Assembly: GCF_023256195.1 (NCBI RefSeq)
Contig: NZ_JAGDWX010000023.1
Location: 134,927-198,926, forward strand
Length of the DNA: 64,000 bases
Direction of reading: 5' to 3'
DNA from: Acidithiobacillus sp.
GTDB taxonomy: Bacteria; Pseudomonadota; Gammaproteobacteria; Acidithiobacillales; Acidithiobacillaceae
The notes under the pieces were generated by a model that was given only the letters and a program-made list of their open reading frames with translations, did no database searches and had not been told where the DNA came from. Each line of letters opens with the position of its first letter. Position 1 is the first letter of the stretch. Of this stretch, positions 1-64,000 are shown piece after piece. The position numbers and the translations under genes were made by a program.

Positions 1-2
1 CG

Positions 3-863
3 GCCGCAGCGGGTGCGGCCCAGCGCCTGAACGTGTTGCGCGGTCGCGATCTGCCCGCGGGCTGGGCCGGCAAGGTCTGGGCCCAGTCCCAAGGGGTGGC
101 GGCCGCAGGCGAGGTGCCCTGGCTCTGGTTCACGGACGCCGACATCCAGCATGGGGAGACGGTGCTGCGCCGTCTGGTGGCCAAGGCCGAGGGGGAACAG
201 CGGGTACTGGTTTCGCTGATGGTGGAGCTGTCCTGCCGGAGTTTCTGGGAGCGCCTGTTGATCCCGGCCTTTGTTTTCTTCTTCCAGAAGCTCTACCCCT
301 TTGCCTGGGTCAACGATCCAGGTCGGCCCCTGGCCGGTGCTGCCGGCGGCTGCATGTTGCTGCGCCGCGACGCCTTGGAGCGTGCCGGTGGGCTCGCACG
401 CATGCGGGCTGCCCTCATCGACGACTGCACCCTGGCAGGTCTGCTCAAGCCCCTCGGCCCCATCTGGCTCGGGCTCACCCACGACAGTCGCAGCCTGCGC
501 GCCTATCCCCGTCTGGGCGAGATCTGGTCCATGGTGGCGCGTTCGGCCTACGTGCAGCTGGAGCAGAAACCCAGCCGCCTGCTGCTGGCGGTATCGGGGA
601 TGATCTTCCTCTACCTCTGGCCACTGCTGGCCCTTGTCTACGGCGTCGTGGTCCAGGTCTGGTGGCTGTGGTTGCCCGCCCTGGCCGCGCTCTTGCTGGC
701 CTGGCGCATGTACCTGCCAATGCTGCGTTTCTATGCGCTGCCCTGGTGGTGGGGCGTGAGCCTCTTCCCCGCCGCCTGGCTCTACACCCTCATGACGGCC
801 GACTCCGGTCGCCGCCACTATCTGGGCCGGGGCGGCGCCTGGAAAGGGCGGCACTACTCCTGA
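3..863 (+). CDS. hpnB: Hopanoid-associated glycosyltransferase HpnB (5' partial)
   Basis: The reading frame is open from the first bases, so the start lies outside the window and 286 residues are visible. HpnB proteins are usually about 380 residues, so roughly the first quarter is missing. The visible part has a DxD-type sugar-nucleotide motif (TDADI, near residue 45), the family-typical stretches ERLLIPAFVFFFQ and GAAGGCMLLRR, an acidic ALIDDCTLA segment, and a hydrophobic C-terminal third with about three membrane spans. It is a GT2 family enzyme at the inner membrane, found with hopanoid genes in many bacteria; the sugar acceptor is not established. No other hopanoid gene is in view. The next gene is convergent, about 90 bp away. 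Confidence 0.88.
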   Translation, partial: AAAGAAQRLNVLRGRDLPAGWAGKVWAQSQGVAAAGEVPWLWFTDADIQHGETVLRRLVAKAEGEQRVLVSLMVELSCRSFWERLLIPAFVFFFQKLYPFAWVNDPGRPLAGAAGGCMLLRRDALERAGGLARMRAALIDDCTLAGLLKPLGPIWLGLTHDSRSLRAYPRLGEIWSMVARSAYVQLEQKPSRLLLAVSGMIFLYLWPLLALVYGVVVQVWWLWLPALAALLLAWRMYLPMLRFYALPWWWGVSLFPAAWLYTLMTADSGRRHYLGRGGAWKGRHYS

Positions 864-951
864 AACGGCAGTGCCCCATACAGCCGCCTCCCGGAACGGA
901 GCGAGCCCCGCCCGCAGGACACCCGCTGCCGCGACGATGTCGTAAAACGTA

Positions 952-2085
952 CTAGGCGCGATAGTGCAGCAGATAGCGCCACTCGAAGGCGCGCTTGGCC
1001 AGGTGCCACAAGGGGCTTGGGATGACCCGCGCCTGTTCCGGGCTGCGATAGACCATGAAAGCGTTGTCGATACCGTCGACAATGCAGACCAGCTCGTTCT
1101 TGAAGCGTTTGTCCGGCGCTTCACCGCGCAGGAAACGGACGATATTGTGCGCCGCCGTTTCCGCCTGCAGATCCGCGGCATGACCCTGTTTGGGCAACCA
1201 ATCCGGACTGCCCGCGTAGGCGCCGGCGTCGCCTACGACATAGACGCCGGGGAAGTCTGGGACGGCGCAATGCCCATCGGCCTGGATGAAGCCGCCGGGC
1301 GACACGGGCAGGCCGCTGGGCAGGGCGAACTCCGGTCCGGTCATGCCCGGCATGAAGAGAATGAGGTCGGCAGGGATGCGTTCCCCTTCCGTTTCTACCG
1401 CATGGTCGTGGAAGGCAAGGATCTTGTTACCCAGGTGGGTCTGTATACCTCGACGCTCCATCTCCCCCAGCAGACCCGCTACCGCCGCCGAGCCCAGCCG
1501 ATTGCCGGGCTCGTGCATGGGATTGAAGAAATGCAGGCGAACCTTCTCGCGTCGCCCGCGTCGGCGCAGCCAGGTATCGATGCCAAAGAGCAGCTCAAAG
1601 ATGGGCCCTCCGCGCACGGCCCCTGGCTCAGCCGGGTTGCCGGCAAACCCAAAAGCGATGTCGCCCGCTTCCAGGAGTGCCAGGCGGTCGCGAATCTGCT
1701 CCGCCGCCTCGATGCCGTCGCAGATGGCCAGCCCATGCTCGATCCCCGGCAGCTTGCGGAGAGATCGTCCGCCGGTGGCAATGAGGAGGACATCGTTGTC
1801 GATCTCCTCGCCCTGATCGCTGCGTACCCGGCGCCCCTGCGCCTCTATGGCCGTCACCCGCCCGGAGTGGAAATGGATATGATTGCGACTAAAAAAGCGA
1901 TTCAGGTCGATGCGCAGTTCAGAACCCTGACGCAGGCCCGTGGGCACCCAGATGAGGCTCGGGTAATAGACGAATTCTGCATGCGGAGCGAGCACGTGGA
2001 TCTCGGCATCCGGTAGTTGCCGACGTAGGTGACGGATGGCAGTGAGGGCGCCGAAGCCAGCGCCAAGTATCGTGATTCTGGTCAT
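952..2085 (-). CDS. SQR-like FAD-dependent oxidoreductase
   Basis: A 377-residue flavoprotein of the sulfide:quinone oxidoreductase / flavocytochrome c sulfide dehydrogenase superfamily. Residues 8-13 (GAGFGA) form the N-terminal FAD dinucleotide fold and VVGDAGA near 283-289 is the second FAD motif. The C-terminal HLAKRAFEWRYLL segment resembles the SQR membrane-anchoring end. Cys122 and Cys334 align with Cys128 and Cys356 of the A. ferrooxidans enzyme, but the region matching catalytic Cys160 (around residues 148-160) has no cysteine, so sulfide oxidation is not assured. The ATG at 2085 is preferred over the upstream in-frame start because AGGAG sits 7 nt before it. It is the last gene of the sulfur module, behind the persulfide dioxygenase and the unknown gene. 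Alternative: a type II NADH dehydrogenase-like enzyme. Confidence 0.75.
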   Translation of the reverse strand: MTRITILGAGFGALTAIRHLRRQLPDAEIHVLAPHAEFVYYPSLIWVPTGLRQGSELRIDLNRFFSRNHIHFHSGRVTAIEAQGRRVRSDQGEEIDNDVLLIATGGRSLRKLPGIEHGLAICDGIEAAEQIRDRLALLEAGDIAFGFAGNPAEPGAVRGGPIFELLFGIDTWLRRRGRREKVRLHFFNPMHEPGNRLGSAAVAGLLGEMERRGIQTHLGNKILAFHDHAVETEGERIPADLILFMPGMTGPEFALPSGLPVSPGGFIQADGHCAVPDFPGVYVVGDAGAYAGSPDWLPKQGHAADLQAETAAHNIVRFLRGEAPDKRFKNELVCIVDGIDNAFMVYRSPEQARVIPSPLWHLAKRAFEWRYLLHYRA

Positions 2086-2217
2086 GTTCTGTCTCCTGAT
2101 GAGCCTATGATCCAAGCCGATGCGCGAAAGCCACCCATACTCGGGTCGGCCTTCGCACTTGCGCTACCGTGTGTACCGGAGCTCGAGTTACGCACCGGAG
2201 TCGTCCCCAGCGAGGTT

Positions 2218-2727
2218 CTACACCAGCACGGGTCGATAATCCTCGGGCAGAGGGCTTGCCTCCTGCGCCTGAGCAAAGCCCCGCGCCGAAAAGAGGCTGA
2301 CGATCTGACCGTGGCCCTGAATGAGGCGAGCGACGTTGGGGTCGTCGCTGCGCTCCTCCACCAGGACCCCATTGGGCAAAAGGGTAACCTCCATCTGCAC
2401 CTTGTCGTGCTGGGCGAAGAGCTCGGCAAAGGCGGGGTCCCAGAAACGCAGGCCGAAATTCTCCTGGAGTCGCTGGTGCATGCTCGGCACGTGGTCGTGG
2501 AGCAGGCTGACCACTTCGGGATTCTCGGAGGTGGTCAGGCTGCGTATGCCCGACTCCGTCAGATGCAGCTCCCGTCGGATATCTGCGTGTAAGGCCAACA
2601 GGCGGTGGAAGACGTCCTGGTCGTGCCGATGACGCGCTTGCTTGGTACCGCCCAGAGCCATGCCGCGGCCGCGCCCGCCGCCGCGACGATCCTCTGGAAA
2701 GGTCGGGTTATGGATGGATTCAGACAT
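2218..2727 (-). CDS. Conserved protein of unknown function with a duplicated domain
   Basis: 169 residues, no signal peptide or membrane span. I do not recognise a named function. The N-terminal 35 residues are Gly/Arg-rich and probably disordered. After that two similar units occur, about residues 51-85 and 110-145, each with the order beta-like segment, xSG/NG turn, S-(E/D)-(N/D)-P-x-V, L(L/I)xxH and a following helix. Histidines in H(D)HVPSMH and GHG recur and could bind metal or heme, which is only a guess. The ATG at 2727 has GGGAGA about 7 nt upstream and overlaps the end of the dioxygenase gene by 8 bp, so the two are translationally coupled. That coupling and the SQR-like gene downstream suggest a role in sulfur oxidation. 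Confidence 0.7.
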   Translation of the reverse strand: MSESIHNPTFPEDRRGGGRGRGMALGGTKQARHRHDQDVFHRLLALHADIRRELHLTESGIRSLTTSENPEVVSLLHDHVPSMHQRLQENFGLRFWDPAFAELFAQHDKVQMEVTLLPNGVLVEERSDDPNVARLIQGHGQIVSLFSARGFAQAQEASPLPEDYRPVLV

Positions 2728-3427
2728 GATGTTCTCTCCCGATGTCTTCGCGGCCGCAGCGCTCATTGGCAGGGACCGCGATGTGGATATGTTTGGGTTG
2801 CGCCAGGTCCAGCTGGCTCATGAGCTCGATGAACGCTTCCCGCGATTTGCCGGCCAGACGTGGGTTGCTGCGCTTTTCCTCGGCAATACAGCTGACCCAG
2901 CGTCCGTGATAATCGTGCCCGGGATAGATCAGCGTTTCCTCGGGCAAGGTAAAGAGTTTCTGGGTGACACTGTCGTAGAGCGTGCCAGCATCGCCGCCCT
3001 GGAAGTCGGTCCGTCCGCAGCCACCGATGAGCAAGGCATCGCCCGTGAAGACTCGGTCATGCCAGCGATAGCTCACACAACCGGGCGTGTGACCCGGTGT
3101 CGCCAGCACCCGGATGACATCGTCCCCCAGGACCAGGAAATCCCCATCTTCCACCTTGCGATCGGCACAGTCGGCCCCTGCTGCAGCGCTGATGACGACT
3201 TCGGCACGGGTGGTGGCGCGCAGATCGCCGGCGGCACTGACGTGGTCGGCGTGTACGTGTGTCTCCAGGGCATAGCGCAGGGTCAGGTCGTGTTCCCGCA
3301 GAATGCGCAGGATCTCGTCGCTGTGGCCCTTCACGGCATCGATGACCACGGCCTCGCGCCAGGTCAGATCTCCCAGGATATAGGTATAGGTGCTGCTCTC
3401 CTTGTCGAAAAGCTGCTTGAAAAACAT
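2720..3427 (-). CDS. sdo: ETHE1-type persulfide (sulfur) dioxygenase
   Basis: 235-residue metallo-beta-lactamase-fold protein. The HxHxDH signature is at residues 57-62, followed by His113 (TPGHTPG), Asp130 (FTGDALLI) and His171 (YPGHDY). The stretch GCGRTDFQ at 137-143 marks the ETHE1 subgroup rather than glyoxalase II. Members oxidise glutathione persulfide to sulfite and glutathione with a mononuclear iron held by two His and one Asp. In Acidithiobacillus such enzymes are the sulfur dioxygenases of elemental sulfur oxidation. The ATG at 3427 has AGGAG 8 nt upstream; the upstream in-frame start has no ribosome site. It is first of a three-gene unit with the unknown gene (8 bp overlap) and the SQR-like gene, behind an FNR-type promoter. 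Confidence 0.88.
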   Translation of the reverse strand: MFFKQLFDKESSTYTYILGDLTWREAVVIDAVKGHSDEILRILREHDLTLRYALETHVHADHVSAAGDLRATTRAEVVISAAAGADCADRKVEDGDFLVLGDDVIRVLATPGHTPGCVSYRWHDRVFTGDALLIGGCGRTDFQGGDAGTLYDSVTQKLFTLPEETLIYPGHDYHGRWVSCIAEEKRSNPRLAGKSREAFIELMSQLDLAQPKHIHIAVPANERCGREDIGREHHV

Positions 3428-3462
3428 GATGACGTCTCCTTTCGGTTCCGTGGCTTCCATTA

Positions 3463-3511
3463 CTTGGATAGCCTAGCCCGAGCGGCGATCCCATGCATTG
3501 ATATTTGTCAA
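3463..3511 (-). promoter_or_regulatory. FNR box and class II-type promoter of the sulfur module
   Basis: On the minus strand the site reads TTGACAAATATCAA (3511-3498), nine of ten positions of the FNR consensus TTGAT-N4-ATCAA. A -10-like TAGGCT lies at 3475-3470. The box centre is 32 bp from the hexamer centre, which puts the box at -41.5 for a start at 3463, the standard class II activator geometry. The predicted 36-nt leader contains the dioxygenase ribosome site. The FNR-like gene immediately upstream encodes the matching recognition motif. Confidence 0.65.
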
Positions 3512-3551
3512 AGTAGATCGATTTTGTCGGGTATTCCCGAAGGTGAACCCG

Positions 3552-4247
3552 TCAGGAGGCGCTATCCTCGCGCAGGGCTTGCGGCATCAGGATTTCCAGC
3601 GTGCCCCGAGATTCCCGCAACCAGCCGCGCCGTTTGAAATCCGCCATGATCCGGCTCACATGCTCGGTGCTGAGTCCGAGAAACTCGCCGAGGTCTTGAC
3701 GAGTAAGGGGAAAGGGAAGACTGCGGTGCTGTGGGTAGGCCTCCGCCCATTGCAGCAGGAAAGTGGCCAGACGTGCTTCCGCCCGGCGCGCGCCGAGATC
3801 GACGATACGACTCTCCGCTTCTTCCAGTGCCCGCTGCCAGCGCCGGAAGATGGCCTCCCGCACCACCGGTAGGCGTTGGGACAACTGGTCGAGCTCGCGC
3901 AGATCGAGGCGGCAGAGCTTGACCGTGGACAGAGCGATGGCCGTGTGCTGGTGGCGTTGCCGGTGCAGTCCCTCGAAGCCGAACAGGTCTCCGTGGTGGA
4001 GCAGGCGGACGATCTGGGCGCGCCCATCGGCGAGGGATTTGACCAGCTTCACGGCGCCCTCGCGCAGGGTGTAGGCGCAGCAGGCGTCCTCGCCCTCGTG
4101 GTAGATGGTGGTGCCCGCCCCAAGCTCCAGATCCACCACATCCATGCCCAGGGCGCACAACTCTTCTCCGCTCAAGCCCGCGAAGATGCTGCGCTCGCGC
4201 ATCGCGCAGTGCAAACAGTCGGACTTTTTCAACGCTCCTTCGGCCAC
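3552..4247 (-). CDS. CRP/FNR-family transcriptional regulator
   Basis: About 231 residues: an N-terminal Cys motif (C-x2-C at 11-14), a cyclic-nucleotide-binding beta-barrel (GTTIYHEGE to GDLFGFEGL), a dimerisation helix and a C-terminal winged helix. The recognition helix carries E-x-x-S-R (STEHVSRIM), the FNR signature that reads TTGAT half sites. A cysteine in VKLCRLDL matches E. coli FNR Cys122, and another lies at 31, but the third N-terminal Cys is not at the E. coli spacing, so [4Fe-4S] oxygen sensing is possible, not shown. The frame runs far upstream inside trmB; I chose the GTG at 4247, 5 nt past the trmB stop, because it keeps the Cys pair. Start uncertain. The likely target is the FNR box just downstream. 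Confidence 0.82.
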   Translation of the reverse strand: MAEGALKKSDCLHCAMRERSIFAGLSGEELCALGMDVVDLELGAGTTIYHEGEDACCAYTLREGAVKLVKSLADGRAQIVRLLHHGDLFGFEGLHRQRHQHTAIALSTVKLCRLDLRELDQLSQRLPVVREAIFRRWQRALEEAESRIVDLGARRAEARLATFLLQWAEAYPQHRSLPFPLTRQDLGEFLGLSTEHVSRIMADFKRRGWLRESRGTLEILMPQALREDSAS

Positions 4248-4251
4248 CAGC

Positions 4252-4968
4252 TCAGTCCGAACGCTTACGAAAACGCAGGTCGAAGACTCGGTGTCCCAGT
4301 GCTTCTCCCCGACGCTCGAAGCGCGTGGGAATGCGATTCTCCGGCGGCGGGCTGAAGGCGCCGTCGGGATCGAGGTTATCGAGACTGTCGGTGGCCGAGA
4401 GGACGGCCAGCGCGTGCTCTGCGTAAGGCTCCCAGTCCGTGGCAAACTGCAGCTCGCCGCCGACACGCAACAGAGCCGCAAGCTGACGGGCCGACTCCGG
4501 CTGCAGCAGACGACGCTTGTGGTGCCGCTTCTTTGGCCAGGGATCCGGAAACTGAATGACGATAAGTGCAAACACTCCTGCCGGCAGGGTTGCGAGCCAG
4601 GCCATGGCATCGCCGTGAAGCACTCGCACGTTGTCGATGCCCTCTGTCTCCAGCCGCTGGAGCAGAGCGCCGACACCCGGAGCGTGCACCTCGGCGCCAA
4701 TGCAGCCCCAATCCGGATGCCGTGCAGCAAAATGGGCGAGGTGCTCGCCATTGCCGAACCCGATCTCCAGGGCAAGGGGACGCCCATCCGTCCAGGGTGA
4801 GGTCCAAGGCTCCCGCGGCGCGATGGCCCAGCGCGGCAGGAGCTCCGTCATCGCTCGTCGCTGCGCTTGGGTAAAACGTCCTTGGCGCAGCACGAAGCTG
4901 CGCACGGGGCGGCGATCCGGCCCGGACTGCGAGGAGTTTGGCTTGAGAGAATCAGACATGCAGGGCAT
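4252..4968 (-). CDS. trmB: tRNA (guanine-N7-)-methyltransferase TrmB
   Basis: 238 residues, close to the family length. It methylates N7 of G46 in the variable loop of many tRNAs, using S-adenosylmethionine, in the cytosol. The SAM-binding motif LEIGFGNGEHL lies near residues 66-76 and the TrmB signature FPDPWPKKRHHKRR near 140-153. The C-terminal PTRFERRGEALGHRVFDL fits the family end. An ATG at 4959 is an equally good start; neither has a clear Shine-Dalgarno sequence. It is divergent from purE with 38 bp between, and the FNR-like gene follows almost without a gap, so the two are probably co-transcribed. Confidence 0.93.
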   Translation of the reverse strand: MPCMSDSLKPNSSQSGPDRRPVRSFVLRQGRFTQAQRRAMTELLPRWAIAPREPWTSPWTDGRPLALEIGFGNGEHLAHFAARHPDWGCIGAEVHAPGVGALLQRLETEGIDNVRVLHGDAMAWLATLPAGVFALIVIQFPDPWPKKRHHKRRLLQPESARQLAALLRVGGELQFATDWEPYAEHALAVLSATDSLDNLDPDGAFSPPPENRIPTRFERRGEALGHRVFDLRFRKRSD

Positions 4969-5006
4969 TATAGCGGGTTTGGGAAAAAGGCCTAAAGGAG
5001 GCAGGC

Positions 5007-5503
<497 letters not shown>

Positions 5504-5507
<4 letters not shown>

Positions 5508-6655
5508 TCCCTACCGGTCAGAGCCTGGGCGTGCTGGGCGGTGGGCAGCTCGGCATGTTCTTCACCCTGGCGGCGCAGCGGCACGGCTACCCCGTCTGGG
5601 TGCTGGATCCGGATCCCCGCTGTCCTGCGGCTCGCACGGCAGCGCGCCACCTCTGCGCGCCCCTGGACGATCCGGTGGCGCTTGCGGAACTCACCGAGGG
5701 CGTCGCCGCTCTCACGGTGGAGTCGGAAAACATTCCCGCGGCGACCCTTGCCCACTGCGCCCCGTGGATGCGCCCGGGGCCGGAAGCGGTGCGCATCGCC
5801 CAGGACCGCCGCCTGGAAAAATCCTTTCTGCGCGATCTCGATCTTCCCGTCGCGCCCTTCGTCGTGCTGGATGCCGGCAGTCCTGTGCCGGCCCTCGTGG
5901 ACGATTTCTCTTTTCCTGCGCTTCTCAAGACGGCGCGCTGGGGCTACGACGGCAAAGGACAGGAGACCGTGGCGCGAGCCGAGGATCTGGCGCGCGCCTG
6001 GCAGGCTCTGGCGGGGGTGGATGCGGTGCTCGAAGCGCGTCTCGCCCTGGTCGCCGAGTTCTCCATCCTGCTGGCCCGGGGAGAGGACGGGATGGTGGTG
6101 TTTTACCCGGCGGCACGCAACTACCACCGCGATGGTATCCTGGACGTCACCCTGGTCAGCCCCGCAGCCCCCACCACCCTGGAGCTGGAGGCCCGACACA
6201 TGGCCCTGCGGATTGCCGAGGCTCTGGATTACATCGGTGTCCTGGCCGTGGAATTCTTCGTCGATGACCGCGGGCAGGTGCTGGTCAACGAGCTGGCACC
6301 TCGACCACACAACAGCGGTCATTTCAGCCTCGATGCCAGTCTGCAGAGCCAGTTCGACCAGCAGCTGCGCTGCCTTTGCGGTTTACCGCTGGGGGATACC
6401 CGCCTGCTCAGTCCGGTGGCTATGATGAATCTGCTGGGAGATCTCTGGATACCCGGAGAGCCCGATTGGGCCGGTGTACTGGAGCACCCGCAGGTCAAGC
6501 TATGGCTTTATGGTAAGGCGCAAGCCCGCTCTCGGCGCAAGATGGGGCACCTGACGATCCTTCCCGAGAGCCTGGATGCCGCAGCCGCGACCCTTGCCGC
6601 CCTGCGGCGTCGCCTGAGTCTACCGGAGCTGCCGCCATTGGGCCCCGTTCCCTGA
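5504..6655 (+). CDS. purK: N5-carboxyaminoimidazole ribonucleotide synthase PurK
   Basis: 383 residues. ATP-grasp enzyme that carboxylates AIR to N5-CAIR with bicarbonate and ATP, feeding PurE. The N-terminal [11 protein letters not shown] motif (residues 9-19), TVESENIP (about 66-73), GYDGKGQ in the ATP-binding domain and [12 protein letters not shown] near 264-275 are all family hallmarks. I start it at the ATG in the ATGA overlap with purE, although the frame stays open far upstream. The last 36 bp overlap, tail to tail, the 3' end of dsbB on the other strand. Confidence 0.95.
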
Positions 6656-7195
6656 GGTTTTACCGGCGAGAGTCCGGGAACGGCTCCACAGCGCCCAGGC
6701 AATGAGCAGCGCCGACAGCAGAAAAAAAAGCAGGCTCCAATGGGTGATGGGCCAGCCCAGCCAGCGCGCCTGGCCAGCCACGGCGCAGGAGCCCTTGCCT
6801 GCCAAGGCGGCGGCGAGAGAGCCCGCCAAGGTTCCCGGCGCAAAGCTGGATTCCGGCAGCAGCTGTACCGCGGTACAGGCCCGTACCCGGCTCGCGGCGG
6901 CTGCCGCCAGATGCCACTGCCAGCCTGCCAGCCCTGCACCCGCGAGGCTCGCCAATACCGCACCGGACCAGCTGGCGCGACGCCAGGGCGCAGATCCCCA
7001 AAGGCCAAGCAGCACGAGGACGATCAGCAGCACGATGGCCAGGCGCTGGTAGATACACAGACTGCAGGGCAGCAGACCGCGATGGAACTGCAGCCAGAGC
7101 ATGAGCCCGAGGGCGGCGGCCGCGGTCGCCGCGACGGCGATGGCTACCGCCGCCGGAGCTCGGCCCCTCAGCGTGACCCGGTCAAGGCCTTCCAT
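6620..7195 (-). CDS. dsbB: Disulfide bond formation protein DsbB
   Basis: 191 residues with four predicted inner-membrane helices. It re-oxidises a periplasmic DsbA-type protein and passes electrons to quinone. The first cysteine pair is in PCSLCIYQR (near residue 43), directly after the first helix. The second pair is in the large periplasmic loop (RACTAV and KGSCAVAG). The arginine after the CxxC, needed for quinone binding, is present (YQR). The start at 7195 lies inside the DsbG-like gene (28 bp overlap), so translation is probably coupled; no ribosome site is obvious. Its 3' end overlaps purK by 36 bp. Confidence 0.9.
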   Translation of the reverse strand: MEGLDRVTLRGRAPAAVAIAVAATAAAALGLMLWLQFHRGLLPCSLCIYQRLAIVLLIVLVLLGLWGSAPWRRASWSGAVLASLAGAGLAGWQWHLAAAAASRVRACTAVQLLPESSFAPGTLAGSLAAALAGKGSCAVAGQARWLGWPITHWSLLFFLLSALLIAWALWSRSRTLAGKTSGNGAQWRQLR

Positions 7196-7794
7196 TGCGC
7201 ATTATTGGGTAGACCGACGACATAGTGGACTGCCCCCTTTTCACGGTAGACCAAGAACGGCACGGTCGCGGAACCCTCGGGTGCCGAACCCGGCAGCAGG
7301 GATTGTTTGCCCTGAAGAAAACGGTAGTTTCGCTCGAGAATGGGGCGCATCTTGGCCAGAGTCGAAGCGTCTGCCAAGGGTGCGGCCCCCTCCGGTCGTC
7401 CGTCTCGCACTCTAAAGCCATCCTCATTGGCTTTCAATGCCCGCAGCGGGTCCTTCGCAGCCAGGATGGAAGCGGCCTTGGCGGCGCTGTTACCGGGTAT
7501 CAGATAACCCACCAGGATTAACCGCAGGCGCATCTGCCCCGCGCTGACGGGATTCTGCAGCCAGGAGAAGAGCTCGTGGCAATAGGGACAGTTGGGATCC
7601 ATGAAGAGATACACCACCGGACCGCGACTGCCCTCGGCTATATAGTGGGTGTGCTCCAGGGCCTGCCAGAAGTTCAGATCCTCGTCGCCAGGCGCCGCCG
7701 CAGCGGCCGAGCTCAGAGTCGGCCCGCACAACAGGCACAGGGTCAAAAGGGCGTAAACCCAGGTGCGATGCAGATTAGGGAAGTAGGTTTTCAC
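7168..7794 (-). CDS. DsbG/DsbC-like periplasmic thiol:disulfide protein
   Basis: 208 residues with an N-terminal signal peptide (hydrophobic core about 12-30, cleavage likely in the alanine run near 30-34). The thioredoxin-fold active site is C69-P-Y-C72 within MDPNCPYCHELF, and a cis-proline loop TVPF occurs near 177. The sequence around CPYC and ILVGYLIPGNSAAKAASIL resembles the catalytic domain of DsbG, but the N-terminal dimerisation domain of DsbC/DsbG is absent, so it may act as a monomeric oxidase paired with the adjacent DsbB. It overlaps the upstream GT39 gene by 4 bp (ATGA). Confidence 0.82.
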   Translation of the reverse strand: MKTYFPNLHRTWVYALLTLCLLCGPTLSSAAAAAPGDEDLNFWQALEHTHYIAEGSRGPVVYLFMDPNCPYCHELFSWLQNPVSAGQMRLRLILVGYLIPGNSAAKAASILAAKDPLRALKANEDGFRVRDGRPEGAAPLADASTLAKMRPILERNYRFLQGKQSLLPGSAPEGSATVPFLVYREKGAVHYVVGLPNNAQWKALTGSR

Positions 7795-9455
7795 GGTTGA
7801 GTCTTTTCCTCATGGATACGCAGCAGGCTGATATTTTGGCGGCTATAGAGTTCGTAAGCGGTATAAAGTTCCTGGATCCGAAGGGTCCTCGGCAGCTCTT
7901 GCCGCAATGTCGACAGATCCTGCTGTGGTGTCACCAGAAAAAGCGGTCCCGGATTCTGTGCAAGTAGCCTCGGTATCTGCGCCCGAGGAGCGTCCAGCTG
8001 TGCGCAAGTCATGGCGCCGCGCCCGGCGTAAAAGAGGAAGCTCGGTTCCCACCAGCGCCAGGTGGCAAGGCTGTAGGGTCTGGAGCCCTCCAGATGACGC
8101 ACGAGATAACCCATGGTGACCGAGGGCTTCAGGGCGTCCAGAGCGGGCATGGCCAGGAGAGTGAGACACAGGGTGAGCCCCACAGCGGCCGCCCCGAGAC
8201 TGCCGATGACGCCCCAAAGCTTGCGTCCCTGCACAAAAACCAGCGCCAGCAGCGCCCCCAGCAGATAGGGAAAGCCCAGATAGGCCACGGAACCCAAGGG
8301 CGGGATATCCTGGGGTACCAGCCAGGCACCCAGACCCACCAAGGCGAGGCCCACCACCGCCAGCAGAGCGAGGGAAGCAAGCAACCCTGTGCGCCCGAAG
8401 GGCCGGTCACCGCTCAATGCCCCGTGGAAGCGCCAAGCCAGCAGCGCCAATAGCGGTGGGTAGGCCTCCCAGACGTAGTTGGGCAGCTTGGTGGCGCCGA
8501 GGCTGAAAAAAGCAATCCACAGGCCCGCCCAGAGCCAGAGAAAGCTCTGGACCGGTCGTTCGAAGAGCATCCCCCGCCGCGACCGCCAGCCCTCCGCCAG
8601 GGTCTGAGGCAGGAAGACGGACCAGGGCAGGAGACCGAGAAAGGTCGTCAGCAGATAGTAATAAGGGGGACCGCGATGTCCCTGCATGGCGGCCGTGTAA
8701 CGTCCAATATTCTGATGATCGATGAAGCGCAGATCCCAGGCCCAGTGGGTGGCGATGCCCACCGCCAGATACCAGGGCAGGGTGATGATCAGAAAAAGCG
8801 GCACGCCGAGGGCCAGTCTGCCTTCCCGCCAGAGGTGGGGCAGATCGCGCCGCAGCAAGAGGAAAACGGTGATGATGAGACCGGGCAGGAGAAAGGCGAT
8901 GGGCCCTTTGGCCAGTGTGCCAAAACCCATGGCCGCGTAGGCGATCAGGTAGTGGGCGCGGCGGTGTTCGCTCTGCAGATAACCGTGCAGCCAGGACAGG
9001 AGACTCACCGTAACGAAAAAAATGAGCAGCGGGTCGGGCACGGCAGCGCGGAAGATGATCTGGCTGTGCAAAGCCGTGGCCGTGAACAGACCAGTGAGGA
9101 GTGCTGGTCGATCGCCCAGGAAAGTCCGCAAGGACAGCATGAGATAAAGCACCAGCAGCGCTCCCAGAGCCACCGAGCCCATGCGCAGCCCCCAGGAATT
9201 CATGCCCAACAGACGCACACCTACATCCATGAGCCAATAGTTGAGAATGGGTTTGTCGGGACGCAGGTGACCGTTGAAGGTGGGCACCACAAAATTGTGG
9301 TGCGCGATCATTTCCTTCAGCGACTGGGCATTGTTGGGTTCGTCGATGTCCCAGAGGCTGGCGTCTCCCGTGTGAAAGGCCAGCAGCCAGAAGGCAAAGA
9401 GAAAGACGAGTAGCGCTTGGAAGTGGAAGCGCCGATCTCGACGCTCAGAGTTCAC
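7791..9455 (-). CDS. GT39/ArnT-like membrane glycosyltransferase
   Basis: About 554 residues with roughly eleven to thirteen membrane helices and a polar C-terminal domain. The first periplasmic loop carries the acidic motif DIDEPNNAQ near residue 37, where GT39 enzymes (ArnT, protein mannosyltransferases) hold their catalytic acidic residues, followed by [10 protein letters not shown]. Such proteins transfer sugars from polyprenyl-phosphate donors to lipid A, protein or other acceptors in the periplasm; the acceptor cannot be told from sequence. I place the start at the GTG at 9455, with AAGGGG 6 nt upstream, rather than the GTG at 9461. It overlaps the smpB end by 11 bp. Confidence 0.82.
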
Positions 9456-9906
9456 GGGCACCCCCTTTCAGGATCCGCGCCTTGTCGCGTTGCCACTCCC
9501 GCTCCTTGATGCTGGCGCGCTTGTCGTGGGCCTGCTTGCCCTTGACCAGCGCAATCTCGAGCTTCGCGCGTCCCGCCTTCCAGTACATGGCCAGGGGTAC
9601 GACGGTGTAGCCCTTGCGTTCGATGGCACCGATGAGGCGATTGATCTCCAGGCGGTGCATGAGAAGCTTGCGCGTGCGCGTAGGGTCCGGGTGGATGTGG
9701 GTGCTGGCCGTCGGCAAGGGACTGATGTGCGCCCCGAGCAACCAGAGCTCACCCTGCTTCACGACCACATAACTGTCCTTGAGGTTCAGGCGTCCGGCCC
9801 GCAGGGACTTCACCTCCCAGCCTTCCAGGGCGATACCCGCCTCGAAACGCTCTTCGATGAAATACTCGTGTTTCGCCTCACGGTTGAGGGCGATGGTGCT
9901 GCTCAT
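9445..9906 (-). CDS. smpB: SsrA-binding protein SmpB
   Basis: 153 residues, the normal length. SmpB binds tmRNA and brings it to stalled ribosomes for trans-translation. The family pattern is complete: [17 protein letters not shown] at the N-terminus, the [18 protein letters not shown] block, and the basic C-terminal tail [17 protein letters not shown] that enters the mRNA channel. The ATG at 9906 is chosen because AAGGGAG stands 6 nt before it; the longer frame upstream lacks family similarity. No tmRNA gene was seen in the window. It is followed by the GT39 gene with overlap. Confidence 0.95.
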
Positions 9907-10064
9907 GGGCATCTCCCTTGCAAGGGCGCATTGTAACCAAAAAAATCCCCCCGCGTAGCGCCGGTGTCGATCCTCGGACATCGGCTGGCATGGGAGATCG
10001 GGATCAGGGCTGCCCAGGCTCCGGCACTTTGGTTAGGATGGCACGGTACAAGCCCGGAGATCTC

Positions 10065-11228
10065 ATGTCCAAGCACCGCCTCAGCACTCGCCGGCTCTGG
10101 CCCCTGCCGCCTTGGCTGCCCCTGAGCGACCTGACCCTGCTCACGGAAATGGAGCATATCGCCGTCTGGTTGGAAGACACCTTGGCTCGCGCCCGGCACG
10201 AAATCCTGCTGGAGAACTACATCTTCCAGGCCGGAGCCTGGCCGGAGCGGATCTTTCGCATTCTCGTGCAGCAGGCACGCGCCGGCGTGCGCGTCTACCT
10301 GACTCTGGACGCACTTGGCAGCCGCGAGTTCCCGGCGCGCTGGGCGCGCGAGCTGGAGGCGGCGGGAGCGCATCTGCACTGGTACCATCGTCTTTCTCTG
10401 CGCGGCCTGGAGGGTCGCCTGCGACGCACGCATCGGCGTCTGGTACTGGTGGACGGGCGCTGCCTCGCCGTAGGCGGCTTTGCCATCAGCGATGCCTGGT
10501 TGTCCGGACATCCGGGCAATCGCCCCTACCGCGACGTACTTCTGGCCGGGATGGGAGCCATTGCCGGACGCGGACGGTCGCTCTTTGCTCTCGGGCTCGA
10601 TAGCGATCTCCCGGCCGCAGCGGTCTCCCCGCCGGCGGCGGCCAGTCCCTGGGGTGAAGCGCGCCTCCTGGCCGGGAATCCGCCGCGCCGGATGAATGTG
10701 CGGCGCCGCTATATGGCGGCCTTCAAGCGCGCGCAGCAGAGTCTGTGGATAGCAACCCCCTACTTCAACCCCGATCCCAGGGTGCTCTCCCTGCTCTATG
10801 CGGCGGTGCGTCGCGGCGTCGACGTGCGCGTGCTGTTGGCGGGACGGATAACGGATCATCCACTTTTGCGCTTCGGTATTCAGGCGTATTATCAGAAATT
10901 GCTGAGACACGGTATTCGCGTATACGAATATGAGGGCTGTTTCCTGCACGGCAAATACGTTCAGGTGGATGGACTCTGGGCCAGTGTGGGTTCGGCCAAC
11001 CTCGACTTCTTGAGTCTGTGGTTCAACCGAGAGCTCAATATGGAACTCCGCGGTGCCGTGCCGAATCTGTTGTTGCGCACCCTGTTCCTGCGCGAATTTG
11101 CCCGCGCCCATGAAATCGTTCTGGACGGCTGGGCGCGCCGCCCTTGGTGGCGTCGTCCCCTGGAGGGCATCCTGGCGTGGATCGATGGCTGGGTGCAGGC
11201 GCGTGCCATGGGTGCGCGCCGTTATTGA
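10065..11228 (+). CDS. Phospholipase D-type (cardiolipin synthase-like) protein
   Basis: 387 residues without the N-terminal membrane helices of ClsA, closer to ClsB. Two PLD half domains: the second has a perfect HKD motif (H295-x-K297-x4-D302 followed by GSAN), while the first reads H123-x-R125-x4-D130, with arginine where lysine is expected. Such enzymes join two phosphatidylglycerols, or phosphatidylglycerol and another head group, through a phosphohistidine intermediate at the inner membrane. The K-to-R change may alter activity. The ATG at 10065 has CGGAGA 5 nt upstream; an earlier in-frame ATG at 10038 is possible. Divergent from smpB. Confidence 0.83.
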   Translation: MSKHRLSTRRLWPLPPWLPLSDLTLLTEMEHIAVWLEDTLARARHEILLENYIFQAGAWPERIFRILVQQARAGVRVYLTLDALGSREFPARWARELEAAGAHLHWYHRLSLRGLEGRLRRTHRRLVLVDGRCLAVGGFAISDAWLSGHPGNRPYRDVLLAGMGAIAGRGRSLFALGLDSDLPAAAVSPPAAASPWGEARLLAGNPPRRMNVRRRYMAAFKRAQQSLWIATPYFNPDPRVLSLLYAAVRRGVDVRVLLAGRITDHPLLRFGIQAYYQKLLRHGIRVYEYEGCFLHGKYVQVDGLWASVGSANLDFLSLWFNRELNMELRGAVPNLLLRTLFLREFARAHEIVLDGWARRPWWRRPLEGILAWIDGWVQARAMGARRY

Positions 11229-11239
11229 CGAGGACCCTT

Positions 11240-11710
11240 ATGCATCACATTCGCAAGACGGCCGTACTGCCGTACAGTGCCAGTCAGATATTCGCCTTGA
11301 TCGAGGACGTCCAGGCCTATCCCAAGTTCCTGCCCTGGTGTGGCAGCACCCGCATCCTCGAGCGCAAGGAAGACGAGGTCGTGGCGGAAATCAGTATCTC
11401 CCACGGCGCCTTCGGTAAATCCTTTTCTACTCGCAACCGCTATCAGCGGCCGAAGCTGGCCGAAGTGCGTCTCGTCAGCGGCCCCTTCCGCTTTCTCGAG
11501 GGCCTGTGGCAGCTGGAGCCACAGGAAGGAGGTACGCTGGTGACCCTGGATATGCGCTTCGAGTTTGCTTCACGCCTGGTGGGCGCCTTCCTCGAACCCA
11601 TCTTCAAGCAGGCTGCGGAGACCATGGTGCAGCGCTTCGCGCAGCGGGCTCGCATCGTTTACGGGCAACCCAATCTCGGCAAGATCAGCTCTTCGCCATC
11701 CCGATCCTAG
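11240..11710 (+). CDS. ratA: RatA/Coq10-type START-domain protein
   Basis: 156 residues, one SRPBCC (START-like) domain typical of the YfjG/RatA and Coq10 family: HHIRKTAVLPYSASQIFALI at the start, then YPKFLPWC and the C-terminal helix KQAAETMVQRFAQRA. In mitochondria Coq10 binds ubiquinone and supports respiration. The E. coli protein was reported to hinder 70S ribosome assembly and named as a toxin, but most relatives are likely lipid or quinone chaperones. The usual neighbour rnfH is not seen; bamE follows on the opposite strand. Start ATG 11240 with AGGA 7 nt upstream. Confidence 0.85.
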   Translation: MHHIRKTAVLPYSASQIFALIEDVQAYPKFLPWCGSTRILERKEDEVVAEISISHGAFGKSFSTRNRYQRPKLAEVRLVSGPFRFLEGLWQLEPQEGGTLVTLDMRFEFASRLVGAFLEPIFKQAAETMVQRFAQRARIVYGQPNLGKISSSPSRS

Positions 11711-11725
11711 CCCGCCGCTACTCCA

Positions 11726-12067
11726 TCAGCTTTTGGGGACTCCCATGTCCTTTGCCTTGACGTCACCGCTGATGCTCTCCAGGCGATCGTCCTTGAAATG
11801 TAGCTCGATCTGCCGGACTTCGGTGCGGCCATAGGCCGGTTTGTAGCTGTAGACGTAGGTCCACTGATCGGGATGCCAGGGATCCTGGAGCATGGGAGAA
11901 CCGAGAGCGGTGCGTACCTCGAGCTTGTCCATGCCCGGATGCACCTTGGCCAGCTCTTTCTGGGTGATGACGTTGCCCTGCTGAACCGCCACCCGATAGA
12001 TGCTGCAGGCATCGAGCAGGAAGGCGCCGAAAGCGATGAGGATGACGAGACGAAAGAGGCTACGCAT
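11726..12067 (-). CDS. bamE: Outer-membrane assembly lipoprotein BamE (SmpA/OmlA)
   Basis: 113 residues with a lipoprotein signal peptide; the lipidated residue is Cys21 (FLLDAC), with Asp at the unusual -2 position. The mature part has the BamE core: VAVQQGNVITQKELAKVHPG and VRTALGSPMLQDPWHPDQW with the family tyrosines in TYVYSYK. It is an accessory subunit of the BAM complex that inserts outer-membrane proteins. It is divergent from fur across 57 bp, the classic omlA-fur arrangement of many proteobacteria. The start is backed by AAGGA upstream. Confidence 0.9.
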   Translation of the reverse strand: MRSLFRLVILIAFGAFLLDACSIYRVAVQQGNVITQKELAKVHPGMDKLEVRTALGSPMLQDPWHPDQWTYVYSYKPAYGRTEVRQIELHFKDDRLESISGDVKAKDMGVPKS

Positions 12068-12072
12068 GGTCC

Positions 12073-12101
12073 TTGTCTTGGTGAGTAGGGTTCTCTATGC
12101 T
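12073..12101 (+). promoter_or_regulatory. Candidate fur promoter
   Basis: TTGTCT (12073-12078) and TATGCT (12096-12101) are separated by exactly 17 bp, in the short space between divergent bamE and fur. Transcription would start near 12108, leaving a short leader to the fur ATG. No convincing Fur box was found here. Confidence 0.5.
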
Positions 12102-12124
12102 AACCAATAGATCACACTTTGGCC

Positions 12125-12625
12125 ATGAGTTTCATGCACAGCGATGAATTGAAAAGGGCTGGCCTCAAGGCTACCCTCCCTCGGCTCCGGATCCTGCAGA
12201 TCCTCGAGAACAGCGAGAGTCGCCACCTTACGGCCGAGGAGGTCTATCGCCAGCTCCTGGACGCCGACGAAGAAGTCGGTCTCGCCACCGTCTACCGGGT
12301 CATGACCCAGTTCGAGATGGCGGGACTCGTGCGCCGGCACCACTTCGAGGGCGATCGCGCGGTCTTTGAGCTGAACGAGAGTGGTCATCACGATCACATG
12401 GTCTGTACTGCCTGCGGTAAGGTGCTGGAGTTCTTCGACGAGATGCTGGAGGCGCGCCAGCAGGCCATCGCCAGCGCGCGCGGTTTTCACCTGTCGGACC
12501 ACAGCCTCTATCTGTATGGAACTTGCGTCGGCATGCAGAAAGAAGGTGTCTGTTCTCTCCCCGAAGATGGCACGACCGACACGCGATCCGAGGGTGAGGG
12601 GCCGGGTCAACCGGCAAAATCGTGA
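12125..12625 (+). CDS. fur: Ferric uptake regulator Fur
   Basis: 166 residues. The N-terminal winged helix is clear (LKRAGLKATLPRLRILQIL, then TAEEVYRQL and GLATVYRVMTQFEMAGLV, the DNA-recognition helix). Metal ligands include His/Asp of SGHHDHMVCTACGKV, where the first C-x2-C of the structural zinc site is found. The second pair near the C-terminus is C-x8-C (TCVGMQKEGVC), wider than usual. It represses iron uptake genes with Fe(II). An upstream TTG (12119) is in frame and ATG 12134 is another possible start; I take the ATG at 12125. Confidence 0.95.
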   Translation: MSFMHSDELKRAGLKATLPRLRILQILENSESRHLTAEEVYRQLLDADEEVGLATVYRVMTQFEMAGLVRRHHFEGDRAVFELNESGHHDHMVCTACGKVLEFFDEMLEARQQAIASARGFHLSDHSLYLYGTCVGMQKEGVCSLPEDGTTDTRSEGEGPGQPAKS

Positions 12626-12687
12626 AGGCCCGCGTACACCCCGAAGGCCTCAGGGCGACGCGGACCGACGGCACGGCCCAGGTTCTG

Positions 12688-12930
12688 TCAGTGGTTGCTC
12701 ATCAAGGCCCCGGCCGCACCGCCAGCAACGCCGCCAACGGCGGCTCCCACTGCCGGACTGCCGCCCGTGACGGCGCCCAGAGCGGCACCACCGGCGGCAC
12801 CGATGGCACCGCCGCTGACCACCCGCTGCTGGGTCGGGCTCATGTGGGCGCAGCCCGACAGACCCACCAGACCCAGACTGAGTATGCCCGCATAGGCAAG
12901 GCTTCGCAGAGAAAAGGTTTTCGCATTCAT
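12688..12930 (-). CDS. Small glycine-zipper lipoprotein
   Basis: 80 residues: lipoprotein signal peptide with lipobox LSGC (Cys27), then HMSPTQQRVVSGG and a repeated G-x3-G pattern (GAAGGAALGAVTGG, GAAVGGVAGGAAG), the glycine-zipper helix hairpin seen in outer-membrane proteins of the OsmB type. It is probably anchored to the outer membrane; function unknown. The ATG at 12930 is preferred over the GTG three codons upstream because a strong AGGAGG lies about 9 nt before it. It is convergent with fur, 62 bp apart, with no clear terminator between. Confidence 0.8.
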   Translation of the reverse strand: MNAKTFSLRSLAYAGILSLGLVGLSGCAHMSPTQQRVVSGGAIGAAGGAALGAVTGGSPAVGAAVGGVAGGAAGALMSNH

Positions 12931-13068
12931 GGAACCCACCTCCTGAAAAAGGTCAAAGGCTCAGAGTCTGGCAAAGGGCAGGGCGCACAGTGGTGGCGAC
13001 TCGCCCCTCGCCCCACTCCTCCCAATGATTGTAGCAGGATTGCCATAAAATGTCGAAAAATTGCAACG

Positions 13069-13218
13069 TTGACCTGTCGGCTCACGGGCTTGGGCCTACT
13101 CAGTCTCAGTCTCAGCGGTTGTCTTCCCCTCATGGCCGCCAGCGCTGCCGGTTCCGTGGTCTACTACAATACTCCGGCGGGCAGTCGCTCCGTGGCTTCG
13201 GCAAAGGGCGGGCACTGA
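13069..13218 (+). CDS. Tiny lipoprotein, start unclear (possible frameshift in a poly-A run)
   Basis: The reading frame encodes TGLGLLSLSLSGC, a good lipoprotein signal with lipobox LSGC, then a short mature part ending GSVVYYNTPAGSRSVASAKGGH. Its only start in this frame is a TTG at 13069 with no ribosome site. An ATG with an upstream AGGA exists at 13050 but in another frame; removing one A from the five-A run at 13056-13060 would join them into a normal lipoprotein beginning MSKIATLTCRLTG. So it is a gene with a poor start, a sequencing or natural frameshift, or slippage-controlled expression. Function unknown. Confidence 0.45.
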   Translation: MTCRLTGLGLLSLSLSGCLPLMAASAAGSVVYYNTPAGSRSVASAKGGH

Positions 13219-13283
13219 TACAGGTCTTCGCGCTGCTTCGAAGCCGTTTGGGGAGTGAAGGCCGAAACGGTCGTGCGCACCCC

Positions 13284-13757
13284 TTGCGGCGCCGTGAAGG
13301 CTGGTCACGGCGCCTTCTGTTGGCTCTCCTGCTCAGCATGGGCGCGGGTCTCTCGGCCCTTCCGGCGTGGGCGAGCGACGCAAGCATCTGCGGTGTTTGG
13401 GCGACCAGCCACGGGGAGGCCTACATCCGCATCTACCGGTTTCACGGTCTCTTCGATGGCATCAGCCTGCCCAGTGCCAGCGCTTCCGTGGCGATGGCCC
13501 GGGCGCGTCACCAGCCGATCATTCTGTCGGGATTTGCCGCGGCGCCCGATCACCCGGGTGTCTACCGTTATGGACGTATCTTCGACCCGCGCAACGGCCA
13601 GCATTTTCAGGGACGACTCACCTTGGAGAGTCAAGATCGCCTGAAAGTCTACGGTTACCTCGGATTCTCCTGGCTCGGGGGATCCACTCAGTGGCGGCGC
13701 GTGGCCTCTCGTTCCTGCTCCCTGCCCGAGGAAAAGGGCTCGTCTGACCGGGGTTAG
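13284..13757 (+). CDS. DUF2147-family exported protein
   Basis: About 157 residues. A signal peptide (RRLLLALLLSMGAGLSALPAWA, cleavage before SDAS) is followed by a single DUF2147 domain: SICGVWATSHGEAYIRIYRF, ILSGF, a YGRIFDPRNGQHFQGRLTL block and the final VYGYLGFSWLGGSTQWRRV. This domain forms a small periplasmic beta barrel, often called a lipocalin-like fold; the ligand is unknown. The frame is open back to 13050, but the signal peptide argues for a start close to it; I take the TTG at 13284, which has no strong ribosome site. The last 4 bp overlap the convergent phosphatase gene. Confidence 0.7.
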   Translation: MRRREGWSRRLLLALLLSMGAGLSALPAWASDASICGVWATSHGEAYIRIYRFHGLFDGISLPSASASVAMARARHQPIILSGFAAAPDHPGVYRYGRIFDPRNGQHFQGRLTLESQDRLKVYGYLGFSWLGGSTQWRRVASRSCSLPEEKGSSDRG

Positions 13758-14434
13758 CCCATCGCCACCTGTGGCGGCTGCCGGGAGGATGATCCTTTCG
13801 ACCCGTCGCTGCGCAAGTTTGCCGCGACACCATCCTGGCCGTGGCAGAAGTGCGGACGCAGGTTCCAGAAGAGCAGAGCCGGCGACGCGTGTTCATAACC
13901 CAGGCAAGAGATGCTGCCGGCATCCAGGTGCAGGTGGTCGCCAAAGGCGATGTCGAGGTCCATCCAGCAGCAGGCCAGGGCTCGCAGGATATGGCCGTGC
14001 GCGAAGCACAAGACGTGTTCGTGCCCGCGCTCCTGCCAATCTGTCAGGACTTGATGGCAGCGTCTTTGCACTGCTTCCCGGCTTTCACCCTCCGGCGCAC
14101 CGCAACGAAAGATGGTCCACTGTGGCCATTCCTCGTGGATCTCCGCGCTGGTCTTGCCCTCGTAGCGCCCATAGTGCCATTCCCGTAGTGCGTCCTGAGT
14201 TTCGGCATCGGTGAATCCGGCGAGGATGGCGGTGTGGCGCGCCCGCTTGAGGGGACTCGTGTAGATGCCATCGTAGACGTGCCCGCGGTCGCGAAAGAAG
14301 TGCCACAGCGCCATGGCCTCGTCCCGCCCGGTGGGCGTAAGCCCGATATCGGTAACGGAAGTGTGGCGACCTGCGGCGGCCCATTCCGTCATACCGTGAC
14401 GCACCAAGGTAATGGTGCGCAGTCCCGTCGTCAA
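13754..14434 (-). CDS. Histidine phosphatase (phosphoglycerate mutase-like) family protein
   Basis: 226 residues. Branch-1 histidine phosphatase with the RHG motif at 12-14 (LVRHGMTEW), SPLKRARHTA, the acid/base glutamate in REWHYGRYEG and the second catalytic His in CFAHGHILRAL. Substrate is not predictable: family members include cofactor-dependent phosphoglycerate mutases, alpha-ribazole phosphatases and broad phosphatases; the E-W-x-Y-G-x-Y-E-G pattern favours a small-molecule phosphatase. It overlaps the upstream cfa gene by 4 bp (ATGA), so the two form an operon. Confidence 0.87.
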   Translation of the reverse strand: MTTGLRTITLVRHGMTEWAAAGRHTSVTDIGLTPTGRDEAMALWHFFRDRGHVYDGIYTSPLKRARHTAILAGFTDAETQDALREWHYGRYEGKTSAEIHEEWPQWTIFRCGAPEGESREAVQRRCHQVLTDWQERGHEHVLCFAHGHILRALACCWMDLDIAFGDHLHLDAGSISCLGYEHASPALLFWNLRPHFCHGQDGVAANLRSDGSKGSSSRQPPQVAMG

Positions 14435-15690
14435 AGATCACCCCAGTCGGGCTCAGCCAGACGGAAGCTCTCGTCCGCATATTGGTAGCGGCGCTCCCAG
14501 GGTCGCGGGGTGAGCTCCTCGCCTGTCTGCTTTACCGCCAGCACCTGGTGCAGGGCTGACCAGTTGCGCCAGAAGCCATAGGCACAGCCGGCCATGTAGA
14601 TGGCCCAGATGCGATAGCGTTTGTCGCCCACCAAGGCGACGGCCTCGTCCTTGTGAGCCTCCAGGCGGCGGACCCAGTGAATCAGCGTCTGGGCGTAATG
14701 GGGACGGAGATTCTCCACGTCCAGTACCTCCAGATCCTGCCCCGCCATCTCGTGCACCACCCGCCAGAGGTGCGGTATCTCGCCGTCCGGAAATACGTAC
14801 TTGTCGATGAAGTCGCTGCCGGAATGGTGGCCACCCTCATCGTCCTGCTGGCTGGCCGTGATGCCGTGATTGAGCACCCAACCGCCTTCCTTCAGCACCC
14901 GGCGGATAACGCCGAAATATTCGCTGAGGTGCTGTCGGCCCACGTGCTCGAACATACCCACGGAAACCACCTTGTCGAAATGGTCCCGTTCGGGAATGTC
15001 GCGGTAGTCCTGCAGACGGATCTCGACGCGATCTGCCAGACCCTCCCGCTCCATGCGTTCCTTGGCGTAATGATACTGGGCCTCGCTCAGAGTCACGCCT
15101 ACACCCTGGATATCGTGATGCTGGGCTGCCCAGGCCAGCAGGCCGCCCCAGCCGCAGCCGATATCCAGCAGCTTTTCGCCGGGCTGCAGGTGCAGCTTGC
15201 GGCAGATGTGCGCGAATTTCTGCTCCTGAGCGAGGTCGATGTCTTCCTTCCCCGTTTTGAAATAGGCGCAGGAGTAAGCCATGTTGCGGTCGAGCCATAG
15301 GCGATAGAAGTCGTTGGAAACGTCGTAATGGTACTGGATGGACTCGGCATCCTTCTCCTTGCTGTGGGCCCTGCGCCCGAACCAGCGCGGGCGATTGCCC
15401 TCTTTCTTCTTGGGAAAGGCTCGGTTCAGACCTTCCGCCACAGCGAGGATATCCTGATAGCGACCTTCGAGACCCACCTCGCCCTCGACGTAGGCCTCGC
15501 CCAGCACGTCCAGGGCACTACCCATGAGCAGGCGGGATACCAGTTGAGACGTGCGCAGCTCTATGACCACCGCCGCCGGATCTGCAAAGCTGTACTCGTA
15601 GCCGTCCCAGAAGCGGATCTTCAGGGCTAAGGGCCGTCCGCCCAGACCTTTTTTGATGTGGTCGAGAAAATGAGAACGTAGGTCTTTCAC
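14431..15690 (-). CDS. cfa: Cyclopropane-fatty-acyl-phospholipid synthase
   Basis: 419 residues. It adds a methylene from S-adenosylmethionine across double bonds of membrane phospholipid acyl chains, a change tied to acid resistance. An N-terminal lipid-binding region (to about residue 110) is followed by the methyltransferase domain with HYDVSNDFY, the SAM motif LLDIGCGWGGLL, GVTLSEAQ and the FEHVG segment that holds the catalytic glutamate. I place the start at a GTG at 15690 because AAGGAGG lies 6 nt upstream and the residues before it are not conserved. First gene of a pair with the phosphatase. Confidence 0.92.
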   Translation of the reverse strand: MKDLRSHFLDHIKKGLGGRPLALKIRFWDGYEYSFADPAAVVIELRTSQLVSRLLMGSALDVLGEAYVEGEVGLEGRYQDILAVAEGLNRAFPKKKEGNRPRWFGRRAHSKEKDAESIQYHYDVSNDFYRLWLDRNMAYSCAYFKTGKEDIDLAQEQKFAHICRKLHLQPGEKLLDIGCGWGGLLAWAAQHHDIQGVGVTLSEAQYHYAKERMEREGLADRVEIRLQDYRDIPERDHFDKVVSVGMFEHVGRQHLSEYFGVIRRVLKEGGWVLNHGITASQQDDEGGHHSGSDFIDKYVFPDGEIPHLWRVVHEMAGQDLEVLDVENLRPHYAQTLIHWVRRLEAHKDEAVALVGDKRYRIWAIYMAGCAYGFWRNWSALHQVLAVKQTGEELTPRPWERRYQYADESFRLAEPDWGDL

Positions 15691-16100
15691 CGTTGGCCTC
15701 CTTGTTGGATAACAAAGTCTGTCGTCTGGTGGATACAACACCTCTTTAGTCTAGACCATGAGCAAGGAGAAGAGTGCGGTCGTCGCCGTCGGCCTGAGTC
15801 TTCCAGCCCGCAGGGATAGCGAGCCATCGATCACGCTCCGGGTCTAGGCTCGCGTTCTTGCGCAGCGCATGAGGGCACTGGGAATCCGTACCAGGAGCCA
15901 CGGCAGCGGCGCAGGTTCCCCAGGCGAGGTTCTGCGGAAATAGGCTCGTACAGCACGCACCAGAGCAACATCGAAGCGGCCACGGGGAGCGGGAAATGAA
16001 AAAACCGCACCTGAGAAGCCTTTCCTCCGGACTGCGCGGCAGGCGTCCCCTTGGATCGGGATAGCCCCACCCAGCGACATCGGGAGTCCAATCGGTGTTC
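15691..16100. other. 410-bp gap between nuo-1 and cfa without a convincing gene
   Basis: Both flanking genes run on the minus strand. The only frames here (112 codons at 15844-16182 and 86 codons at 15831-16091, minus strand) show no recognisable domain, the first overlaps nuoN, and both are rich in Arg and Pro as non-coding frames are in G+C-rich DNA. The gap holds a probable terminator at 15999-16039 and presumably the cfa promoter, which I could not place. Confidence 0.5.
15999..16039 (-). terminator. Possible terminator downstream of nuo-1 nuoN
   Basis: On the minus strand CCGCGC (16039-16034) can pair with GTGCGG (16010-16005), with one G-U pair and a long loop that may fold further, followed at once by six T residues (16004-15999). 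It lies about 60-100 nt past the nuoN stop. Confidence 0.4.
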
Positions 16101-17438
16101 TCAGAGCACCGTCAGTAAAGCCGGCAGGCCGATCCAACCCAGCAGCAACACGACGATCCCCAGGGCGCCGAGGTAGGACCATGAGCTCGCATGGTGCAGG
16201 ACCGGGCTGCGCTCGCTCGAATCCGCGCGCCAGATGGCTGGAAGATAGTAGGCAAAGGACAGGGCACTCATGAGCGCAAGGAGGACCGCGAGGGGCCAGA
16301 GTCCGGCATGGATGGCCACCACCAGCACCCCGAGTTTGGCAAAGAAACCGATGCTCGGGGGCATACCTGCCAAAGACAGCAGGGCAAGCGCCAGTAGACC
16401 AGCAAGCACCGGCTGCCGTTGCCGCAGGACCTTCCAGGGAATGCCGTGACTATCCTCCGGCAGCACTGCCAGGGGCAGGAAACTGGCCAAGTGCATGAGG
16501 CCGTAGGCCAGCGCATAGACGGTAGCCGCGACGATCCCCAAGGGACCGGCGCCGAGAGCGGCGAGAAAATAACCAGCGTGGGCCACGGCGGAATAGCCCA
16601 TGAGACGGCGGATACGCTGGCTGCGCAAGGCCAGGAGATTGCCCGCCACCATACTGATGGCGGCCAGCACCCACAGTGGGGTCGTCCAACTCTCGCTGAC
16701 GCTGGCCAGATCGATCCAGGCACCGAGAATGCCCACCTTGGCCACGGCGCCGAGGAGCAGGACGATGGGTGCCGGTGCACCCTCGTAGATATCCGCCACC
16801 CAGGTGTGAAAGGGCGCCACCGCCAGCTCGAAGGCCAGCGCGGCGTAGAGCAGCAGTAGCCCCAGGTGGCTGGCAAAGCCCGTCAGCAGGCTGCCCGCCG
16901 GCGGAATCAGAGCGAGGCTGCCATTGCCGAGGAAGAGGGTCGCCACACCGAGACCGAACAGAGCCGACGCCAGACCCGCGAGCAGGGCGTATTTGGTCGC
17001 TGCTTCCAGGGCGACGCGGCGACTTCCCGGCCAGGCAAGCAGGGCAAAGAAAGGTAGCACCTGCAATTCGAGGCCGACAAAGAGTCCCAGGAGGGTCTGG
17101 CTGCTCACCAGACAGAGGGCCCCCAGAAGAACGGTCAGGGAAAGCCCCGTCAGAGCTCCCGGCAAACGCCGGGCCAGCGGATGTCCGGCGGTGAAAACCA
17201 GCACGGCGGCGGTGGCAAGACCCAGATAGGCACCCAGTACACTGGCGCTGCTGTCCCAATAGAAGCCCGCGCCCAGCGTCAGCCGCGAGTGGAAGACGGC
17301 CGCGGCTGTGAGAATGGCTGTCAGGGCGCCGAATCCCGGCGCCCAGCGTGCCAGATGTCGAGATAGATCAAAGAAGAATGCGATGATGGTCGCCGCACCC
17401 ACCAGAATGAGGGGTTCCAGGCTCGCTTCAATGGCCAT
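16101..17438 (-). CDS. nuoN: Complex I subunit NuoN, divergent copy (nuo-1)
   Basis: 445 residues, about 13-14 membrane helices, antiporter-like subunit in the middle of the membrane arm. The TM5 glutamate is kept (VGLELQVLPF), as are the TM8 lysine (GAVAKVGIL) and the TM12 lysine (IGFFAKLGVL). The central TM7 lysine is replaced: LAFELAVAPFHTW has Glu204 where the second copy has Lys219 (IAFKLGAAPFHMW) and E. coli has Lys217. That lysine is part of the central proton path. The ATG at 17438 has GGAGGGG upstream and overlaps nuoM by 11 bp. Last gene of the operon. Confidence 0.92.
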   Translation of the reverse strand: MAIEASLEPLILVGAATIIAFFFDLSRHLARWAPGFGALTAILTAAAVFHSRLTLGAGFYWDSSASVLGAYLGLATAAVLVFTAGHPLARRLPGALTGLSLTVLLGALCLVSSQTLLGLFVGLELQVLPFFALLAWPGSRRVALEAATKYALLAGLASALFGLGVATLFLGNGSLALIPPAGSLLTGFASHLGLLLLYAALAFELAVAPFHTWVADIYEGAPAPIVLLLGAVAKVGILGAWIDLASVSESWTTPLWVLAAISMVAGNLLALRSQRIRRLMGYSAVAHAGYFLAALGAGPLGIVAATVYALAYGLMHLASFLPLAVLPEDSHGIPWKVLRQRQPVLAGLLALALLSLAGMPPSIGFFAKLGVLVVAIHAGLWPLAVLLALMSALSFAYYLPAIWRADSSERSPVLHHASSWSYLGALGIVVLLLGWIGLPALLTVL

Positions 17439-18879
17439 GCGCGACCCCTCCGAAGAGGACGGCGCTGTGGACCGGCAGCAATCCCTGGAACTGCCCAAGG
17501 AGTGGCTGTGGATCGAGACCGAGCCACAGGCAGAGCAGACCGAGAGCCCACAGGAGTGCCAGCTCGCGCCCGGCCAGATCACCGGTACCCCGGGCGATGC
17601 CCGGATTCAGAGGACCCAGCATGACGCGCTCATAGGCGCGCAGAAAGACCACCACGCTGAGCAGGATACCAAGGGCGGCGATGGCGGCCGGCCAGGGCGA
17701 GACGCGAAAGGCACCGGCCAGAGAAAGGAACTCCCCGGGGAAATTGGCAAGACCCGGCAGGCCCATACCTGTGAGGAAGAAAAACAGCATCCAGGCACCC
17801 AACTGCGGCGTCTGCCGAAACAGGCCCCCCAGCGCATCCCAGTGGCCGGGCAGGCCACGCGCCTCGAGGATGGCGATCACGCCGAAGAGACCTGCCGCCA
17901 GCACCGCGTGCGCCACCAGCAGAAACAGCGCACCGTGCACGGCCTGCTCCTGCAGTGCGAAGAGACCGATGGCGACAAGATTCATGTGGCTTACGCTAAC
18001 CCAGGCGGCAAAACGACGCAGATTGGGGGCATCCAGGGCGAGAAAAGCGGCGTAGAGCGTGCCTATGGCGCCCAGAAGGATGCCGTAGGGTGCAAAATGC
18101 AGGGCTCCCAAGGGCAGCAGAGGGATGGCCCAATGGATGAGGCCGTAGGCCCCGGCGAGGACGGCGGCACCCGACAGGAGCATGCTGGCCGGCGGTGCCG
18201 CCCGTCCGTAGGCTGGCCCGGCCCAGCTATGCAGAGGAAAAAGGGGAAGTTTGACAGCAAGACCAGCGAGCATGGCAAGGAATAGCCACCAGGCGAGGTC
18301 CGGATCCGGTGCCGCTGCCGCCGCGAGGTGGGTCCAAGAAAAAGTGTAGATACCGTTTGTGTTCCCGCTGCGCAGGTAAAGGTACAGCACCGCCACCAGC
18401 AAGAGAAGCGAACCGCCCACGGTGTATAGCAGAAAGCGCAGCGCCGCAGCCCGATCCCGATCGCCGCCGATGAGGATCATCCAGGCGCCGCTCAAGGCGA
18501 CGATCTCGTAAAAGAGGTAGAAGCCCAGGAAATTCTGGGAAAAGAAAGTCCCCATGAGGGCGCCGACCAGAACCAAGGCGGCGATGGTGAATCCACGGAA
18601 TTCCTCCAGACGCCAGGCGAAGAGCAGAGCAAAAGGCAGCAGGGCAGCGGCCGTCACGGCCAAGGTCGCGCCGAGGCTGGAGTTCTGCAGGTACCACAGG
18701 TATCCGAGCAAGGGCAGATGGAGTGCCCGGCTGTCCGGCGTGTCCGCCCCGAACAGGACGGCGAGAGCCAGTAGCAGCTCGAACAGAGCGGCGGGTACCG
18801 CCAGGCGGTGACTGTCCTGGGCGCGCCCAGCAAGCCACAGGGCGACGAGCCAGGGCCAGAGGATGAGCGCGCTGAGCAT
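17428..18879 (-). CDS. nuoM: Complex I subunit NuoM, divergent copy (nuo-1)
   Basis: 483 residues, antiporter-like subunit with about 14 helices. It keeps the TM5 glutamate (FYEIVAL), the TM7 lysine (Lys210, AVKLPLFPLHSW) and the GLANFPGEF glutamate late in the chain. The next helix is altered: the standard WLPDAH-x2-APT motif has become WAGPAYGRAAP, and the TM8 lysine is Leu241 in a gap-free alignment with the second copy over 39 residues. The QQDMKK-type element that precedes the broken helix has also decayed (APNLRRFAAW). The start codon shares one base with the nuoL stop (TGATG). Confidence 0.92.
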   Translation of the reverse strand: MLSALILWPWLVALWLAGRAQDSHRLAVPAALFELLLALAVLFGADTPDSRALHLPLLGYLWYLQNSSLGATLAVTAAALLPFALLFAWRLEEFRGFTIAALVLVGALMGTFFSQNFLGFYLFYEIVALSGAWMILIGGDRDRAAALRFLLYTVGGSLLLLVAVLYLYLRSGNTNGIYTFSWTHLAAAAAPDPDLAWWLFLAMLAGLAVKLPLFPLHSWAGPAYGRAAPPASMLLSGAAVLAGAYGLIHWAIPLLPLGALHFAPYGILLGAIGTLYAAFLALDAPNLRRFAAWVSVSHMNLVAIGLFALQEQAVHGALFLLVAHAVLAAGLFGVIAILEARGLPGHWDALGGLFRQTPQLGAWMLFFFLTGMGLPGLANFPGEFLSLAGAFRVSPWPAAIAALGILLSVVVFLRAYERVMLGPLNPGIARGTGDLAGRELALLWALGLLCLWLGLDPQPLLGQFQGLLPVHSAVLFGGVAHGH

Positions 18880-20738
18880 CACAGGCCGCCCCAGAGGAGG
18901 AGCAGGAGTAGCAAGAGGCCGAAGCCCATGAAGGCCACATAACGGCTGACCAGGCCATTTTCGCCCCAGACCAGGCCCACCCCGCCCCATTGCAAGCCCT
19001 CGCGGATTCCGCCCAGGATGCCGCTACGAAAGAGCAGATGCTCCACGCCGAGGCGCAGGAACCGAGCCCCGCCGTACACCACCGGCGGCAGGAAGCGCAG
19101 CGCCACGGCATCGACATACCAGGCATGGGCCAGGAAGCCGATGCGGCTCAGACCGCGGCCCTGTCGTTCCCAGCGTGCCGCCAGATAGCCGAGCCATATC
19201 CCCACCAGTGTCACGGCGGCACCGACGGTTTCGAGGACCAGGGCCAGGTTCCCCGAGGGCTCAGGCGTCGGTCCCAGCTCGGCCCGTAGCCAGGGCAGCC
19301 AGAGGTGCGGTCCGGGCCAACCCGGCGGAAACTGCAGCCAACCGATACCGATGCTGGCCACCGCGAGGATCAGGAGGGGAATCTTCATGCCCCAGCCGAG
19401 CTGGTACGGCTCGCCCACCCTCGGCTCTCCCTCGAAGACCAGGAAATACAGGCGAAAGGCATACGCCGCCGTCATCAGTGCGGCGGCCAGCGCCAGGGCG
19501 TAGAGCAGGGCGCCATGGGGTGCAAGCCAACTGGCATCGATGATGGCATCCTTGCTGTAAAAGCCGGCCGAGATCAGAGGCACTGCGGCGAGAGCCGAGA
19601 TGCCGGCAAGGAAGGTCCAGCGCAGCAAAGGCTGCTGGTTCTTGAGGCCCCCCATGTGGCGGATGTCGTGGTCCTCGGCATAGATGCTGATGACCGCACC
19701 GGCTGCCATGAATAGCAGGGCCTTGAAGCACGCGTGCACGAGCAGGTGAAAGAGGCCCAGGGCCGGTGCACCGATGCCCACCGCCAGGAACATATAGCCC
19801 AACTGACTGATGGTGGAGTAGGCCAGAACCCGCTTGATATCCACCTGGGCGAGGCCGCAGCTGGCCGCAAAAAAGGCGGTCCAGGCGCCCAGGAGGGCAA
19901 TGACCCAGAGCATGCCCGGCACCGCAGCAAAGAGTGGCAGCAGGCGAATGGAGAGATAGACGCCCGCCGTTACCATGGTCGCCGCGTGGATCAGTGCCGA
20001 TACCGTACTGGGTCCGGCCATGGAGTCCGGTAGCCAAAGATGCAGGGGAAACTGCGCCGATTTTGCCAGAGCCCCGATGAGCACGAGTACGCTCGCCGCC
20101 AACAGAACCGATGGCACCGGCTGTCCAGAGATCATCTGCAGCAGCCGATGGATGTCCAGGGTGTGGTACTGGGCAAAGAGCAGGAATATGCCGATGGCGA
20201 AGGTCGTGTCGCCGATGCGCGTGACCACGAAAGCCTTGCGTCCGGCCCAGGCATTTTTCTTCTGGCGGTACCAGTGGGCCACCAGGGCATAGGAGCACAG
20301 GCCCACCGTCTCCCAGCCCAGGTAGAGCAGCAGGAGATTGTCGGCCATGGTCAAGACCAGCATGCCGCCGACGAAGAGATTCAGATAGAAGTAATAACGC
20401 CGCTCGCCATAGTCCCCGGCGAGAAACTGCTGAGAATACAGGTGGATGAGGAAGCCTGCGAAGGCGGCAATGGAAACCATCACCAGACTGACGGCATCGA
20501 TGCGCAGGCCGATCTCAGCGACGAAGGAGCCGACGGCCATCCAGGTCCAGACCCGATCCACCAGCTCCGGATGGGTGGCGTGTTCCAGCCATATGACCAG
20601 TATCACGACGCTGGAGAGCAGGGGCATGAGGGCCGCCAGCCTTTTGACCATGGGCACGCCCAGCCATTGGCCGAAGCCCGCGTTGATGAGGGCTCCCAGG
20701 AGCGGGAAGCCGGGAATGAGCCAGAGCCAGTCAGCCAT
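18879..20738 (-). CDS. nuoL: Complex I subunit NuoL, nuo-1
   Basis: 619 residues; distal antiporter-like subunit with the long lateral helix at its C-terminus. Unlike NuoM and NuoN of this operon, its proton-path residues look standard: GWETVGLCSY (TM5 Glu), ALAKSAQFPLHLWLPDSM (TM7 Lys), SALIHAATM (TM8 His), VDIKRVLAYSTISQLGYM and SAGFYSKDAI (TM12). It is about 40 residues shorter than the second copy, in the C-terminal part. The ATG at 20738 overlaps nuoK by 8 bp; the longer frame upstream has no NuoL similarity. Confidence 0.94.
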   Translation of the reverse strand: MADWLWLIPGFPLLGALINAGFGQWLGVPMVKRLAALMPLLSSVVILVIWLEHATHPELVDRVWTWMAVGSFVAEIGLRIDAVSLVMVSIAAFAGFLIHLYSQQFLAGDYGERRYYFYLNLFVGGMLVLTMADNLLLLYLGWETVGLCSYALVAHWYRQKKNAWAGRKAFVVTRIGDTTFAIGIFLLFAQYHTLDIHRLLQMISGQPVPSVLLAASVLVLIGALAKSAQFPLHLWLPDSMAGPSTVSALIHAATMVTAGVYLSIRLLPLFAAVPGMLWVIALLGAWTAFFAASCGLAQVDIKRVLAYSTISQLGYMFLAVGIGAPALGLFHLLVHACFKALLFMAAGAVISIYAEDHDIRHMGGLKNQQPLLRWTFLAGISALAAVPLISAGFYSKDAIIDASWLAPHGALLYALALAAALMTAAYAFRLYFLVFEGEPRVGEPYQLGWGMKIPLLILAVASIGIGWLQFPPGWPGPHLWLPWLRAELGPTPEPSGNLALVLETVGAAVTLVGIWLGYLAARWERQGRGLSRIGFLAHAWYVDAVALRFLPPVVYGGARFLRLGVEHLLFRSGILGGIREGLQWGGVGLVWGENGLVSRYVAFMGFGLLLLLLLLWGGL

Positions 20739-21045
20739 CCCGCCCACCCCGCAAATGTCGCAAGGTATCCACACTGCTACCGCCAAAGGCTTTGCGCACG
20801 CGCAGCAGCAGCGCCAGGGTCGGTGCCAACGCCGCGCCACTCATGGCCATCAGAAAGAGAGCCAGGATCTGACCGTCGACACGCTGCCAGACAGCGCCCC
20901 CCACCAGAGCAATGACCATGGCGGCACTGAAGAGCAGCTCCACACCCAAAAGAAAAAAGATCAGGCTGCGGCGCAGCAACACCAGAGTTAGGCCTGCCAG
21001 CACCAAAGCAAAGGCAATGACGAGGGCAATATCAGCGAGATTCAC
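20731..21045 (-). CDS. nuoK: Complex I subunit NuoK, divergent copy (nuo-1)
   Basis: 104 residues, three helices. The first buried glutamate is present at the standard place (Glu36, LLGVELLFSAAM). The second, Glu72 in E. coli and Glu76 in the other copy ([11 protein letters not shown]), is alanine here: SGAALAPTLAL, Ala72. The two glutamates form part of the central charged axis leading from the quinone site to the pumping subunits. The GTG at 21045 is preferred over the ATG at 21060, because GAGGACG precedes it and it gives the normal length. It overlaps nuoJ by 14 bp. Confidence 0.9.
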   Translation of the reverse strand: MNLADIALVIAFALVLAGLTLVLLRRSLIFFLLGVELLFSAAMVIALVGGAVWQRVDGQILALFLMAMSGAALAPTLALLLRVRKAFGGSSVDTLRHLRGGRDG

Positions 21046-21532
21046 GGTCGTCCTCTCCATGGTGGATGGCCAGCACCGCCCCGATCACCGCAAAGAGCAG
21101 GACGGCCAGCGCCTCCATGAGCCAGAGCCAGGGGCCAAACAGGGCTGCGCCAATCTGGGCAATGCTGAGGGGGTGTGGAACGAAGCGCGGAGCTGGCTGC
21201 GGCAAAAGCAGGAGTCCCAATACCAGGGCCAGGGCGCAGAGCAAGCCGAGTGCGGGTCCGGCACCGCGGCGAAAGCGCTGGCCCGAAGTGTTGGCCTCTC
21301 GCTCGGGGCCGAGCAACATGATGGCAAAGAGAAAGAGTACCAGGATGGCGCCGAGGTAGAGGATCACCTCCAGGGCCGCGACGAAAGGCGCTTCCAGGAG
21401 CAGAAAAAGCAGGGCCAGCAAAAGCAGCAGGATACCGAAGAGGACAGCACCGCGCATGGGCGTCGCCTCATAGGCAAGCGCCGCAAGGACCGCTATTACC
21501 AGAAGCACGAGGATCAGGGCCAGGGGCATCAT
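21032..21532 (-). CDS. nuoJ: Complex I subunit NuoJ, nuo-1
   Basis: 166 residues, five membrane helices. The conserved TM3 region is recognisable (ALEVILYLGAILVLFLFAIML), including the glycine and tyrosine at the pi-bulge that rotates during turnover. It is shorter than the second copy (198 residues), mainly in the last loop and tail. Start and stop overlap the neighbours: 4 bp with nuoI (ATGA) and 14 bp with nuoK. Confidence 0.92.
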   Translation of the reverse strand: MMPLALILVLLVIAVLAALAYEATPMRGAVLFGILLLLLALLFLLLEAPFVAALEVILYLGAILVLFLFAIMLLGPEREANTSGQRFRRGAGPALGLLCALALVLGLLLLPQPAPRFVPHPLSIAQIGAALFGPWLWLMEALAVLLFAVIGAVLAIHHGEDDRESR

Positions 21533-22050
21533 GGTCGGTTGTCCAAGGGATCCAGGGGTGCGGCGGCCGCAGGCACGGCGGTGGCCGCTTCGATGCGTAC
21601 ACCGGCGTGATCGTAGTAGCGATAGTGCGGGTGCTTGCCAGGGCCATCGATGAGCAGGGCCTCCTTCGGGTAGACGAAGTCGGCCCGTCGCTCCTTGCCG
21701 AAGGCAAACTCGTCCAGCAACTGGATGGCCAGGGTTGGACAGGCTTCCTCACAGAGGCCGCAGTAGATGCAGCGGCTGAAATTGATGCGGAAGGCGCGGG
21801 CATAGCGACGCCCGTCGGGGCGATCATCGCCCTCCAGTTCAATGCAATGGGTGGGGCAGACCGCTGAACAGAGTTCGCATGCCACACAACGCTCGTCGCC
21901 GTCAGGGTCGCGGGTCAGGACCGGACGTCCGCGCCAGCGCGGGGCGATCTGCGGCTGTTCCTCGGGGTAGGACAGAGTCACCGGCCAGCGCCCCAACTGC
22001 CTCAGCGTCGTCCAGAAGCCCAGGACCCAGGCACGCAAGCCCAGTCTCAT
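21529..22050 (-). CDS. nuoI: Complex I subunit NuoI, nuo-1
   Basis: 173 residues. Ferredoxin-like subunit that carries clusters N6a and N6b between NuoG and NuoB. Both [4Fe-4S] motifs are intact: CVACELCSAVCP and CIYCGLCEEACP. The C-terminal tail after residue 150 is Ala/Pro-rich, longer than in the second copy, and similar in size to the E. coli protein. The ATG at 22050 forms an ATGA overlap with nuoH; the frame stays open well upstream but that part is the shadow of nuoH. Confidence 0.94.
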   Translation of the reverse strand: MRLGLRAWVLGFWTTLRQLGRWPVTLSYPEEQPQIAPRWRGRPVLTRDPDGDERCVACELCSAVCPTHCIELEGDDRPDGRRYARAFRINFSRCIYCGLCEEACPTLAIQLLDEFAFGKERRADFVYPKEALLIDGPGKHPHYRYYDHAGVRIEAATAVPAAAAPLDPLDNRP

Positions 22051-23009
22051 AGCCACCCCCAGCGCAAACCTGCGGCGACCAGCGCCGTCCCCATGAGATT
22101 CACGAGCGCCAGCGGCAGGAGCCACCGCCAGCCAAGGTGCAGGAGTTGATCGTAGCGCGGCCGCGGCAGGGTCGCCCGCAGCCAGAAGAAGCAAAAGATG
22201 AGCAGCGCGCTCTTGCCCAGCAGCCAGAGCCAGCCGGGTGCCCAGGGCCCGTGCCAGCCGCCCAGGTAGAGCAGACTGATGAGCATCGCCGTCAGCACGA
22301 GGCTCACATACTCCCCCAAAAAGAAAAAGCCGAAGGGCATTCCGCCATATTCCGTGTGATAACCAGCCACGAGTTCGCTTTCGGCCTCCGGCAGATCGAA
22401 GGGCAGACGCTCCGTCTCGGCGATGCCGGCGATGGTGAAGATGAGAAAACCCAGGGGCTGCAGCAGGATGTAGGGCAGCGACTGGGCACTGGTCATGCCC
22501 CCCAGCGAGAGGCTGCCGCTCAGAAGGACGATGGCCAGCAGGCTGAGACCCATGGGGAGCTCGTAGCTCACCAGCTGGGCAACGGCGCGGATGGCACCGT
22601 AGAGCGCAAATTTGTTGCCCGAGGCCCAGCCACCCAGAAACACCCCGTAGACATGCAGGGAGCTCAGGGCGAGGATGAAGAGCAGCCCGATCTGCCAGTC
22701 GCCGGCCCAAGAGATGTCGGGACTCAGGGGAATCACGGCAAAGGCAGCCAGGGCGCTGAAGGCCACCAGCAGAGGAGCCAGACGATAGAGCCAGGGGTCG
22801 GCAAAACTGGGCAGGAAATCGGCCTTGGTCAGCAGTTTGAGCGCATCGGCCAGGGCCTGGCCCACGCCGAGCGGACCCAGACGGTTGGGGCCCCAGCGAT
22901 TCTGCAGGAGGGCCAGCACTCGCCGTTCTGCAAAGACCAGAAAGCCCGCGATACCCAACAGCAGGAATATCGTCAGGATCATGCCCAGAAGGGTCCACAG
23001 GACGCTCAC
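22047..23009 (-). CDS. nuoH: Complex I subunit NuoH, nuo-1
   Basis: 320 residues, eight helices; it links the quinone pocket to the membrane arm. Motifs kept: AERRVLALLQNRWGPNRLG near residue 27, the VSYELPMGL glutamate, and the long acidic loop IAETERLPFDLPEAESELVAG that lines the quinone chamber. Asn replaces Ile at the position after MQ/LQ relative to the second copy (QNRWGPNR against QIRLGPNR), a change also seen in E. coli. ATGA overlaps at both ends. Confidence 0.94.
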   Translation of the reverse strand: MSVLWTLLGMILTIFLLLGIAGFLVFAERRVLALLQNRWGPNRLGPLGVGQALADALKLLTKADFLPSFADPWLYRLAPLLVAFSALAAFAVIPLSPDISWAGDWQIGLLFILALSSLHVYGVFLGGWASGNKFALYGAIRAVAQLVSYELPMGLSLLAIVLLSGSLSLGGMTSAQSLPYILLQPLGFLIFTIAGIAETERLPFDLPEAESELVAGYHTEYGGMPFGFFFLGEYVSLVLTAMLISLLYLGGWHGPWAPGWLWLLGKSALLIFCFFWLRATLPRPRYDQLLHLGWRWLLPLALVNLMGTALVAAGLRWGWL

Positions 23010-25297
23010 GGGGCCGACTCCTCGAGCGCGTCGATGCGCTCGCCCGGGTGGTAGCCCAGATCCGAGAGATCGCTGGGGGGCAAGGCGAGCACATCCGCTG
23101 CCATGCCCGCCACCTCGACGATGGGATAGCGGCGGGTCTGCCCGTCGCGGCTGGTCAGCAGCATGGCCTGCGCTTGGGTCTGTCCCGGCGCCAAGCGCAC
23201 CCCTGCCACCGGCGCCAGACTCTGCAGTTCCCCGGCGAAGCGGGCCTGTGCCTCATCGCCGTACCAATGGAAGGCACTCAGCCACCAGCGCCCCGTACCG
23301 CTGTGGGGAACGGGCACGATGCCAATGCGAAAGCGGGCGCGCAGGGCGTCGGGGATGAATGAGCCGGGATCTCCGGGCCCTGGGAGCTCGGGGCAGAGGT
23401 AATGACGATAGAACTCCAAGCGTTGATGAAAGCTTTCCAGACGACCACCGCGCTGCGCCAGCGCCTCCGCCAGGTCTCGCGGCTCCCACAGGGCTAGCTC
23501 CTCGCGCATGCCACCGGCGGGCAGGGGAAAGGTGCTGCGACTGGGATCCCAGTGGGGGTGATACTGCGCCGGCCGATAGACTCTGGCGAAGGCCTGAAAC
23601 CGCCCCTCATAGTTCAGAAACACTCCCTCCCGTTCCGCCACGGCGGCCATGGGCAATTGCAGCTCTGCGGCCTCCAGGGTCGTCGTCGGCAGACAGTCCA
23701 GCAGGCTGATCCGCAGCGCCGATGATCGCTGGCGCCAGAAAGGTGCGTCGCCATCCTCCCCCAGGGGGTCCGCCGCCAGCGCCAGCAGATGGCGGCAGCG
23801 TCCGACGCGGATGGCTTCGCGCAGACGCTGGCTCTGACCATCGGTGGCGAAAAAGGCGGCGCCGCCGAGATTGGGAGCCCGGTGGGCGACGACGACCCCG
23901 GTCCCGGGGGGCAGATCCTCCTGCAGGCGACGCAGCACGTGAACGCCCGCGGGCCCCAGGGCGTCGGCGCTGGCCAGGATGACGCCGCGTTTGCCCGAGG
24001 GTAGGGCCCGGCACCAGTCGCCCGCCGCATCGACGTAGCCGTCCGGACGCAGGCGCCGTAGCTCCCCATATCGGTCCAGGGCGGTGGGCAGCACCGAAGC
24101 CAGGGTCAGCTGGGCGCCACGCCGCAGAGCCGCTTGCACGGGCAGGCGCAGACTGGGGGAGATCTCCAGGGCCTGACCGAGGATCAGGATCCGCTCGGCT
24201 TCGCCAAGTTGCCGCAGGGAAGGCGCCTGGGGCAGGGCCAGAATCTCGCGTGCCAGGGCTTCTTGCCAGGGATCCGAGAAGGCGGCAAAGGGTGCCCCAT
24301 AGGCATCGGCCAGGGCGAGCCAGGCGAGGTTGTCCTGGACGTCTGCCCGTGGCGAGCCCAGAAAGCCCGTCTCCCCTTGCCGCAGGAGGTCCGTGAGTCG
24401 ATCCAGCGCCTCGTCGCGCTCGATTTCCCGCGATCTCAGGCGATGCCGCCAGGGCCGGCGGCGATGGACGACGTGGCGAAAGCCGTAGCGCCCGCGATCG
24501 CAGAGAAAATACGGATTGATGTCGGGGTGGTGCCGTTGGCGGACACGCCGCAGCCGTCCGCGCGCAGCCCCCGGCGCCGTGTTGCAACCCAGATTGCAAT
24601 GTGGACAGATGGAAGCGGCCGTTTCCAGGTCCCAGGGACGGAGGTAACTCGCGTGATAGACCTTGTCCGTGAACACTCCGGTCGGGCAGACCTCCGCCAG
24701 GTTGCCGGCAAAAGGACTCTCCAGGGGACCGTCGTGCAGTCGACCGAAGAACACTCGGTCGCGCGAGCCGAAGACGCCGAAGTCCTCACCGCCGGCTATG
24801 TCCTGGTAGAAGCGTACGCAGCGATAGCAGGTGATGCAGCGATTCATCTCCTGCCGAATGAGGGGGCCGAGCTGCTGACTGCGGAAGGTGCGCTTGGCAT
24901 TCTCGTAGTGGCGTAGGCGATGGCCGGCGCGCACCGTCATGTCCTGCAGGTGGCACTGGCCGCCCTCGTCGCAGATGGGGCAGTCGTGCGGGTGATTGCG
25001 CATGAGCAGTTCGCTGATGGCGGCGTGTTCCCGTCTCACGTCGGACTCCGCCGTCACCAGCTGCAGACCGGCGCTGGCGGGCAGCAGGCAGGCCATCATC
25101 ACCCGCGGCGGATGTTTGTCGTCGTGGGGATAGAGTTTGACGGCACATTGGCGACAGGCGCCCAGGCTGCCCAGCGCCGGGTGATAGCAGAAATAAGGCA
25201 CATCCCGGTCCCGGCCCATGGCCAGCAGGGCCTCTAGAACGTTCTGTCCCGGTTGGAAGGGAATTTCCCGACCGTCGAGATAGAAATGCGCCGTCAT
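23006..25297 (-). CDS. nuoG: Complex I subunit NuoG, nuo-1
   Basis: 763 residues. N-terminal ferredoxin domain with the N1b ligands (CYHP, ACRQC, MAC), the His-plus-Cys N5 site (HPHDCPICDEGGQC), the N4 site (CITCYRC and EVCP) and the molybdopterin-oxidoreductase-like domain with the extra N7 site (CPHCNLGC with a final Cys in FLCDRG). The wording of the segment ending NLAEVCPTGVFTDK and the N7 region is close to E. coli NuoG. It spans the peripheral arm and is needed for its assembly. Start and stop overlap the neighbours by 4 bp each. Confidence 0.94.
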   Translation of the reverse strand: MTAHFYLDGREIPFQPGQNVLEALLAMGRDRDVPYFCYHPALGSLGACRQCAVKLYPHDDKHPPRVMMACLLPASAGLQLVTAESDVRREHAAISELLMRNHPHDCPICDEGGQCHLQDMTVRAGHRLRHYENAKRTFRSQQLGPLIRQEMNRCITCYRCVRFYQDIAGGEDFGVFGSRDRVFFGRLHDGPLESPFAGNLAEVCPTGVFTDKVYHASYLRPWDLETAASICPHCNLGCNTAPGAARGRLRRVRQRHHPDINPYFLCDRGRYGFRHVVHRRRPWRHRLRSREIERDEALDRLTDLLRQGETGFLGSPRADVQDNLAWLALADAYGAPFAAFSDPWQEALAREILALPQAPSLRQLGEAERILILGQALEISPSLRLPVQAALRRGAQLTLASVLPTALDRYGELRRLRPDGYVDAAGDWCRALPSGKRGVILASADALGPAGVHVLRRLQEDLPPGTGVVVAHRAPNLGGAAFFATDGQSQRLREAIRVGRCRHLLALAADPLGEDGDAPFWRQRSSALRISLLDCLPTTTLEAAELQLPMAAVAEREGVFLNYEGRFQAFARVYRPAQYHPHWDPSRSTFPLPAGGMREELALWEPRDLAEALAQRGGRLESFHQRLEFYRHYLCPELPGPGDPGSFIPDALRARFRIGIVPVPHSGTGRWWLSAFHWYGDEAQARFAGELQSLAPVAGVRLAPGQTQAQAMLLTSRDGQTRRYPIVEVAGMAADVLALPPSDLSDLGYHPGERIDALEESAP

Positions 25298-26550
25298 GCC
25301 CGCCCTCCATAGGGACAGGCCTGCCCTTCGACGTGGGCGCGGAAGTCCTCCTGGAAACTCTCCAATCCCGACAACACCGGCATGAGCGCTCCCGGCGCCA
25401 GAGCGCAGAAGCTGTTGGGCGCGATCTCTGCCCCCAGACTACGAATCTTGTCGATGTCGGCCATCTCGCCCTGCCCCTGCTCGATGCGTTGCAAAAGCCA
25501 CTGTATATAGGGTAGCCCCTCGCGGCAGGGTGTACAGAAACCGCAGGACTCGCGCGCGAAGAATCGGGTGGTAGCCAACAGAAAATCCACGGGACAATGT
25601 TGGTCGTCGAGGACGATGATTCCCCCCGTACCCAGCCGTGAGCCGATCTTGGCCATAGCATCGAAATGCATGGGGGTGTCGAATCGATCGGGCAGGACGA
25701 AGGGAGTCGATGATCCCCCAGGTAACACGCCGCGGATCCGCCGCCCGGACAAAGCGCCGCCGGCGTGGATTTCGAGAATCTCGCCCAAAGGAGTCCCCAT
25801 GGGCAGTTCAAAGACACCGGGCCGGCGTACCGGGCCACTGACGTTGTAGAGTTTGGTGCCCACGCCCCCGTGGACCCCCAGGGCGCGCCAGGCGTCGACG
25901 CCGAGGCGCAGAATGCCGGGTAACTGGGCAAAGGTCTCCGCATTGTTGACGGTGGTGGGTTTCAGCCACAGGCCTTGCTGGGCGATGTGGGGCGGCTTCT
26001 TGCGCGGGTTGGGGCGGCGCCCCTCGATCGCGTTGAGGATGGCCGAGTCCTCGCCGCAGATGTAACGGCCCAGGGACAGATGGAGGTCCAGGCGCAGTTC
26101 GCCGGCCGGCAATCGGCACAGCCCGGCATTTTGTACTGCCGTCAACGCCCGCCGTAATACAGTGGCGCCTTCGGCATATTCGCCGCGGATGAAGACGACG
26201 GCGTACTGAACCTCGAGGGCGTGGGCGGCGATGAGCATGCCTTCGAGGATCTGGTGGGGAGCGCCGAAGAGCAGGGCGCGATCCTTGAAACTGCCGGGCT
26301 CCGTCTCATCCAGGTTACAGACGAGGTAGCGCGGTGTGGGCGCGTCGAGCCCTCGTAGACGCCATTTCACGCCCGTCGGAAAGCCCGCCCCGCCGCAACC
26401 GCGCAGACCCGAGCGCTCCACCTCGGCGATGAGTTGCGCGGGCGACATGGCCAGCGCCCGTTGCAGCCCCTCGTAGCCGCCCTCATCGCGGTAGCGACTG
26501 AAATCCGCGGGATCCTTTGCGCCGAAGTAGCGACTGAGCAGTTGCATCAA
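25294..26550 (-). CDS. nuoF: Complex I subunit NuoF with altered nucleotide site, nuo-1
   Basis: 418 residues; the subunit that oxidises NADH through FMN. The N3 cluster ligands are complete (ESCGFCTPC and FCALAPGA). The nucleotide region deviates from the family: [11 protein letters not shown] is [11 protein letters not shown] (Cys52), CNADE is CNLDE (80-81), and [12 protein letters not shown] is SLGRYICGEDSA, so the second acidic residue of GEE is Asp168. In E. coli that glutamate (Glu183) affects the preference for NADH over NADPH. The tyrosine and first glutamate are kept, so a pyridine nucleotide is still likely. ATGA junctions with nuoE and nuoG. Confidence 0.92.
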   Translation of the reverse strand: MMQLLSRYFGAKDPADFSRYRDEGGYEGLQRALAMSPAQLIAEVERSGLRGCGGAGFPTGVKWRLRGLDAPTPRYLVCNLDETEPGSFKDRALLFGAPHQILEGMLIAAHALEVQYAVVFIRGEYAEGATVLRRALTAVQNAGLCRLPAGELRLDLHLSLGRYICGEDSAILNAIEGRRPNPRKKPPHIAQQGLWLKPTTVNNAETFAQLPGILRLGVDAWRALGVHGGVGTKLYNVSGPVRRPGVFELPMGTPLGEILEIHAGGALSGRRIRGVLPGGSSTPFVLPDRFDTPMHFDAMAKIGSRLGTGGIIVLDDQHCPVDFLLATTRFFARESCGFCTPCREGLPYIQWLLQRIEQGQGEMADIDKIRSLGAEIAPNSFCALAPGALMPVLSGLESFQEDFRAHVEGQACPYGGRA

Positions 26551-27044
26551 CGGTGCTCCCAGCTTGCCAGCAGCGCAACCAAGGCGTCGCCGTCGAATCC
26601 GCCCACGGCATGCCCGTCCACCAGGGCCGCCGGAGCCCGATCGCAGAGCCCCAAGCAGACATGGGGGAGAATGCTGTAGCTGCCCTCTTTGGCCACTTGC
26701 CCCAGGGTCACGCCGCTGATCTCCTCGGCCTGCCGCAAGAGCGAGTCGGCCCCCGCCAGGTGGCAGGAGACGCTGTCGCAGATGCGCAGCAGATGCCGTC
26801 CTGCCGGCCGGCGCAGAACCAAGGGATAGAAACTGCAGAGCTCTTCTACCTTCACCGGGGGCATTCCCGTCTGTTGCGCCGCGTAGAGCAGGGTGTCGTC
26901 GTCGATGTAGCCCAAGGCTTGTTGCAAGAGACGCAGCACATCGCTGATGGCCGCCTCACGCTGCGGCGCCTGCCGCAGATGTGCTTCGATCTCCGTACGA
27001 ACGGAGGACGGCAGACGATCAGCGATCGAGGTCGGCGAGGACAT
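26547..27044 (-). CDS. nuoE: Complex I subunit NuoE, nuo-1
   Basis: 165 residues, thioredoxin-like [2Fe-2S] subunit that pairs with NuoF. The N1a ligands are Cys89 and Cys94 (CDSVSC) and Cys130 and Cys134 (CLGLC). The helical N-terminus contains the family-typical LLQQALGYIDDDTL. The start lies 26 bp inside the end of nuoCD; a downstream start is conceivable, but none has a better ribosome site. Confidence 0.92.
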   Translation of the reverse strand: MSSPTSIADRLPSSVRTEIEAHLRQAPQREAAISDVLRLLQQALGYIDDDTLLYAAQQTGMPPVKVEELCSFYPLVLRRPAGRHLLRICDSVSCHLAGADSLLRQAEEISGVTLGQVAKEGSYSILPHVCLGLCDRAPAALVDGHAVGGFDGDALVALLASWEHR

Positions 27045-28716
27045 AGTCCAGGGATCCTATGGTAGCGATGAAATTGGGCAGGCTGAGACCGCGGCCGAGC
27101 TCGGTGATCATCTGCACGTGGGCGAAGGAACCGGTGCGTACTCGCAGGCGATAGGGCTTGGGGCCACCGTCGCTGACGACAAAGTATCCCAAGAGGCCGC
27201 GCGCCGACTCGCCCAGCCCCAAGGCCGAACCGGGCGGTGGGCCGAATTCGTCGGCCATCTGCTCGAAGTGGTGGATGAGGGTCTCGATGTCCAGCAGGGT
27301 CCGGTCCTTGGGCATGAGCGCCAGAGCTGCGTCGCTGGCCAGGGTCGGTCCCCCTGGGAGGATGTCCGCGAGCTGTCGCAGAATGCCGATACTCTCGCGG
27401 ATTTCGGCGATGTGCAGCCAGGTCCGAGTCCAGGCGTCGCCGGCTGTGGCTACCGGCACCGTAAACTCGACACCATCGTAGAGGCCATAGGGCGCTGCCT
27501 TGCGCAGGTCAAAGGCACGGCCGGTGCTGCGCAGAAGGATGCTGGTAGCGCACCAGCGTTCCGCCTGCTCCGCTGTGACTACCCCGACGCCTTCGGTACG
27601 GGCACGAAAGATGGGGTTATCCACGGTGAGCCGTTCGCTGTCCACGAGACCTTGCTCGACCCGTTGCAGGAGTGCGAGCAGATCGTCGCGCCAGCCAGCC
27701 GGAAGATCATCGGCCACCCCCCCGATGCGGAAAAACTGCGGGTGCAGGCGACCGCCCGTGAAGCGCTCCAGAAGCTCCAAGAGCCAGGCCCGGTCACGAA
27801 AGGCGTAAAAAGCCGGTCCCATGGTGCCGAGGTCGTTGCCGTAGCTGCCCAGCCACACCAGGTGCGAGCTGATGCGGCAGAGTTCGGCGAGCAAGGTGCG
27901 AATGCCCTCGGCACGTTCCGGAACGGTAATACCCGCCAGAGCCTCGACGGCGCGCAGGTAGGGCCACTCTCCCAGGACCCCGCCCAGATAATCCACGCGA
28001 TCGGTGTAGGGAATGAAATTGTGGAAGCTATGGCCCTCGGCAATCTTCTCTACCCCCCGGTGGTGGTAGCCGATGTCCGGGTCGACGGCGACGATGGTCT
28101 CGCCGCGCAGGCGCAGAATATAACGCAGAATGCCGTGGGTCCCGGGGTGATGCGGTCCGACATTGAGCACCATGGTCTCGCCGTCGTCCAATGGGCCCGC
28201 GTCGGGACTGCGCTGATATTGTTCCAGGAGCTCCTGCAGGTGGGCACGGTCGATGACGATGGCGGGCCGTTCGGTGGCGCGGATCGCTTCCTCCTTGCGC
28301 AGGGGGTGTCCTTGCCACTGGGGTGGCAGGAGCAGTCGACGAAGATCCGGGTGGCCGCTGAAATGCAGGCCGAAAAGATCGAAGACTTCGCGTTCGTACC
28401 AGTTGGCGTTGGCAAAAAGCGCCGTGACGGAAGGCGCCGTCTCCTGGCCGGCGGGCAGCGGCACGCGCAGGCGCAGAAACTCCGCCACGGCGTAATTGAA
28501 GAGGTGATAGATCAGGGTGAAGCTGCCACCCAAAGGCCTCTCGTCCACGGCCGTGAGGTCCCAGAGACAGCGATAGGGCTGCTGCCAGTCGTCGCGCAGG
28601 TAGCGCAGGCAGGGCAGCAGGCTTGCCACCGACAGCTTGAAGTCCAGACAATCGTCACAGGCGGCGGTGAAGGGTGTGGCCGAAAATTCCTTCTGCAGGG
28701 CTTCGGCCAAAAGCAT
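27019..28716 (-). CDS. nuoCD: Fused complex I subunit NuoCD, nuo-1
   Basis: 565 residues. NuoC forms the first 180 or so (YRCLWDLTAVDERPL, NWYEREVFDLFGLHFSGHPD), joined by a short linker to NuoD (VGPHHPGTHGILRYIL, DPDIGYHHRGVEK, PYTDRVDYLGG). In NuoD the quinone-binding histidine (GTHG) and tyrosine (RVDYLGG) are both present. Fusion of C and D is the E. coli arrangement; the second operon here has them apart. The start shares one base with the nuoB stop. Confidence 0.94.
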   Translation of the reverse strand: MLLAEALQKEFSATPFTAACDDCLDFKLSVASLLPCLRYLRDDWQQPYRCLWDLTAVDERPLGGSFTLIYHLFNYAVAEFLRLRVPLPAGQETAPSVTALFANANWYEREVFDLFGLHFSGHPDLRRLLLPPQWQGHPLRKEEAIRATERPAIVIDRAHLQELLEQYQRSPDAGPLDDGETMVLNVGPHHPGTHGILRYILRLRGETIVAVDPDIGYHHRGVEKIAEGHSFHNFIPYTDRVDYLGGVLGEWPYLRAVEALAGITVPERAEGIRTLLAELCRISSHLVWLGSYGNDLGTMGPAFYAFRDRAWLLELLERFTGGRLHPQFFRIGGVADDLPAGWRDDLLALLQRVEQGLVDSERLTVDNPIFRARTEGVGVVTAEQAERWCATSILLRSTGRAFDLRKAAPYGLYDGVEFTVPVATAGDAWTRTWLHIAEIRESIGILRQLADILPGGPTLASDAALALMPKDRTLLDIETLIHHFEQMADEFGPPPGSALGLGESARGLLGYFVVSDGGPKPYRLRVRTGSFAHVQMITELGRGLSLPNFIATIGSLDYVLADLDR

Positions 28717-29204
28717 CAGAGCTCCTCACGCGCCACGACCCGTGCCGGCCGCCGACGAATCTTGCGCTGCAAGAGCAGAAGCCCCTCGGTGAGCGCCTCC
28801 GGACGCGGCGGACAGCCCGGTACGTAGACGTCCACCGGCAGGATCTGGTCCAGTCCCTGGATGACGCTGTAAACGTCGTACATGCCCCCGGAATTGGCGC
28901 AGGAGCCCATGGAAATGACCCACTTGGGTTCGAGCATCTGTTCGTAGACCTCGACGATCATGGGCGCCATCTTGGCGAAGACGGTGCCGGAGCAGATGAG
29001 CACATCGGCCTGCCGCGGCGACGAGCGCAGGACCTCGGCGCCGAAGCGGGCGATGTCGTGGCGCGGCGTAACCGCTGCCACCATCTCTATGAAACAGCAG
29101 GAGGTACCAAAATTGAGGGGCCACAAGGAACCGGCCCGGCTCCAGGCGATCAGCTCATCCAGCTTACCCGCCAGCAGCGACAGCGGACCTCGGGTCAAGG
29201 CCAT
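28716..29204 (-). CDS. nuoB: Complex I subunit NuoB, nuo-1
   Basis: About 162 residues. It holds cluster N2, the last electron carrier before quinone: adjacent cysteines in TSCCFIEM, then GSCANSGG and PGCPPRPEA. The N-terminal helix [17 protein letters not shown] contacts the membrane arm. An ATG seven codons upstream (29225) is in frame; the ATG at 29204 has a better G-rich site before it. It overlaps the nuoA end by 10 bp. Confidence 0.94.
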
Positions 29205-29554
29205 CGCAGAGCCCCCATCCGCCACTCGTAGACCCAGCCCAAGCCGAGAATGCCGATAAAAATCAATCCACCCACGACCGCGTCCAGGGAAAGACCGTGG
29301 AAGGCCACCGCCCAGGCGAAGAGGAAGGCGCCCTCCAGTTCAAAGACCAGAAAGGACACCGCCAGCAGGTAGAAGGCCACCTGCAATGGCGGGTGGGAGC
29401 GACTGCCGCGACCGAGACCACTTTCGAAGGGAATGTCCTGGTTCTGACCGCTTCGATGCGGACCCAGGCGCCTTGCCAGCAGGAGCAAGGCAGCGAGAAT
29501 GAGGATCACGAGGATGGCAAACAGACCCACGCGCCCCCCATCGCTCCATTGCAT
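29195..29554 (-). CDS. nuoA: Complex I subunit NuoA, nuo-1
   Basis: 119 residues, three helices, first gene of the nuo-1 operon. The flexible loop [14 protein letters not shown] after the first helix and the acidic second helix [12 protein letters not shown] are present; the usual FD-x-E of helix two is FE-x-E here, a conservative change. The ATG at 29554 has GGGAGGACAGGGCC upstream. Confidence 0.92.
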
Positions 29555-29596
29555 CGGCCCTGTCCTCCCGTCGTCCCAAAATGCGCTACAGTAAAA

Positions 29597-29624
29597 AGTG
29601 TAGTCTGAGAACCCGGCACTGCAA
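29597..29624 (-). promoter_or_regulatory. Candidate nuo-1 promoter
   Basis: On the minus strand TTGCAG (29624-29619) and TACACT (29602-29597) are 16 bp apart, about 43 bp before the nuoA ATG. No FNR-type box was seen nearby. Confidence 0.4.
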
Positions 29625-29712
29625 GAAGACGTAGCCCCCGTTCCCAGACCGAACTACCGCACGTCGACGCTGTCGCCTGCCGCTGGTGTCGCGCAAGGCG
29701 AGGAGGTGGATT

Positions 29713-30018
29713 ATGGAGATGTGGGAAGATCCTGCGGTGCTGGACCGCATCCTGGATTACCTCGACGCGCACCAGTTTCTGGCCAGTTTCACCAGTATGG
29801 GCGGGGTCGCCCTGCGGCAAGGCGCCCACTGCCACTGCAGCGAGCCCCGGCGTGTGGGGGACGATCTGGACCTGCGCTGTGAGGTGAGCTTCGAGGAACT
29901 CGTCGGCTACGGCGCCGCCGCAGCCCAGCGTCTGCGCCAGAGTGGCGAGGTGCATCTGCGCCTCGATGCTGCGGGACGGGTCAAGGACGCCTGGCTCTGT
30001 CGCCCCGATTCGTGCTGA
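29713..30018 (+). CDS. Small hypothetical protein
   Basis: 101 residues, no signal peptide, no domain I recognise. It begins MEMWEDPAVLDRILDYLDAH, has a HCHC pair near residues 38-41 and further cysteines in LRCEVSF and LCRPDSC at the very end, so metal binding is conceivable. The ATG at 29713 is set by GAGGAGG 8 nt before it; an in-frame GTG at 29686 lacks such a site. It is divergent from nuo-1 nuoA and followed by a likely terminator, so it is probably a single-gene transcript. Confidence 0.6.
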   Translation: MEMWEDPAVLDRILDYLDAHQFLASFTSMGGVALRQGAHCHCSEPRRVGDDLDLRCEVSFEELVGYGAAAAQRLRQSGEVHLRLDAAGRVKDAWLCRPDSC

Positions 30019-30035
30019 ACGGACTTTCGAGGCGG

Positions 30036-30056
30036 ATGCCTCAGGGCATACTTTTT
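30036..30056 (+). terminator. Possible terminator after the small hypothetical gene
   Basis: ATGCC and GGCAT form a five-pair stem around a TCAG loop (30036-30049), followed by ACTTTTT. It lies 18 nt after the upstream stop codon. An overlapping GAGGC/GCCTC hairpin could compete. Confidence 0.45.
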
Positions 30057-30171
30057 GCGCGCTTTGCCGTAGAATATTTCGGTAAAGGGCCGTGGGGCCC
30101 GGAACAGGGCAGTCGGTCATCGACTGGAGTGTGGGACTGCCTGCGAATCATCGACCGGGAGGTTGTGCGTC

Positions 30172-31023
30172 ATGCTTTATCCGGAATTGTTCAAATCCCT
30201 TGAGGCCGCGCGCTGGAACATGGAAAAGGACATCCCCTGGGATGACTTCGACGCCGCGCTCATCACCGACGAACAATTGCAGACCATCAAGATGAACGCC
30301 ATCACCGAGTGGTCGGCGCTGCCGGCGACGGAGATGTTCCTGCGGGACAATCGCGACGATTCCGATTTTTCCGCCTTCATGTCCATCTGGTTCTACGAGG
30401 AACAGAAGCACGCCCTGGTGCTCATGGAGTACCTGCGGCGCTTTGCGCCTCAGTACGTACCCACGGAAGAAGAGCTGCATCGCGTGCGTTTCGAATTCGA
30501 TCCCGCTCCGGCCCTGGAGACCCTCATGCTCCACTTCTGCGGCGAGATCCGCCTGACCCATTGGTACAAGGCGGCGGCCCAGTGGCACACGGAGCCCGTC
30601 ATCAAGGCCATCTACGAGACCTTGTCCAAGGACGAGGCGCGGCACGCCGGGATCTATCTCAAGTACATGCGGCGAGCCATCGATCGCATCGGCGACCAGG
30701 CCCGGCTGGCCTTCGCCAAGATCGGTGTACTGATGGCCAATACCAAGACCGCCAAGGCCCTGCATCCCACCAATCTGCACGTCAACAAGGATATGTACCC
30801 CCAGGACAGCGTGCAGAGCCATCTGCCCGATCCGGGTTGGCTGGAGCGCTGGCTCGATACCCAGATCCATTTCGACAGTATCTGGGAAGGTAAGGTGGTC
30901 AATGGCATCCTGCGCAATCTCTCGACCCTGCTGGATACCCCCATCCGCACGGCCAAGGACCTCAGTCGCTATCGCAAGGAGATGAGCACGCAGGCGCGGG
31001 ACGGTCAGTTGGCTCCCAGTTGA
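30172..31023 (+). CDS. Ferritin-like di-iron protein
   Basis: 283 residues of a ferritin-like fold. Two carboxylate-histidine motifs are visible: FYEEQKHALVLMEYLRRF (E-E-x-x-H) and LSKDEARHAGIYL (D-E-x-R-H), with further glutamates in AITEWSALPATEM and HFCGEIRLTHWY as in four-helix di-iron oxygenases and acyl-ACP desaturases. The substrate is unknown; similar proteins are common in beta- and gamma-proteobacteria and are often simply called ferritin-like. There is no signal peptide, so it is cytoplasmic. The ATG at 30172 has GGGAGG 9 nt upstream, better than the in-frame start three codons before it. Confidence 0.78.
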   Translation: MLYPELFKSLEAARWNMEKDIPWDDFDAALITDEQLQTIKMNAITEWSALPATEMFLRDNRDDSDFSAFMSIWFYEEQKHALVLMEYLRRFAPQYVPTEEELHRVRFEFDPAPALETLMLHFCGEIRLTHWYKAAAQWHTEPVIKAIYETLSKDEARHAGIYLKYMRRAIDRIGDQARLAFAKIGVLMANTKTAKALHPTNLHVNKDMYPQDSVQSHLPDPGWLERWLDTQIHFDSIWEGKVVNGILRNLSTLLDTPIRTAKDLSRYRKEMSTQARDGQLAPS

Positions 31024-31038
31024 GGCGCTCATTTCAGT

Positions 31039-31056
31039 CGTCGCCGTTTGGCGACG
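31039..31056 (+). other. Strong hairpin after the ferritin-like gene
   Basis: CGTCGCC and GGCGACG form a perfect seven-pair stem around GTTT, 16 nt past the stop codon. There is no T run behind it, so it may stabilise the 3' end or mark a Rho-dependent stop rather than act as an intrinsic terminator. The rest of the 203-bp gap to the next gene showed nothing clear. Confidence 0.4.
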
Positions 31057-31226
31057 GAATTGCTCCGGTATCTCTGCTCGAGTGCCGGAAACTGCGGAAA
31101 AAAACCGACACTCTACCCCGAGAATGAAGGAACTTCGGGCTGTGGTACTGTCGGGTCTGATTCTTGCTTAAAGTCCGAAGAGCTCGACAGCGGTGTCGGT
31201 CGCTCAATCGTCCATGGAGAAGCGCA

Positions 31227-31586
31227 ATGTTCCGTAAAATTTTTCTGGTGCTGTGTGTGGCCGGCCTCGCCGGCTGTGCCAACAATCCCTACGGTAGTCC
31301 CTATGGATACGGCTACGGCAATAACAGTGGCTTCAGCAACAATCCGACTACGGACACAGCGGCGGGAGCGGCCTTGGGCGCCGTTGCCGGTGCGGTGGTC
31401 GGTAATCAGACGGGCAGTCCGCTGGCTGGTGCGGCCATCGGCGCTGGGCTGGGTGGTCTTGCGGGCTACGCCATCTCCCGTCAGAGCCAGCAGTCCACAC
31501 CCAACTGTCCTTCGGGCTACAACTGCACGCCGACCACGCCGCCGCCCAGTTGCCCGCCAGGCTATAGCTGCACTCCCAATTACTGA
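31227..31586 (+). CDS. Glycine-zipper lipoprotein with Cys-rich repeats
   Basis: 119 residues. Lipoprotein signal with lipobox LAGC (Cys17), then a Gly/Tyr/Asn-rich linker (GSPYGYGYGNNSG), a glycine-zipper pair (AGAALGAVAGAVVGN, AGAAIGAGLGGLAG) and a C-terminal part with a repeated C-P-x-G-Y-x-C-T-P unit (CPSGYNCTP and CPPGYSCTP). The paired cysteines would be oxidised in the periplasm. Function unknown; probably outer membrane. The ATG at 31227 follows GGAGAAGCGCA; earlier in-frame starts add a non-signal extension. Confidence 0.75.
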   Translation: MFRKIFLVLCVAGLAGCANNPYGSPYGYGYGNNSGFSNNPTTDTAAGAALGAVAGAVVGNQTGSPLAGAAIGAGLGGLAGYAISRQSQQSTPNCPSGYNCTPTTPPPSCPPGYSCTPNY

Positions 31587-31601
31587 GCAAAGCTTGGCAT
31601 T

Positions 31602-32045
31602 TTGAGGGAAGGCGCACACGACCCCCTGCCACCTTGGTCCAGTCTGGAGCTTGCTGCCCGTCTCCACTGGGCCCTCAGCCCCGAGCTTCCCGCCCCATAT
31701 CGGCAAGCCCTGCTCAGGGAACAGTGGGTACAGACGCGCTGTTACTTTGCTCGGCGGGCCGACCTGACGCCCGCCGAGGTGGCGCACTTCTGCCAAGATC
31801 CCGACTACGTGGTGCGACTGTGCATGGCTAAGCGGCCGGATCTTTTGCCGGAGCAGGTGGAGTCCCTCTGTCGAGACAAGGATCCCAATGTGCGCTACGC
31901 CGTAGCACGCAATGCCTTGCTGACGCCAGAGCAACGCCAGCAGTTGCAGGAGGATGCCGACGAGCTCGTACGCCAAGCCGCGAAAAAAGGGCCGCGCGTG
32001 AGCCAGACGCGTTGCCGCCCGGGACAGGTGCCTTTGTACCGATAA
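31602..32045 (+). CDS. LRV (leucine-rich repeat variant) protein
   Basis: 147 residues, starting from a TTG. From about residue 55 it has tandem 24-residue LRV-type repeats: LTPAEVAHFCQDPDYVVRLCM, LLPEQVESLCRDKDPNVRYAV and LLTPEQRQQLQEDADELVRQ. The D-P-x-x-x-V-R signature is clear. In the Azotobacter LRV protein an N-terminal cysteine cluster binds [4Fe-4S]; here cysteines sit at TRCYFARR, HFC, RLC and SLC, so a cluster is possible but not shown. It is 15 nt downstream of the lipoprotein gene and probably co-transcribed. The start is uncertain. Confidence 0.6.
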   Translation: MREGAHDPLPPWSSLELAARLHWALSPELPAPYRQALLREQWVQTRCYFARRADLTPAEVAHFCQDPDYVVRLCMAKRPDLLPEQVESLCRDKDPNVRYAVARNALLTPEQRQQLQEDADELVRQAAKKGPRVSQTRCRPGQVPLYR

Positions 32046-32221
32046 GAGGGTACCTCCCCCATCGCTTAGCGACGCGTGGAGACTCCGGCCGTGGGCTCGC
32101 ATCGTGCGCGTCCAGGGTGGCTCACAGATTTCTCCGTTGGAAGTTCGGAAGGCAGGCGCTATCCGACAGAAGATCTTCTTCAGGAAAACGTCATACTTGG
32201 GGGGGATCCGCGGTCCGGCGG

Positions 32222-32243
32222 AAAAAATAGGACGGGGTGCCGT
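32222..32243 (-). terminator. Weak terminator-like element after tRNA-Pro
   Basis: On the minus strand ACGG-CACC-CCGT forms a short stem eight nt past the tRNA CCA end, followed after CCTA by a run of six T. Only four pairs, so support is modest. Confidence 0.3.
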
Positions 32244-32249
32244 GCTATG

Positions 32250-32328
<79 letters not shown>

Positions 32329-32341
32329 CGAGTCCTGCACT

Positions 32342-32803
32342 CTACTTGGAACGGCCGTCGCCGTCAATCGCTCCCCGACAGAGCTGCAGCAGTTGCCCGA
32401 GCTCGTGCCGCAGAAATCGCAAGCGTTGTGGCCAGGGTGTCTTCTCGCTCGGACTCACAAGATCGTCCATTCCCAGACTGAGCTGATCCGGGTGGCTGCC
32501 AGCGTTCTCCTGGACGCGCGGTTCCTGCAAGCGATCTCGGGCGCCGTGGATGGTGTAGCCCTCGCCATAGAGCAGTTGCCGGATGGCACGGGCCAGGAGG
32601 AGGTCGTGTTTCTGATAGTAGCGGCGGTTGCCGCGTCTTTTGAGCGGGCGCAACTGCGGGAATTCCTGTTCCCAGTAGCGCAGTACGTGCGCCTTCACAC
32701 CACAGAGTTGCGCCGCCTCACTGATGGAGAAGTAGCGTTTGTCGGGGATATCGGGCAGTGGTTCCAGCTTGCCCGTTTTAGCTTTGCTGCTCGGACCTGC
32801 CAT
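32342..32803 (-). CDS. MerR-family regulator downstream of ihfA
   Basis: 153 residues. The N-terminal MerR winged helix is clear ([27 protein letters not shown], then RRGNRRYY). No metal-binding cysteine loop occurs, and the C-terminal half after residue 95 is low in similarity to known effector domains. This MerR gene is found right after ihfA in a very large number of proteobacteria, and its targets are not known. Its start overlaps the ihfA 3' end by 26 bp. Confidence 0.9.
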
Positions 32804-33077
32804 TTACATAGGCCTTGAGCTTTTGGCTGGGGTGGAAGGTCACCACTCGGCGGGCGGTAATGGTGATTTCCACTCCCGTCTTCGGATTTCGGCCCGGACG
32901 GGGATTCTTTTCGCGCAGGGTGAAGTTGCCAAAGCCCGATAGCTTGACCTCTTCTCCGCGCGCCAGGGTTTCCCGGATGCTGTCAAAAAAGGATTCGACG
33001 ATACCTTTGGCCTCACGTTTATTCAGGCCCATGGTATCGAAGAGCATATCTACGATCTCCGCTTTGGTCACCGCCAT
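32778..33077 (-). CDS. ihfA: Integration host factor subunit alpha
   Basis: 99 residues, normal length. DNA-bending HU/IHF family: N-terminal helices [22 protein letters not shown], the [23 protein letters not shown] arm whose proline intercalates in DNA, and the [14 protein letters not shown] end. It works as a heterodimer with IhfB, encoded elsewhere. It follows pheT closely (9 bp), as in E. coli. Confidence 0.96.
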
Positions 33078-33086
33078 GTTTCACCC

Positions 33087-35471
33087 CTAGATGCGTAGCT
33101 GAATGGATCCCAGTGCCTGCAGTGCGGCGAGGATCCTCTCTAATTCGCCCTGTATCTCCGTCTCGGTGAGCGTTCGGTCGTCTTCCTGCAAGAGCAGTCC
33201 GACCCCGAGTCCGTAGTGTCCCGACGCCACCTGACTACCTTGATAGCGATCGAATATCCATAGTTCCCGCAAGGCGCTGCTGGCCGCCCCGCGTATCGTC
33301 CGCAGTACCTGGTCGGCGTTGATGTCCTCCGGTACCACCAAGGCCAGATCCCGACGTAGGGCAGGATAGGACGGGATGGGCCGGAACCGCGGAGTTTTGC
33401 TGTATGCGGCCAATCCTTCCATGTCTAGATAGAAGAGAAAGGCTGCCTTGTCCAGACCGTAGCTGTCCTGCCAGCGTGGGTGCAGTGCACCGATGCTACC
33501 CAAGAGCGACCCATCCAGCCAGAGGTCCGCAGACTGGCCGGGGTGCAGATTCGGGTTGCGGCTGCGCCGATATTCCAGATCCAGATTCTGCCAGTGACGG
33601 AGCAGACCTTCGACATCGCCGCGCATATCAAAGAAATCGCACCAAGGTGACGATCCCGACCAATGTTCTGGCAGGGTCGGGCCGTGTGTCACCCCGGCCA
33701 GATGCAGCCTTTGCTGAGAACCCCGGAAGATGCGGCCCATCTCAAAGAGACGTACCCGCTCTTGCTGGCGGTTGACGTTGAATTGCAGAGCCTGCAGCAG
33801 TCCGGGCCAAAGACTGCCGCGCATCACGCCCAGGTCAATGCTGAGGGGATTGCGCAGGGCGATGGGTGCCTCTTCCGGACAGAAACGCGCCTGGGCTTCT
33901 GCCGAGATAAAACTGTAGGTGATGGCCTCGTGATAGTCGCGAGCGATGAGAAAGGCACGCAGCGCCTCAAAACGCGGTTCCGCCGCGGGCGGTCGGGCCG
34001 TCAGCAGCCCCCGTGGCCGGCGCTGTGGCAGACGATCGTAGCCGTTGATTCGCGCGATCTCCTCGATGAGGTCTGCTTCGATGCGCAGATCGTGTCGATG
34101 ACTGGGCGGCTGTACCCGCCAGTCCCCCTCCGCCTGAACTTCTACCATGCAACCCAGCGCCTCCAGAATCTCCCGAACGCGCTGGGCCGACGGTGCAAAG
34201 CCCAGGATGCGTTCGATCCGTCGGCTGCGTAGCGGAATCCATGGCAGATCGGGTTCTGCACCGGCAACTACGGCAGTCGCCAGCAGGGTAGTGGGAGCGT
34301 AGTCCGCCATGCTCTGCCACGTCGCCACGGCCGCCGGCTGACCCAGACGGAAGTCCACACCGCGCTCGAAGCGTGTGGCTGCTTCGGTCTGCAGGCTCAG
34401 ACGTCGCGCTCGGCCCTGCACCGCATTGGCCCGAAAATACGCAGACTCCAGGACGATCCGGCGGGTATCGTCGTGCACCGCCGTGCGCTGTCCACCGATG
34501 ATGCCCGCCAGCGCCACTGGCCCGTGGGCATCGGCAATGACGAGCATGTCCGGTTCCAGCATCAGGTCGCGCCCATCCAGGGCGTCCAGAACCTCGCCCG
34601 TTCGGGCCCAGCGCACGGTCAATCCGCCCTGGATGCGGTCGGCGTCGAAGGCGTGCATGGGCTGTCCCGTGGCCAGCATCTGCAGATTGAGCCAGTCCAC
34701 CACCGGCGCCACCCGTCGTTGACCGCTGCGACGTAAACGTTCCCGCAGGACGTCGGGCAGGCGCGTAGGCAGGTCCTCCAGGAGCAGCGCGTGGTAGCGC
34801 GGACAGGCCTCGGCGGCGGTGGGCTCCACCGCGATCTGCAAGGCATCGCCCAGGGCCGCTGCCTGCGGCTGCTGCGGCCAGGCCGGGGTCTGGGGCTGCC
34901 AGGGACGCAGACGGCCAGCGCCCAGAGCGCAAAGGTCTCGAGCGATCCCCAGATAGGAGAAAGCATCGCCGCGATTGGGGGTGATGCCGAGGGTCAGGAT
35001 CTCATCGTCCAGCCGCAGATAGGCGTGCAGTGCCTGACCCAGGGGGGCCTGCGGATCCAGTTCCAGCAGGCCGCTGCTGCCGTCGGCGAGATCCAGCTCG
35101 GCGGCAGAGCAGAGCATGCCTTCGGAACGCACACCGCGCAGCTCCGCTTCACGAATGGTGACGTTGCCGGGCAGCAGGGCTCCGGGCAGGGCAAGGGGCA
35201 CCCGCTGGCCGGGATAGAGCCGGGGCGCGCCGCAGACGATCTGGCGTAGACGCCCGTCGCCACAGTCCACCTCCGCTACCCGCAGCTTCTCCGCCTGCGG
35301 GTGTGGCTGTACCGCGCGCACCACAGCGACGACGACGTCGGCAAGGCTCGGACCCGCGGGTTCGACGGCTTCCACCTCGATTCCGCCCATGGTGAGGGCA
35401 TCGGCGAGACGCTGACTGCTCCAGTCGCTCTCCAGCCAGGCCTCGCGCAACCATTGGATACTGATCTGCAT
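33087..35471 (-). CDS. pheT: Phenylalanyl-tRNA synthetase beta subunit
   Basis: 794 residues, standard length. Domain order is complete: N-terminal tRNA-binding EMAP-like domain (PHPQAEKLRVAEVDCG), B3/B4 editing domain (PRYHALLLEDL), B5 fold, catalytic-like core and C-terminal FDX-ACB anticodon-binding domain (TPRFRPIPSYPALRRDLAL). It forms the (alpha-beta)2 enzyme with PheS. The gap after pheS is only 8 bp. Confidence 0.96.
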   Translation of the reverse strand: MQISIQWLREAWLESDWSSQRLADALTMGGIEVEAVEPAGPSLADVVVAVVRAVQPHPQAEKLRVAEVDCGDGRLRQIVCGAPRLYPGQRVPLALPGALLPGNVTIREAELRGVRSEGMLCSAAELDLADGSSGLLELDPQAPLGQALHAYLRLDDEILTLGITPNRGDAFSYLGIARDLCALGAGRLRPWQPQTPAWPQQPQAAALGDALQIAVEPTAAEACPRYHALLLEDLPTRLPDVLRERLRRSGQRRVAPVVDWLNLQMLATGQPMHAFDADRIQGGLTVRWARTGEVLDALDGRDLMLEPDMLVIADAHGPVALAGIIGGQRTAVHDDTRRIVLESAYFRANAVQGRARRLSLQTEAATRFERGVDFRLGQPAAVATWQSMADYAPTTLLATAVVAGAEPDLPWIPLRSRRIERILGFAPSAQRVREILEALGCMVEVQAEGDWRVQPPSHRHDLRIEADLIEEIARINGYDRLPQRRPRGLLTARPPAAEPRFEALRAFLIARDYHEAITYSFISAEAQARFCPEEAPIALRNPLSIDLGVMRGSLWPGLLQALQFNVNRQQERVRLFEMGRIFRGSQQRLHLAGVTHGPTLPEHWSGSSPWCDFFDMRGDVEGLLRHWQNLDLEYRRSRNPNLHPGQSADLWLDGSLLGSIGALHPRWQDSYGLDKAAFLFYLDMEGLAAYSKTPRFRPIPSYPALRRDLALVVPEDINADQVLRTIRGAASSALRELWIFDRYQGSQVASGHYGLGVGLLLQEDDRTLTETEIQGELERILAALQALGSIQLRI

Positions 35472-35479
35472 GGCGATCC

Positions 35480-36888
<1,409 letters not shown>

Positions 36889-36934
36889 GACTCAACTCCT
36901 CTCAACATGGATGCCTCGGGGGCACCCCAGCCCA

Positions 36935-37132
36935 TCAGCCGTAGGGTAACATCCGCCGCAGGGCGGCCTGATCGCTGCCGGAAGTCACCATGGTGTGGCG
37001 CAGGTGACGTTTACGCTTGGTGCTCTTCTTGGTCAGGATGTGATTCAAGAACGCCTGACGATGCTTGAACTTGCCGGAGCCGGTGCGCTTGAAGCGCTTG
37101 GCGGCCCCACGATTGGTCTTCATTTTTGGCAC
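36935..37132 (-). CDS. rpmI: 50S ribosomal protein L35
   Basis: 65 residues, standard: [20 protein letters not shown] followed by the basic [20 protein letters not shown] region and the usual R-x-M-L-P-Y end. It starts 9 bp after the infC stop, as in the conserved infC-rpmI-rplT order. Confidence 0.97.
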
Positions 37133-37141
37133 GATACTCTC

Positions 37142-37660
37142 CTATTTCTTCCGTGGCGCGATCACCATCACCATCTGCCGACCTTCCATCCGTGGTCGTT
37201 GTTCAACCACCCCTATTTCCAGCAAATCTTTTTCCACACGATTGAGCACTTCCATACCCAACTCGGGGTGGGTCATCTCGCGACCGCGAAAACGCAGGGT
37301 GATCTTGACTCGGTCCCCGTCCTCCAGGAAGCGCACGATGTTGCGCAGCTTGATCTGGTAGTCGGCGTCGTCGGTACGCGGCCGAAACTTGATCTCCTTG
37401 ACCTGGCTCTGCTTCTGCTTGCGCCGCGCCTCATGCTGCCGCTTGCTTTCCTGAAAACGGAACTTTCCGTAATCCATGATCCGGCAGACGGGCGGGTTGG
37501 CCTGCGGAGCGATTTCCACCAGATCCAGTTCCGCCGATTCTGCTGCCGCGAGTGCCTCGAACAGAGACACGATACCCAATTGATCCCCTTCGACGCCAAT
37601 GAGACGGACCTTTGGGGCCGTGATCTCCCGATTGACGTTGACCTCTTTTTCCGTCGCGAT
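37142..37660 (-). CDS. infC: Translation initiation factor IF-3, ATC start codon
   Basis: 172 residues if begun at the ATC at 37660. That frame gives [20 protein letters not shown] at the N-terminus, which matches the family, whereas the first ordinary start lies inside the N-terminal domain and would remove conserved residues. GGGAGGG stands 7 nt before the ATC and overlaps the thrS stop. IF3 discriminates against non-standard starts, so a rare start in its own gene provides feedback, as with AUU in E. coli. Both domains are complete ([13 protein letters not shown], then [18 protein letters not shown]). Confidence 0.94.
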
Positions 37661-37675
37661 AGTCCTACCCTCCCC

Positions 37676-39610
37676 CTAGCCCTGCCAATCGAGGGCGTTT
37701 TGACGGCTCTCGTCCATTGCCTTCAGCTTGGCGACCAGATCTGCAAGCTTGAGGCTCCCCAGATCCGTGCCGTCGCGACTGCGCACCGCCACTTCACCCG
37801 CCGCCTTTTCGCGTTCACCCACGACGGCAAGGAAGGGAACTCGGCGCAAAGTGTGGGCGCGTATTTTATAGCCGATCTTCTCATTTCTCAAGTCCGATTC
37901 AACCCTTAGGCCTGCACTGGCGAGGCTGGACTGAACCGTCTGGGCGTAGTCGGCCTGGTGCTCGCTGATGGGCAGGACGACGACCTGGGTAGGTGCAAGC
38001 CACAGGGGGAATTTGCCCTCATAGTGTTCGATGAGCACCCCGAAGAAGCGCTCTATGGAGCCGAAGATGGCGCGATGAACCATGATCGGGGTCTGGCGAC
38101 TGCCATCTTCATCCACGTATTCCATGGCAAAGCGCTGAGGCAGATTGAAATCCAGCTGGATGGTGCTGCATTGCCACTTGCGGCCGATGGCATCCTCGAT
38201 CTTGAGATCGATCTTGGGGCCATAGAAGGCACCGCCGCCGGCGTCGACCCGATACTCCAGGCCAGCGCGGTCCAGGGCCCCCTCGAGCGCACGGGTCGCC
38301 GTCTCCCAGATGTCGTCGCTGCCGACGGAGTGTTCGGGGCGGGTAGAGAGATGAATCTCATAGCGATCAAAGCCGAAGGTGCCAAGGATGTCTTGAGTGA
38401 GGGTCAGGACGCCCGCGATCTCTTCCTCGATCTGGTCCGGGCGACAGAAGATGTGGGCATCGTCTTGGGTAAAGCCGCGCACCCGCATGAGGCCGTGGAG
38501 AGCCCCGGACATCTCGTGGCGGTACACCGTTCCCAATTCCGCCCAGCGAATGGGCAGGTCGCGGTAAGAGCGCAACTTGTCCTTGTAGATCAGGATGTGG
38601 AAAGGGCAGTTCATGGGCTTCAGCTGGTAGGGCTGACCCTCGTCTTCCATGGCCTGAAACATGGAGTCGGCGTAAAAATCCTTGTGCCCCGAGGTAAACC
38701 AGAGCTGTTCGTGGGCGATGTGGGGGGTATAGAGCAGCGCGTAACCGCCCTGAAGGTGAGCCTCGCGCCAATAATCTTCGATGACTTTGCGTATCTGGGC
38801 TCCCTGGGGGTGCCAGAAGACCAGACCGCCGCCGGCATCCTCCTGGATGGAGAACAGTTCCAGTTCCCGCCCGATGCGGCGATGATCACGCCGCTCCGCC
38901 TCAGCCATCTGGGCGAGGTATGCGTCCAGGTCCTTTTGGCTCGCCCAGGCGGTACCGTAGATGCGCTGCAGCATGGGGTTGCGGGCATCGCCCCGCCAAT
39001 AGGCGCCGGCCACCCGCAGCAGTTTGAAGGCCCCGAGTACCCCGGTGCGCGGCACGTGGGGCCCGCGGCAGAGATCGACGAAGTCGCCCTGATGATAGAG
39101 GGTCAAGGTTTCCTCAGCCGGGATATCGCGGATGATCTGGACCTTGTACTCTTCACCCATGTTCGCGAAGCGGGCGATGGCCTCTTCTCGAGAGACCTCC
39201 TCACGCTGCACGGGCAGATCCGCCCGCACCAGCTCCCGCATGCGCTTTTCGATGGCTTCGAGGTCTTCCGGTGTGAAACCGCGTGCATAGGCAAAATCGT
39301 AATAGAAACCGTTGTCGATGACCGGCCCGATGGTGACCTGGGCCTCCGGGAACAGATCCTGTACCGCCTGGGCCAGAAGGTGCGCGGTGGAGTGGCGCAG
39401 AATCTCGAGACCCTCGGGCGCATCCTTGGTGACGATGTGAACCTCGGCATCGGCCGTAATGGGTCGAGAAAGGTCCTGCAGCTGCCCGTTCACACGCATG
39501 GCCACGGCCGCCTTGGCCAGGCCCTTGCCAATACTCTCCGCCAGCTCCATACCTGTGACGGTGGCCGGGAACGACCGTACCGTGCCGTCGGGTAAGCGTA
39601 TGTCGGGCAT
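37676..39610 (-). CDS. thrS: Threonyl-tRNA synthetase
   Basis: 644 residues. TGS domain at the N-terminus, editing domain with [11 protein letters not shown] (about 73-83) and the second zinc-site-like HxxxC region, class II catalytic core ([29 protein letters not shown]) and anticodon domain from about residue 540. The ATG has GGAGG 7 nt before it. The space between tRNA-Val and thrS holds a strong terminator hairpin just before the ribosome site, so expression may depend on readthrough. Confidence 0.96.
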
Positions 39611-39618
39611 GCTGCCTC

Positions 39619-39655
39619 CAAAGAAAAAGCACCAGCGAGGAAAGCCTCCTGGTGC
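39619..39655 (-). terminator. Strong intrinsic terminator between tRNA-Val and thrS
   Basis: On the minus strand GCACCAG and CTGGTGC pair perfectly, extended by GAGG/CCTC with a CTTT loop and one bulged base, followed by TTTTTCTTT. It ends about 8 nt before the thrS ATG region, right ahead of GGAGG. It could end the tRNA transcript or attenuate thrS. Confidence 0.85.
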
Positions 39656-39676
39656 GGGCCCTTCTGATGCCGAATG

Positions 39677-39751
39677 TGGTAGGCACGGGCGGTTTCGAAC
39701 CGCCGACCTCTACCGTGTCAAGGTAGCGCTCTCCCCCTGAGCTACGCGCCT
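39677..39751 (-). tRNA. tRNA-Val (anticodon GAC)
   Basis: 75 nt including the CCA. Acceptor AGGCGCG/CGTGCCT with one G-U pair, D arm, anticodon arm CTACC-TTGACAC-GGTAG (anticodon GAC), variable loop and GGTTCGAAA T-arm fold well. It is 21 nt ahead of the terminator. Confidence 0.96.
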
Positions 39752-39761
39752 GGAGAGCGCG

Positions 39762-39790
39762 AAGATAGCAAGCTGTCCCTGCTCCGTCAA
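39762..39790 (-). promoter_or_regulatory. Promoter of tRNA-Val
   Basis: TTGACG (39790-39785) and TATCTT (39767-39762) on the minus strand are 17 bp apart. A G+C-rich stretch follows the -10, as in stringently controlled stable-RNA promoters. Transcription would start within a few bases of the mature tRNA 5' end. The -35 overlaps the stop codon of the DUF2818 gene. It is the only good promoter seen ahead of thrS. Confidence 0.65.
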
Positions 39791-40098
39791 GATTTTCTCA
39801 ACAGGGGCAGGACATTGAAGCGCCAGATGAAGCCCGGGATGGCAAAGACCGCGAACATGCACAGGGCGATGACGTAGAACTCCCAGCCCTGGGGACTGAG
39901 CTGGCCGTCCAGTTTCCATTCCATACCCATCCCGATGAGTCCCGCCAAGAAATACATGGCCAGCCATTCGCCGAGGTACCAGACCAGGGACTTTTCTCCC
40001 GGCGGACCGACGATGAAGCGGCGCGAGCTCAGCCAGGGCAGATTGGCGGCCAGGAAGGCAATGAGGATGTAGATCAGCGACCAGTGCTGCAAAGACAT
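39787..40098 (-). CDS. DUF2818 membrane protein, end of nuo-2 operon
   Basis: 103 residues with about three membrane helices: LIYILIAFLAANLPWLSS, YLGEWLAMYFLAGLIGM and WEFYVIALCMFAVFAIPGFIW. Proteins of this family lie directly after nuoN in many beta-proteobacteria and relatives, so a role in complex I assembly or stability is likely but unproven. The ATG at 40098 shares one base with the nuoN stop and has AAGGAG 8 nt upstream. nuo-1 has no such gene. Confidence 0.85.
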   Translation of the reverse strand: MSLQHWSLIYILIAFLAANLPWLSSRRFIVGPPGEKSLVWYLGEWLAMYFLAGLIGMGMEWKLDGQLSPQGWEFYVIALCMFAVFAIPGFIWRFNVLPLLRKS

Positions 40099-41543
40099 CA
40101 CAGGACTCCTTGAAGGGCATGGAAACAGGTGGCGAGCAAGGCCCCCGGCAGTATTCCAAGCAACAAGAGTGCCACACTGTTGACACTGAGTACGGCGCTG
40201 GCCAGGCCATCCCGAGCAAGCTGCGGGGCATTCTCCGGGACGGGGTCAAAATACATGACCTTGACCACACGCAGGTAATAGAAAGCGCCAACCACAGCCA
40301 TCAGGATCGCAAAGACCGCCAGGGGTACATAGCCCGCCTGCACGAGAGCCTGGAAGACGGCAAGTTTGGCCGTGAAGCCCACCGTGGGCGGCACCCCGGC
40401 CATGGAGAACATGATGATGAGCATGAGCAGGGCATACCAGGGCCGACGCTGGGCGAGGCCGGCGAAATCGGCAATGTTCTCGGCCTCGAAGCCTTCTCGA
40501 CTGAGCAGCAGTATCATGCCGAAACCCGCCGCCGCCATCAGTGCATAGACCAGCACGTAATAAAAGGCGCTGGCCAACCCATTGGCGTTGCCGGCGACGA
40601 TGCCCAGAGACAGGAATCCGACGTTGCTGACGGTGGAGTAGGCGAGCATGCGCTTGAGATTACTCTGAGCAATGGCGACCACGTTACCGATGAGCAGGGA
40701 AGCGATGGCCAGGGCTACGAAAATCTGCTGCCAGATCTCGACCGCGCCGGCATTGCCCTGCGCCAGGATGCGGATGACCAAGGCAAAGGCGGCCACCTTC
40801 GGGGCCGTGGCCATGAACAGGGTCATGACCGTCGGTGCACCCTGGTAGGCGTCGGGAATCCACATGTGAAAGGGAGCGGCACCGAGCTTGAAGGCGATAC
40901 CCGCCACCACAAAGACCAGAGCCATGGTCAACACGAAGTTGTCGGCACCGACATTGACGAGACCCTGCGCAATCTGGGCGATGTCGAGGCTTCCCGTCAG
41001 TCCATAGAGCAGCGACATACCGTACAACAGCAGGCCCGAGGCCAGGGCTCCAAGGATGAAGTATTTCAGCGCCGCTTCCACGGCCCGCGGATTGTCCCGC
41101 TGCAGGGCAACCAGGGCGTACTGGCTCAAGGCCAGCAGCTCAAGGCCCAGATACAGGGTCAGGAGATTTCCCCCAGAGATCATGATCATGCTGCCCAGCA
41201 GGGCAAAAAGCAGGAGGACGAAGACCTCGCCGCGGTACAGGCCGCGTTCGCGCAGATAGCGCGGCGAGTACAGAAGCACCAAGAGGCTCAGCAGCTCCAC
41301 CGACAGTTCGGCGACGATGGTGAAGGGATCGAGGAGCAACTGGCCGGCAAAGCTGGAGCCACTGAGACCCCATTGTGCCGTGGTCAGCAGCATGGCTCCC
41401 AGAATCGTCACGACGCTCAGCACCGGCGCCAGGTGTGGACTGCGATGTCCCCAGAACAGGTCGACCAACAAGACCGCGCAAGCCATGACCAGAACCCAGA
41501 TTTCCGGGATGGCAAAGGTCCAATGGTGCATGAGGGTGGGCAT
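40098..41543 (-). CDS. nuoN: Complex I subunit NuoN, nuo-2
   Basis: 481 residues, standard antiporter-like subunit. TM5 glutamate in YLGLELLALS, TM7 lysine Lys219 (IAFKLGAAPFHMWIPD), TM8 lysine in MATAPKVAAF and TM12 lysine in VGFTAKLAVF are all in place. The ATG at 41543 has AAGGAG 7 nt before it; the frame upstream is a shadow of nuoM. It serves as the reference against which the nuo-1 copy was compared. Confidence 0.96.
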   Translation of the reverse strand: MPTLMHHWTFAIPEIWVLVMACAVLLVDLFWGHRSPHLAPVLSVVTILGAMLLTTAQWGLSGSSFAGQLLLDPFTIVAELSVELLSLLVLLYSPRYLRERGLYRGEVFVLLLFALLGSMIMISGGNLLTLYLGLELLALSQYALVALQRDNPRAVEAALKYFILGALASGLLLYGMSLLYGLTGSLDIAQIAQGLVNVGADNFVLTMALVFVVAGIAFKLGAAPFHMWIPDAYQGAPTVMTLFMATAPKVAAFALVIRILAQGNAGAVEIWQQIFVALAIASLLIGNVVAIAQSNLKRMLAYSTVSNVGFLSLGIVAGNANGLASAFYYVLVYALMAAAGFGMILLLSREGFEAENIADFAGLAQRRPWYALLMLIIMFSMAGVPPTVGFTAKLAVFQALVQAGYVPLAVFAILMAVVGAFYYLRVVKVMYFDPVPENAPQLARDGLASAVLSVNSVALLLLGILPGALLATCFHALQGVL

Positions 41544-41554
41544 CGAGAGCTCCT

Positions 41555-43039
41555 TCAACCGGGAATCTTGCTGGCGGCCACCTGCGTCAGCAGATGCTGG
41601 ACAGAGGTGTGGACGATGTCGAGAAAAGGCGCCGGCCAAACGCCCATGAGCAGGGTGAGCACCGCCAGTGACCCCAGCACCAGGAACTCCTGTGCATTGA
41701 GATCGGTCAGCGCGGCGACCTCGCGATGAATGACACCGCCGAACATGACCCGCTTGAAGAGCCAGAGGGTATAGCCGGCGCCCGTGATCAGACCGGTCGC
41801 GGCGATGATGGCAGCCCATGGGTTGACCTGATAGGTGCCCAGTACCACCATGAATTCACCCACAAAGCCCGAAGTACCCGGCAGGCCCACGTTGCCCATG
41901 GCAAAGAGCATCATGAAGCTGGCAAAGATCGGCATGACGTTAGCCACGCCGCCATAGGCATGGATATCGCGAGTGTGCATGCGATCGTAGAGCACGCCGA
42001 TGCAGAGGAACATGGCCGCACTGATGAAGCCGTGGGATAGCATCTGGATGATGCCCCCTTCCACGGCCGTGGCATCGAAAACGAAGAAGCCGAGAGTGAC
42101 GAAGCCCATGTGGGCGATAGAGGAATAGGCCACCAGTTTCTTCATGTCCTGCTGGACGATGGCCACCAACGCGATATAGACGATGGCGATGAGGGACAGG
42201 AGGATCATCAGCCAGGCCAGATGGTGACTGGCGTCGGGGGTGATGGGCAGGCTCAGTCGCAGGAAACCATAGGCACCCATCTTCAGCATCACGGCGGCAA
42301 GGATGACCGAGCCCGCGGTGGGTGCCTCGACGTGGGCATCGGGCAACCAGGTGTGCACGGGCCACATGGGGATCTTCACCGCAAAGGCCAGGAAAAAAGC
42401 GAGAAAGATCCAGGTCTGGGCGGCCAGACCCAAGGGCGTGTTCTGGAAGGTGAGCAGATTGAAACTGCCACCGCTGTGAAAATGCAGGTACAGGAGGGCC
42501 ACCAGCATCAGCACCGAGCCCAGAAAGGTATACAGAAAGAACTTGATGGTGGCGTAGACCCGCCGCGGACCACCCCAGACCCCGATGATGAGGAACATGG
42601 GGATAAGGGTGGCCTCCCAGAAAAAGTAGAAGAGGATGGCATCCAGAGCGCAGAACACCCCGATCATCAGGCCATCCATGATCAGGAAGGCCCCCAGAAA
42701 CTGCGCAAGGCGCCGATGCACGTTGGTCCAGGAGCTGATCACCACGAGGATGGTAAGAAAGCTGGTGAGCAACACAAACCACAGGGAAATGCCGTCCACC
42801 CCCAGGTGATAATCGATGTTCAGGGAGGGAATCCAGGGCACCCGCTCCACAAACTGCATGGCGGCGGTGTGGGTGTCGAAGCCCGCCAGGAGCTCCAGGG
42901 TGATGACAAAGGTCACCGTGGAGCCCAGCAGGGCCAGCCATTTGACCAGGGTGGTGCGGCGGTCGCCCACCGCCAGTACCAGGACGCCGAAGGCGATGGG
43001 CACCCAGATGGATTGACTCAACAAAGCTTGGGTCCCCAC
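41555..43039 (-). CDS. nuoM: Complex I subunit NuoM, nuo-2
   Basis: 494 residues. Full NuoM signature: YFFWEATLIPMFLIIG (TM5 Glu), FAVKIPMWPVHTWLPDAHVE (TM7 Lys and the PDAH motif), SVILAAVMLKMGAYGFLRL (TM8 Lys), QQDMKKLVAYSSIAHMG and GLPGTSGFVGEF. The start is a GTG at 43039, preceded by GGAGGGG. It follows nuoL after 3 bp. Confidence 0.96.
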   Translation of the reverse strand: MGTQALLSQSIWVPIAFGVLVLAVGDRRTTLVKWLALLGSTVTFVITLELLAGFDTHTAAMQFVERVPWIPSLNIDYHLGVDGISLWFVLLTSFLTILVVISSWTNVHRRLAQFLGAFLIMDGLMIGVFCALDAILFYFFWEATLIPMFLIIGVWGGPRRVYATIKFFLYTFLGSVLMLVALLYLHFHSGGSFNLLTFQNTPLGLAAQTWIFLAFFLAFAVKIPMWPVHTWLPDAHVEAPTAGSVILAAVMLKMGAYGFLRLSLPITPDASHHLAWLMILLSLIAIVYIALVAIVQQDMKKLVAYSSIAHMGFVTLGFFVFDATAVEGGIIQMLSHGFISAAMFLCIGVLYDRMHTRDIHAYGGVANVMPIFASFMMLFAMGNVGLPGTSGFVGEFMVVLGTYQVNPWAAIIAATGLITGAGYTLWLFKRVMFGGVIHREVAALTDLNAQEFLVLGSLAVLTLLMGVWPAPFLDIVHTSVQHLLTQVAASKIPG

Positions 43040-43042
43040 GTC

Positions 43043-45025
43043 TTAGCCCCTCCAGATCATGAAATAGCTCATGAACAGGACCAGGCCGATGATCATGGCA
43101 AAAGCGTAGTGGTAGATGTAACCGCTCTGCAGGCGACGCCAGGACAGGGCGGCGCGACCGATCTCCCGGGCCGAGCCGTTCACAAACCAGCCATCGATCA
43201 CCCGTTCATCTCCCTGGTGCCAGAAGCGCCGCCCGAACCAGAGCGCCAGAGGTACCAGGATACCGTTGTTGAAGGCGTCGAAACCGTATTTCTGACGCAG
43301 GATCCAGGAGAAGGGCGTCAGGATGCGGCTGAGACTCGCCGGTACACCGCCGCGCCAGGCATAGAAATAGGCCGCCAGGGCAATACCCAGCAGGGCCAGC
43401 CAGAAAGGCCAGGCCGTCAGACCCTCGAGCACGAAGGCCGAGGCGCCCTGCCAGTGCGCGGAGATCTCCGCCACGGTGTCCAGACTCGGCCGAATGGTCA
43501 AGGAGCTGTCGAGAAAGTGCCCGAGCCCCACCGGCCCGATGTAGGCCCAGCCGGCGTAGACCGCCGGCACACTGAGGGCGAGCAGGGGCAGGGTGATGAC
43601 CCAGGGCGATTCGTGCAGGTGTGCCCGGGTATGTTCGTCCATCCGCGGCGCACCGTGGAAGACCAGAAAGAACATGCGAAAAGTGTACAAGGCCGTAACC
43701 ACTACCCCCAGGATGAGGAAGACGTGGGCCCAGCCAGCGCCGGGGATCCGGGACAGACCCACGGCCTCGATGATGAGATCCTTGCTGAAGAAGCCGGAGA
43801 AGGGCGGTATACCCGCCAGTGCCAGGCTGCCGATCAGGAAAGTGAGGTAGGTGATGGGCATGTAGCGGCGCAGACCCCCCATCTTGCGGATATCCTGTTC
43901 GTTGGCCATGGCGTGGATGACCGAGCCTGCGGCCAGAAAGAGCAGTGCCTTGAAGAAGGCGTGGGTCATCAGATGAAAGATGGCCGCCGAGAAGGCCGAG
44001 GCCCCGAGTGCCGCCGTCATATAGCCCAACTGCGACAGAGTGGAGTAGGCGATGATGCGTTTGATGTCGTTCTGCACGAGACCGATAAGCCCCATGGACA
44101 GGGCGGTGATGGCGCCGATGAGAAGAATGACGGAGAGCGCCGTGGTGGACGCCTCATAGATGGGCGACATCCGCGCCACCATGAAGATACCGGCCGTCAC
44201 CATGGTGGCGGCGTGGATCAAGGCAGAGATGGGGGTTGGACCTTCCATGGATTCCGGCAGCCACACGTGCAGCGGCACCTGAGCCGACTTACCCATGGCG
44301 CCGATGAAGAGCAGAATGGCGATCCAGGTCAGTACCGACCAATGGTGGCCGGGAAGGATCTCCACCGTCTGGCCCACGAGACTGGGGACCGCGGCGAAGA
44401 CGGTGCGATAGTCGAGGCTGCCGCAATAGTGATAGACGGCGGCAATTCCCAGGAGAAAACCGAAGTCGCCCACACGGTTGACCAGAAAAGCCTTGAGCGC
44501 CGCCTGATTGGCGCTCTCGCGGTTGAACCAGAAACCGATGAGCAGATAGGAGACGAGTCCCACCGCTTCCCAACCGAAGAAGAGCTGCAGGAAGTTGTTG
44601 CTCATCACCAGCATCAACATGCTGAAGGTGAACAGGGCGATGTAGCTGAAAAAGCGCGCATAGCCTGGGTCGCCGTGCATGTAGCCGATGGTGTAGATGT
44701 GCACGCACAAAGACACGAAGGTCACCACCACCAGCATTAGCGCCGTAAGACTGTCGATATCAAAACCAATGGAAACGGGCAGATTCCCGAGCACACCCCA
44801 GGTATAGACATTGCCGTAAAAGCCGATGCCCTGAGTGCTCTGCCAAAGGACGTGCAGCGACAGGAAAAAAGACAAGGCGACGCCGAGAATGGGAAACCAG
44901 TGGGCCCGTTCCTGCAACTTCCAACCGAGAAGACCGGCGATCAAAGCGCCTGCGAGCGGGGCGAGCGGGATCAGAAGATAGACAAAGAGAGGGTTGAGCC
45001 CATGCAGCCATTGGAAAATCCACAT
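43043..45025 (-). CDS. nuoL: Complex I subunit NuoL, nuo-2
   Basis: 660 residues, about 16 helices with the lateral helix at the C-terminus. GWEAVGLVSYLLIGFW, MGKSAQVPLHVWLPESMEGP, SALIHAATMVTAGIFM, NDIKRIIAYSTLSQLGYM and FSGFFSKDLII mark a standard proton path. It is separated from nuoK by a single base. Confidence 0.96.
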   Translation of the reverse strand: MWIFQWLHGLNPLFVYLLIPLAPLAGALIAGLLGWKLQERAHWFPILGVALSFFLSLHVLWQSTQGIGFYGNVYTWGVLGNLPVSIGFDIDSLTALMLVVVTFVSLCVHIYTIGYMHGDPGYARFFSYIALFTFSMLMLVMSNNFLQLFFGWEAVGLVSYLLIGFWFNRESANQAALKAFLVNRVGDFGFLLGIAAVYHYCGSLDYRTVFAAVPSLVGQTVEILPGHHWSVLTWIAILLFIGAMGKSAQVPLHVWLPESMEGPTPISALIHAATMVTAGIFMVARMSPIYEASTTALSVILLIGAITALSMGLIGLVQNDIKRIIAYSTLSQLGYMTAALGASAFSAAIFHLMTHAFFKALLFLAAGSVIHAMANEQDIRKMGGLRRYMPITYLTFLIGSLALAGIPPFSGFFSKDLIIEAVGLSRIPGAGWAHVFLILGVVVTALYTFRMFFLVFHGAPRMDEHTRAHLHESPWVITLPLLALSVPAVYAGWAYIGPVGLGHFLDSSLTIRPSLDTVAEISAHWQGASAFVLEGLTAWPFWLALLGIALAAYFYAWRGGVPASLSRILTPFSWILRQKYGFDAFNNGILVPLALWFGRRFWHQGDERVIDGWFVNGSAREIGRAALSWRRLQSGYIYHYAFAMIIGLVLFMSYFMIWRG

Positions 45026-45026
45026 A

Positions 45027-45341
45027 CTAGCCCCGTAATTCGTCGATGTCGTCTACGTTGATGCTGTGACGCTTGCGGAAGTACACCACCAGGATAGCCA
45101 GACCGATGGCCGCCTCGGCCGCGGCTACCGTCAGGATGAAGAACACGAAGATCTGTCCTTCGAGATTGCCGAGATAGCGGGAAAAAGCCACGAAATTGAT
45201 ATTCACGGCGAGCAGCAGGATCTCGATGGCCATGAGCAGGATGATGACATTCTTGCGATTGAGAAAAATACCGACCACACCGATGGAAAAGAGCAGGGCG
45301 CCCAGTATCAGCCAGGCCGCAAGGGTGGGCTGGCCACTCAT
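45027..45341 (-). CDS. nuoK: Complex I subunit NuoK, nuo-2
   Basis: 104 residues, three helices, both buried glutamates present: Glu40 ([13 protein letters not shown]) and Glu76 ([13 protein letters not shown]). The end ...DIDELRG is typical. It overlaps the nuoJ 3' end by 4 bp. Confidence 0.96.
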
Positions 45342-45934
45342 GGCCGCGGCCTCCGCAAGTCCACGAGGCGCAGTCGCTCGCTGACCTTCACCGCCAGCTG
45401 GCGACCGATATCCTGGGTCTTGCTCTGGGGCCGCCGCCGCAGAGTCAGGGCAATGGCGGCAATGATGGCGATGAGCAGGATCACGGCGGCGATCTCAAAG
45501 GGATACAGATAGTGCGTGTAGAGCAGTTCGCCCAGAGCCCGGGTGTTGTCCGCGTCGGCCGGCACGGCCCCGGGGGCGGGGATGTGCCCCAGGGGCGCGG
45601 TCCAGAACACGGCGGCGAGCTCCAGCACCCCCAGGATGGCCACCGCAAGCCCCAAGGGCAGGTAGTGCAGAAAGCCCTCCTGCAGGCGCGCGAGATTGAT
45701 GTCCAGCATCATCACCACGAACAGGAAAAGCACCATCACCGCGCCCACGTAGACGAGGATCAGGATCAGGCCGAGAAACTCCGCCCCCAGAAGCAGAAAC
45801 AGCGCCGCGGCGTTGAAGAAGGCCAGCACCAGATACAGGCTGGCGTAAACCGGATTGCGGGCGGTGATGACCAACAGCGCCGACAGCAGCAGAACGGCCG
45901 AAAACACATAGAAAAGCAGGGACGTTACCGACAT
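45338..45934 (-). CDS. nuoJ: Complex I subunit NuoJ, nuo-2
   Basis: 198 residues, five helices. The conserved TM3 block is [20 protein letters not shown], with the tyrosine-valine-glycine at the pi-bulge. A proline-rich periplasmic loop ([17 protein letters not shown]) and a basic tail account for the extra length over the nuo-1 copy. It starts 12 bp after nuoI. Confidence 0.95.
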
Positions 45935-45946
45935 CCGCCCACTCCC

Positions 45947-46438
45947 TCAGCGGTAGGGGCGGTCAGCCGCCCGATCTTCGGCCAGCTGCCGTTCCAGACG
46001 GTCGCCGTTGGCCAGCAGCCGATCCTTGTTGTAGAGGAGTTCCGAGCGTGTCTCGGCATGATAGTCCAGGACCCGGCTCTCGACGATGGAGTCCACGGGA
46101 CAGGATTCCTCGCACAGCCCGCAGAAGATGCACTTACTGAGGTCGATGTCGTAGACCGTGGTACGGCGGGTACCGTCGGCGCGTTCCTCGCCACGGATGG
46201 TGATGGCCAAGGCCGGACAGACCGCCTCACAGAGCTTGCAGGAGATGCAGCGCTCCTCGCCGTTCTCGTAGCGCCGCAGCGCGTGCAGCCCCCGAAACCG
46301 GGGTGATTGCGGCGTTCTCTCCTCGGGATACTGCACCGTGAACTTGCGGCCGAAGAAATAGCGCCCGGTCAGCTGCATGCCACGCAGGAGCTCGGTCAGG
46401 AAAAAGCTTTGGAACCACTGTTTGGGACGTATCTGCAT
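45947..46438 (-). CDS. nuoI: Complex I subunit NuoI, nuo-2
   Basis: 163 residues. N6a and N6b ligands in [12 protein letters not shown] and [12 protein letters not shown]. The N-terminus ([19 protein letters not shown]) and the stretch [19 protein letters not shown] are like the alpha- and beta-proteobacterial and mitochondrial TYKY type, unlike the nuo-1 copy. It lies 12 bp after nuoH. Confidence 0.96.
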
Positions 46439-46450
46439 GGTGGCTTCTCT

Positions 46451-47482
46451 CTAGCGCAAGAGGCTTCGTAACGGCGTTTCCAGGGCAATGCCGATGACCA
46501 CGATCCAGGCGATGGTCACCGGGATGAACACCTTCCATCCGAGCCGCATGATCTGATCGTAACGATACCGTGGAAAAGTGGCACGAATCCAGAGAAAGAC
46601 GTAGAGCAGGAAGGCGGTCTTCAGCAACAGCCAGACGATGCCCGGCACCCAGGTAAAGGGCGCAATGGCCAGTGGCGGGTACCAGCCGCCCAGAAACAGC
46701 ACCGAGGTCAGGATGGAGACGAAGATCATGTTGGCGTATTCGGCCAGGAAAAAGAGGGCAAAGCCCATGCCCGAATACTCGACGTGAAAACCGGCGACGA
46801 TCTCCGACTCACCCTCGGCGACATCGAAGGGGGCGCGATTGGTTTCGGCTACCCCCGAGATGAAATACACCAGGAAGAAGGGAAACAGGGGCAACCAGTA
46901 CCAGGACCAGAAGCCCCCCCCAGCCTGCGCCTCAACGATCTTGCTGAGATTCAGGCTCTGGGCCACCATCAGCACCCCCACCAGGGCGAAGCCCATGGCG
47001 ATTTCGTAGGCGACGAGCTGGGCTGCGGCCCGCATGGCGCCCAAGAAGGCATACTTGGAGTTGGACGCCCAGCCGGCGACGATGATTCCATAGACGCCAA
47101 GACCGGCAACCGCCAGTACATAGAGCAGCCCGGCATTCATGTTGGCGATGGCGACATCGGGACCGAAGGGTACCGCAGCCCAGACCAGCATGGCCGGCAC
47201 GAAAGCCAGCACCGGCGCCGTCAGAAAGAGGAAGCGGTTGGCATTGGTGGGGATCACCACTTCCTTGAAGAGCAACTTCAAGGCGTCGGCGATGGGCTGC
47301 AGCAGGCCGCGGAAGCCCACCCGATTGGGCCCGAGTCGAATCTGCATGTAACCGATAACCTTGCGTTCCGCCAGCGTCAGGTAGGCAACGGCAGCGAGCA
47401 GCGGAACCAGGACGAAAACGATCTTCAGCAGGGACCAGAGAGCCGGCCACCAGGGGGTCGAGGTGAGATGGGCAAAGACCAT
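46451..47482 (-). CDS. nuoH: Complex I subunit NuoH, nuo-2
   Basis: 343 residues, eight helices. [33 protein letters not shown] and the quinone-chamber loop [20 protein letters not shown] are standard. The ATG at 47482 has AAGGAG 5 nt upstream; residues before it in the frame are not conserved. It starts 10 bp after nuoG. Confidence 0.96.
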
Positions 47483-47492
47483 GAACGCTCCT

Positions 47493-49823
47493 TCAGATCG
47501 CCTGCCGGCTGGACGCACGACCCACGGTACAGGAGCTCTGCAGGCCGCCTAAGGCGACACTCTCGGCGGTACCCAGGGGGAGCCACAGGCAGCCTCGCGG
47601 CACACTGGCGTCGGCCTGTACCGGCAGGGTCACCACCGGTCGTCCCGCCCGGCGCAGTTCGATCACGCTCCCAAGCCCCCGTGCCTGGAGATCTTGCGGA
47701 TGCATGCGGCAGACGGCAGGACGTCGCAGCGGCGCGGCGCGCCGGACCAGGGGATCGGCGGTGTAGATGGTCCAGTCACCCAAGAGGCGCAGATGCCCTT
47801 CGGGCAGCGGCGCGGCCGCTTCCGGGGCCAGCTCTGGAAACGCGGCAAAGGCAGGCACGTCCAGAGGAAAATCTCCCAAAGCGCCTTGCCAGGCCGACTG
47901 CACCTCATCCAGATCGTTGAAGGCAAGGCCCGCAACTCCCAGATGATCCGCCAGCACACGCAGAACCTTCCAGCCGGGCCGCGCCTCACCGGCGGGCTTC
48001 ACCGCAGCGCGATAGCTCTGCAGGCGTCCCTCGTTGTTGATGAAGCTGCCGGCGCTCTCGGCCCAGCTGGCCAGGGGCAGGAAGACCTGGACCTGCTCCG
48101 GCAGGTTGCCGGTGAAATGTCCCAGGGCGAGCACGAACTCGGCTTCCTGCAAGGCCTGTTGTGCCGCTTCCACGGCCAGACTGTCGTACTCCGGCTCGAC
48201 ACCGTAGAGCACGAAAGCCTTGTGCGCTGTGGACCAGCTGGGTGTGCGCTGACCCGGTACGGTCTCGCCCCCCGGGCGGCGGTGAGGGACGCAACCCAGG
48301 AGCCAGGCACCGGCGGCGTTGCCGGCATTGGCCAGCCAGCCCAGTCGCGCCCCGGCCGCCGTGGCCACGCCCTGGATCGCCCGCAGCAGCTCGGCCGCTT
48401 GGGGATGCTGCAGGGCATCGTTGCCGATGAGCAGCAGGGGATCCTCTGTCTCGCGCAGGGCCGTGGCCAAGCGTGCCAGCGCCCCTTCCTCGGCCCGTGC
48501 CGTAGCGCCCTGCAGCAGTTCCTCCAGGCGCCGGTAGGTACCCAGGTCGTCCCCCGTTTCCGGACAGAGTCCCTGCACTGGAAAATTGAAGGGCCGTAGC
48601 ACCGTGTCGATGGCATAGATCGTGGCGCCAGCAAGGGCCGCCTTGCGCAGGCGATGGTTGGTCAGAGGCTGCTGTTCCCGGGGGAAGGCGTGGCAGAGGA
48701 GGATGGTGCGCTCCCGCTCCAGATCCTCCAGGCTCATGTTGAGGGCGGGATAGAGCGGCATGGCCGCGTCGGCGCGGAAATCCGTCTGCCGCAGGCGATG
48801 CTCGATATGAGTCACCCCCAAGGCCCGGAACAGGGCCTGAAAAAGAAAGAGCTCCTCATTGCTGCTCTCGGGAGAGATGAGGGCGGCAATGGCCTCGGGA
48901 CCGTGCTTACGGACGACGCTCTCGAGCCCCCCCGCCGCCGCTTGCAGGGCCTCGCCCCAGCTTGCGGCCTGCAGACGGCCGTTGACGCGCAGCAGCGGCG
49001 TGAGGCCCCGGTCCTCGGCGCTGAGGCCGGCGTAGGCAAAGCGACCCTTGTCGCAGATCCATTCTTCGTTGACGCTCTCGTTGGCGCGCGGCAGTACCCG
49101 CAGCACGTCCTTGCCAAGACTCTGCACATCGGTGTTGCAGCCCGTGGAACAGTGGGGGCAGAGGCTGGGAGTGTGCTTCAGTTCCCAGGAGCGCGCCTTG
49201 TAGCGAAAGGGTTTACTGGTCAGGGCACCGACGGGGCAGAGGTCGATCATGTTGCCCGACAGTTCCGAGGATACGGCCTTGGACACGTAGGTGCTGATGG
49301 CTTCCTTCTCACCGCGACCCACCACCCCCAGCTCCATGACGCCGGCAATTTCCTGGCCAAAGCGCACGCAGCGGGTGCACTGGATGCAGCGGGTCATTTC
49401 CGTGGCAATGAGCGGACCGATATCCTTGTCCGCCACCACCCGCTTCTCTTCCTGGTAGAAGCTGTGGGGATTGGCGTAGCCCATGGTGATGTCCTGCAGG
49501 GGGCACTCACCCCCCTGGTCGCAGACCGGGCAATCCAGCGGGTGATTGATGAGCAGGAACTCCAGGACACCCTGCTGCGCCGCCTTGGCCTTGGCCGAAC
49601 GGGTCTGGATCTTCATACCGTCGGCGCAAGGGGTGGCGCAGGCGGGCAGGGGCTTCCACTGCTTTTCCACATCCACCAGACACATGCGGCAATTGGCGGC
49701 GATGGACAGCTTGGGGTGGTAGCAGAAGACCGGGATGTAGATGCCCAGCTGCCGCGCCGCCTCGAGGATGGTGGTGCCGGCGGCGACGTCCAGCTCCCGG
49801 CCATCGATCTCGATGTGTGGCAT
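47493..49823 (-). CDS. nuoG: Complex I subunit NuoG, nuo-2
   Basis: 776 residues. N1b (CYHP, NCRMC, ACATPC), N5 ([14 protein letters not shown]), N4 ([15 protein letters not shown]) and the fourth-site motif CPHCSTGC with a later CDKG are present in the first 280 residues; the rest is the molybdopterin-oxidoreductase-like domain, less conserved. The ATG at 49823 shares a base with the nuoF stop. Confidence 0.96.
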
Positions 49824-51109
49824 CAGGCAGCCCTCCGCTGTCCCACCAGACACTGCCCGTGCCGGATGTGGTGCTCGTACTCCTCACGGAACAGCTTGAT
49901 GGAGCTCACCACGGGCGCCACACCGCCATCGGCCAGGGCGCAGATGGTGCGACCCTCGATGCGTGAGCCGACATTGAGGAGCAATTCGATATCCTGGGCC
50001 CGACCTTGACCGTTCTCGATGCGGTGCATCACCCGCCAGAGCCAGCCCATGCCCTCGCGGCAGGGTGTGCACTGGCCACAGGACTCGTGCATGTAGAAGC
50101 GGGCAATACGCTCCACCACGCGGACGATGCAGACGCTGTCGTCGATGACGATCACCGAGCCAGCCCCCAGGGCCGAGCCGGCCTTGGCGATGGAGTCGTA
50201 GTCCATGGTGCAGTCCATCATGGTATCGCCGGCGAGCATGGCGGTGCTGGTGCCGCCAGGGATCACCGCCTTCAGACTCCGCCCTGGGCGCAGGCCGCCC
50301 GCCATCTCCAGCAGTTCCGGAAAGGGCGTGCCCATGGGCACCTCGTAATTGCCGGGACGCTGCACGTGACCCGTGACCGAGAAAATCTTGGTGCCGCCGT
50401 TGTTGGCTTTGCCGAGTTCCAGAAACCACTGGCCGCCGTGGACGATGATGTCCGGTACCGAGGCAAAGGTCTCGACATTGTTGATGGTGGTGGGGCGACC
50501 GTAGAGGCCATAGCTGGCCGGGAAGGGCGGCTTGAACCGGGGCTGGCCCTTCTTGCCTTCCAAGGCCTCCATCAGCGCCGTCTCCTCGCCGCAGATGTAG
50601 GCACCGGCGCCGCGATAGACGTAGAGATCGAAGGAAAAGTCCTGGCCCAGGATGCGCTCGCCCAGAAAGCCGGCGGCATAGGCCTCTTCCAGGGCCGCCT
50701 CGACCCGCCGGATGGGCTCGATGAACTCGCCGCGAATGAAGATGTAGCCGGCACGGGCACCCATGGCGTAGGCACCGATGATCATGCCCTCTATGAGTCG
50801 GTGCGGCTCATAGCGCATGATGTCGCGGTCCTTGCAGGTGCCGGGTTCTCCCTCGTCGGCATTGCAGAGCAGATACTTGGTGCCCGACACTCCCTTGGGC
50901 ATGAAACTCCATTTGAGACCCGTGGGGAAGCCTGCGCCGCCGCGTCCGCGCAGGGCCGAGGTCTTCATCTCGGCGATCACCTGCTCTGGGGTGACCTGTT
51001 CGCTGAAGATCTTGCGCAGTGCCTGATAGCCGCCCGTCGATTCGTAGACCGACAGGCGATGGGAATCCGGGATGCCGCGATTCTTGAGGGTAACGCCGTT
51101 AACGTACAT
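49823..51109 (-). CDS. nuoF: Complex I subunit NuoF, nuo-2
   Basis: 428 residues with a classical NADH site: [23 protein letters not shown] and [14 protein letters not shown], and the N3 ligands [12 protein letters not shown] plus ICALADGG. A small oddity is CKDR where FKDR is usual after EPGT. The ATG at 51109 follows the overlap with nuoE (11 bp). It contrasts point by point with the altered nuo-1 copy. Confidence 0.96.
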
Positions 51110-51590
51110 CGCTCGATCCTCCGCGCAGTTGCTCGATGAGGGCATCGATGCCCTCCGGGGTCAGACGTTCCAGGTATTGGTCGCCCAGATGCAGGACCGG
51201 GGCGTCCTTGCAGGCACCCAGGCACTCCACTTCCTGCAGGGTGAACAGTCCATCCGCCGTGGTTTCGCCGATGCCGATGCCCAGGCGCTTCTGCAGGTGC
51301 GCCAGGATATCGTCGGAACCGTTGAGAAAGCAGGAAACGCTGCCGCAGACGCAGAGCTTGTGCTTGCCCACGGGTTTCAGGTCGTACATCGTGTAGAAGG
51401 TGGCGACCTCGAAGGCCTGGATACTCGGGATCTCCAGAACCTGAGCCACTTCCTCGATGAGTTCCGTCGGCAGCCAGCCGTGTTCTTCCTGGGCGATACG
51501 CAGGGCCGCCAGGAGAGCAGAGCGGGCTTGATCGGCCGGATACTTGCGCCGTTCGGCAGCGATGGCAGCGAGAGCTTGATCGGAGAGCAT
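51099..51590 (-). CDS. nuoE: Complex I subunit NuoE, nuo-2
   Basis: 163 residues. N1a ligands Cys82 and Cys87 (CGSVSC) and Cys123 and Cys127 (CLGAC); the N-terminal helical part has [19 protein letters not shown] and VATFYTMYD, both family-typical. It starts 4 bp after nuoD ends; the frame upstream is a nuoD shadow. Confidence 0.95.
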
Positions 51591-51594
51591 GGCC

Positions 51595-52848
51595 TTACCT
51601 GTCGATTTCGCCGAAGACGATGTCCATGGTGGCGAGGATGGCCACCACGTCCGCAATCATGTGACCCCGGGCCATTTCGTCCATGGCCGCAAGGTGCGGG
51701 AAACCCGGTGCCCGGATTTTCATGCGATAGGGCTTGTTGGCCCCATCCGAGACCATATAAATGCCGAATTCGCCCTTGGGCGCCTCGACGGCGGCGTAAA
51801 CTTCGCCGGGTGGCACCGCCATGCCCTCGGTGAAAAGCTTGAAGTGATGGATCAGGGCCTCCATGCTGGTCTTCATGGTCTCGCGCGGTGGTGGCGCGAT
51901 CTTGTAGTCGTCGACGATGACGGGCCCGGGGTTGCGCCGCAGCCAATCCACGCACTGAGCGATGATGCGGTTGCTCTGGCGCATTTCGGCGACGCGCACG
52001 AGATAGCGATCGTAGCAGTCTCCTTCCTTGCCCACGGGGATGTCGAAGTCCAGATCGGCGTAGGCGGCGTAGGGTTCGCTGCGGCGCAGATCCCAAGCGA
52101 CCCCGCTAGCCCGCAGCATGGGACCGGTGAATCCCAGGGCGATGGCCCGCTCCGGACTGACCACGCCGATGCCGACGGTGCGCTGCTTCCAGATGCGGTT
52201 GTCCGTGAGCAGGGTCTCGTATTCGTCCACATAGCCCGGGAAGCGCCGCGTGAAATCCTCGATGAAATCCAACACGCTGCCCTGGCGGTTGGCATTGAGC
52301 TCCGCCAGGCGCCGGGCATCGCGATAGGGCGAGGGCTCATACTGGGGCATGCGCTCCGGCAGGTCACGATACACCCCGCCCGGACGGTAATAGGCGGCGT
52401 GCATGCGCGCCCCAGAGACCGCCTCATAGACGTCCATGAGGTCTTCCCGCTCACGGAAACAGTACAGGAACACACTCATCGCACCGACGTCCAAGGCGTA
52501 GGCCCCCAGCCACAGGAGGTGGTTGAGGATGCGCGTGATCTCGTCGAACATGGTGCGGATGTACTGGGCGCGGATGGGTATCTCCACCCCGAGGAGCTTC
52601 TCCACCGCGCGACAATAGGCGTGCTCGTTGCACATCATCGAGACGTAGTCGAGACGATCCATGTAGGGCAGGTTCTGCAGATAGGTCTTGTGCTCCGCCA
52701 GCTTTTCGGTGGCACGGTGGAGCAGACCGATGTGCGGGTCGGCCCGTTCGATGACCTCACCGTCCAGCTCCAGGACCAGACGCAGCACGCCGTGGGCCGA
52801 AGGATGCTGCGGCCCGAAATTCATGGTGAAGTTATTGATTTCCGGCAT
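51595..52848 (-). CDS. nuoD: Complex I subunit NuoD, nuo-2
   Basis: 417 residues, separate from NuoC. Quinone-site residues are in place: His in [13 protein letters not shown] and Tyr in [26 protein letters not shown] and the C-terminal DIVFGEIDR are standard. The ATG at 52848 lies 17 bp inside nuoC, so the two are coupled though not fused. Confidence 0.96.
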
Positions 52849-53440
52849 CGTAGCGCCCCTCCTCACCGATCCGCAGTATCCGCGGCACCACCACCCGCTC
52901 TTCCGTGCGGGTGGGCTCGTACACGACCCGACGCTGATCGGCGTCGTAGCGCATCTCCACCGTCCCCACCAGGGGAAAATCCTTGCGGAAAGGGTGTCCC
53001 ACAAAACCGTAATCCGTCAGAATCCGCCGCAGATCCGGATGACCATCGAAGAGGAAACCAAAGAGATCGAAGGCTTCGCGCTCGAACCAGTTGGCCGCTG
53101 GCCAGATCTCTACCGCCGAAGGCAGGATCGGCAGTTCCTCATCCAGATACACGCGCACACGCAGGCGACGGTGGTGATGGAGAGAGAGCAGGTGATAGAC
53201 CACGGCAAAACGCGGCCCAGTCCAGGCGCCTTCGCCGTACTCGGAGTAATCCACTCCGCAGAGGTCGATGAGCTGCTGAAAGTCGCAGCGCGGGTCATCG
53301 CGCAGAAAACGGAGACTCTCGAGCAGGCCGTCCCGCTCCAGCTCCACGGTCAGCTCACCACGATCCACCCGACTGTGGCGCAGTCGCTGCCCCAACTCCG
53401 CCAGAGGGATCTGGCTGGTATCGTCGATGCTTTCGCTCAT
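52832..53440 (-). CDS. nuoC: Complex I subunit NuoC, nuo-2
   Basis: 202 residues. The 30-kDa-subunit signature is intact: [38 protein letters not shown] and the E-x-R-Y-D stretch. N-terminal 20 residues are unconserved and start at the ATG 3 bp after nuoB. Confidence 0.95.
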
Positions 53441-53443
53441 CGT

Positions 53444-53920
53444 TCACCTGGCAATGGTGTTGGTGCGACGGATCTTCTTCTGCAGCTGGATGAGCCCGAA
53501 GAGCAGGGCCTCTGCCGTGGGTGGACAGCCCGGCACGTAGACATCCACCGGCACGATGCGATCGCAACCGCGCACCACACTGTAGGAATAGTGGTAGTAG
53601 CCGCCGCCATTGGCACAGGACCCCATGGACACGACCCAGCGGGGTTCCGGCATCTGGTCATAGACCTTGCGCAGGGCTGGCGCCATCTTGTTGACGAGCG
53701 TGCCGGCGACGATCATCACATCCGACTGCCGGGGGCTCGGCCGAAAGATGATGCCGAAGCGATCCAGGTCATAGCGCGCCGCTCCCGCATGCATCATCTC
53801 TACCGCACAGCAGGCCAGGCCAAAGGTCATGGGCCACAGCGATCCGGTGCGACTCCAGTTGACTACGGTATCGATACTGGTGGTGACAAAGCCCTTCTCG
53901 AGAACGCCCTCTATTCCCAT
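53444..53920 (-). CDS. nuoB: Complex I subunit NuoB, nuo-2
   Basis: 158 residues. N2 ligands: [16 protein letters not shown] and PGCPPTAEA; the arginine-containing RYDLDRFG segment next to N2 is conserved. The ATG at 53920 overlaps the nuoA end by 10 bp; the longer frame before it is not NuoB. Confidence 0.96.
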
Positions 53921-54267
53921 TCCAGCGCCCCCTTCTTCCACTCGTAAATGAAGCCCACTACGAGGATGGCCAGGAAGATCATCATCGCCACGAAGCCCGT
54001 CATGCCAATGGCATCGAAGACCACGGCCCAGGGAAAAAGAAAAGCGATTTCCAGATCGAACAGAATGAAAAGAATGGCGACCAGGTAATAGCGCACATCG
54101 AATTTGACGCGAGCGTCCTCGAAGGCCTCGAAGCCGCATTCGTAGGGAGAGAGTTTTTCACTGTCCGGCCGTTTGGGACCCAGGTTGGAGCCCAGCCACA
54201 GCGGTATGACGCCCACCAGCAGAGCGACCAGCAAGAAAATGAGTACGGGTAGATAGTGATCCAACAT
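53911..54267 (-). CDS. nuoA: Complex I subunit NuoA, nuo-2
   Basis: 118 residues, three helices, first gene of nuo-2. The loop [20 protein letters not shown] carries the cysteine that becomes exposed in the inactive enzyme of other species, and the second helix has [13 protein letters not shown]. The operon begins about 45 bp after a candidate promoter. Confidence 0.96.
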
Positions 54268-54310
54268 CCGCTACACCCCTCCGCCGAATTCCGGACTTCA
54301 CCAGGAAGTC

Positions 54311-54338
54311 ATAAAATAATTTTTATCTGTATAATCAA
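54311..54338 (-). promoter_or_regulatory. Candidate nuo-2 promoter
   Basis: On the minus strand TTGATT (54338-54333) and TTTTAT (54316-54311) are 16 bp apart in an A+T-rich island between the tRNA-Leu terminator and nuoA. Confidence 0.5.
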
Positions 54339-54360
54339 CGCTGTGGAAAAGCCCAGAGAC

Positions 54361-54383
54361 AAAAAAACAGCCACTTGGGCTGT
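54361..54383 (-). terminator. Terminator of tRNA-Leu transcript
   Basis: On the minus strand ACAGCC-CAAGT-GGCTGT forms a six-pair stem directly followed by seven T. It begins 4 nt past the tRNA CCA end and separates the secG/tRNA transcript from nuo-2. Confidence 0.85.
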
Positions 54384-54386
54384 GTT

Positions 54387-54472
54387 TGGTGCCGAAGGCC
54401 GGACTCGAACCGGCATGGCTTGCGCCGCCGCCCCCTCAAGACGGTGTGTCTACCAGATTTCACCACTTCGGC
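54387..54472 (-). tRNA. tRNA-Leu (anticodon GAG)
   Basis: 86 nt with CCA. Acceptor GCCGAAG/CTTCGGC, class II long variable arm (CGGCGCAAGCCA region), anticodon arm CCGTC-TTGAGGG-GGCGG (anticodon GAG) and GGTTCGAGT T-arm. It lies behind secG, as in many proteobacteria. Confidence 0.96.
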
Positions 54473-54506
54473 TATGACACAAATGTCTCATGCTCCAAGA
54501 CCAAGG

Positions 54507-54917
54507 TCAAGGCTTGGGGGCGCTCTGCGTGGATGCGGACGGGACGGCGGCAGAGCTGCTGACCGCGGGCGCTGCAGGGGCACCGGCAGCCGTATTCTTG
54601 CTGACATTTGGGGCGGCTGTAGCGGCCGCGGAGCTGGCCGGCGCCGACGCCGCCGGAAGGGCAATGCCGGAGCTGACGGAACGACTGGCGTGATCGGAAA
54701 GGTAGGCGAGTCCCAGGCTATTGAGGAAGAAGAGTGCACCCACCACGGCCGTGGTGTGACTCAGGAAATTGCCGGCACCGCGTGCGCCGAAGACCGTCTG
54801 GGAGCCGCCGCCGCCGAAGACGGCGCCGATATCCGCGCCCTGGCCTTTCTGGATCAATACCAGACCTACCAGTACCACGCAGATGATGACTTGCAGAATC
54901 AGGAGAAAATCGTACAT
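54507..54917 (-). CDS. secG: Protein translocase subunit SecG
   Basis: 136 residues. Two membrane helices: FLLILQVIICVVLVGLVLIQ and TAVVGALFFLNSLGLAYL, linked by the family's KGQGADIGAVFGGGGSQTVF glycine-rich segment. The last 50 residues are an Ala/Pro/Ser tail with no conserved motif. It helps SecYE export proteins. 6 bp after tpiA. Confidence 0.94.
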   Translation of the reverse strand: MYDFLLILQVIICVVLVGLVLIQKGQGADIGAVFGGGGSQTVFGARGAGNFLSHTTAVVGALFFLNSLGLAYLSDHASRSVSSGIALPAASAPASSAAATAAPNVSKNTAAGAPAAPAVSSSAAVPSASTQSAPKP

Positions 54918-54923
54918 GTCGCT

Positions 54924-55703
54924 TCAAACTCCTCGGCCGACGCTGTGGGCGGCCCGACAGATCTGGATGAACTCACCGGCCTGCAAAGAGGCGCCACCCA
55001 CCAGCCCGCCGTCGATATCCTCAGCGGCAAAAAGGGCGGCAGCGTTGTTGGCCTTGACGCTCCCGCCGTAGAGGATGAGCAGCTTCTTGGCCAGGGCCTG
55101 GGCATGCTCCGCCACGACGGCGCGGATGAAGGCGTGCGCCTCCTGTGCCTGCTCCGGCGTGGCCGTCTGGCCGGTGCCAATGGCCCAGACTGGCTCGTAG
55201 GCGATGACAACATGAGGCTGATGGCCGCTGCCCTGGTGTTCCAGCACCGGGGCTAGTGCCTCGATCTGGCGCCGCAGTACTTCAGTAGTCTTCCCATGTT
55301 CCCGTTCGGCTCCCGTCTCGCCGACGCAGATCACCGGGATGAGACCGGAATGCAGGGCGGCCTGAGCCTTGCGCAGCACGACGGCATCGCTTTCGCCAAA
55401 GAGCGCGCGCCGCTCCGAGTGGCCCACCAGAACATAGCGACAGCCCATGTCTCGAAGCATGGAGCCAGAGATCTCGCCGGTGTAGGCGCCCTGGTTTTCC
55501 CAGAAGAGGTTCTGTCCACCCCAGCGTAGGGCAGTCCCTTTGGCCACCTGAGATACCGTGTGCAGGAGTGTGAAAGGCGGAAACAGCACGACCTCAGGTA
55601 CGGTGGGCTCGAGTCCCGCGTCCAGGATGGACTGTGTGAGATGGTGGGCATCGGCACTGAGCCCGTGCATCTTCCAATTTCCCGCTACCATGATGGGGCG
55701 CAC
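54924..55703 (-). CDS. tpiA: Triosephosphate isomerase
   Basis: 259 residues. TIM barrel with AGNWKMHG (catalytic Asn and Lys), YVLVGHSERR (His95), the AYEPVWAIGTG loop (Glu165) and LYGGSVKANN phosphate site. I place the start at a GTG at 55703, giving MRPIMVAGNWKMHG; the longer frame reaches into the end of glmM and adds residues that do not fit the fold. Confidence 0.95.
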   Translation of the reverse strand: MRPIMVAGNWKMHGLSADAHHLTQSILDAGLEPTVPEVVLFPPFTLLHTVSQVAKGTALRWGGQNLFWENQGAYTGEISGSMLRDMGCRYVLVGHSERRALFGESDAVVLRKAQAALHSGLIPVICVGETGAEREHGKTTEVLRRQIEALAPVLEHQGSGHQPHVVIAYEPVWAIGTGQTATPEQAQEAHAFIRAVVAEHAQALAKKLLILYGGSVKANNAAALFAAEDIDGGLVGGASLQAGEFIQICRAAHSVGRGV

Positions 55704-55770
55704 GCGTCGGTTTCCTCTTATCGCTATATCCTGATCAAGGGGCCGAGTGTAAAGGCTCCGCCCAGGGTGG

Positions 55771-57135
55771 TCAATTTGCCGCACAGACTCCGGTGCGTTC
55801 GCGGTGGAGCTGCATGAGTTGATCGCTCAGGCGGCTTGCCACGGCTTCGGCGGTCGCCCGATCCGCAGCCTCCACCATGATCCGCAGGAGCGGCTCGGTG
55901 CCCGAGGGGCGCACCAGCAGACGTCCCCGTTGCCAGAGCTCGGCTTCGGCCTGAGCGATGGCTGCCTGCACCGCGGCGTCCTTGAGGAACTCGCGGGCGG
56001 AGGCGATGGGTAGACTGCGCAGGATCTGCGGCGCCAGGCGAAAATCGCCACGCAGGACGTGCAGGGGCTGACAGCGCCGCTGGACGATGGCCAGCACCTG
56101 CAAAGCGGCGAGGATGCCGTCGCCGGTGGTATTGGCGGGAGTGATGATGTGACCGGAAGACTCGCCCCCCAGGGGGTAGGAGAGCGCACGCATCTGCTCC
56201 AACACGTAGCGATCGCCAACGGCCGCCCGCACAAAAGGCACCCCCCACTGGGCGAAGGCCTGTTCCAGGGCCAGATTGCTCATCACCGTACCCACTACCC
56301 CGGGCAGCTGGCCGGTCTCCCGCATCTCGCGCGCCAAAAGCCAGAGGATGCTGTCGCCGTCCCAGAGTTCACCCTCGCCGTCTACCAGCAGCAGGCGGTC
56401 GCCGTCGCCATCGAAGGCGATGCCCATGTCGGCGCCGCTGGCTACCACCTGACTGCGCAGAAGCTCCGGCGCGGTGGAGCCGACCTCGTCGTTGATATTG
56501 AGGCCATCGGGATGGACGCCGATAGCCTCGATCTGGGCACCGAGCTCGGCGAACACCATGGGTGCGACCTTGTAGGTGGCGCCATGGGCACAATCCAGCA
56601 CCAGCCGTAGACCGCGCAGATCGAGATCGCCCGGAAAGGTGGTCTTGCAGAATTCCACATAGCGTCCGGCGGCATCGTCCACACGCCGCGCCTTGCCCAG
56701 GCGGTCGGCGTCGGGCAGGGTCAGGGGCAGGGTCATGCGCGCCTCGATGGCCTCTTCGATCTCATCGGCAAGCTTCAGGCCGTCGCCCGAAAAGAACTTG
56801 ATGCCGTTGTCGGGAAAGGGATTGTGGGAAGCGCTGATGACGATACCGGCATCGGCCCGCAGGGTGCGCGTGAGATAGGCGATGGCGGGCGTGGGCAAAG
56901 GCCCCACCAGGAGGACATCTACCCCCGCAGCGGCAAGACCGGATTCCAGGGCGGACTCCAGCAGATAGCCGGACAGGCGGGTATCCTTGCCGATGACGAC
57001 CCGTGGTCGCCCTGGGGCGCCGGCGGTGAGCACGTGCCCCGCTGCCCAACCCAGACGAAGTACCCACTCGGGATGCATGGGCAAATCGCCCACGCGCCCG
57101 CGAACGCCATCGGTGCCAAAAAACTGTCGTGCCAT
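55771..57135 (-). CDS. glmM: Phosphoglucosamine mutase
   Basis: 454 residues. Converts glucosamine-6-phosphate to glucosamine-1-phosphate for peptidoglycan and lipopolysaccharide. It starts with FFGTDGVRGRVG; the phosphoserine loop is GIVISASHNPFPDNGIKFF, the metal site FDGDGDR and the phosphate-binding loop RPSGTEPLLRIMVE. It follows folP by 3 bp. Confidence 0.96.
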   Translation of the reverse strand: MARQFFGTDGVRGRVGDLPMHPEWVLRLGWAAGHVLTAGAPGRPRVVIGKDTRLSGYLLESALESGLAAAGVDVLLVGPLPTPAIAYLTRTLRADAGIVISASHNPFPDNGIKFFSGDGLKLADEIEEAIEARMTLPLTLPDADRLGKARRVDDAAGRYVEFCKTTFPGDLDLRGLRLVLDCAHGATYKVAPMVFAELGAQIEAIGVHPDGLNINDEVGSTAPELLRSQVVASGADMGIAFDGDGDRLLLVDGEGELWDGDSILWLLAREMRETGQLPGVVGTVMSNLALEQAFAQWGVPFVRAAVGDRYVLEQMRALSYPLGGESSGHIITPANTTGDGILAALQVLAIVQRRCQPLHVLRGDFRLAPQILRSLPIASAREFLKDAAVQAAIAQAEAELWQRGRLLVRPSGTEPLLRIMVEAADRATAEAVASRLSDQLMQLHRERTGVCAAN

Positions 57136-57138
57136 GCC

Positions 57139-58005
57139 TTATCCTTTTTTGGGGTTCGGGTCCAGATCTGCGTCGAGGGCCGCCCACACGCGCAGTGCCT
57201 GTACCGTAGCCCCCACGTCGTGTACGCGCAAGATGGCCGGTCCGATCCGCGCCCAGATCCACAGGGCTGCAGCGACGCTACCCGGGTCGCGTGCCGAGGG
57301 CTCTGTCACACCCGTGAGGCTGCCGATGAAGCCTTTTCGGGAAACGCCGATGAGCAGAGGAAACCCGAGTTCGCGCAGGGCGTCCAGGCGGTGCAGCAGG
57401 CGCAGATTGCCTTCCAGATCCTTGGCAAAGCCGATACCGGGATCCAGCACGATGCGCTCGGCGGCGATACCGGCGGCGCGACAGACGCGCACGCGCTCGG
57501 CCAGAAAGTCGCGGATGTCCATCACCACGTCCGAATAGTGGGTCTGTCCCTGCATGGTCTGGGGCGTTCCGCGCCGGTGCATGAGGCAGACGTCGAGACC
57601 GAGTTCGGCCACGGTGCGTAGGGACTCGGGATCGTCGCGCAGGGCGCTGACGTCGTTCATCATGCACGCCCCCAGGGCGTGCGCGGCACGCATGACGCGG
57701 GCCCGGCGGGTATCGATAGAGATCGGGAGGGGAACGCTGGCCGCCACCGCCTCGACGACGGGCAGAAGGCGCGCCATTTCGGTTTTTTCGTCCACTACCG
57801 GAGCGCCCGGGCGGGTGGATTCGGCACCGATGTCGATGATGTCGGCTCCCTGCTCGAAAAAGCGGCGGGCGCAGGCCACGGCGGCATCCACCGTCGTGTA
57901 TCGGCCGCCGTCCGAGAAGGAGTCGGGGGTGGCATTGAGTATGCCCATAACAGAAGGGCGCTCCAGCCACCGGGAGCGCCCTTGGGCGGGATCCGCCACC
58001 GCCAT
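57139..58005 (-). CDS. folP: Dihydropteroate synthase
   Basis: 288 residues. Joins p-aminobenzoate to the pterin in folate synthesis, the sulfonamide target. Motifs: MGILNATPDSFSDGG near residue 20, DIGAESTRPGA, the DTRRARV segment (usual D-T-x-x-x-x-V), LDPGIGFAKDLEGN and GVSRKGFIG. It lies 2 bp after ftsH, the classical ftsH-folP-glmM order. Confidence 0.96.
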   Translation of the reverse strand: MAVADPAQGRSRWLERPSVMGILNATPDSFSDGGRYTTVDAAVACARRFFEQGADIIDIGAESTRPGAPVVDEKTEMARLLPVVEAVAASVPLPISIDTRRARVMRAAHALGACMMNDVSALRDDPESLRTVAELGLDVCLMHRRGTPQTMQGQTHYSDVVMDIRDFLAERVRVCRAAGIAAERIVLDPGIGFAKDLEGNLRLLHRLDALRELGFPLLIGVSRKGFIGSLTGVTEPSARDPGSVAAALWIWARIGPAILRVHDVGATVQALRVWAALDADLDPNPKKG

Positions 58006-58007
58006 GC

Positions 58008-59927
58008 CTATACCGGGCGTTCTCCCGGATTCAGGTTCGGCATCCCACTCGCGCCGGCATTGCCCACGCTGTCGGGCTGGTTGCTGACGGCCGGACTGCT
58101 GCCGGAGCTGTCTGCCGGCGGCCGCGGATCACGTCCGGCCATGATGTCGTTCACTTGGTTGGCGTCCAGGGTCTCGAAGCGCAGCAGGGCCTTGGCCATG
58201 ATTTCGACCTTGTCGCGGTTCTCCTCGATGAGGTTACGCGCTACCTGATAACGCTCCTGGATGATGTTGCGTACTTCGGCATCCACGGTCTGCGCTGTCT
58301 GCTCCGAAACGTTGCTGTGCTTGGTGACTTCCCGACCGAGGAATACCTCCTCTTCCTTCTCGCCGATGACCATGGGACCAATCTGGGACATGCCCCACTG
58401 GGTCACCATCTTGCGCGCCAGATCCGTGGCCCGCTCGATGTCGTTGCCGGCACCGGTGGTCATCTGGTTGAGGAAGACCTCTTCGGCAATGCGTCCGCCC
58501 ATGAGGATGGAGATGTTGTTGAGGATCTCCTGCCGCTCGTAGTTGAAGCGATCTTCCGTGGGCAACTGCATGGTCAGACCCAGAGCACGCCCACGCGGAA
58601 TGATGGTGACCTTGTGCACCGGATCGGTACCGGGTAGGAGCTTGGCGACCACCGCGTGCCCCGACTCGTGGTACGCCGTGGTCTCCCGCTGCTTGTCGCT
58701 CATGACCACCGACTTGCGCTCGGCGCCCATCATCACCTTGTCCTTGGCGTCCTCAAAGTCGCGCATGTCCACCAGCCGCTTGCTCTTGCGCGCCGCCATG
58801 AGGGCCGCCTCATTGACGAGGTTGGCCAGATCCGCACCGGAGAATCCTGGGGTGCCGCGGGCGATGATCTTGGGATCGACATCGGGCCCGACGGGTACCT
58901 TGCGCATGTGCACCTGTAGGATCTGTTCCCGTCCGCGGATGTCAGGGAGGGGCACCGTGACCTGGCGGTCGAAGCGGCCGGGACGGAGCAGGGCGGGGTC
59001 GAGCACATCGGGCCGGTTGGTGGCGGCGATGACGATGATGCCCTCCGTACCTTCGAAGCCGTCCATCTCTACGAGCAACTGGTTGAGGGTCTGCTCGCGC
59101 TCGTCGTTACCGCCGCCCAGACCCGCACCACGCTGCCGTCCAACGGCGTCGATCTCATCGATGAAGATGATGCAGGGCGCGTGCTTCTTGGCCTGCTCGA
59201 ACATATCGCGCACGCGCGAGGCACCGACGCCCACGAACATCTCGACAAAATCGGAACCGGAGATGGAGAAGAAGGGTACTCGCGCCTCACCGGCAATGGC
59301 TCGGGCGAGCAGGGTCTTGCCCGAACCGGGCGAGCCCATGAGGAGCACACCCTTGGGAATGCGACCACCCAGGCGCTGGAACTTTTGCGGGTCGCGGAGG
59401 AAGTCGACGATTTCCGCCAGTTCTTCCTTGGCTTCCTCCACCCCCGCCACATCGGCGAAGGTGATCTTGTTGTTCTCTTCCGTGAGCATGCGGGCACGGC
59501 TTCGACCGAAGCTCATGGCCCCGCGGCCGCCGGCACCACCGCCCCCCATCTGGCGCATGAAGAAGATCCAGACGCCGATGAGCAGCAGCATGGGGAACCA
59601 GGAAATGAGAATGGAAAGCAGCAGCGACTGACCTTCCGGCGGCTTCACGTCGATCTTGACTCCGGCGGCCAACAGCTCCTTGACCAAGCTACTATCGTCC
59701 TTGGGAGCGTAGACACTGAATTTTTGCCCGGAGCTGAGCGAACCCGTGTAGTGATTGCCGTCGATGGTGACGTCCGCCACCTGCCCCTGCTTGATGCTAC
59801 TGACGAAGGTGGAAAAGTTCATGGCCTGGGCCGGCGCTTTCGTGCTCGTATTGAGATTCTGAAAGACCAGCATCAGGATGACGCCTATGGCCACCCAAAG
59901 CAGTACATTCTTGAAAACGTTATTCAT
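58008..59927 (-). CDS. ftsH: ATP-dependent zinc metalloprotease FtsH
   Basis: 639 residues. Two membrane helices near the N-terminus ([17 protein letters not shown] and [20 protein letters not shown]) flank a periplasmic domain. AAA module: Walker A GSPGSGKT, Walker [12 protein letters not shown], and [20 protein letters not shown]; pore motif FVEMFVG; zinc site HESGHA. It degrades membrane and regulatory proteins. GGAGG lies 7 nt before the ATG. First of the ftsH-folP-glmM-tpiA-secG run. Confidence 0.97.
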
Positions 59928-60037
59928 GTATTCACCTCCCCCGCAGGGAGCTTAGACGGGGTAAAAACCCCGGACATTGGTCAGTGTATCCCGGCCACTC
60001 CAAGCTGACAACCGAAACCAGAAAGTCAAGACGGCTT

Positions 60038-61483
60038 TCAACCCTGTGTCCCACCCACCGTAAGATCGCGAATTTTCAGGGTCGGCTGACCCACTCCCAC
60101 GGGTACGCTCTGGCCGTCCTTGCCACAGGTACCCACCCCGGTATCCAGTTGGAGGTCGTTGCCTACCATTTCAACCCGGGTGAGCACGTCGGGACCGTTG
60201 CCGATAAGGGTGGCGCCCTTGACGGGCTGGGTGATGCGCCCGTTCTCGATGAGGTAGGCCTCCGAGGCCGAGAACACGAATTTGCCGTTGGTGATGTCCA
60301 CCTGACCGCCGCCAAAGTTCACCGCGTAGAGCCCCTTCTTGACACTGGCGATGATCTCTTGCGGATCACGGTCGCCGGCACGCATGTAGGTGTTGGTCAT
60401 GCGCGGCATGGGCAGGTGGGCGTAGGATTCGCGGCGTCCATTGCCTGTGGAGTGGGTGCCCATGAGACGGGCATTGAGGGTATCCTGCAGATAGCCCTTG
60501 AGGAAGCCATCCTCGATGAGCACCGTGCATTGAGTCGGTGTGCCCTCGTCGTCGACATTGAGGCTGCCGCGCCGCCCGGCGAGGGTACCGTCGTCCACTA
60601 CGGTGACCCCTGGAGCCGCCACCCGCTCACCCACGCGGCCACTGAAGGCGCTGGTGCCCTTCCGGTTGAAGTCGCCCTCCAGGCCGTGGCCGATGGCCTC
60701 GTGCAGCAGGATGCCCGGCCAGCCCGGTCCCAGCACCACCTCCATGCTACCGGCCGGCGCATCGCGCGCCTCCAGATTCACCAGAGCCTGGCGAACGGCC
60801 TCGCGTGCGTAATGTTCGGCGGCCCCACCCGCGAGGAAGCTACGATAGTCGCTGCGGCCCCCGCCGCCCGCCGTGCCTTGTTCACGCCGCCCACCGGACT
60901 CGACGATGACCATGACATTGAGGCGCACCAGGGGGCGGATGTCCGCCGCCATGCTGCCGTCCAGGCGCGCGACCAGCACCGCCTCGAAGCGGGCACTCAG
61001 GCTGGCCATCACCTGGACCACGCGCGGATCCGCGGCCCGCGCCGCCGCCTCCACCCGCTCCAGCACGGCGACCTTCTCCTCGCTGGACAGATCGGCGAGG
61101 GGGTCGACGGGAGGGTAGAGATCCAGACCCTGCCGCCGCTGCCACACCAGGGCGCGCTGCTCGCCACTGTGGTGGACGATGGCGCGGGCCGCCTCGGCGG
61201 CACTCAGCAGGGCGTCCACCGCGATTTCGTCGGAGTAGGCCAGGCCCTGGCGCTCCCCCTGGATGGCGCGGACACCCACACCCTGCTCGATGTGGTGCGA
61301 GCCGGATTTGACGACGCCCTCCTCGAGACTGAAACCCTCGCTGCGGCTGTATTGAAAGTAGAGGTCGGCATCGTCCAGAGCCCGCCGCGACAGCTGGGCA
61401 AAGACCCGCTCCAGCGCCGACTCACCGATGTTTCCGGGAGCGAACAGGGTGGCCTTGGCGATTTCGAGGGCGGATTCGGACAT
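60038..61483 (-). CDS. tldD: Metalloprotease TldD
   Basis: 481 residues. The zinc motif is [11 protein letters not shown] with the downstream C in GTCGKDGQ. Further family blocks are [38 protein letters not shown]-like [10 protein letters not shown] and the C-terminal [16 protein letters not shown]. TldD works with TldE/PmbA, encoded elsewhere, to cut unfolded peptides and maturate some natural products. It lies upstream of ftsH with 110 bp between, and divergent from nrdA. Confidence 0.95.
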
Positions 61484-61617
61484 GTGCGGATTCTCCTGAG
61501 CAGGCTTCGCTCCCAGTATGCACCTCCCAGCAATCTAGAACAAGTATAGAACTATTCGATGTCGCGATCGTGGGGCCGGCTTTTCGCCCACAGCTTTTCC
61601 CGGAGTCATCAACCGCC

Positions 61618-61626
61618 TTATCCACA
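61618..61626 (+). promoter_or_regulatory. DnaA box upstream of nrdA
   Basis: TTATCCACA is an exact match to the strong DnaA consensus. It overlaps the first NrdR box by three bases. DnaA regulates nrdAB in E. coli, which supports the reading. Confidence 0.7.
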
Positions 61627-61639
61627 CAATATCTAGTTG
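61624..61639 (+). promoter_or_regulatory. NrdR box 1
   Basis: ACACAATATCTAGTTG fits the NrdR consensus acaCwAtATaTwGtgt in its core. It overlaps the -35 of the nrdA promoter. Its fixed C is 31 bp from that of box 2, three helical turns. Confidence 0.75.
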
Positions 61640-61664
61640 ACAGAAAAGATCAGCAGACTATATT
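61637..61664 (+). promoter_or_regulatory. nrdA promoter
   Basis: A perfect TTGACA (61637-61642) and TATATT (61659-61664) with 16 bp between. Both hexamers are overlapped by NrdR boxes, so repressor binding would block RNA polymerase. The leader would be about 45 nt. Confidence 0.75.
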
Positions 61665-61670
61665 TAGTTC
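61655..61670 (+). promoter_or_regulatory. NrdR box 2
   Basis: AGACTATATTTAGTTC matches the NrdR core CTATATTTAG and covers the -10 hexamer. Paired with box 1 at 31-bp spacing as is usual for NrdR operators. Confidence 0.75.
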
Positions 61671-61714
61671 AGAACCCCCCAAGGTCCCGTGCAGAACCCA
61701 AGGAGATTGTCCCC

Positions 61715-64000
61715 ATGCCCTCGCCCGTTCGCAGTGCCCAGTCTGAAGCTCTCGAAGTCCCCGCCGACCTGGGTCGGTATCGGGTCATCCGGCGCAACGG
61801 TAGCGTCGTCCCTTTTGATGCCAGCAAGATTCACGTCGCCATGACCAAGGCCTTTCTGGCCGTGGACGGGGGGGCGGGAGCGGCCAGCGCACGGGTGCGC
61901 GATCTGGTCACCCGGCTCACGGAGCAGGTGGTAGAGACCTTGCAGCGGCGCCAGCCGGGTGGCGGGACGCTGCACATCGAGGATATTCAGGATCAGGTGG
62001 AACTGGCTCTGATGCGCGCCGGCGAGCACGAGGTGGCGCGGGCCTACGTCCTGTACCGGGAGGAGCGGGCGCGGGAGCGGGCGCAGAAACGGCAGGCCAG
62101 CCCGGCCGAGGCGGCGGTGTTGCGGGTTCGCCACGGCGACGGGCAGGAGCGGGTCCTGGACATGGAGCGCCTGCGGCAGGTGATCGGTGAGGCCTGCAGC
62201 GGTCTAGGAGAGGCGGTATCCGTGGAAGCCATCCTGCATGCCACCCAGCGCAACCTGTACGACGGCATCACCGAGGAGGAGCTCTTTCAGGCGCCCATTC
62301 TGGCCTGTCGGGTGCTGATCGAGCAGGACCCTGCCTACGCTTATGCCACCGCACGCCTGCTTCTGGATCGCATCCGGCGCGAGGTGCTGGGCGAGCCGGC
62401 TACCCAGGCCCAGATGAGCGAGCGCTATCCGGAGTACTTCCGCGACTATCTGCGCACGGGCATTCAGCACGAACTCATCGATCCGCGTCTGGCGCAGTTC
62501 GACCTCGATCGTATCACCGCGGCGCTGCGCCCCGAGCGGGATCTGGATTTTCAATACCTGGGTCTGCAGATTCTTTACGACCGCTACTTTCTGCACGTGC
62601 GCGAGCGGCGCATCGAGCTGCCCCAGGCCTTCTGGATGCGAGTGGCCATGGGGCTGGCATTGGAGGAGATCGATCGGGAGGAGCAGGCCATCGCCTTCTA
62701 TGAGGTGCTGTCGCGCTTCGAGTTCGTGAGCTCGACACCCACCCTCTTCAACGCCGGTACCCTGCGCCCGCAGCTGTCCAGCTGCTTCCTGACGACGGTG
62801 GCGGACGATCTGGACGGCATCTACGAGGCCATCAAGGACAACGCCCTGCTGTCCAAGTATTCCGGCGGCCTGGGCAACGATTGGACCCCGGTGCGGGCCC
62901 TGGGCTCCTATATCAAGGGCACCAACGGCAAATCTCAAGGGGTGGTGCCCTTCCTCAAGGTGGTCAACGACACCGCTGTCGCCGTCAATCAGGGCGGCAA
63001 GCGCAAGGGGGCCGTCTGCGCCTATCTCGAGACCTGGCACCTGGACATCGAGGAATTTCTGGAGCTGCGCAAGAACACCGGCGATGACCGGCGCCGCACC
63101 CACGACATGAATACGGCCAACTGGATCCCGGATCTTTTCATGGAGCGGGTGCACAGCGATGGTCCGTGGACGCTGTTCAGCCCCAACGAGGTGGCGGACC
63201 TGCACGATCTCACGGGCCAAGCCTTCAAGGAGCGGTACGAGCACTACGAGCGGCTGGCAGACGCCGGCGAGATCACGCTGTTCAAGCGCCTGCCGGCCTT
63301 GCAGCTCTGGCGCAAGATGCTGACCATGCTCTTCGAGACGGGACACCCCTGGATTACCTTCAAGGATCCCTGCAACCTGCGCAGCCCTCAGCAGCACGTG
63401 GGGGTGGTGCATAGCTCCAACCTCTGCACCGAGATCACCCTGAATACCAGCGACAAGGAGATTGCCGTCTGCAATCTGGGCTCCGTCAATCTGGTGGCGC
63501 ACCTGCGGGCCGATCTGCCCGACCAGGGTTTGCGAACGGAGGCCAGCGCCGAGGAGCTCATGGCGCTGATGGACACGGACAAGCTCGCCCGTACGGTGCG
63601 GGTGGCCATGCGCATGCTGGACAACGTCATCGACATGAATTACTACGCCGTTGCCAAGGCGCGCAATTCCAACCTGCGTCACCGTCCCGTGGGCCTCGGT
63701 CTCATGGGCTTCTCCGATGCCCTGTTGGCCCTGCGCATTCCCTATGCTTCCTCGGCAGCGGTGGAGTTTGCCGACATCAGTCAGGAGCTCATCAGCTATT
63801 ACGCCATAGACGCCTCGGCGGACCTCGCTCGTGAGCGCGGAAGCTACCGCAGTTTCCCCGGCTCCCTATGGAGCCAGGGCATCCTGCCCATCGACAGCAT
63901 CGAGCTGCTGGCCCGTGGTCGGGTCGCCGGCGTCGAGGTGGACCGCAGCCAGCGTCTGGACTGGCAGAGTCTGCGTACCAAAGTGATGGGTGGCATGCGC
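61715..64000 (+). CDS. nrdA: Ribonucleoside-diphosphate reductase alpha subunit (3' partial)
   Basis: 762 residues are visible and the gene continues past the window. An N-terminal ATP-cone (RYRVIRRNGSVVPFDASKIH, residues about 20-110) is followed by the class I catalytic barrel: LSSCFLTT (first redox Cys), SNLCTEITLN (the N-x-C-x-E radical site) and AVCNLGSVNL (second redox Cys). It reduces ribonucleotides to deoxyribonucleotides together with NrdB, expected downstream. The ATG at 61715 has AAGGAG 9 nt upstream. The NrdR boxes predict repression when dNTP levels are high. Confidence 0.96.
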   Translation, partial: MPSPVRSAQSEALEVPADLGRYRVIRRNGSVVPFDASKIHVAMTKAFLAVDGGAGAASARVRDLVTRLTEQVVETLQRRQPGGGTLHIEDIQDQVELALMRAGEHEVARAYVLYREERARERAQKRQASPAEAAVLRVRHGDGQERVLDMERLRQVIGEACSGLGEAVSVEAILHATQRNLYDGITEEELFQAPILACRVLIEQDPAYAYATARLLLDRIRREVLGEPATQAQMSERYPEYFRDYLRTGIQHELIDPRLAQFDLDRITAALRPERDLDFQYLGLQILYDRYFLHVRERRIELPQAFWMRVAMGLALEEIDREEQAIAFYEVLSRFEFVSSTPTLFNAGTLRPQLSSCFLTTVADDLDGIYEAIKDNALLSKYSGGLGNDWTPVRALGSYIKGTNGKSQGVVPFLKVVNDTAVAVNQGGKRKGAVCAYLETWHLDIEEFLELRKNTGDDRRRTHDMNTANWIPDLFMERVHSDGPWTLFSPNEVADLHDLTGQAFKERYEHYERLADAGEITLFKRLPALQLWRKMLTMLFETGHPWITFKDPCNLRSPQQHVGVVHSSNLCTEITLNTSDKEIAVCNLGSVNLVAHLRADLPDQGLRTEASAEELMALMDTDKLARTVRVAMRMLDNVIDMNYYAVAKARNSNLRHRPVGLGLMGFSDALLALRIPYASSAAVEFADISQELISYYAIDASADLARERGSYRSFPGSLWSQGILPIDSIELLARGRVAGVEVDRSQRLDWQSLRTKVMGGMR

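Follow-up and report, generated by a model that had tools for sequence, protein, structure and literature searches.

A predicted class II FNR-type promoter linking an FNR_AF-like regulator to the persulfide dioxygenase operon of an Acidithiobacillus genome

Introduction

In a 1.98-Mb acidithiobacilli genome, a short palindrome resembling the binding site of FNR lies between the gene of a CRP/FNR-type regulator and that of a persulfide dioxygenase. Does this palindrome serve the neighbouring regulator as the activator site of a promoter for the dioxygenase operon and, if so, to which signal would that promoter respond? We address these questions in a window of 64 kb (that is, the whole stretch of 64,000 nucleotides that was analysed) and in related genomes, of which G018, an A. 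caldus-like member of the same genus, is the nearest to the source genome among those compared.

Previous work has noted regulator genes near sdo genes and has raised the possibility that sdo is under transcriptional regulation (PMC5584763). A literature search for a link between FNR and sdo, over a set of papers outside which most subscription journals fall, found no paper; within the searchable papers, the link from an FNR-type regulator to sdo appears to be unpublished.

Results

Gene order and promoter geometry

The genes of interest all lie on the minus strand, in the order trmB, CRP/FNR-type regulator, persulfide dioxygenase (pdo), 169-aa gene and SQR-like flavoprotein, and the palindrome sits within the gap of 124 bp that separates the regulator gene from the dioxygenase gene (Table 1). 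The dioxygenase is likely translated from the ATG at 3427, rather than from the ATG at 3460 that would give a longer form, whereas the start of the regulator gene is uncertain, being either TTG 4232 or GTG 4247. We searched the sequence at the end of the regulator gene for a terminator and found none. A search of Pfam and NCBIfam with the 169-aa protein gave no match.

Table 1. Features of the regulator-dioxygenase locus, in coordinates of the window
Feature	Position	Strand	Remarks
trmB	4252..4959	-	upstream neighbour of the regulator gene
FNR-type regulator, orthologous to FNR_AF (AFE_0270)	3552..4232	-	C-x2-C-x5-S and a third Cys; E-x-x-S-R helix
Second conserved element upstream of the box, core AAATC	3512..3532	-	about -49 to -69; alignment columns -20 to -4
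FNR-type box, TTGACAAATATCAA on the coding strand	3498..3511	-	1 mismatch; centre at -41.5; present with all 18 regulator orthologues of the family
TGC immediately following the box	3495..3497	-	invariant in 15/15 representatives, 2.00 bits per column; in the -35 region
-10-like hexamer TAGGCT	3470..3475	-	32 bp from the box, centre to centre; the offset with the highest -10 score among relatives
Predicted transcript start (+1)	3463	-	inferred from the spacing of box and -10
Ribosome-binding site AGGAG of the dioxygenase	3436..3440	-	read from the sequence
Persulfide (sulfur) dioxygenase, ETHE1 type	2720..3427	-	orthologous to AFE_0269 and A. caldus SDO2
Second operon gene, 169 aa	2218..2727	-	first operon gene where the dioxygenase is lost
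Sulfide:quinone oxidoreductase-like flavoprotein	952..2085	-	position orthologous to AFE_0267

On the plus strand, positions 3498-3511 read TTGATATTTGTCAA, which differs from the FNR consensus TTGATNNNNATCAA at a single position, just as the first-pass annotation of this DNA had said. Because the genes lie on the minus strand, the functional reading of the box is TTGACAAATATCAA (3511-3498). A promoter of the class II FNR/CRP type is expected to contain a near-consensus palindrome centred at about -41.5, 32 bp from the centre of its -10 element. Here the palindrome is one mismatch from consensus, and its centre, at 3504.5, lies exactly 32 bp from that of the hexamer TAGGCT (3475-3470); this geometry predicts a +1 that would leave a leader of 36 nt up to the ATG at 3427. 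The first-pass claim of a plausible -10 at 32 bp therefore stands with respect to the spacing, which is exact and puts the box at -41.5, but less well with respect to the hexamer, which is weak as a -10 element (3 of 6 consensus matches). A plain sigma-70 scan of the region found no promoter. The TTGACA contained in the box was also considered as an ordinary -35 element, and was ruled out: there is no -10 at 16-18 bp from it and no promoter in the scan.

Frequency of the site in the window and the genome

In the 64-kb window we find two sites with at most one mismatch, compared to an expected 0.65, and 16 of 100 shuffled sequences do as well; a single box with one mismatch, taken alone, is not significant in 64 kb. 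The extended box TTGAYNNNNNTCAATGC, which consists of the box and the TGC on its 3' side, has its sole match in the window at this locus (0 of 100 shuffles) and occurs once across the 1.98 Mb of the genome. Since the TGC extension was taken from relatives, however, conservation is the real test.

Genome-wide counts, which rest on pattern searches, give 21 one-mismatch sites, mostly intragenic. With these sites so placed, and with the extended site unique in the genome, we rejected a global regulon. In the relatives, too, those extended-site matches at other loci that were checked fall mostly within long open frames. The first-pass annotation had proposed a search for the same box ahead of other sulfur genes of the genome; the extended box recurs at none of them. 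Since the extended site occurs once, the regulator looks local in the source genome, controlling one operon, as opposed to a master regulator; and since the genome holds only two CRP/FNR-type HTH proteins in all, that is, one besides the regulator itself, local control is the likelier role on this count as well.

Conservation across the family

We searched a profile of the regulator against 29 family genomes and retained 18 full-length orthologues, all scoring above 384 bits, along with a fragment at a contig edge. The box lies at or just past the stop codon in every one of the 18, as well as in the truncated 19th, and in each case TGC comes next; at all 18 orthologous positions it has 0-2 mismatches to TTGATNNNNATCAA. 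A lack of conservation at orthologous positions had been named beforehand as the result that would refute the first-pass reading, and the reading has survived this test. The box is also found downstream of a regulator paralogue that adjoins pdo in G011. An extended reading frame encloses it in G026; the G028 box, one half-site of which is altered, overlaps the stop codon; and a Sulfuriferula MAG (L007), which lies outside the family, has a weaker version. These last two, together with the G011 copies, are the cases in which the box or the -10 deviates.

When the relatives are aligned on the box, little or no variation is seen in the columns TT, A, T, TCAA and TGC; beginning with the fourth base past TGC, most columns hold about 0.2 bits. 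Columns 38 and 42 climb to 1.30 bits, and these correspond to A2 and T6 of the -10 element as placed for a site at -41.5. Among ten divergent representatives the mean identity downstream of the box is 29%, i.e. that expected by chance, and the mean -10 score peaks exactly at 32.0 bp, with 2.9 of 6 versus a background of about 1.4. This peak was equalled by 4 of 20,000 shuffles and by 5 of 20,000 circular shifts. As far as sequence comparison can tell, the conserved box and the -10 spacing together form the footprint that a class II promoter would leave.

The box also travels with the dioxygenase operon. It is carried by 14 of the 15 close pdo copies of the family, including all 12 that adjoin an fnr gene (one of them a paralogue). 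Two detached copies, L104 (G016) and L112 (G011), are located far from any fnr gene and have other genes upstream, yet they retain the box 89-90 bp before the ATG, the left half-site of L112 being ATGAT. Copy L105 has no box, and no FNR was detected in its genome, G024, which is 61% complete. None of the nine more distant pdo paralogues, at about 50% identity, has the box either, and some of these come from FNR-bearing genomes. In eight genomes pdo is missing or a remnant, and the box persists ahead of the 169-aa gene. Because detached copies keep the box, remote paralogues lack it and operons without pdo keep it, the box can be explained neither as a leftover of the 3' end of fnr nor as something that dioxygenase genes have in general.

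We add several observations on the operon itself. In A. marinus (L006) and in its counterpart locus in G009 (L023), pdo has shrunk to a short remnant that lies between the box and the 169-aa gene; seven other genomes have no pdo in the operon and have kept the box. A plasmid search gave weak dioxygenase matches only. The proteins encoded beside the detached pdo copies (L104, 699-1298; L112, 393-980) resemble the 169-aa protein by eye and have an N-terminal signal-like stretch. This similarity, judged by eye, suggests that persulfide dioxygenase is accompanied by members of a protein family not yet described.

Identity of the regulator and the dioxygenase

The gene upstream had been said to encode an FNR-type protein with an E-x-x-S-R recognition helix. 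Matches to Pfam PF00027 and PF13545 over the cut-off, and a helix (E188, S191, R192) that is invariant among 10 orthologues, bear this out. One correction concerns the cluster ligands: the protein has three Cys and a Ser in place of the canonical set of four Cys. That is, it keeps Cys20, Cys23, Cys122, Ser29, His22 and Ala154 (E. coli numbering), with Ser at the third ligand position. It scores 96.7 bits with the NCBIfam Fnr model, whose cut-off is 228. Since the four-Cys definition of canonical FNR fails, we file the regulator under the FNR_AF group only.

In the tree, a clade of 18 rows with support 95/96 holds both the window regulator and the protein of G007, an A. ferrooxidans-like genome. 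The N-terminal region of the G007 orthologue contains C-V-H-C-L-M-R-G-Q-S, and so matches FNR_AF at positions 20, 22, 23, 24, 28 and 29, where Cys20, His22, Cys23, Leu24, Gln28 and Ser29 have been reported (PMC6659574). The window regulator is 70% identical to FNR_AF (AFE_0270 of A. ferrooxidans), to which it is orthologous.

A 2019 paper presented FNR_AF as the FNR master regulator of A. ferrooxidans (PMC6659574). It is a [4Fe-4S] protein with about 4.5 iron per monomer and absorbance at 420 nm; its cluster is unusually air-stable, decay in air being complete only by 210 minutes; and its transcript is up in anaerobic stationary phase (PMC6659574). It activates E. coli narG, the only promoter studied there, to about 70% of the level obtained with E. 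coli FNR; A. ferrooxidans itself is noted to be hard to manipulate (PMC6659574). That paper contains no experimentally shown native target of FNR_AF, and sdo was not found there as a target. The FNR site of E. coli narG is at -41.5 (PMC3688515); thus the promoter at which FNR_AF is active has the same geometry as the one found here.

The window dioxygenase is 92% identical to the copy in G018 and 71.6% identical to the copy that adjoins fnr in G007. It is an orthologue of the assayed sulfur dioxygenases of the ETHE1 type. Dioxygenase activity has been assayed for AFE_0269 and A5904_0790 (PMC6335251), and AFE_0269 and A. caldus SDO2 have been assayed as glutathione-dependent sulfur dioxygenases (PMC6335251, PMC5584763). 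Downstream of AFE_0269 lies AFE_0267, which is sqr (PMC5584763).

Proposed mechanism and its signal

Taken together, the box is probably the site in a class II promoter at which the neighbouring FNR_AF-type regulator binds to activate the dioxygenase operon. A dimer of this regulator, with its expected [4Fe-4S] cluster, would bind TTGACAAATATCAA at -41.5 and touch RNA polymerase, making up for a -10 that is weak and a -35 that is absent; in doing so it would turn on the dioxygenase, the 169-aa protein and SQR together. The first-pass link between the neighbouring regulator and the operon thus gains support from four sides: the conserved box, the -10 spacing, the movement of the box with the operon and the studied orthologue. 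Several points speak against this proposal, namely the poor TAGGCT, the deviating copies noted above, the fact that the genome lacking both box and FNR (G024) is just 61% complete, and the need of the dioxygenase for O2, which is an odd fit with activation under O2 limitation. In addition, a lux-box has been predicted for AFE_0269, and expression of sdo and sqr is lower when afeI is overexpressed on sulfur (PMC7984328); because of these two results, a second regulatory input is possible.

It is important to separate the promoter from the signal that it would convey. FNR activators normally operate at low O2, and low O2 is the default signal here as well, judging from FNR_AF. A sulfur signal competes with this default, because the dioxygenase consumes O2 and the cluster of FNR_AF is unusually air-stable. 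Under this alternative, which we consider unlikely though well worth weighing, promoter and regulator are unchanged and the regulator responds to reactive sulfur or sulfide, by way of the three-Cys/Ser cluster or the cysteines, and not to oxygen. In its favour are a target enzyme that consumes O2, an extended site whose only occurrence in the genome precedes a sulfide/persulfide operon, and a cluster of FNR_AF that decays in air only over 210 minutes (PMC6659574); His22, Ser29 and Ala154 are common to the window regulator and FNR_AF, and the Cys trio and Ser are retained even in a relative with 39% identity. On the other hand, O2 does destroy the [4Fe-4S] cluster of FNR_AF, whose transcript rises in anaerobic stationary phase (PMC6659574), and a related paralogue adjoins cydA, a typical low-O2 target. 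About as unlikely, in our view, is the wider proposal that the FNR_AF clade is devoted to sensing reactive sulfur or sulfide, that with its air-stable three-Cys/Ser cluster it activates the adjacent operon while oxygen is present, and that it is not mainly an oxygen master regulator.

The paralogue beside cydA is a second FNR-type gene with the motif C-x2-C-x5-S, divergent from cydA, which we observed in G018 (L140; 979-995, 1074-1802) and in G026 (L143). In G018 the gap between the two genes holds TTGATAATTCGCAATGC. This paralogue is absent from the window genome.

Other candidate proteins at the box, and the upstream element

The main reader of the box could instead be a different CRP/FNR protein, for instance the other one encoded in this genome, whose gene lies beside a globin/reductase gene. 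Its E-x-x-S-R helix is similar, and so is the site TTGACACAGATCAA next to its gene. Distant relatives of this protein (about 38-68 bits) occur in family genomes without an FNR_AF orthologue, but the seven such genomes that have an extended-site match have it inside long open frames; the pdo box co-occurs with fnr orthologues. We consider this reading improbable, and the neighbouring FNR_AF-type regulator the better candidate. In the source genome, the only other CRP/FNR-type HTH gene is divergent from a globin and ferredoxin-reductase-like pair, with the near-consensus TTGACACAGATCAA between them (L118, G000:C35:131900-135200; positions 1610-1623). This locus may be a separate regulator-target pair, possibly related to NO or O2.

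The alignment also contains a second conserved element upstream of the box, unmentioned in the first-pass annotation, with its AAATC core at about -57 to -61. The element is non-coding here, in A. caldus-like genomes and in those of the A. ferrooxidans group, and in other genomes it overlaps the last part of fnr. It could be an alpha-CTD/UP contact or the site of another factor, perhaps a second input. It is conceivable, if improbable to much the same degree as the reading just discussed, that the main control is exerted at this element by AfeR, RegA or an unknown protein, while the FNR box has a secondary role. Such an arrangement would agree with the conservation of this block (about -49 to -69), and with the lux-box prediction and the afeI effect at AFE_0269 (PMC7984328). 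Against it, conservation is lower in the block than in the box, the block is partly coding in many genomes, and the G011 copies retain the box but not the block. Finally, the reading of the palindrome as a coincidence, or as a leftover of the 3' end of fnr that has no promoter function, is largely refuted and strikes us as very improbable: one-mismatch sites are indeed expected by chance (0.65 per window; 21 exist in the genome, mostly intragenic), but this one is conserved amid a background of chance identity, has a fixed -10 spacing and is kept by two detached pdo copies.

Discussion

With this promoter, an FNR_AF-type regulator gains its first clear predicted native target, the sulfide/persulfide oxidation operon of biomining bacteria, along with exact promoter coordinates. 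The first enzyme of the operon needs O2, whereas FNR activators act at low O2; therefore the question of what an air-stable FNR senses can be addressed with one promoter.

Among the closest known systems is FNR_AF itself. Like FNR_AF, the window regulator has three Cys and a Ser, His22, Ala154 and E-x-x-S-R, and its gene adjoins sdo in both genomes; it differs in having Ala24 and Arg28, compared to Leu24 and Gln28 in FNR_AF. The promoter, in turn, resembles the class II FNR promoters of E. coli (narG, dmsA, nirB), which have a box of the type TTGAT-N4-ATCAA centred at -41.5. Of the 23 E. coli promoters that FNR activates and whose start is known, 19 have the site at -41.5 within 4 nt (PMC3688515). 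Unlike these promoters, the present one has an invariant, asymmetric TGC after the box and a second element upstream; its +1 is predicted; and its operon does not serve anaerobic respiration but oxidises sulfide/persulfide, for which O2 is needed.

The same enzyme pair, persulfide dioxygenase and SQR, is controlled by FisR, SqrR/BigR and CstR, which often adjoin their own target genes. These regulators belong to the sigma-54 activator, ArsR and CsoR families, respectively, and sense sulfane sulfur by means of cysteines, whereas the regulator described here is of the CRP/FNR activator type and is expected to carry an Fe-S cluster. The kind of promoter is a textbook one and the mechanism is ordinary in kind; what appears to be new is the predicted link between this regulator and this operon.
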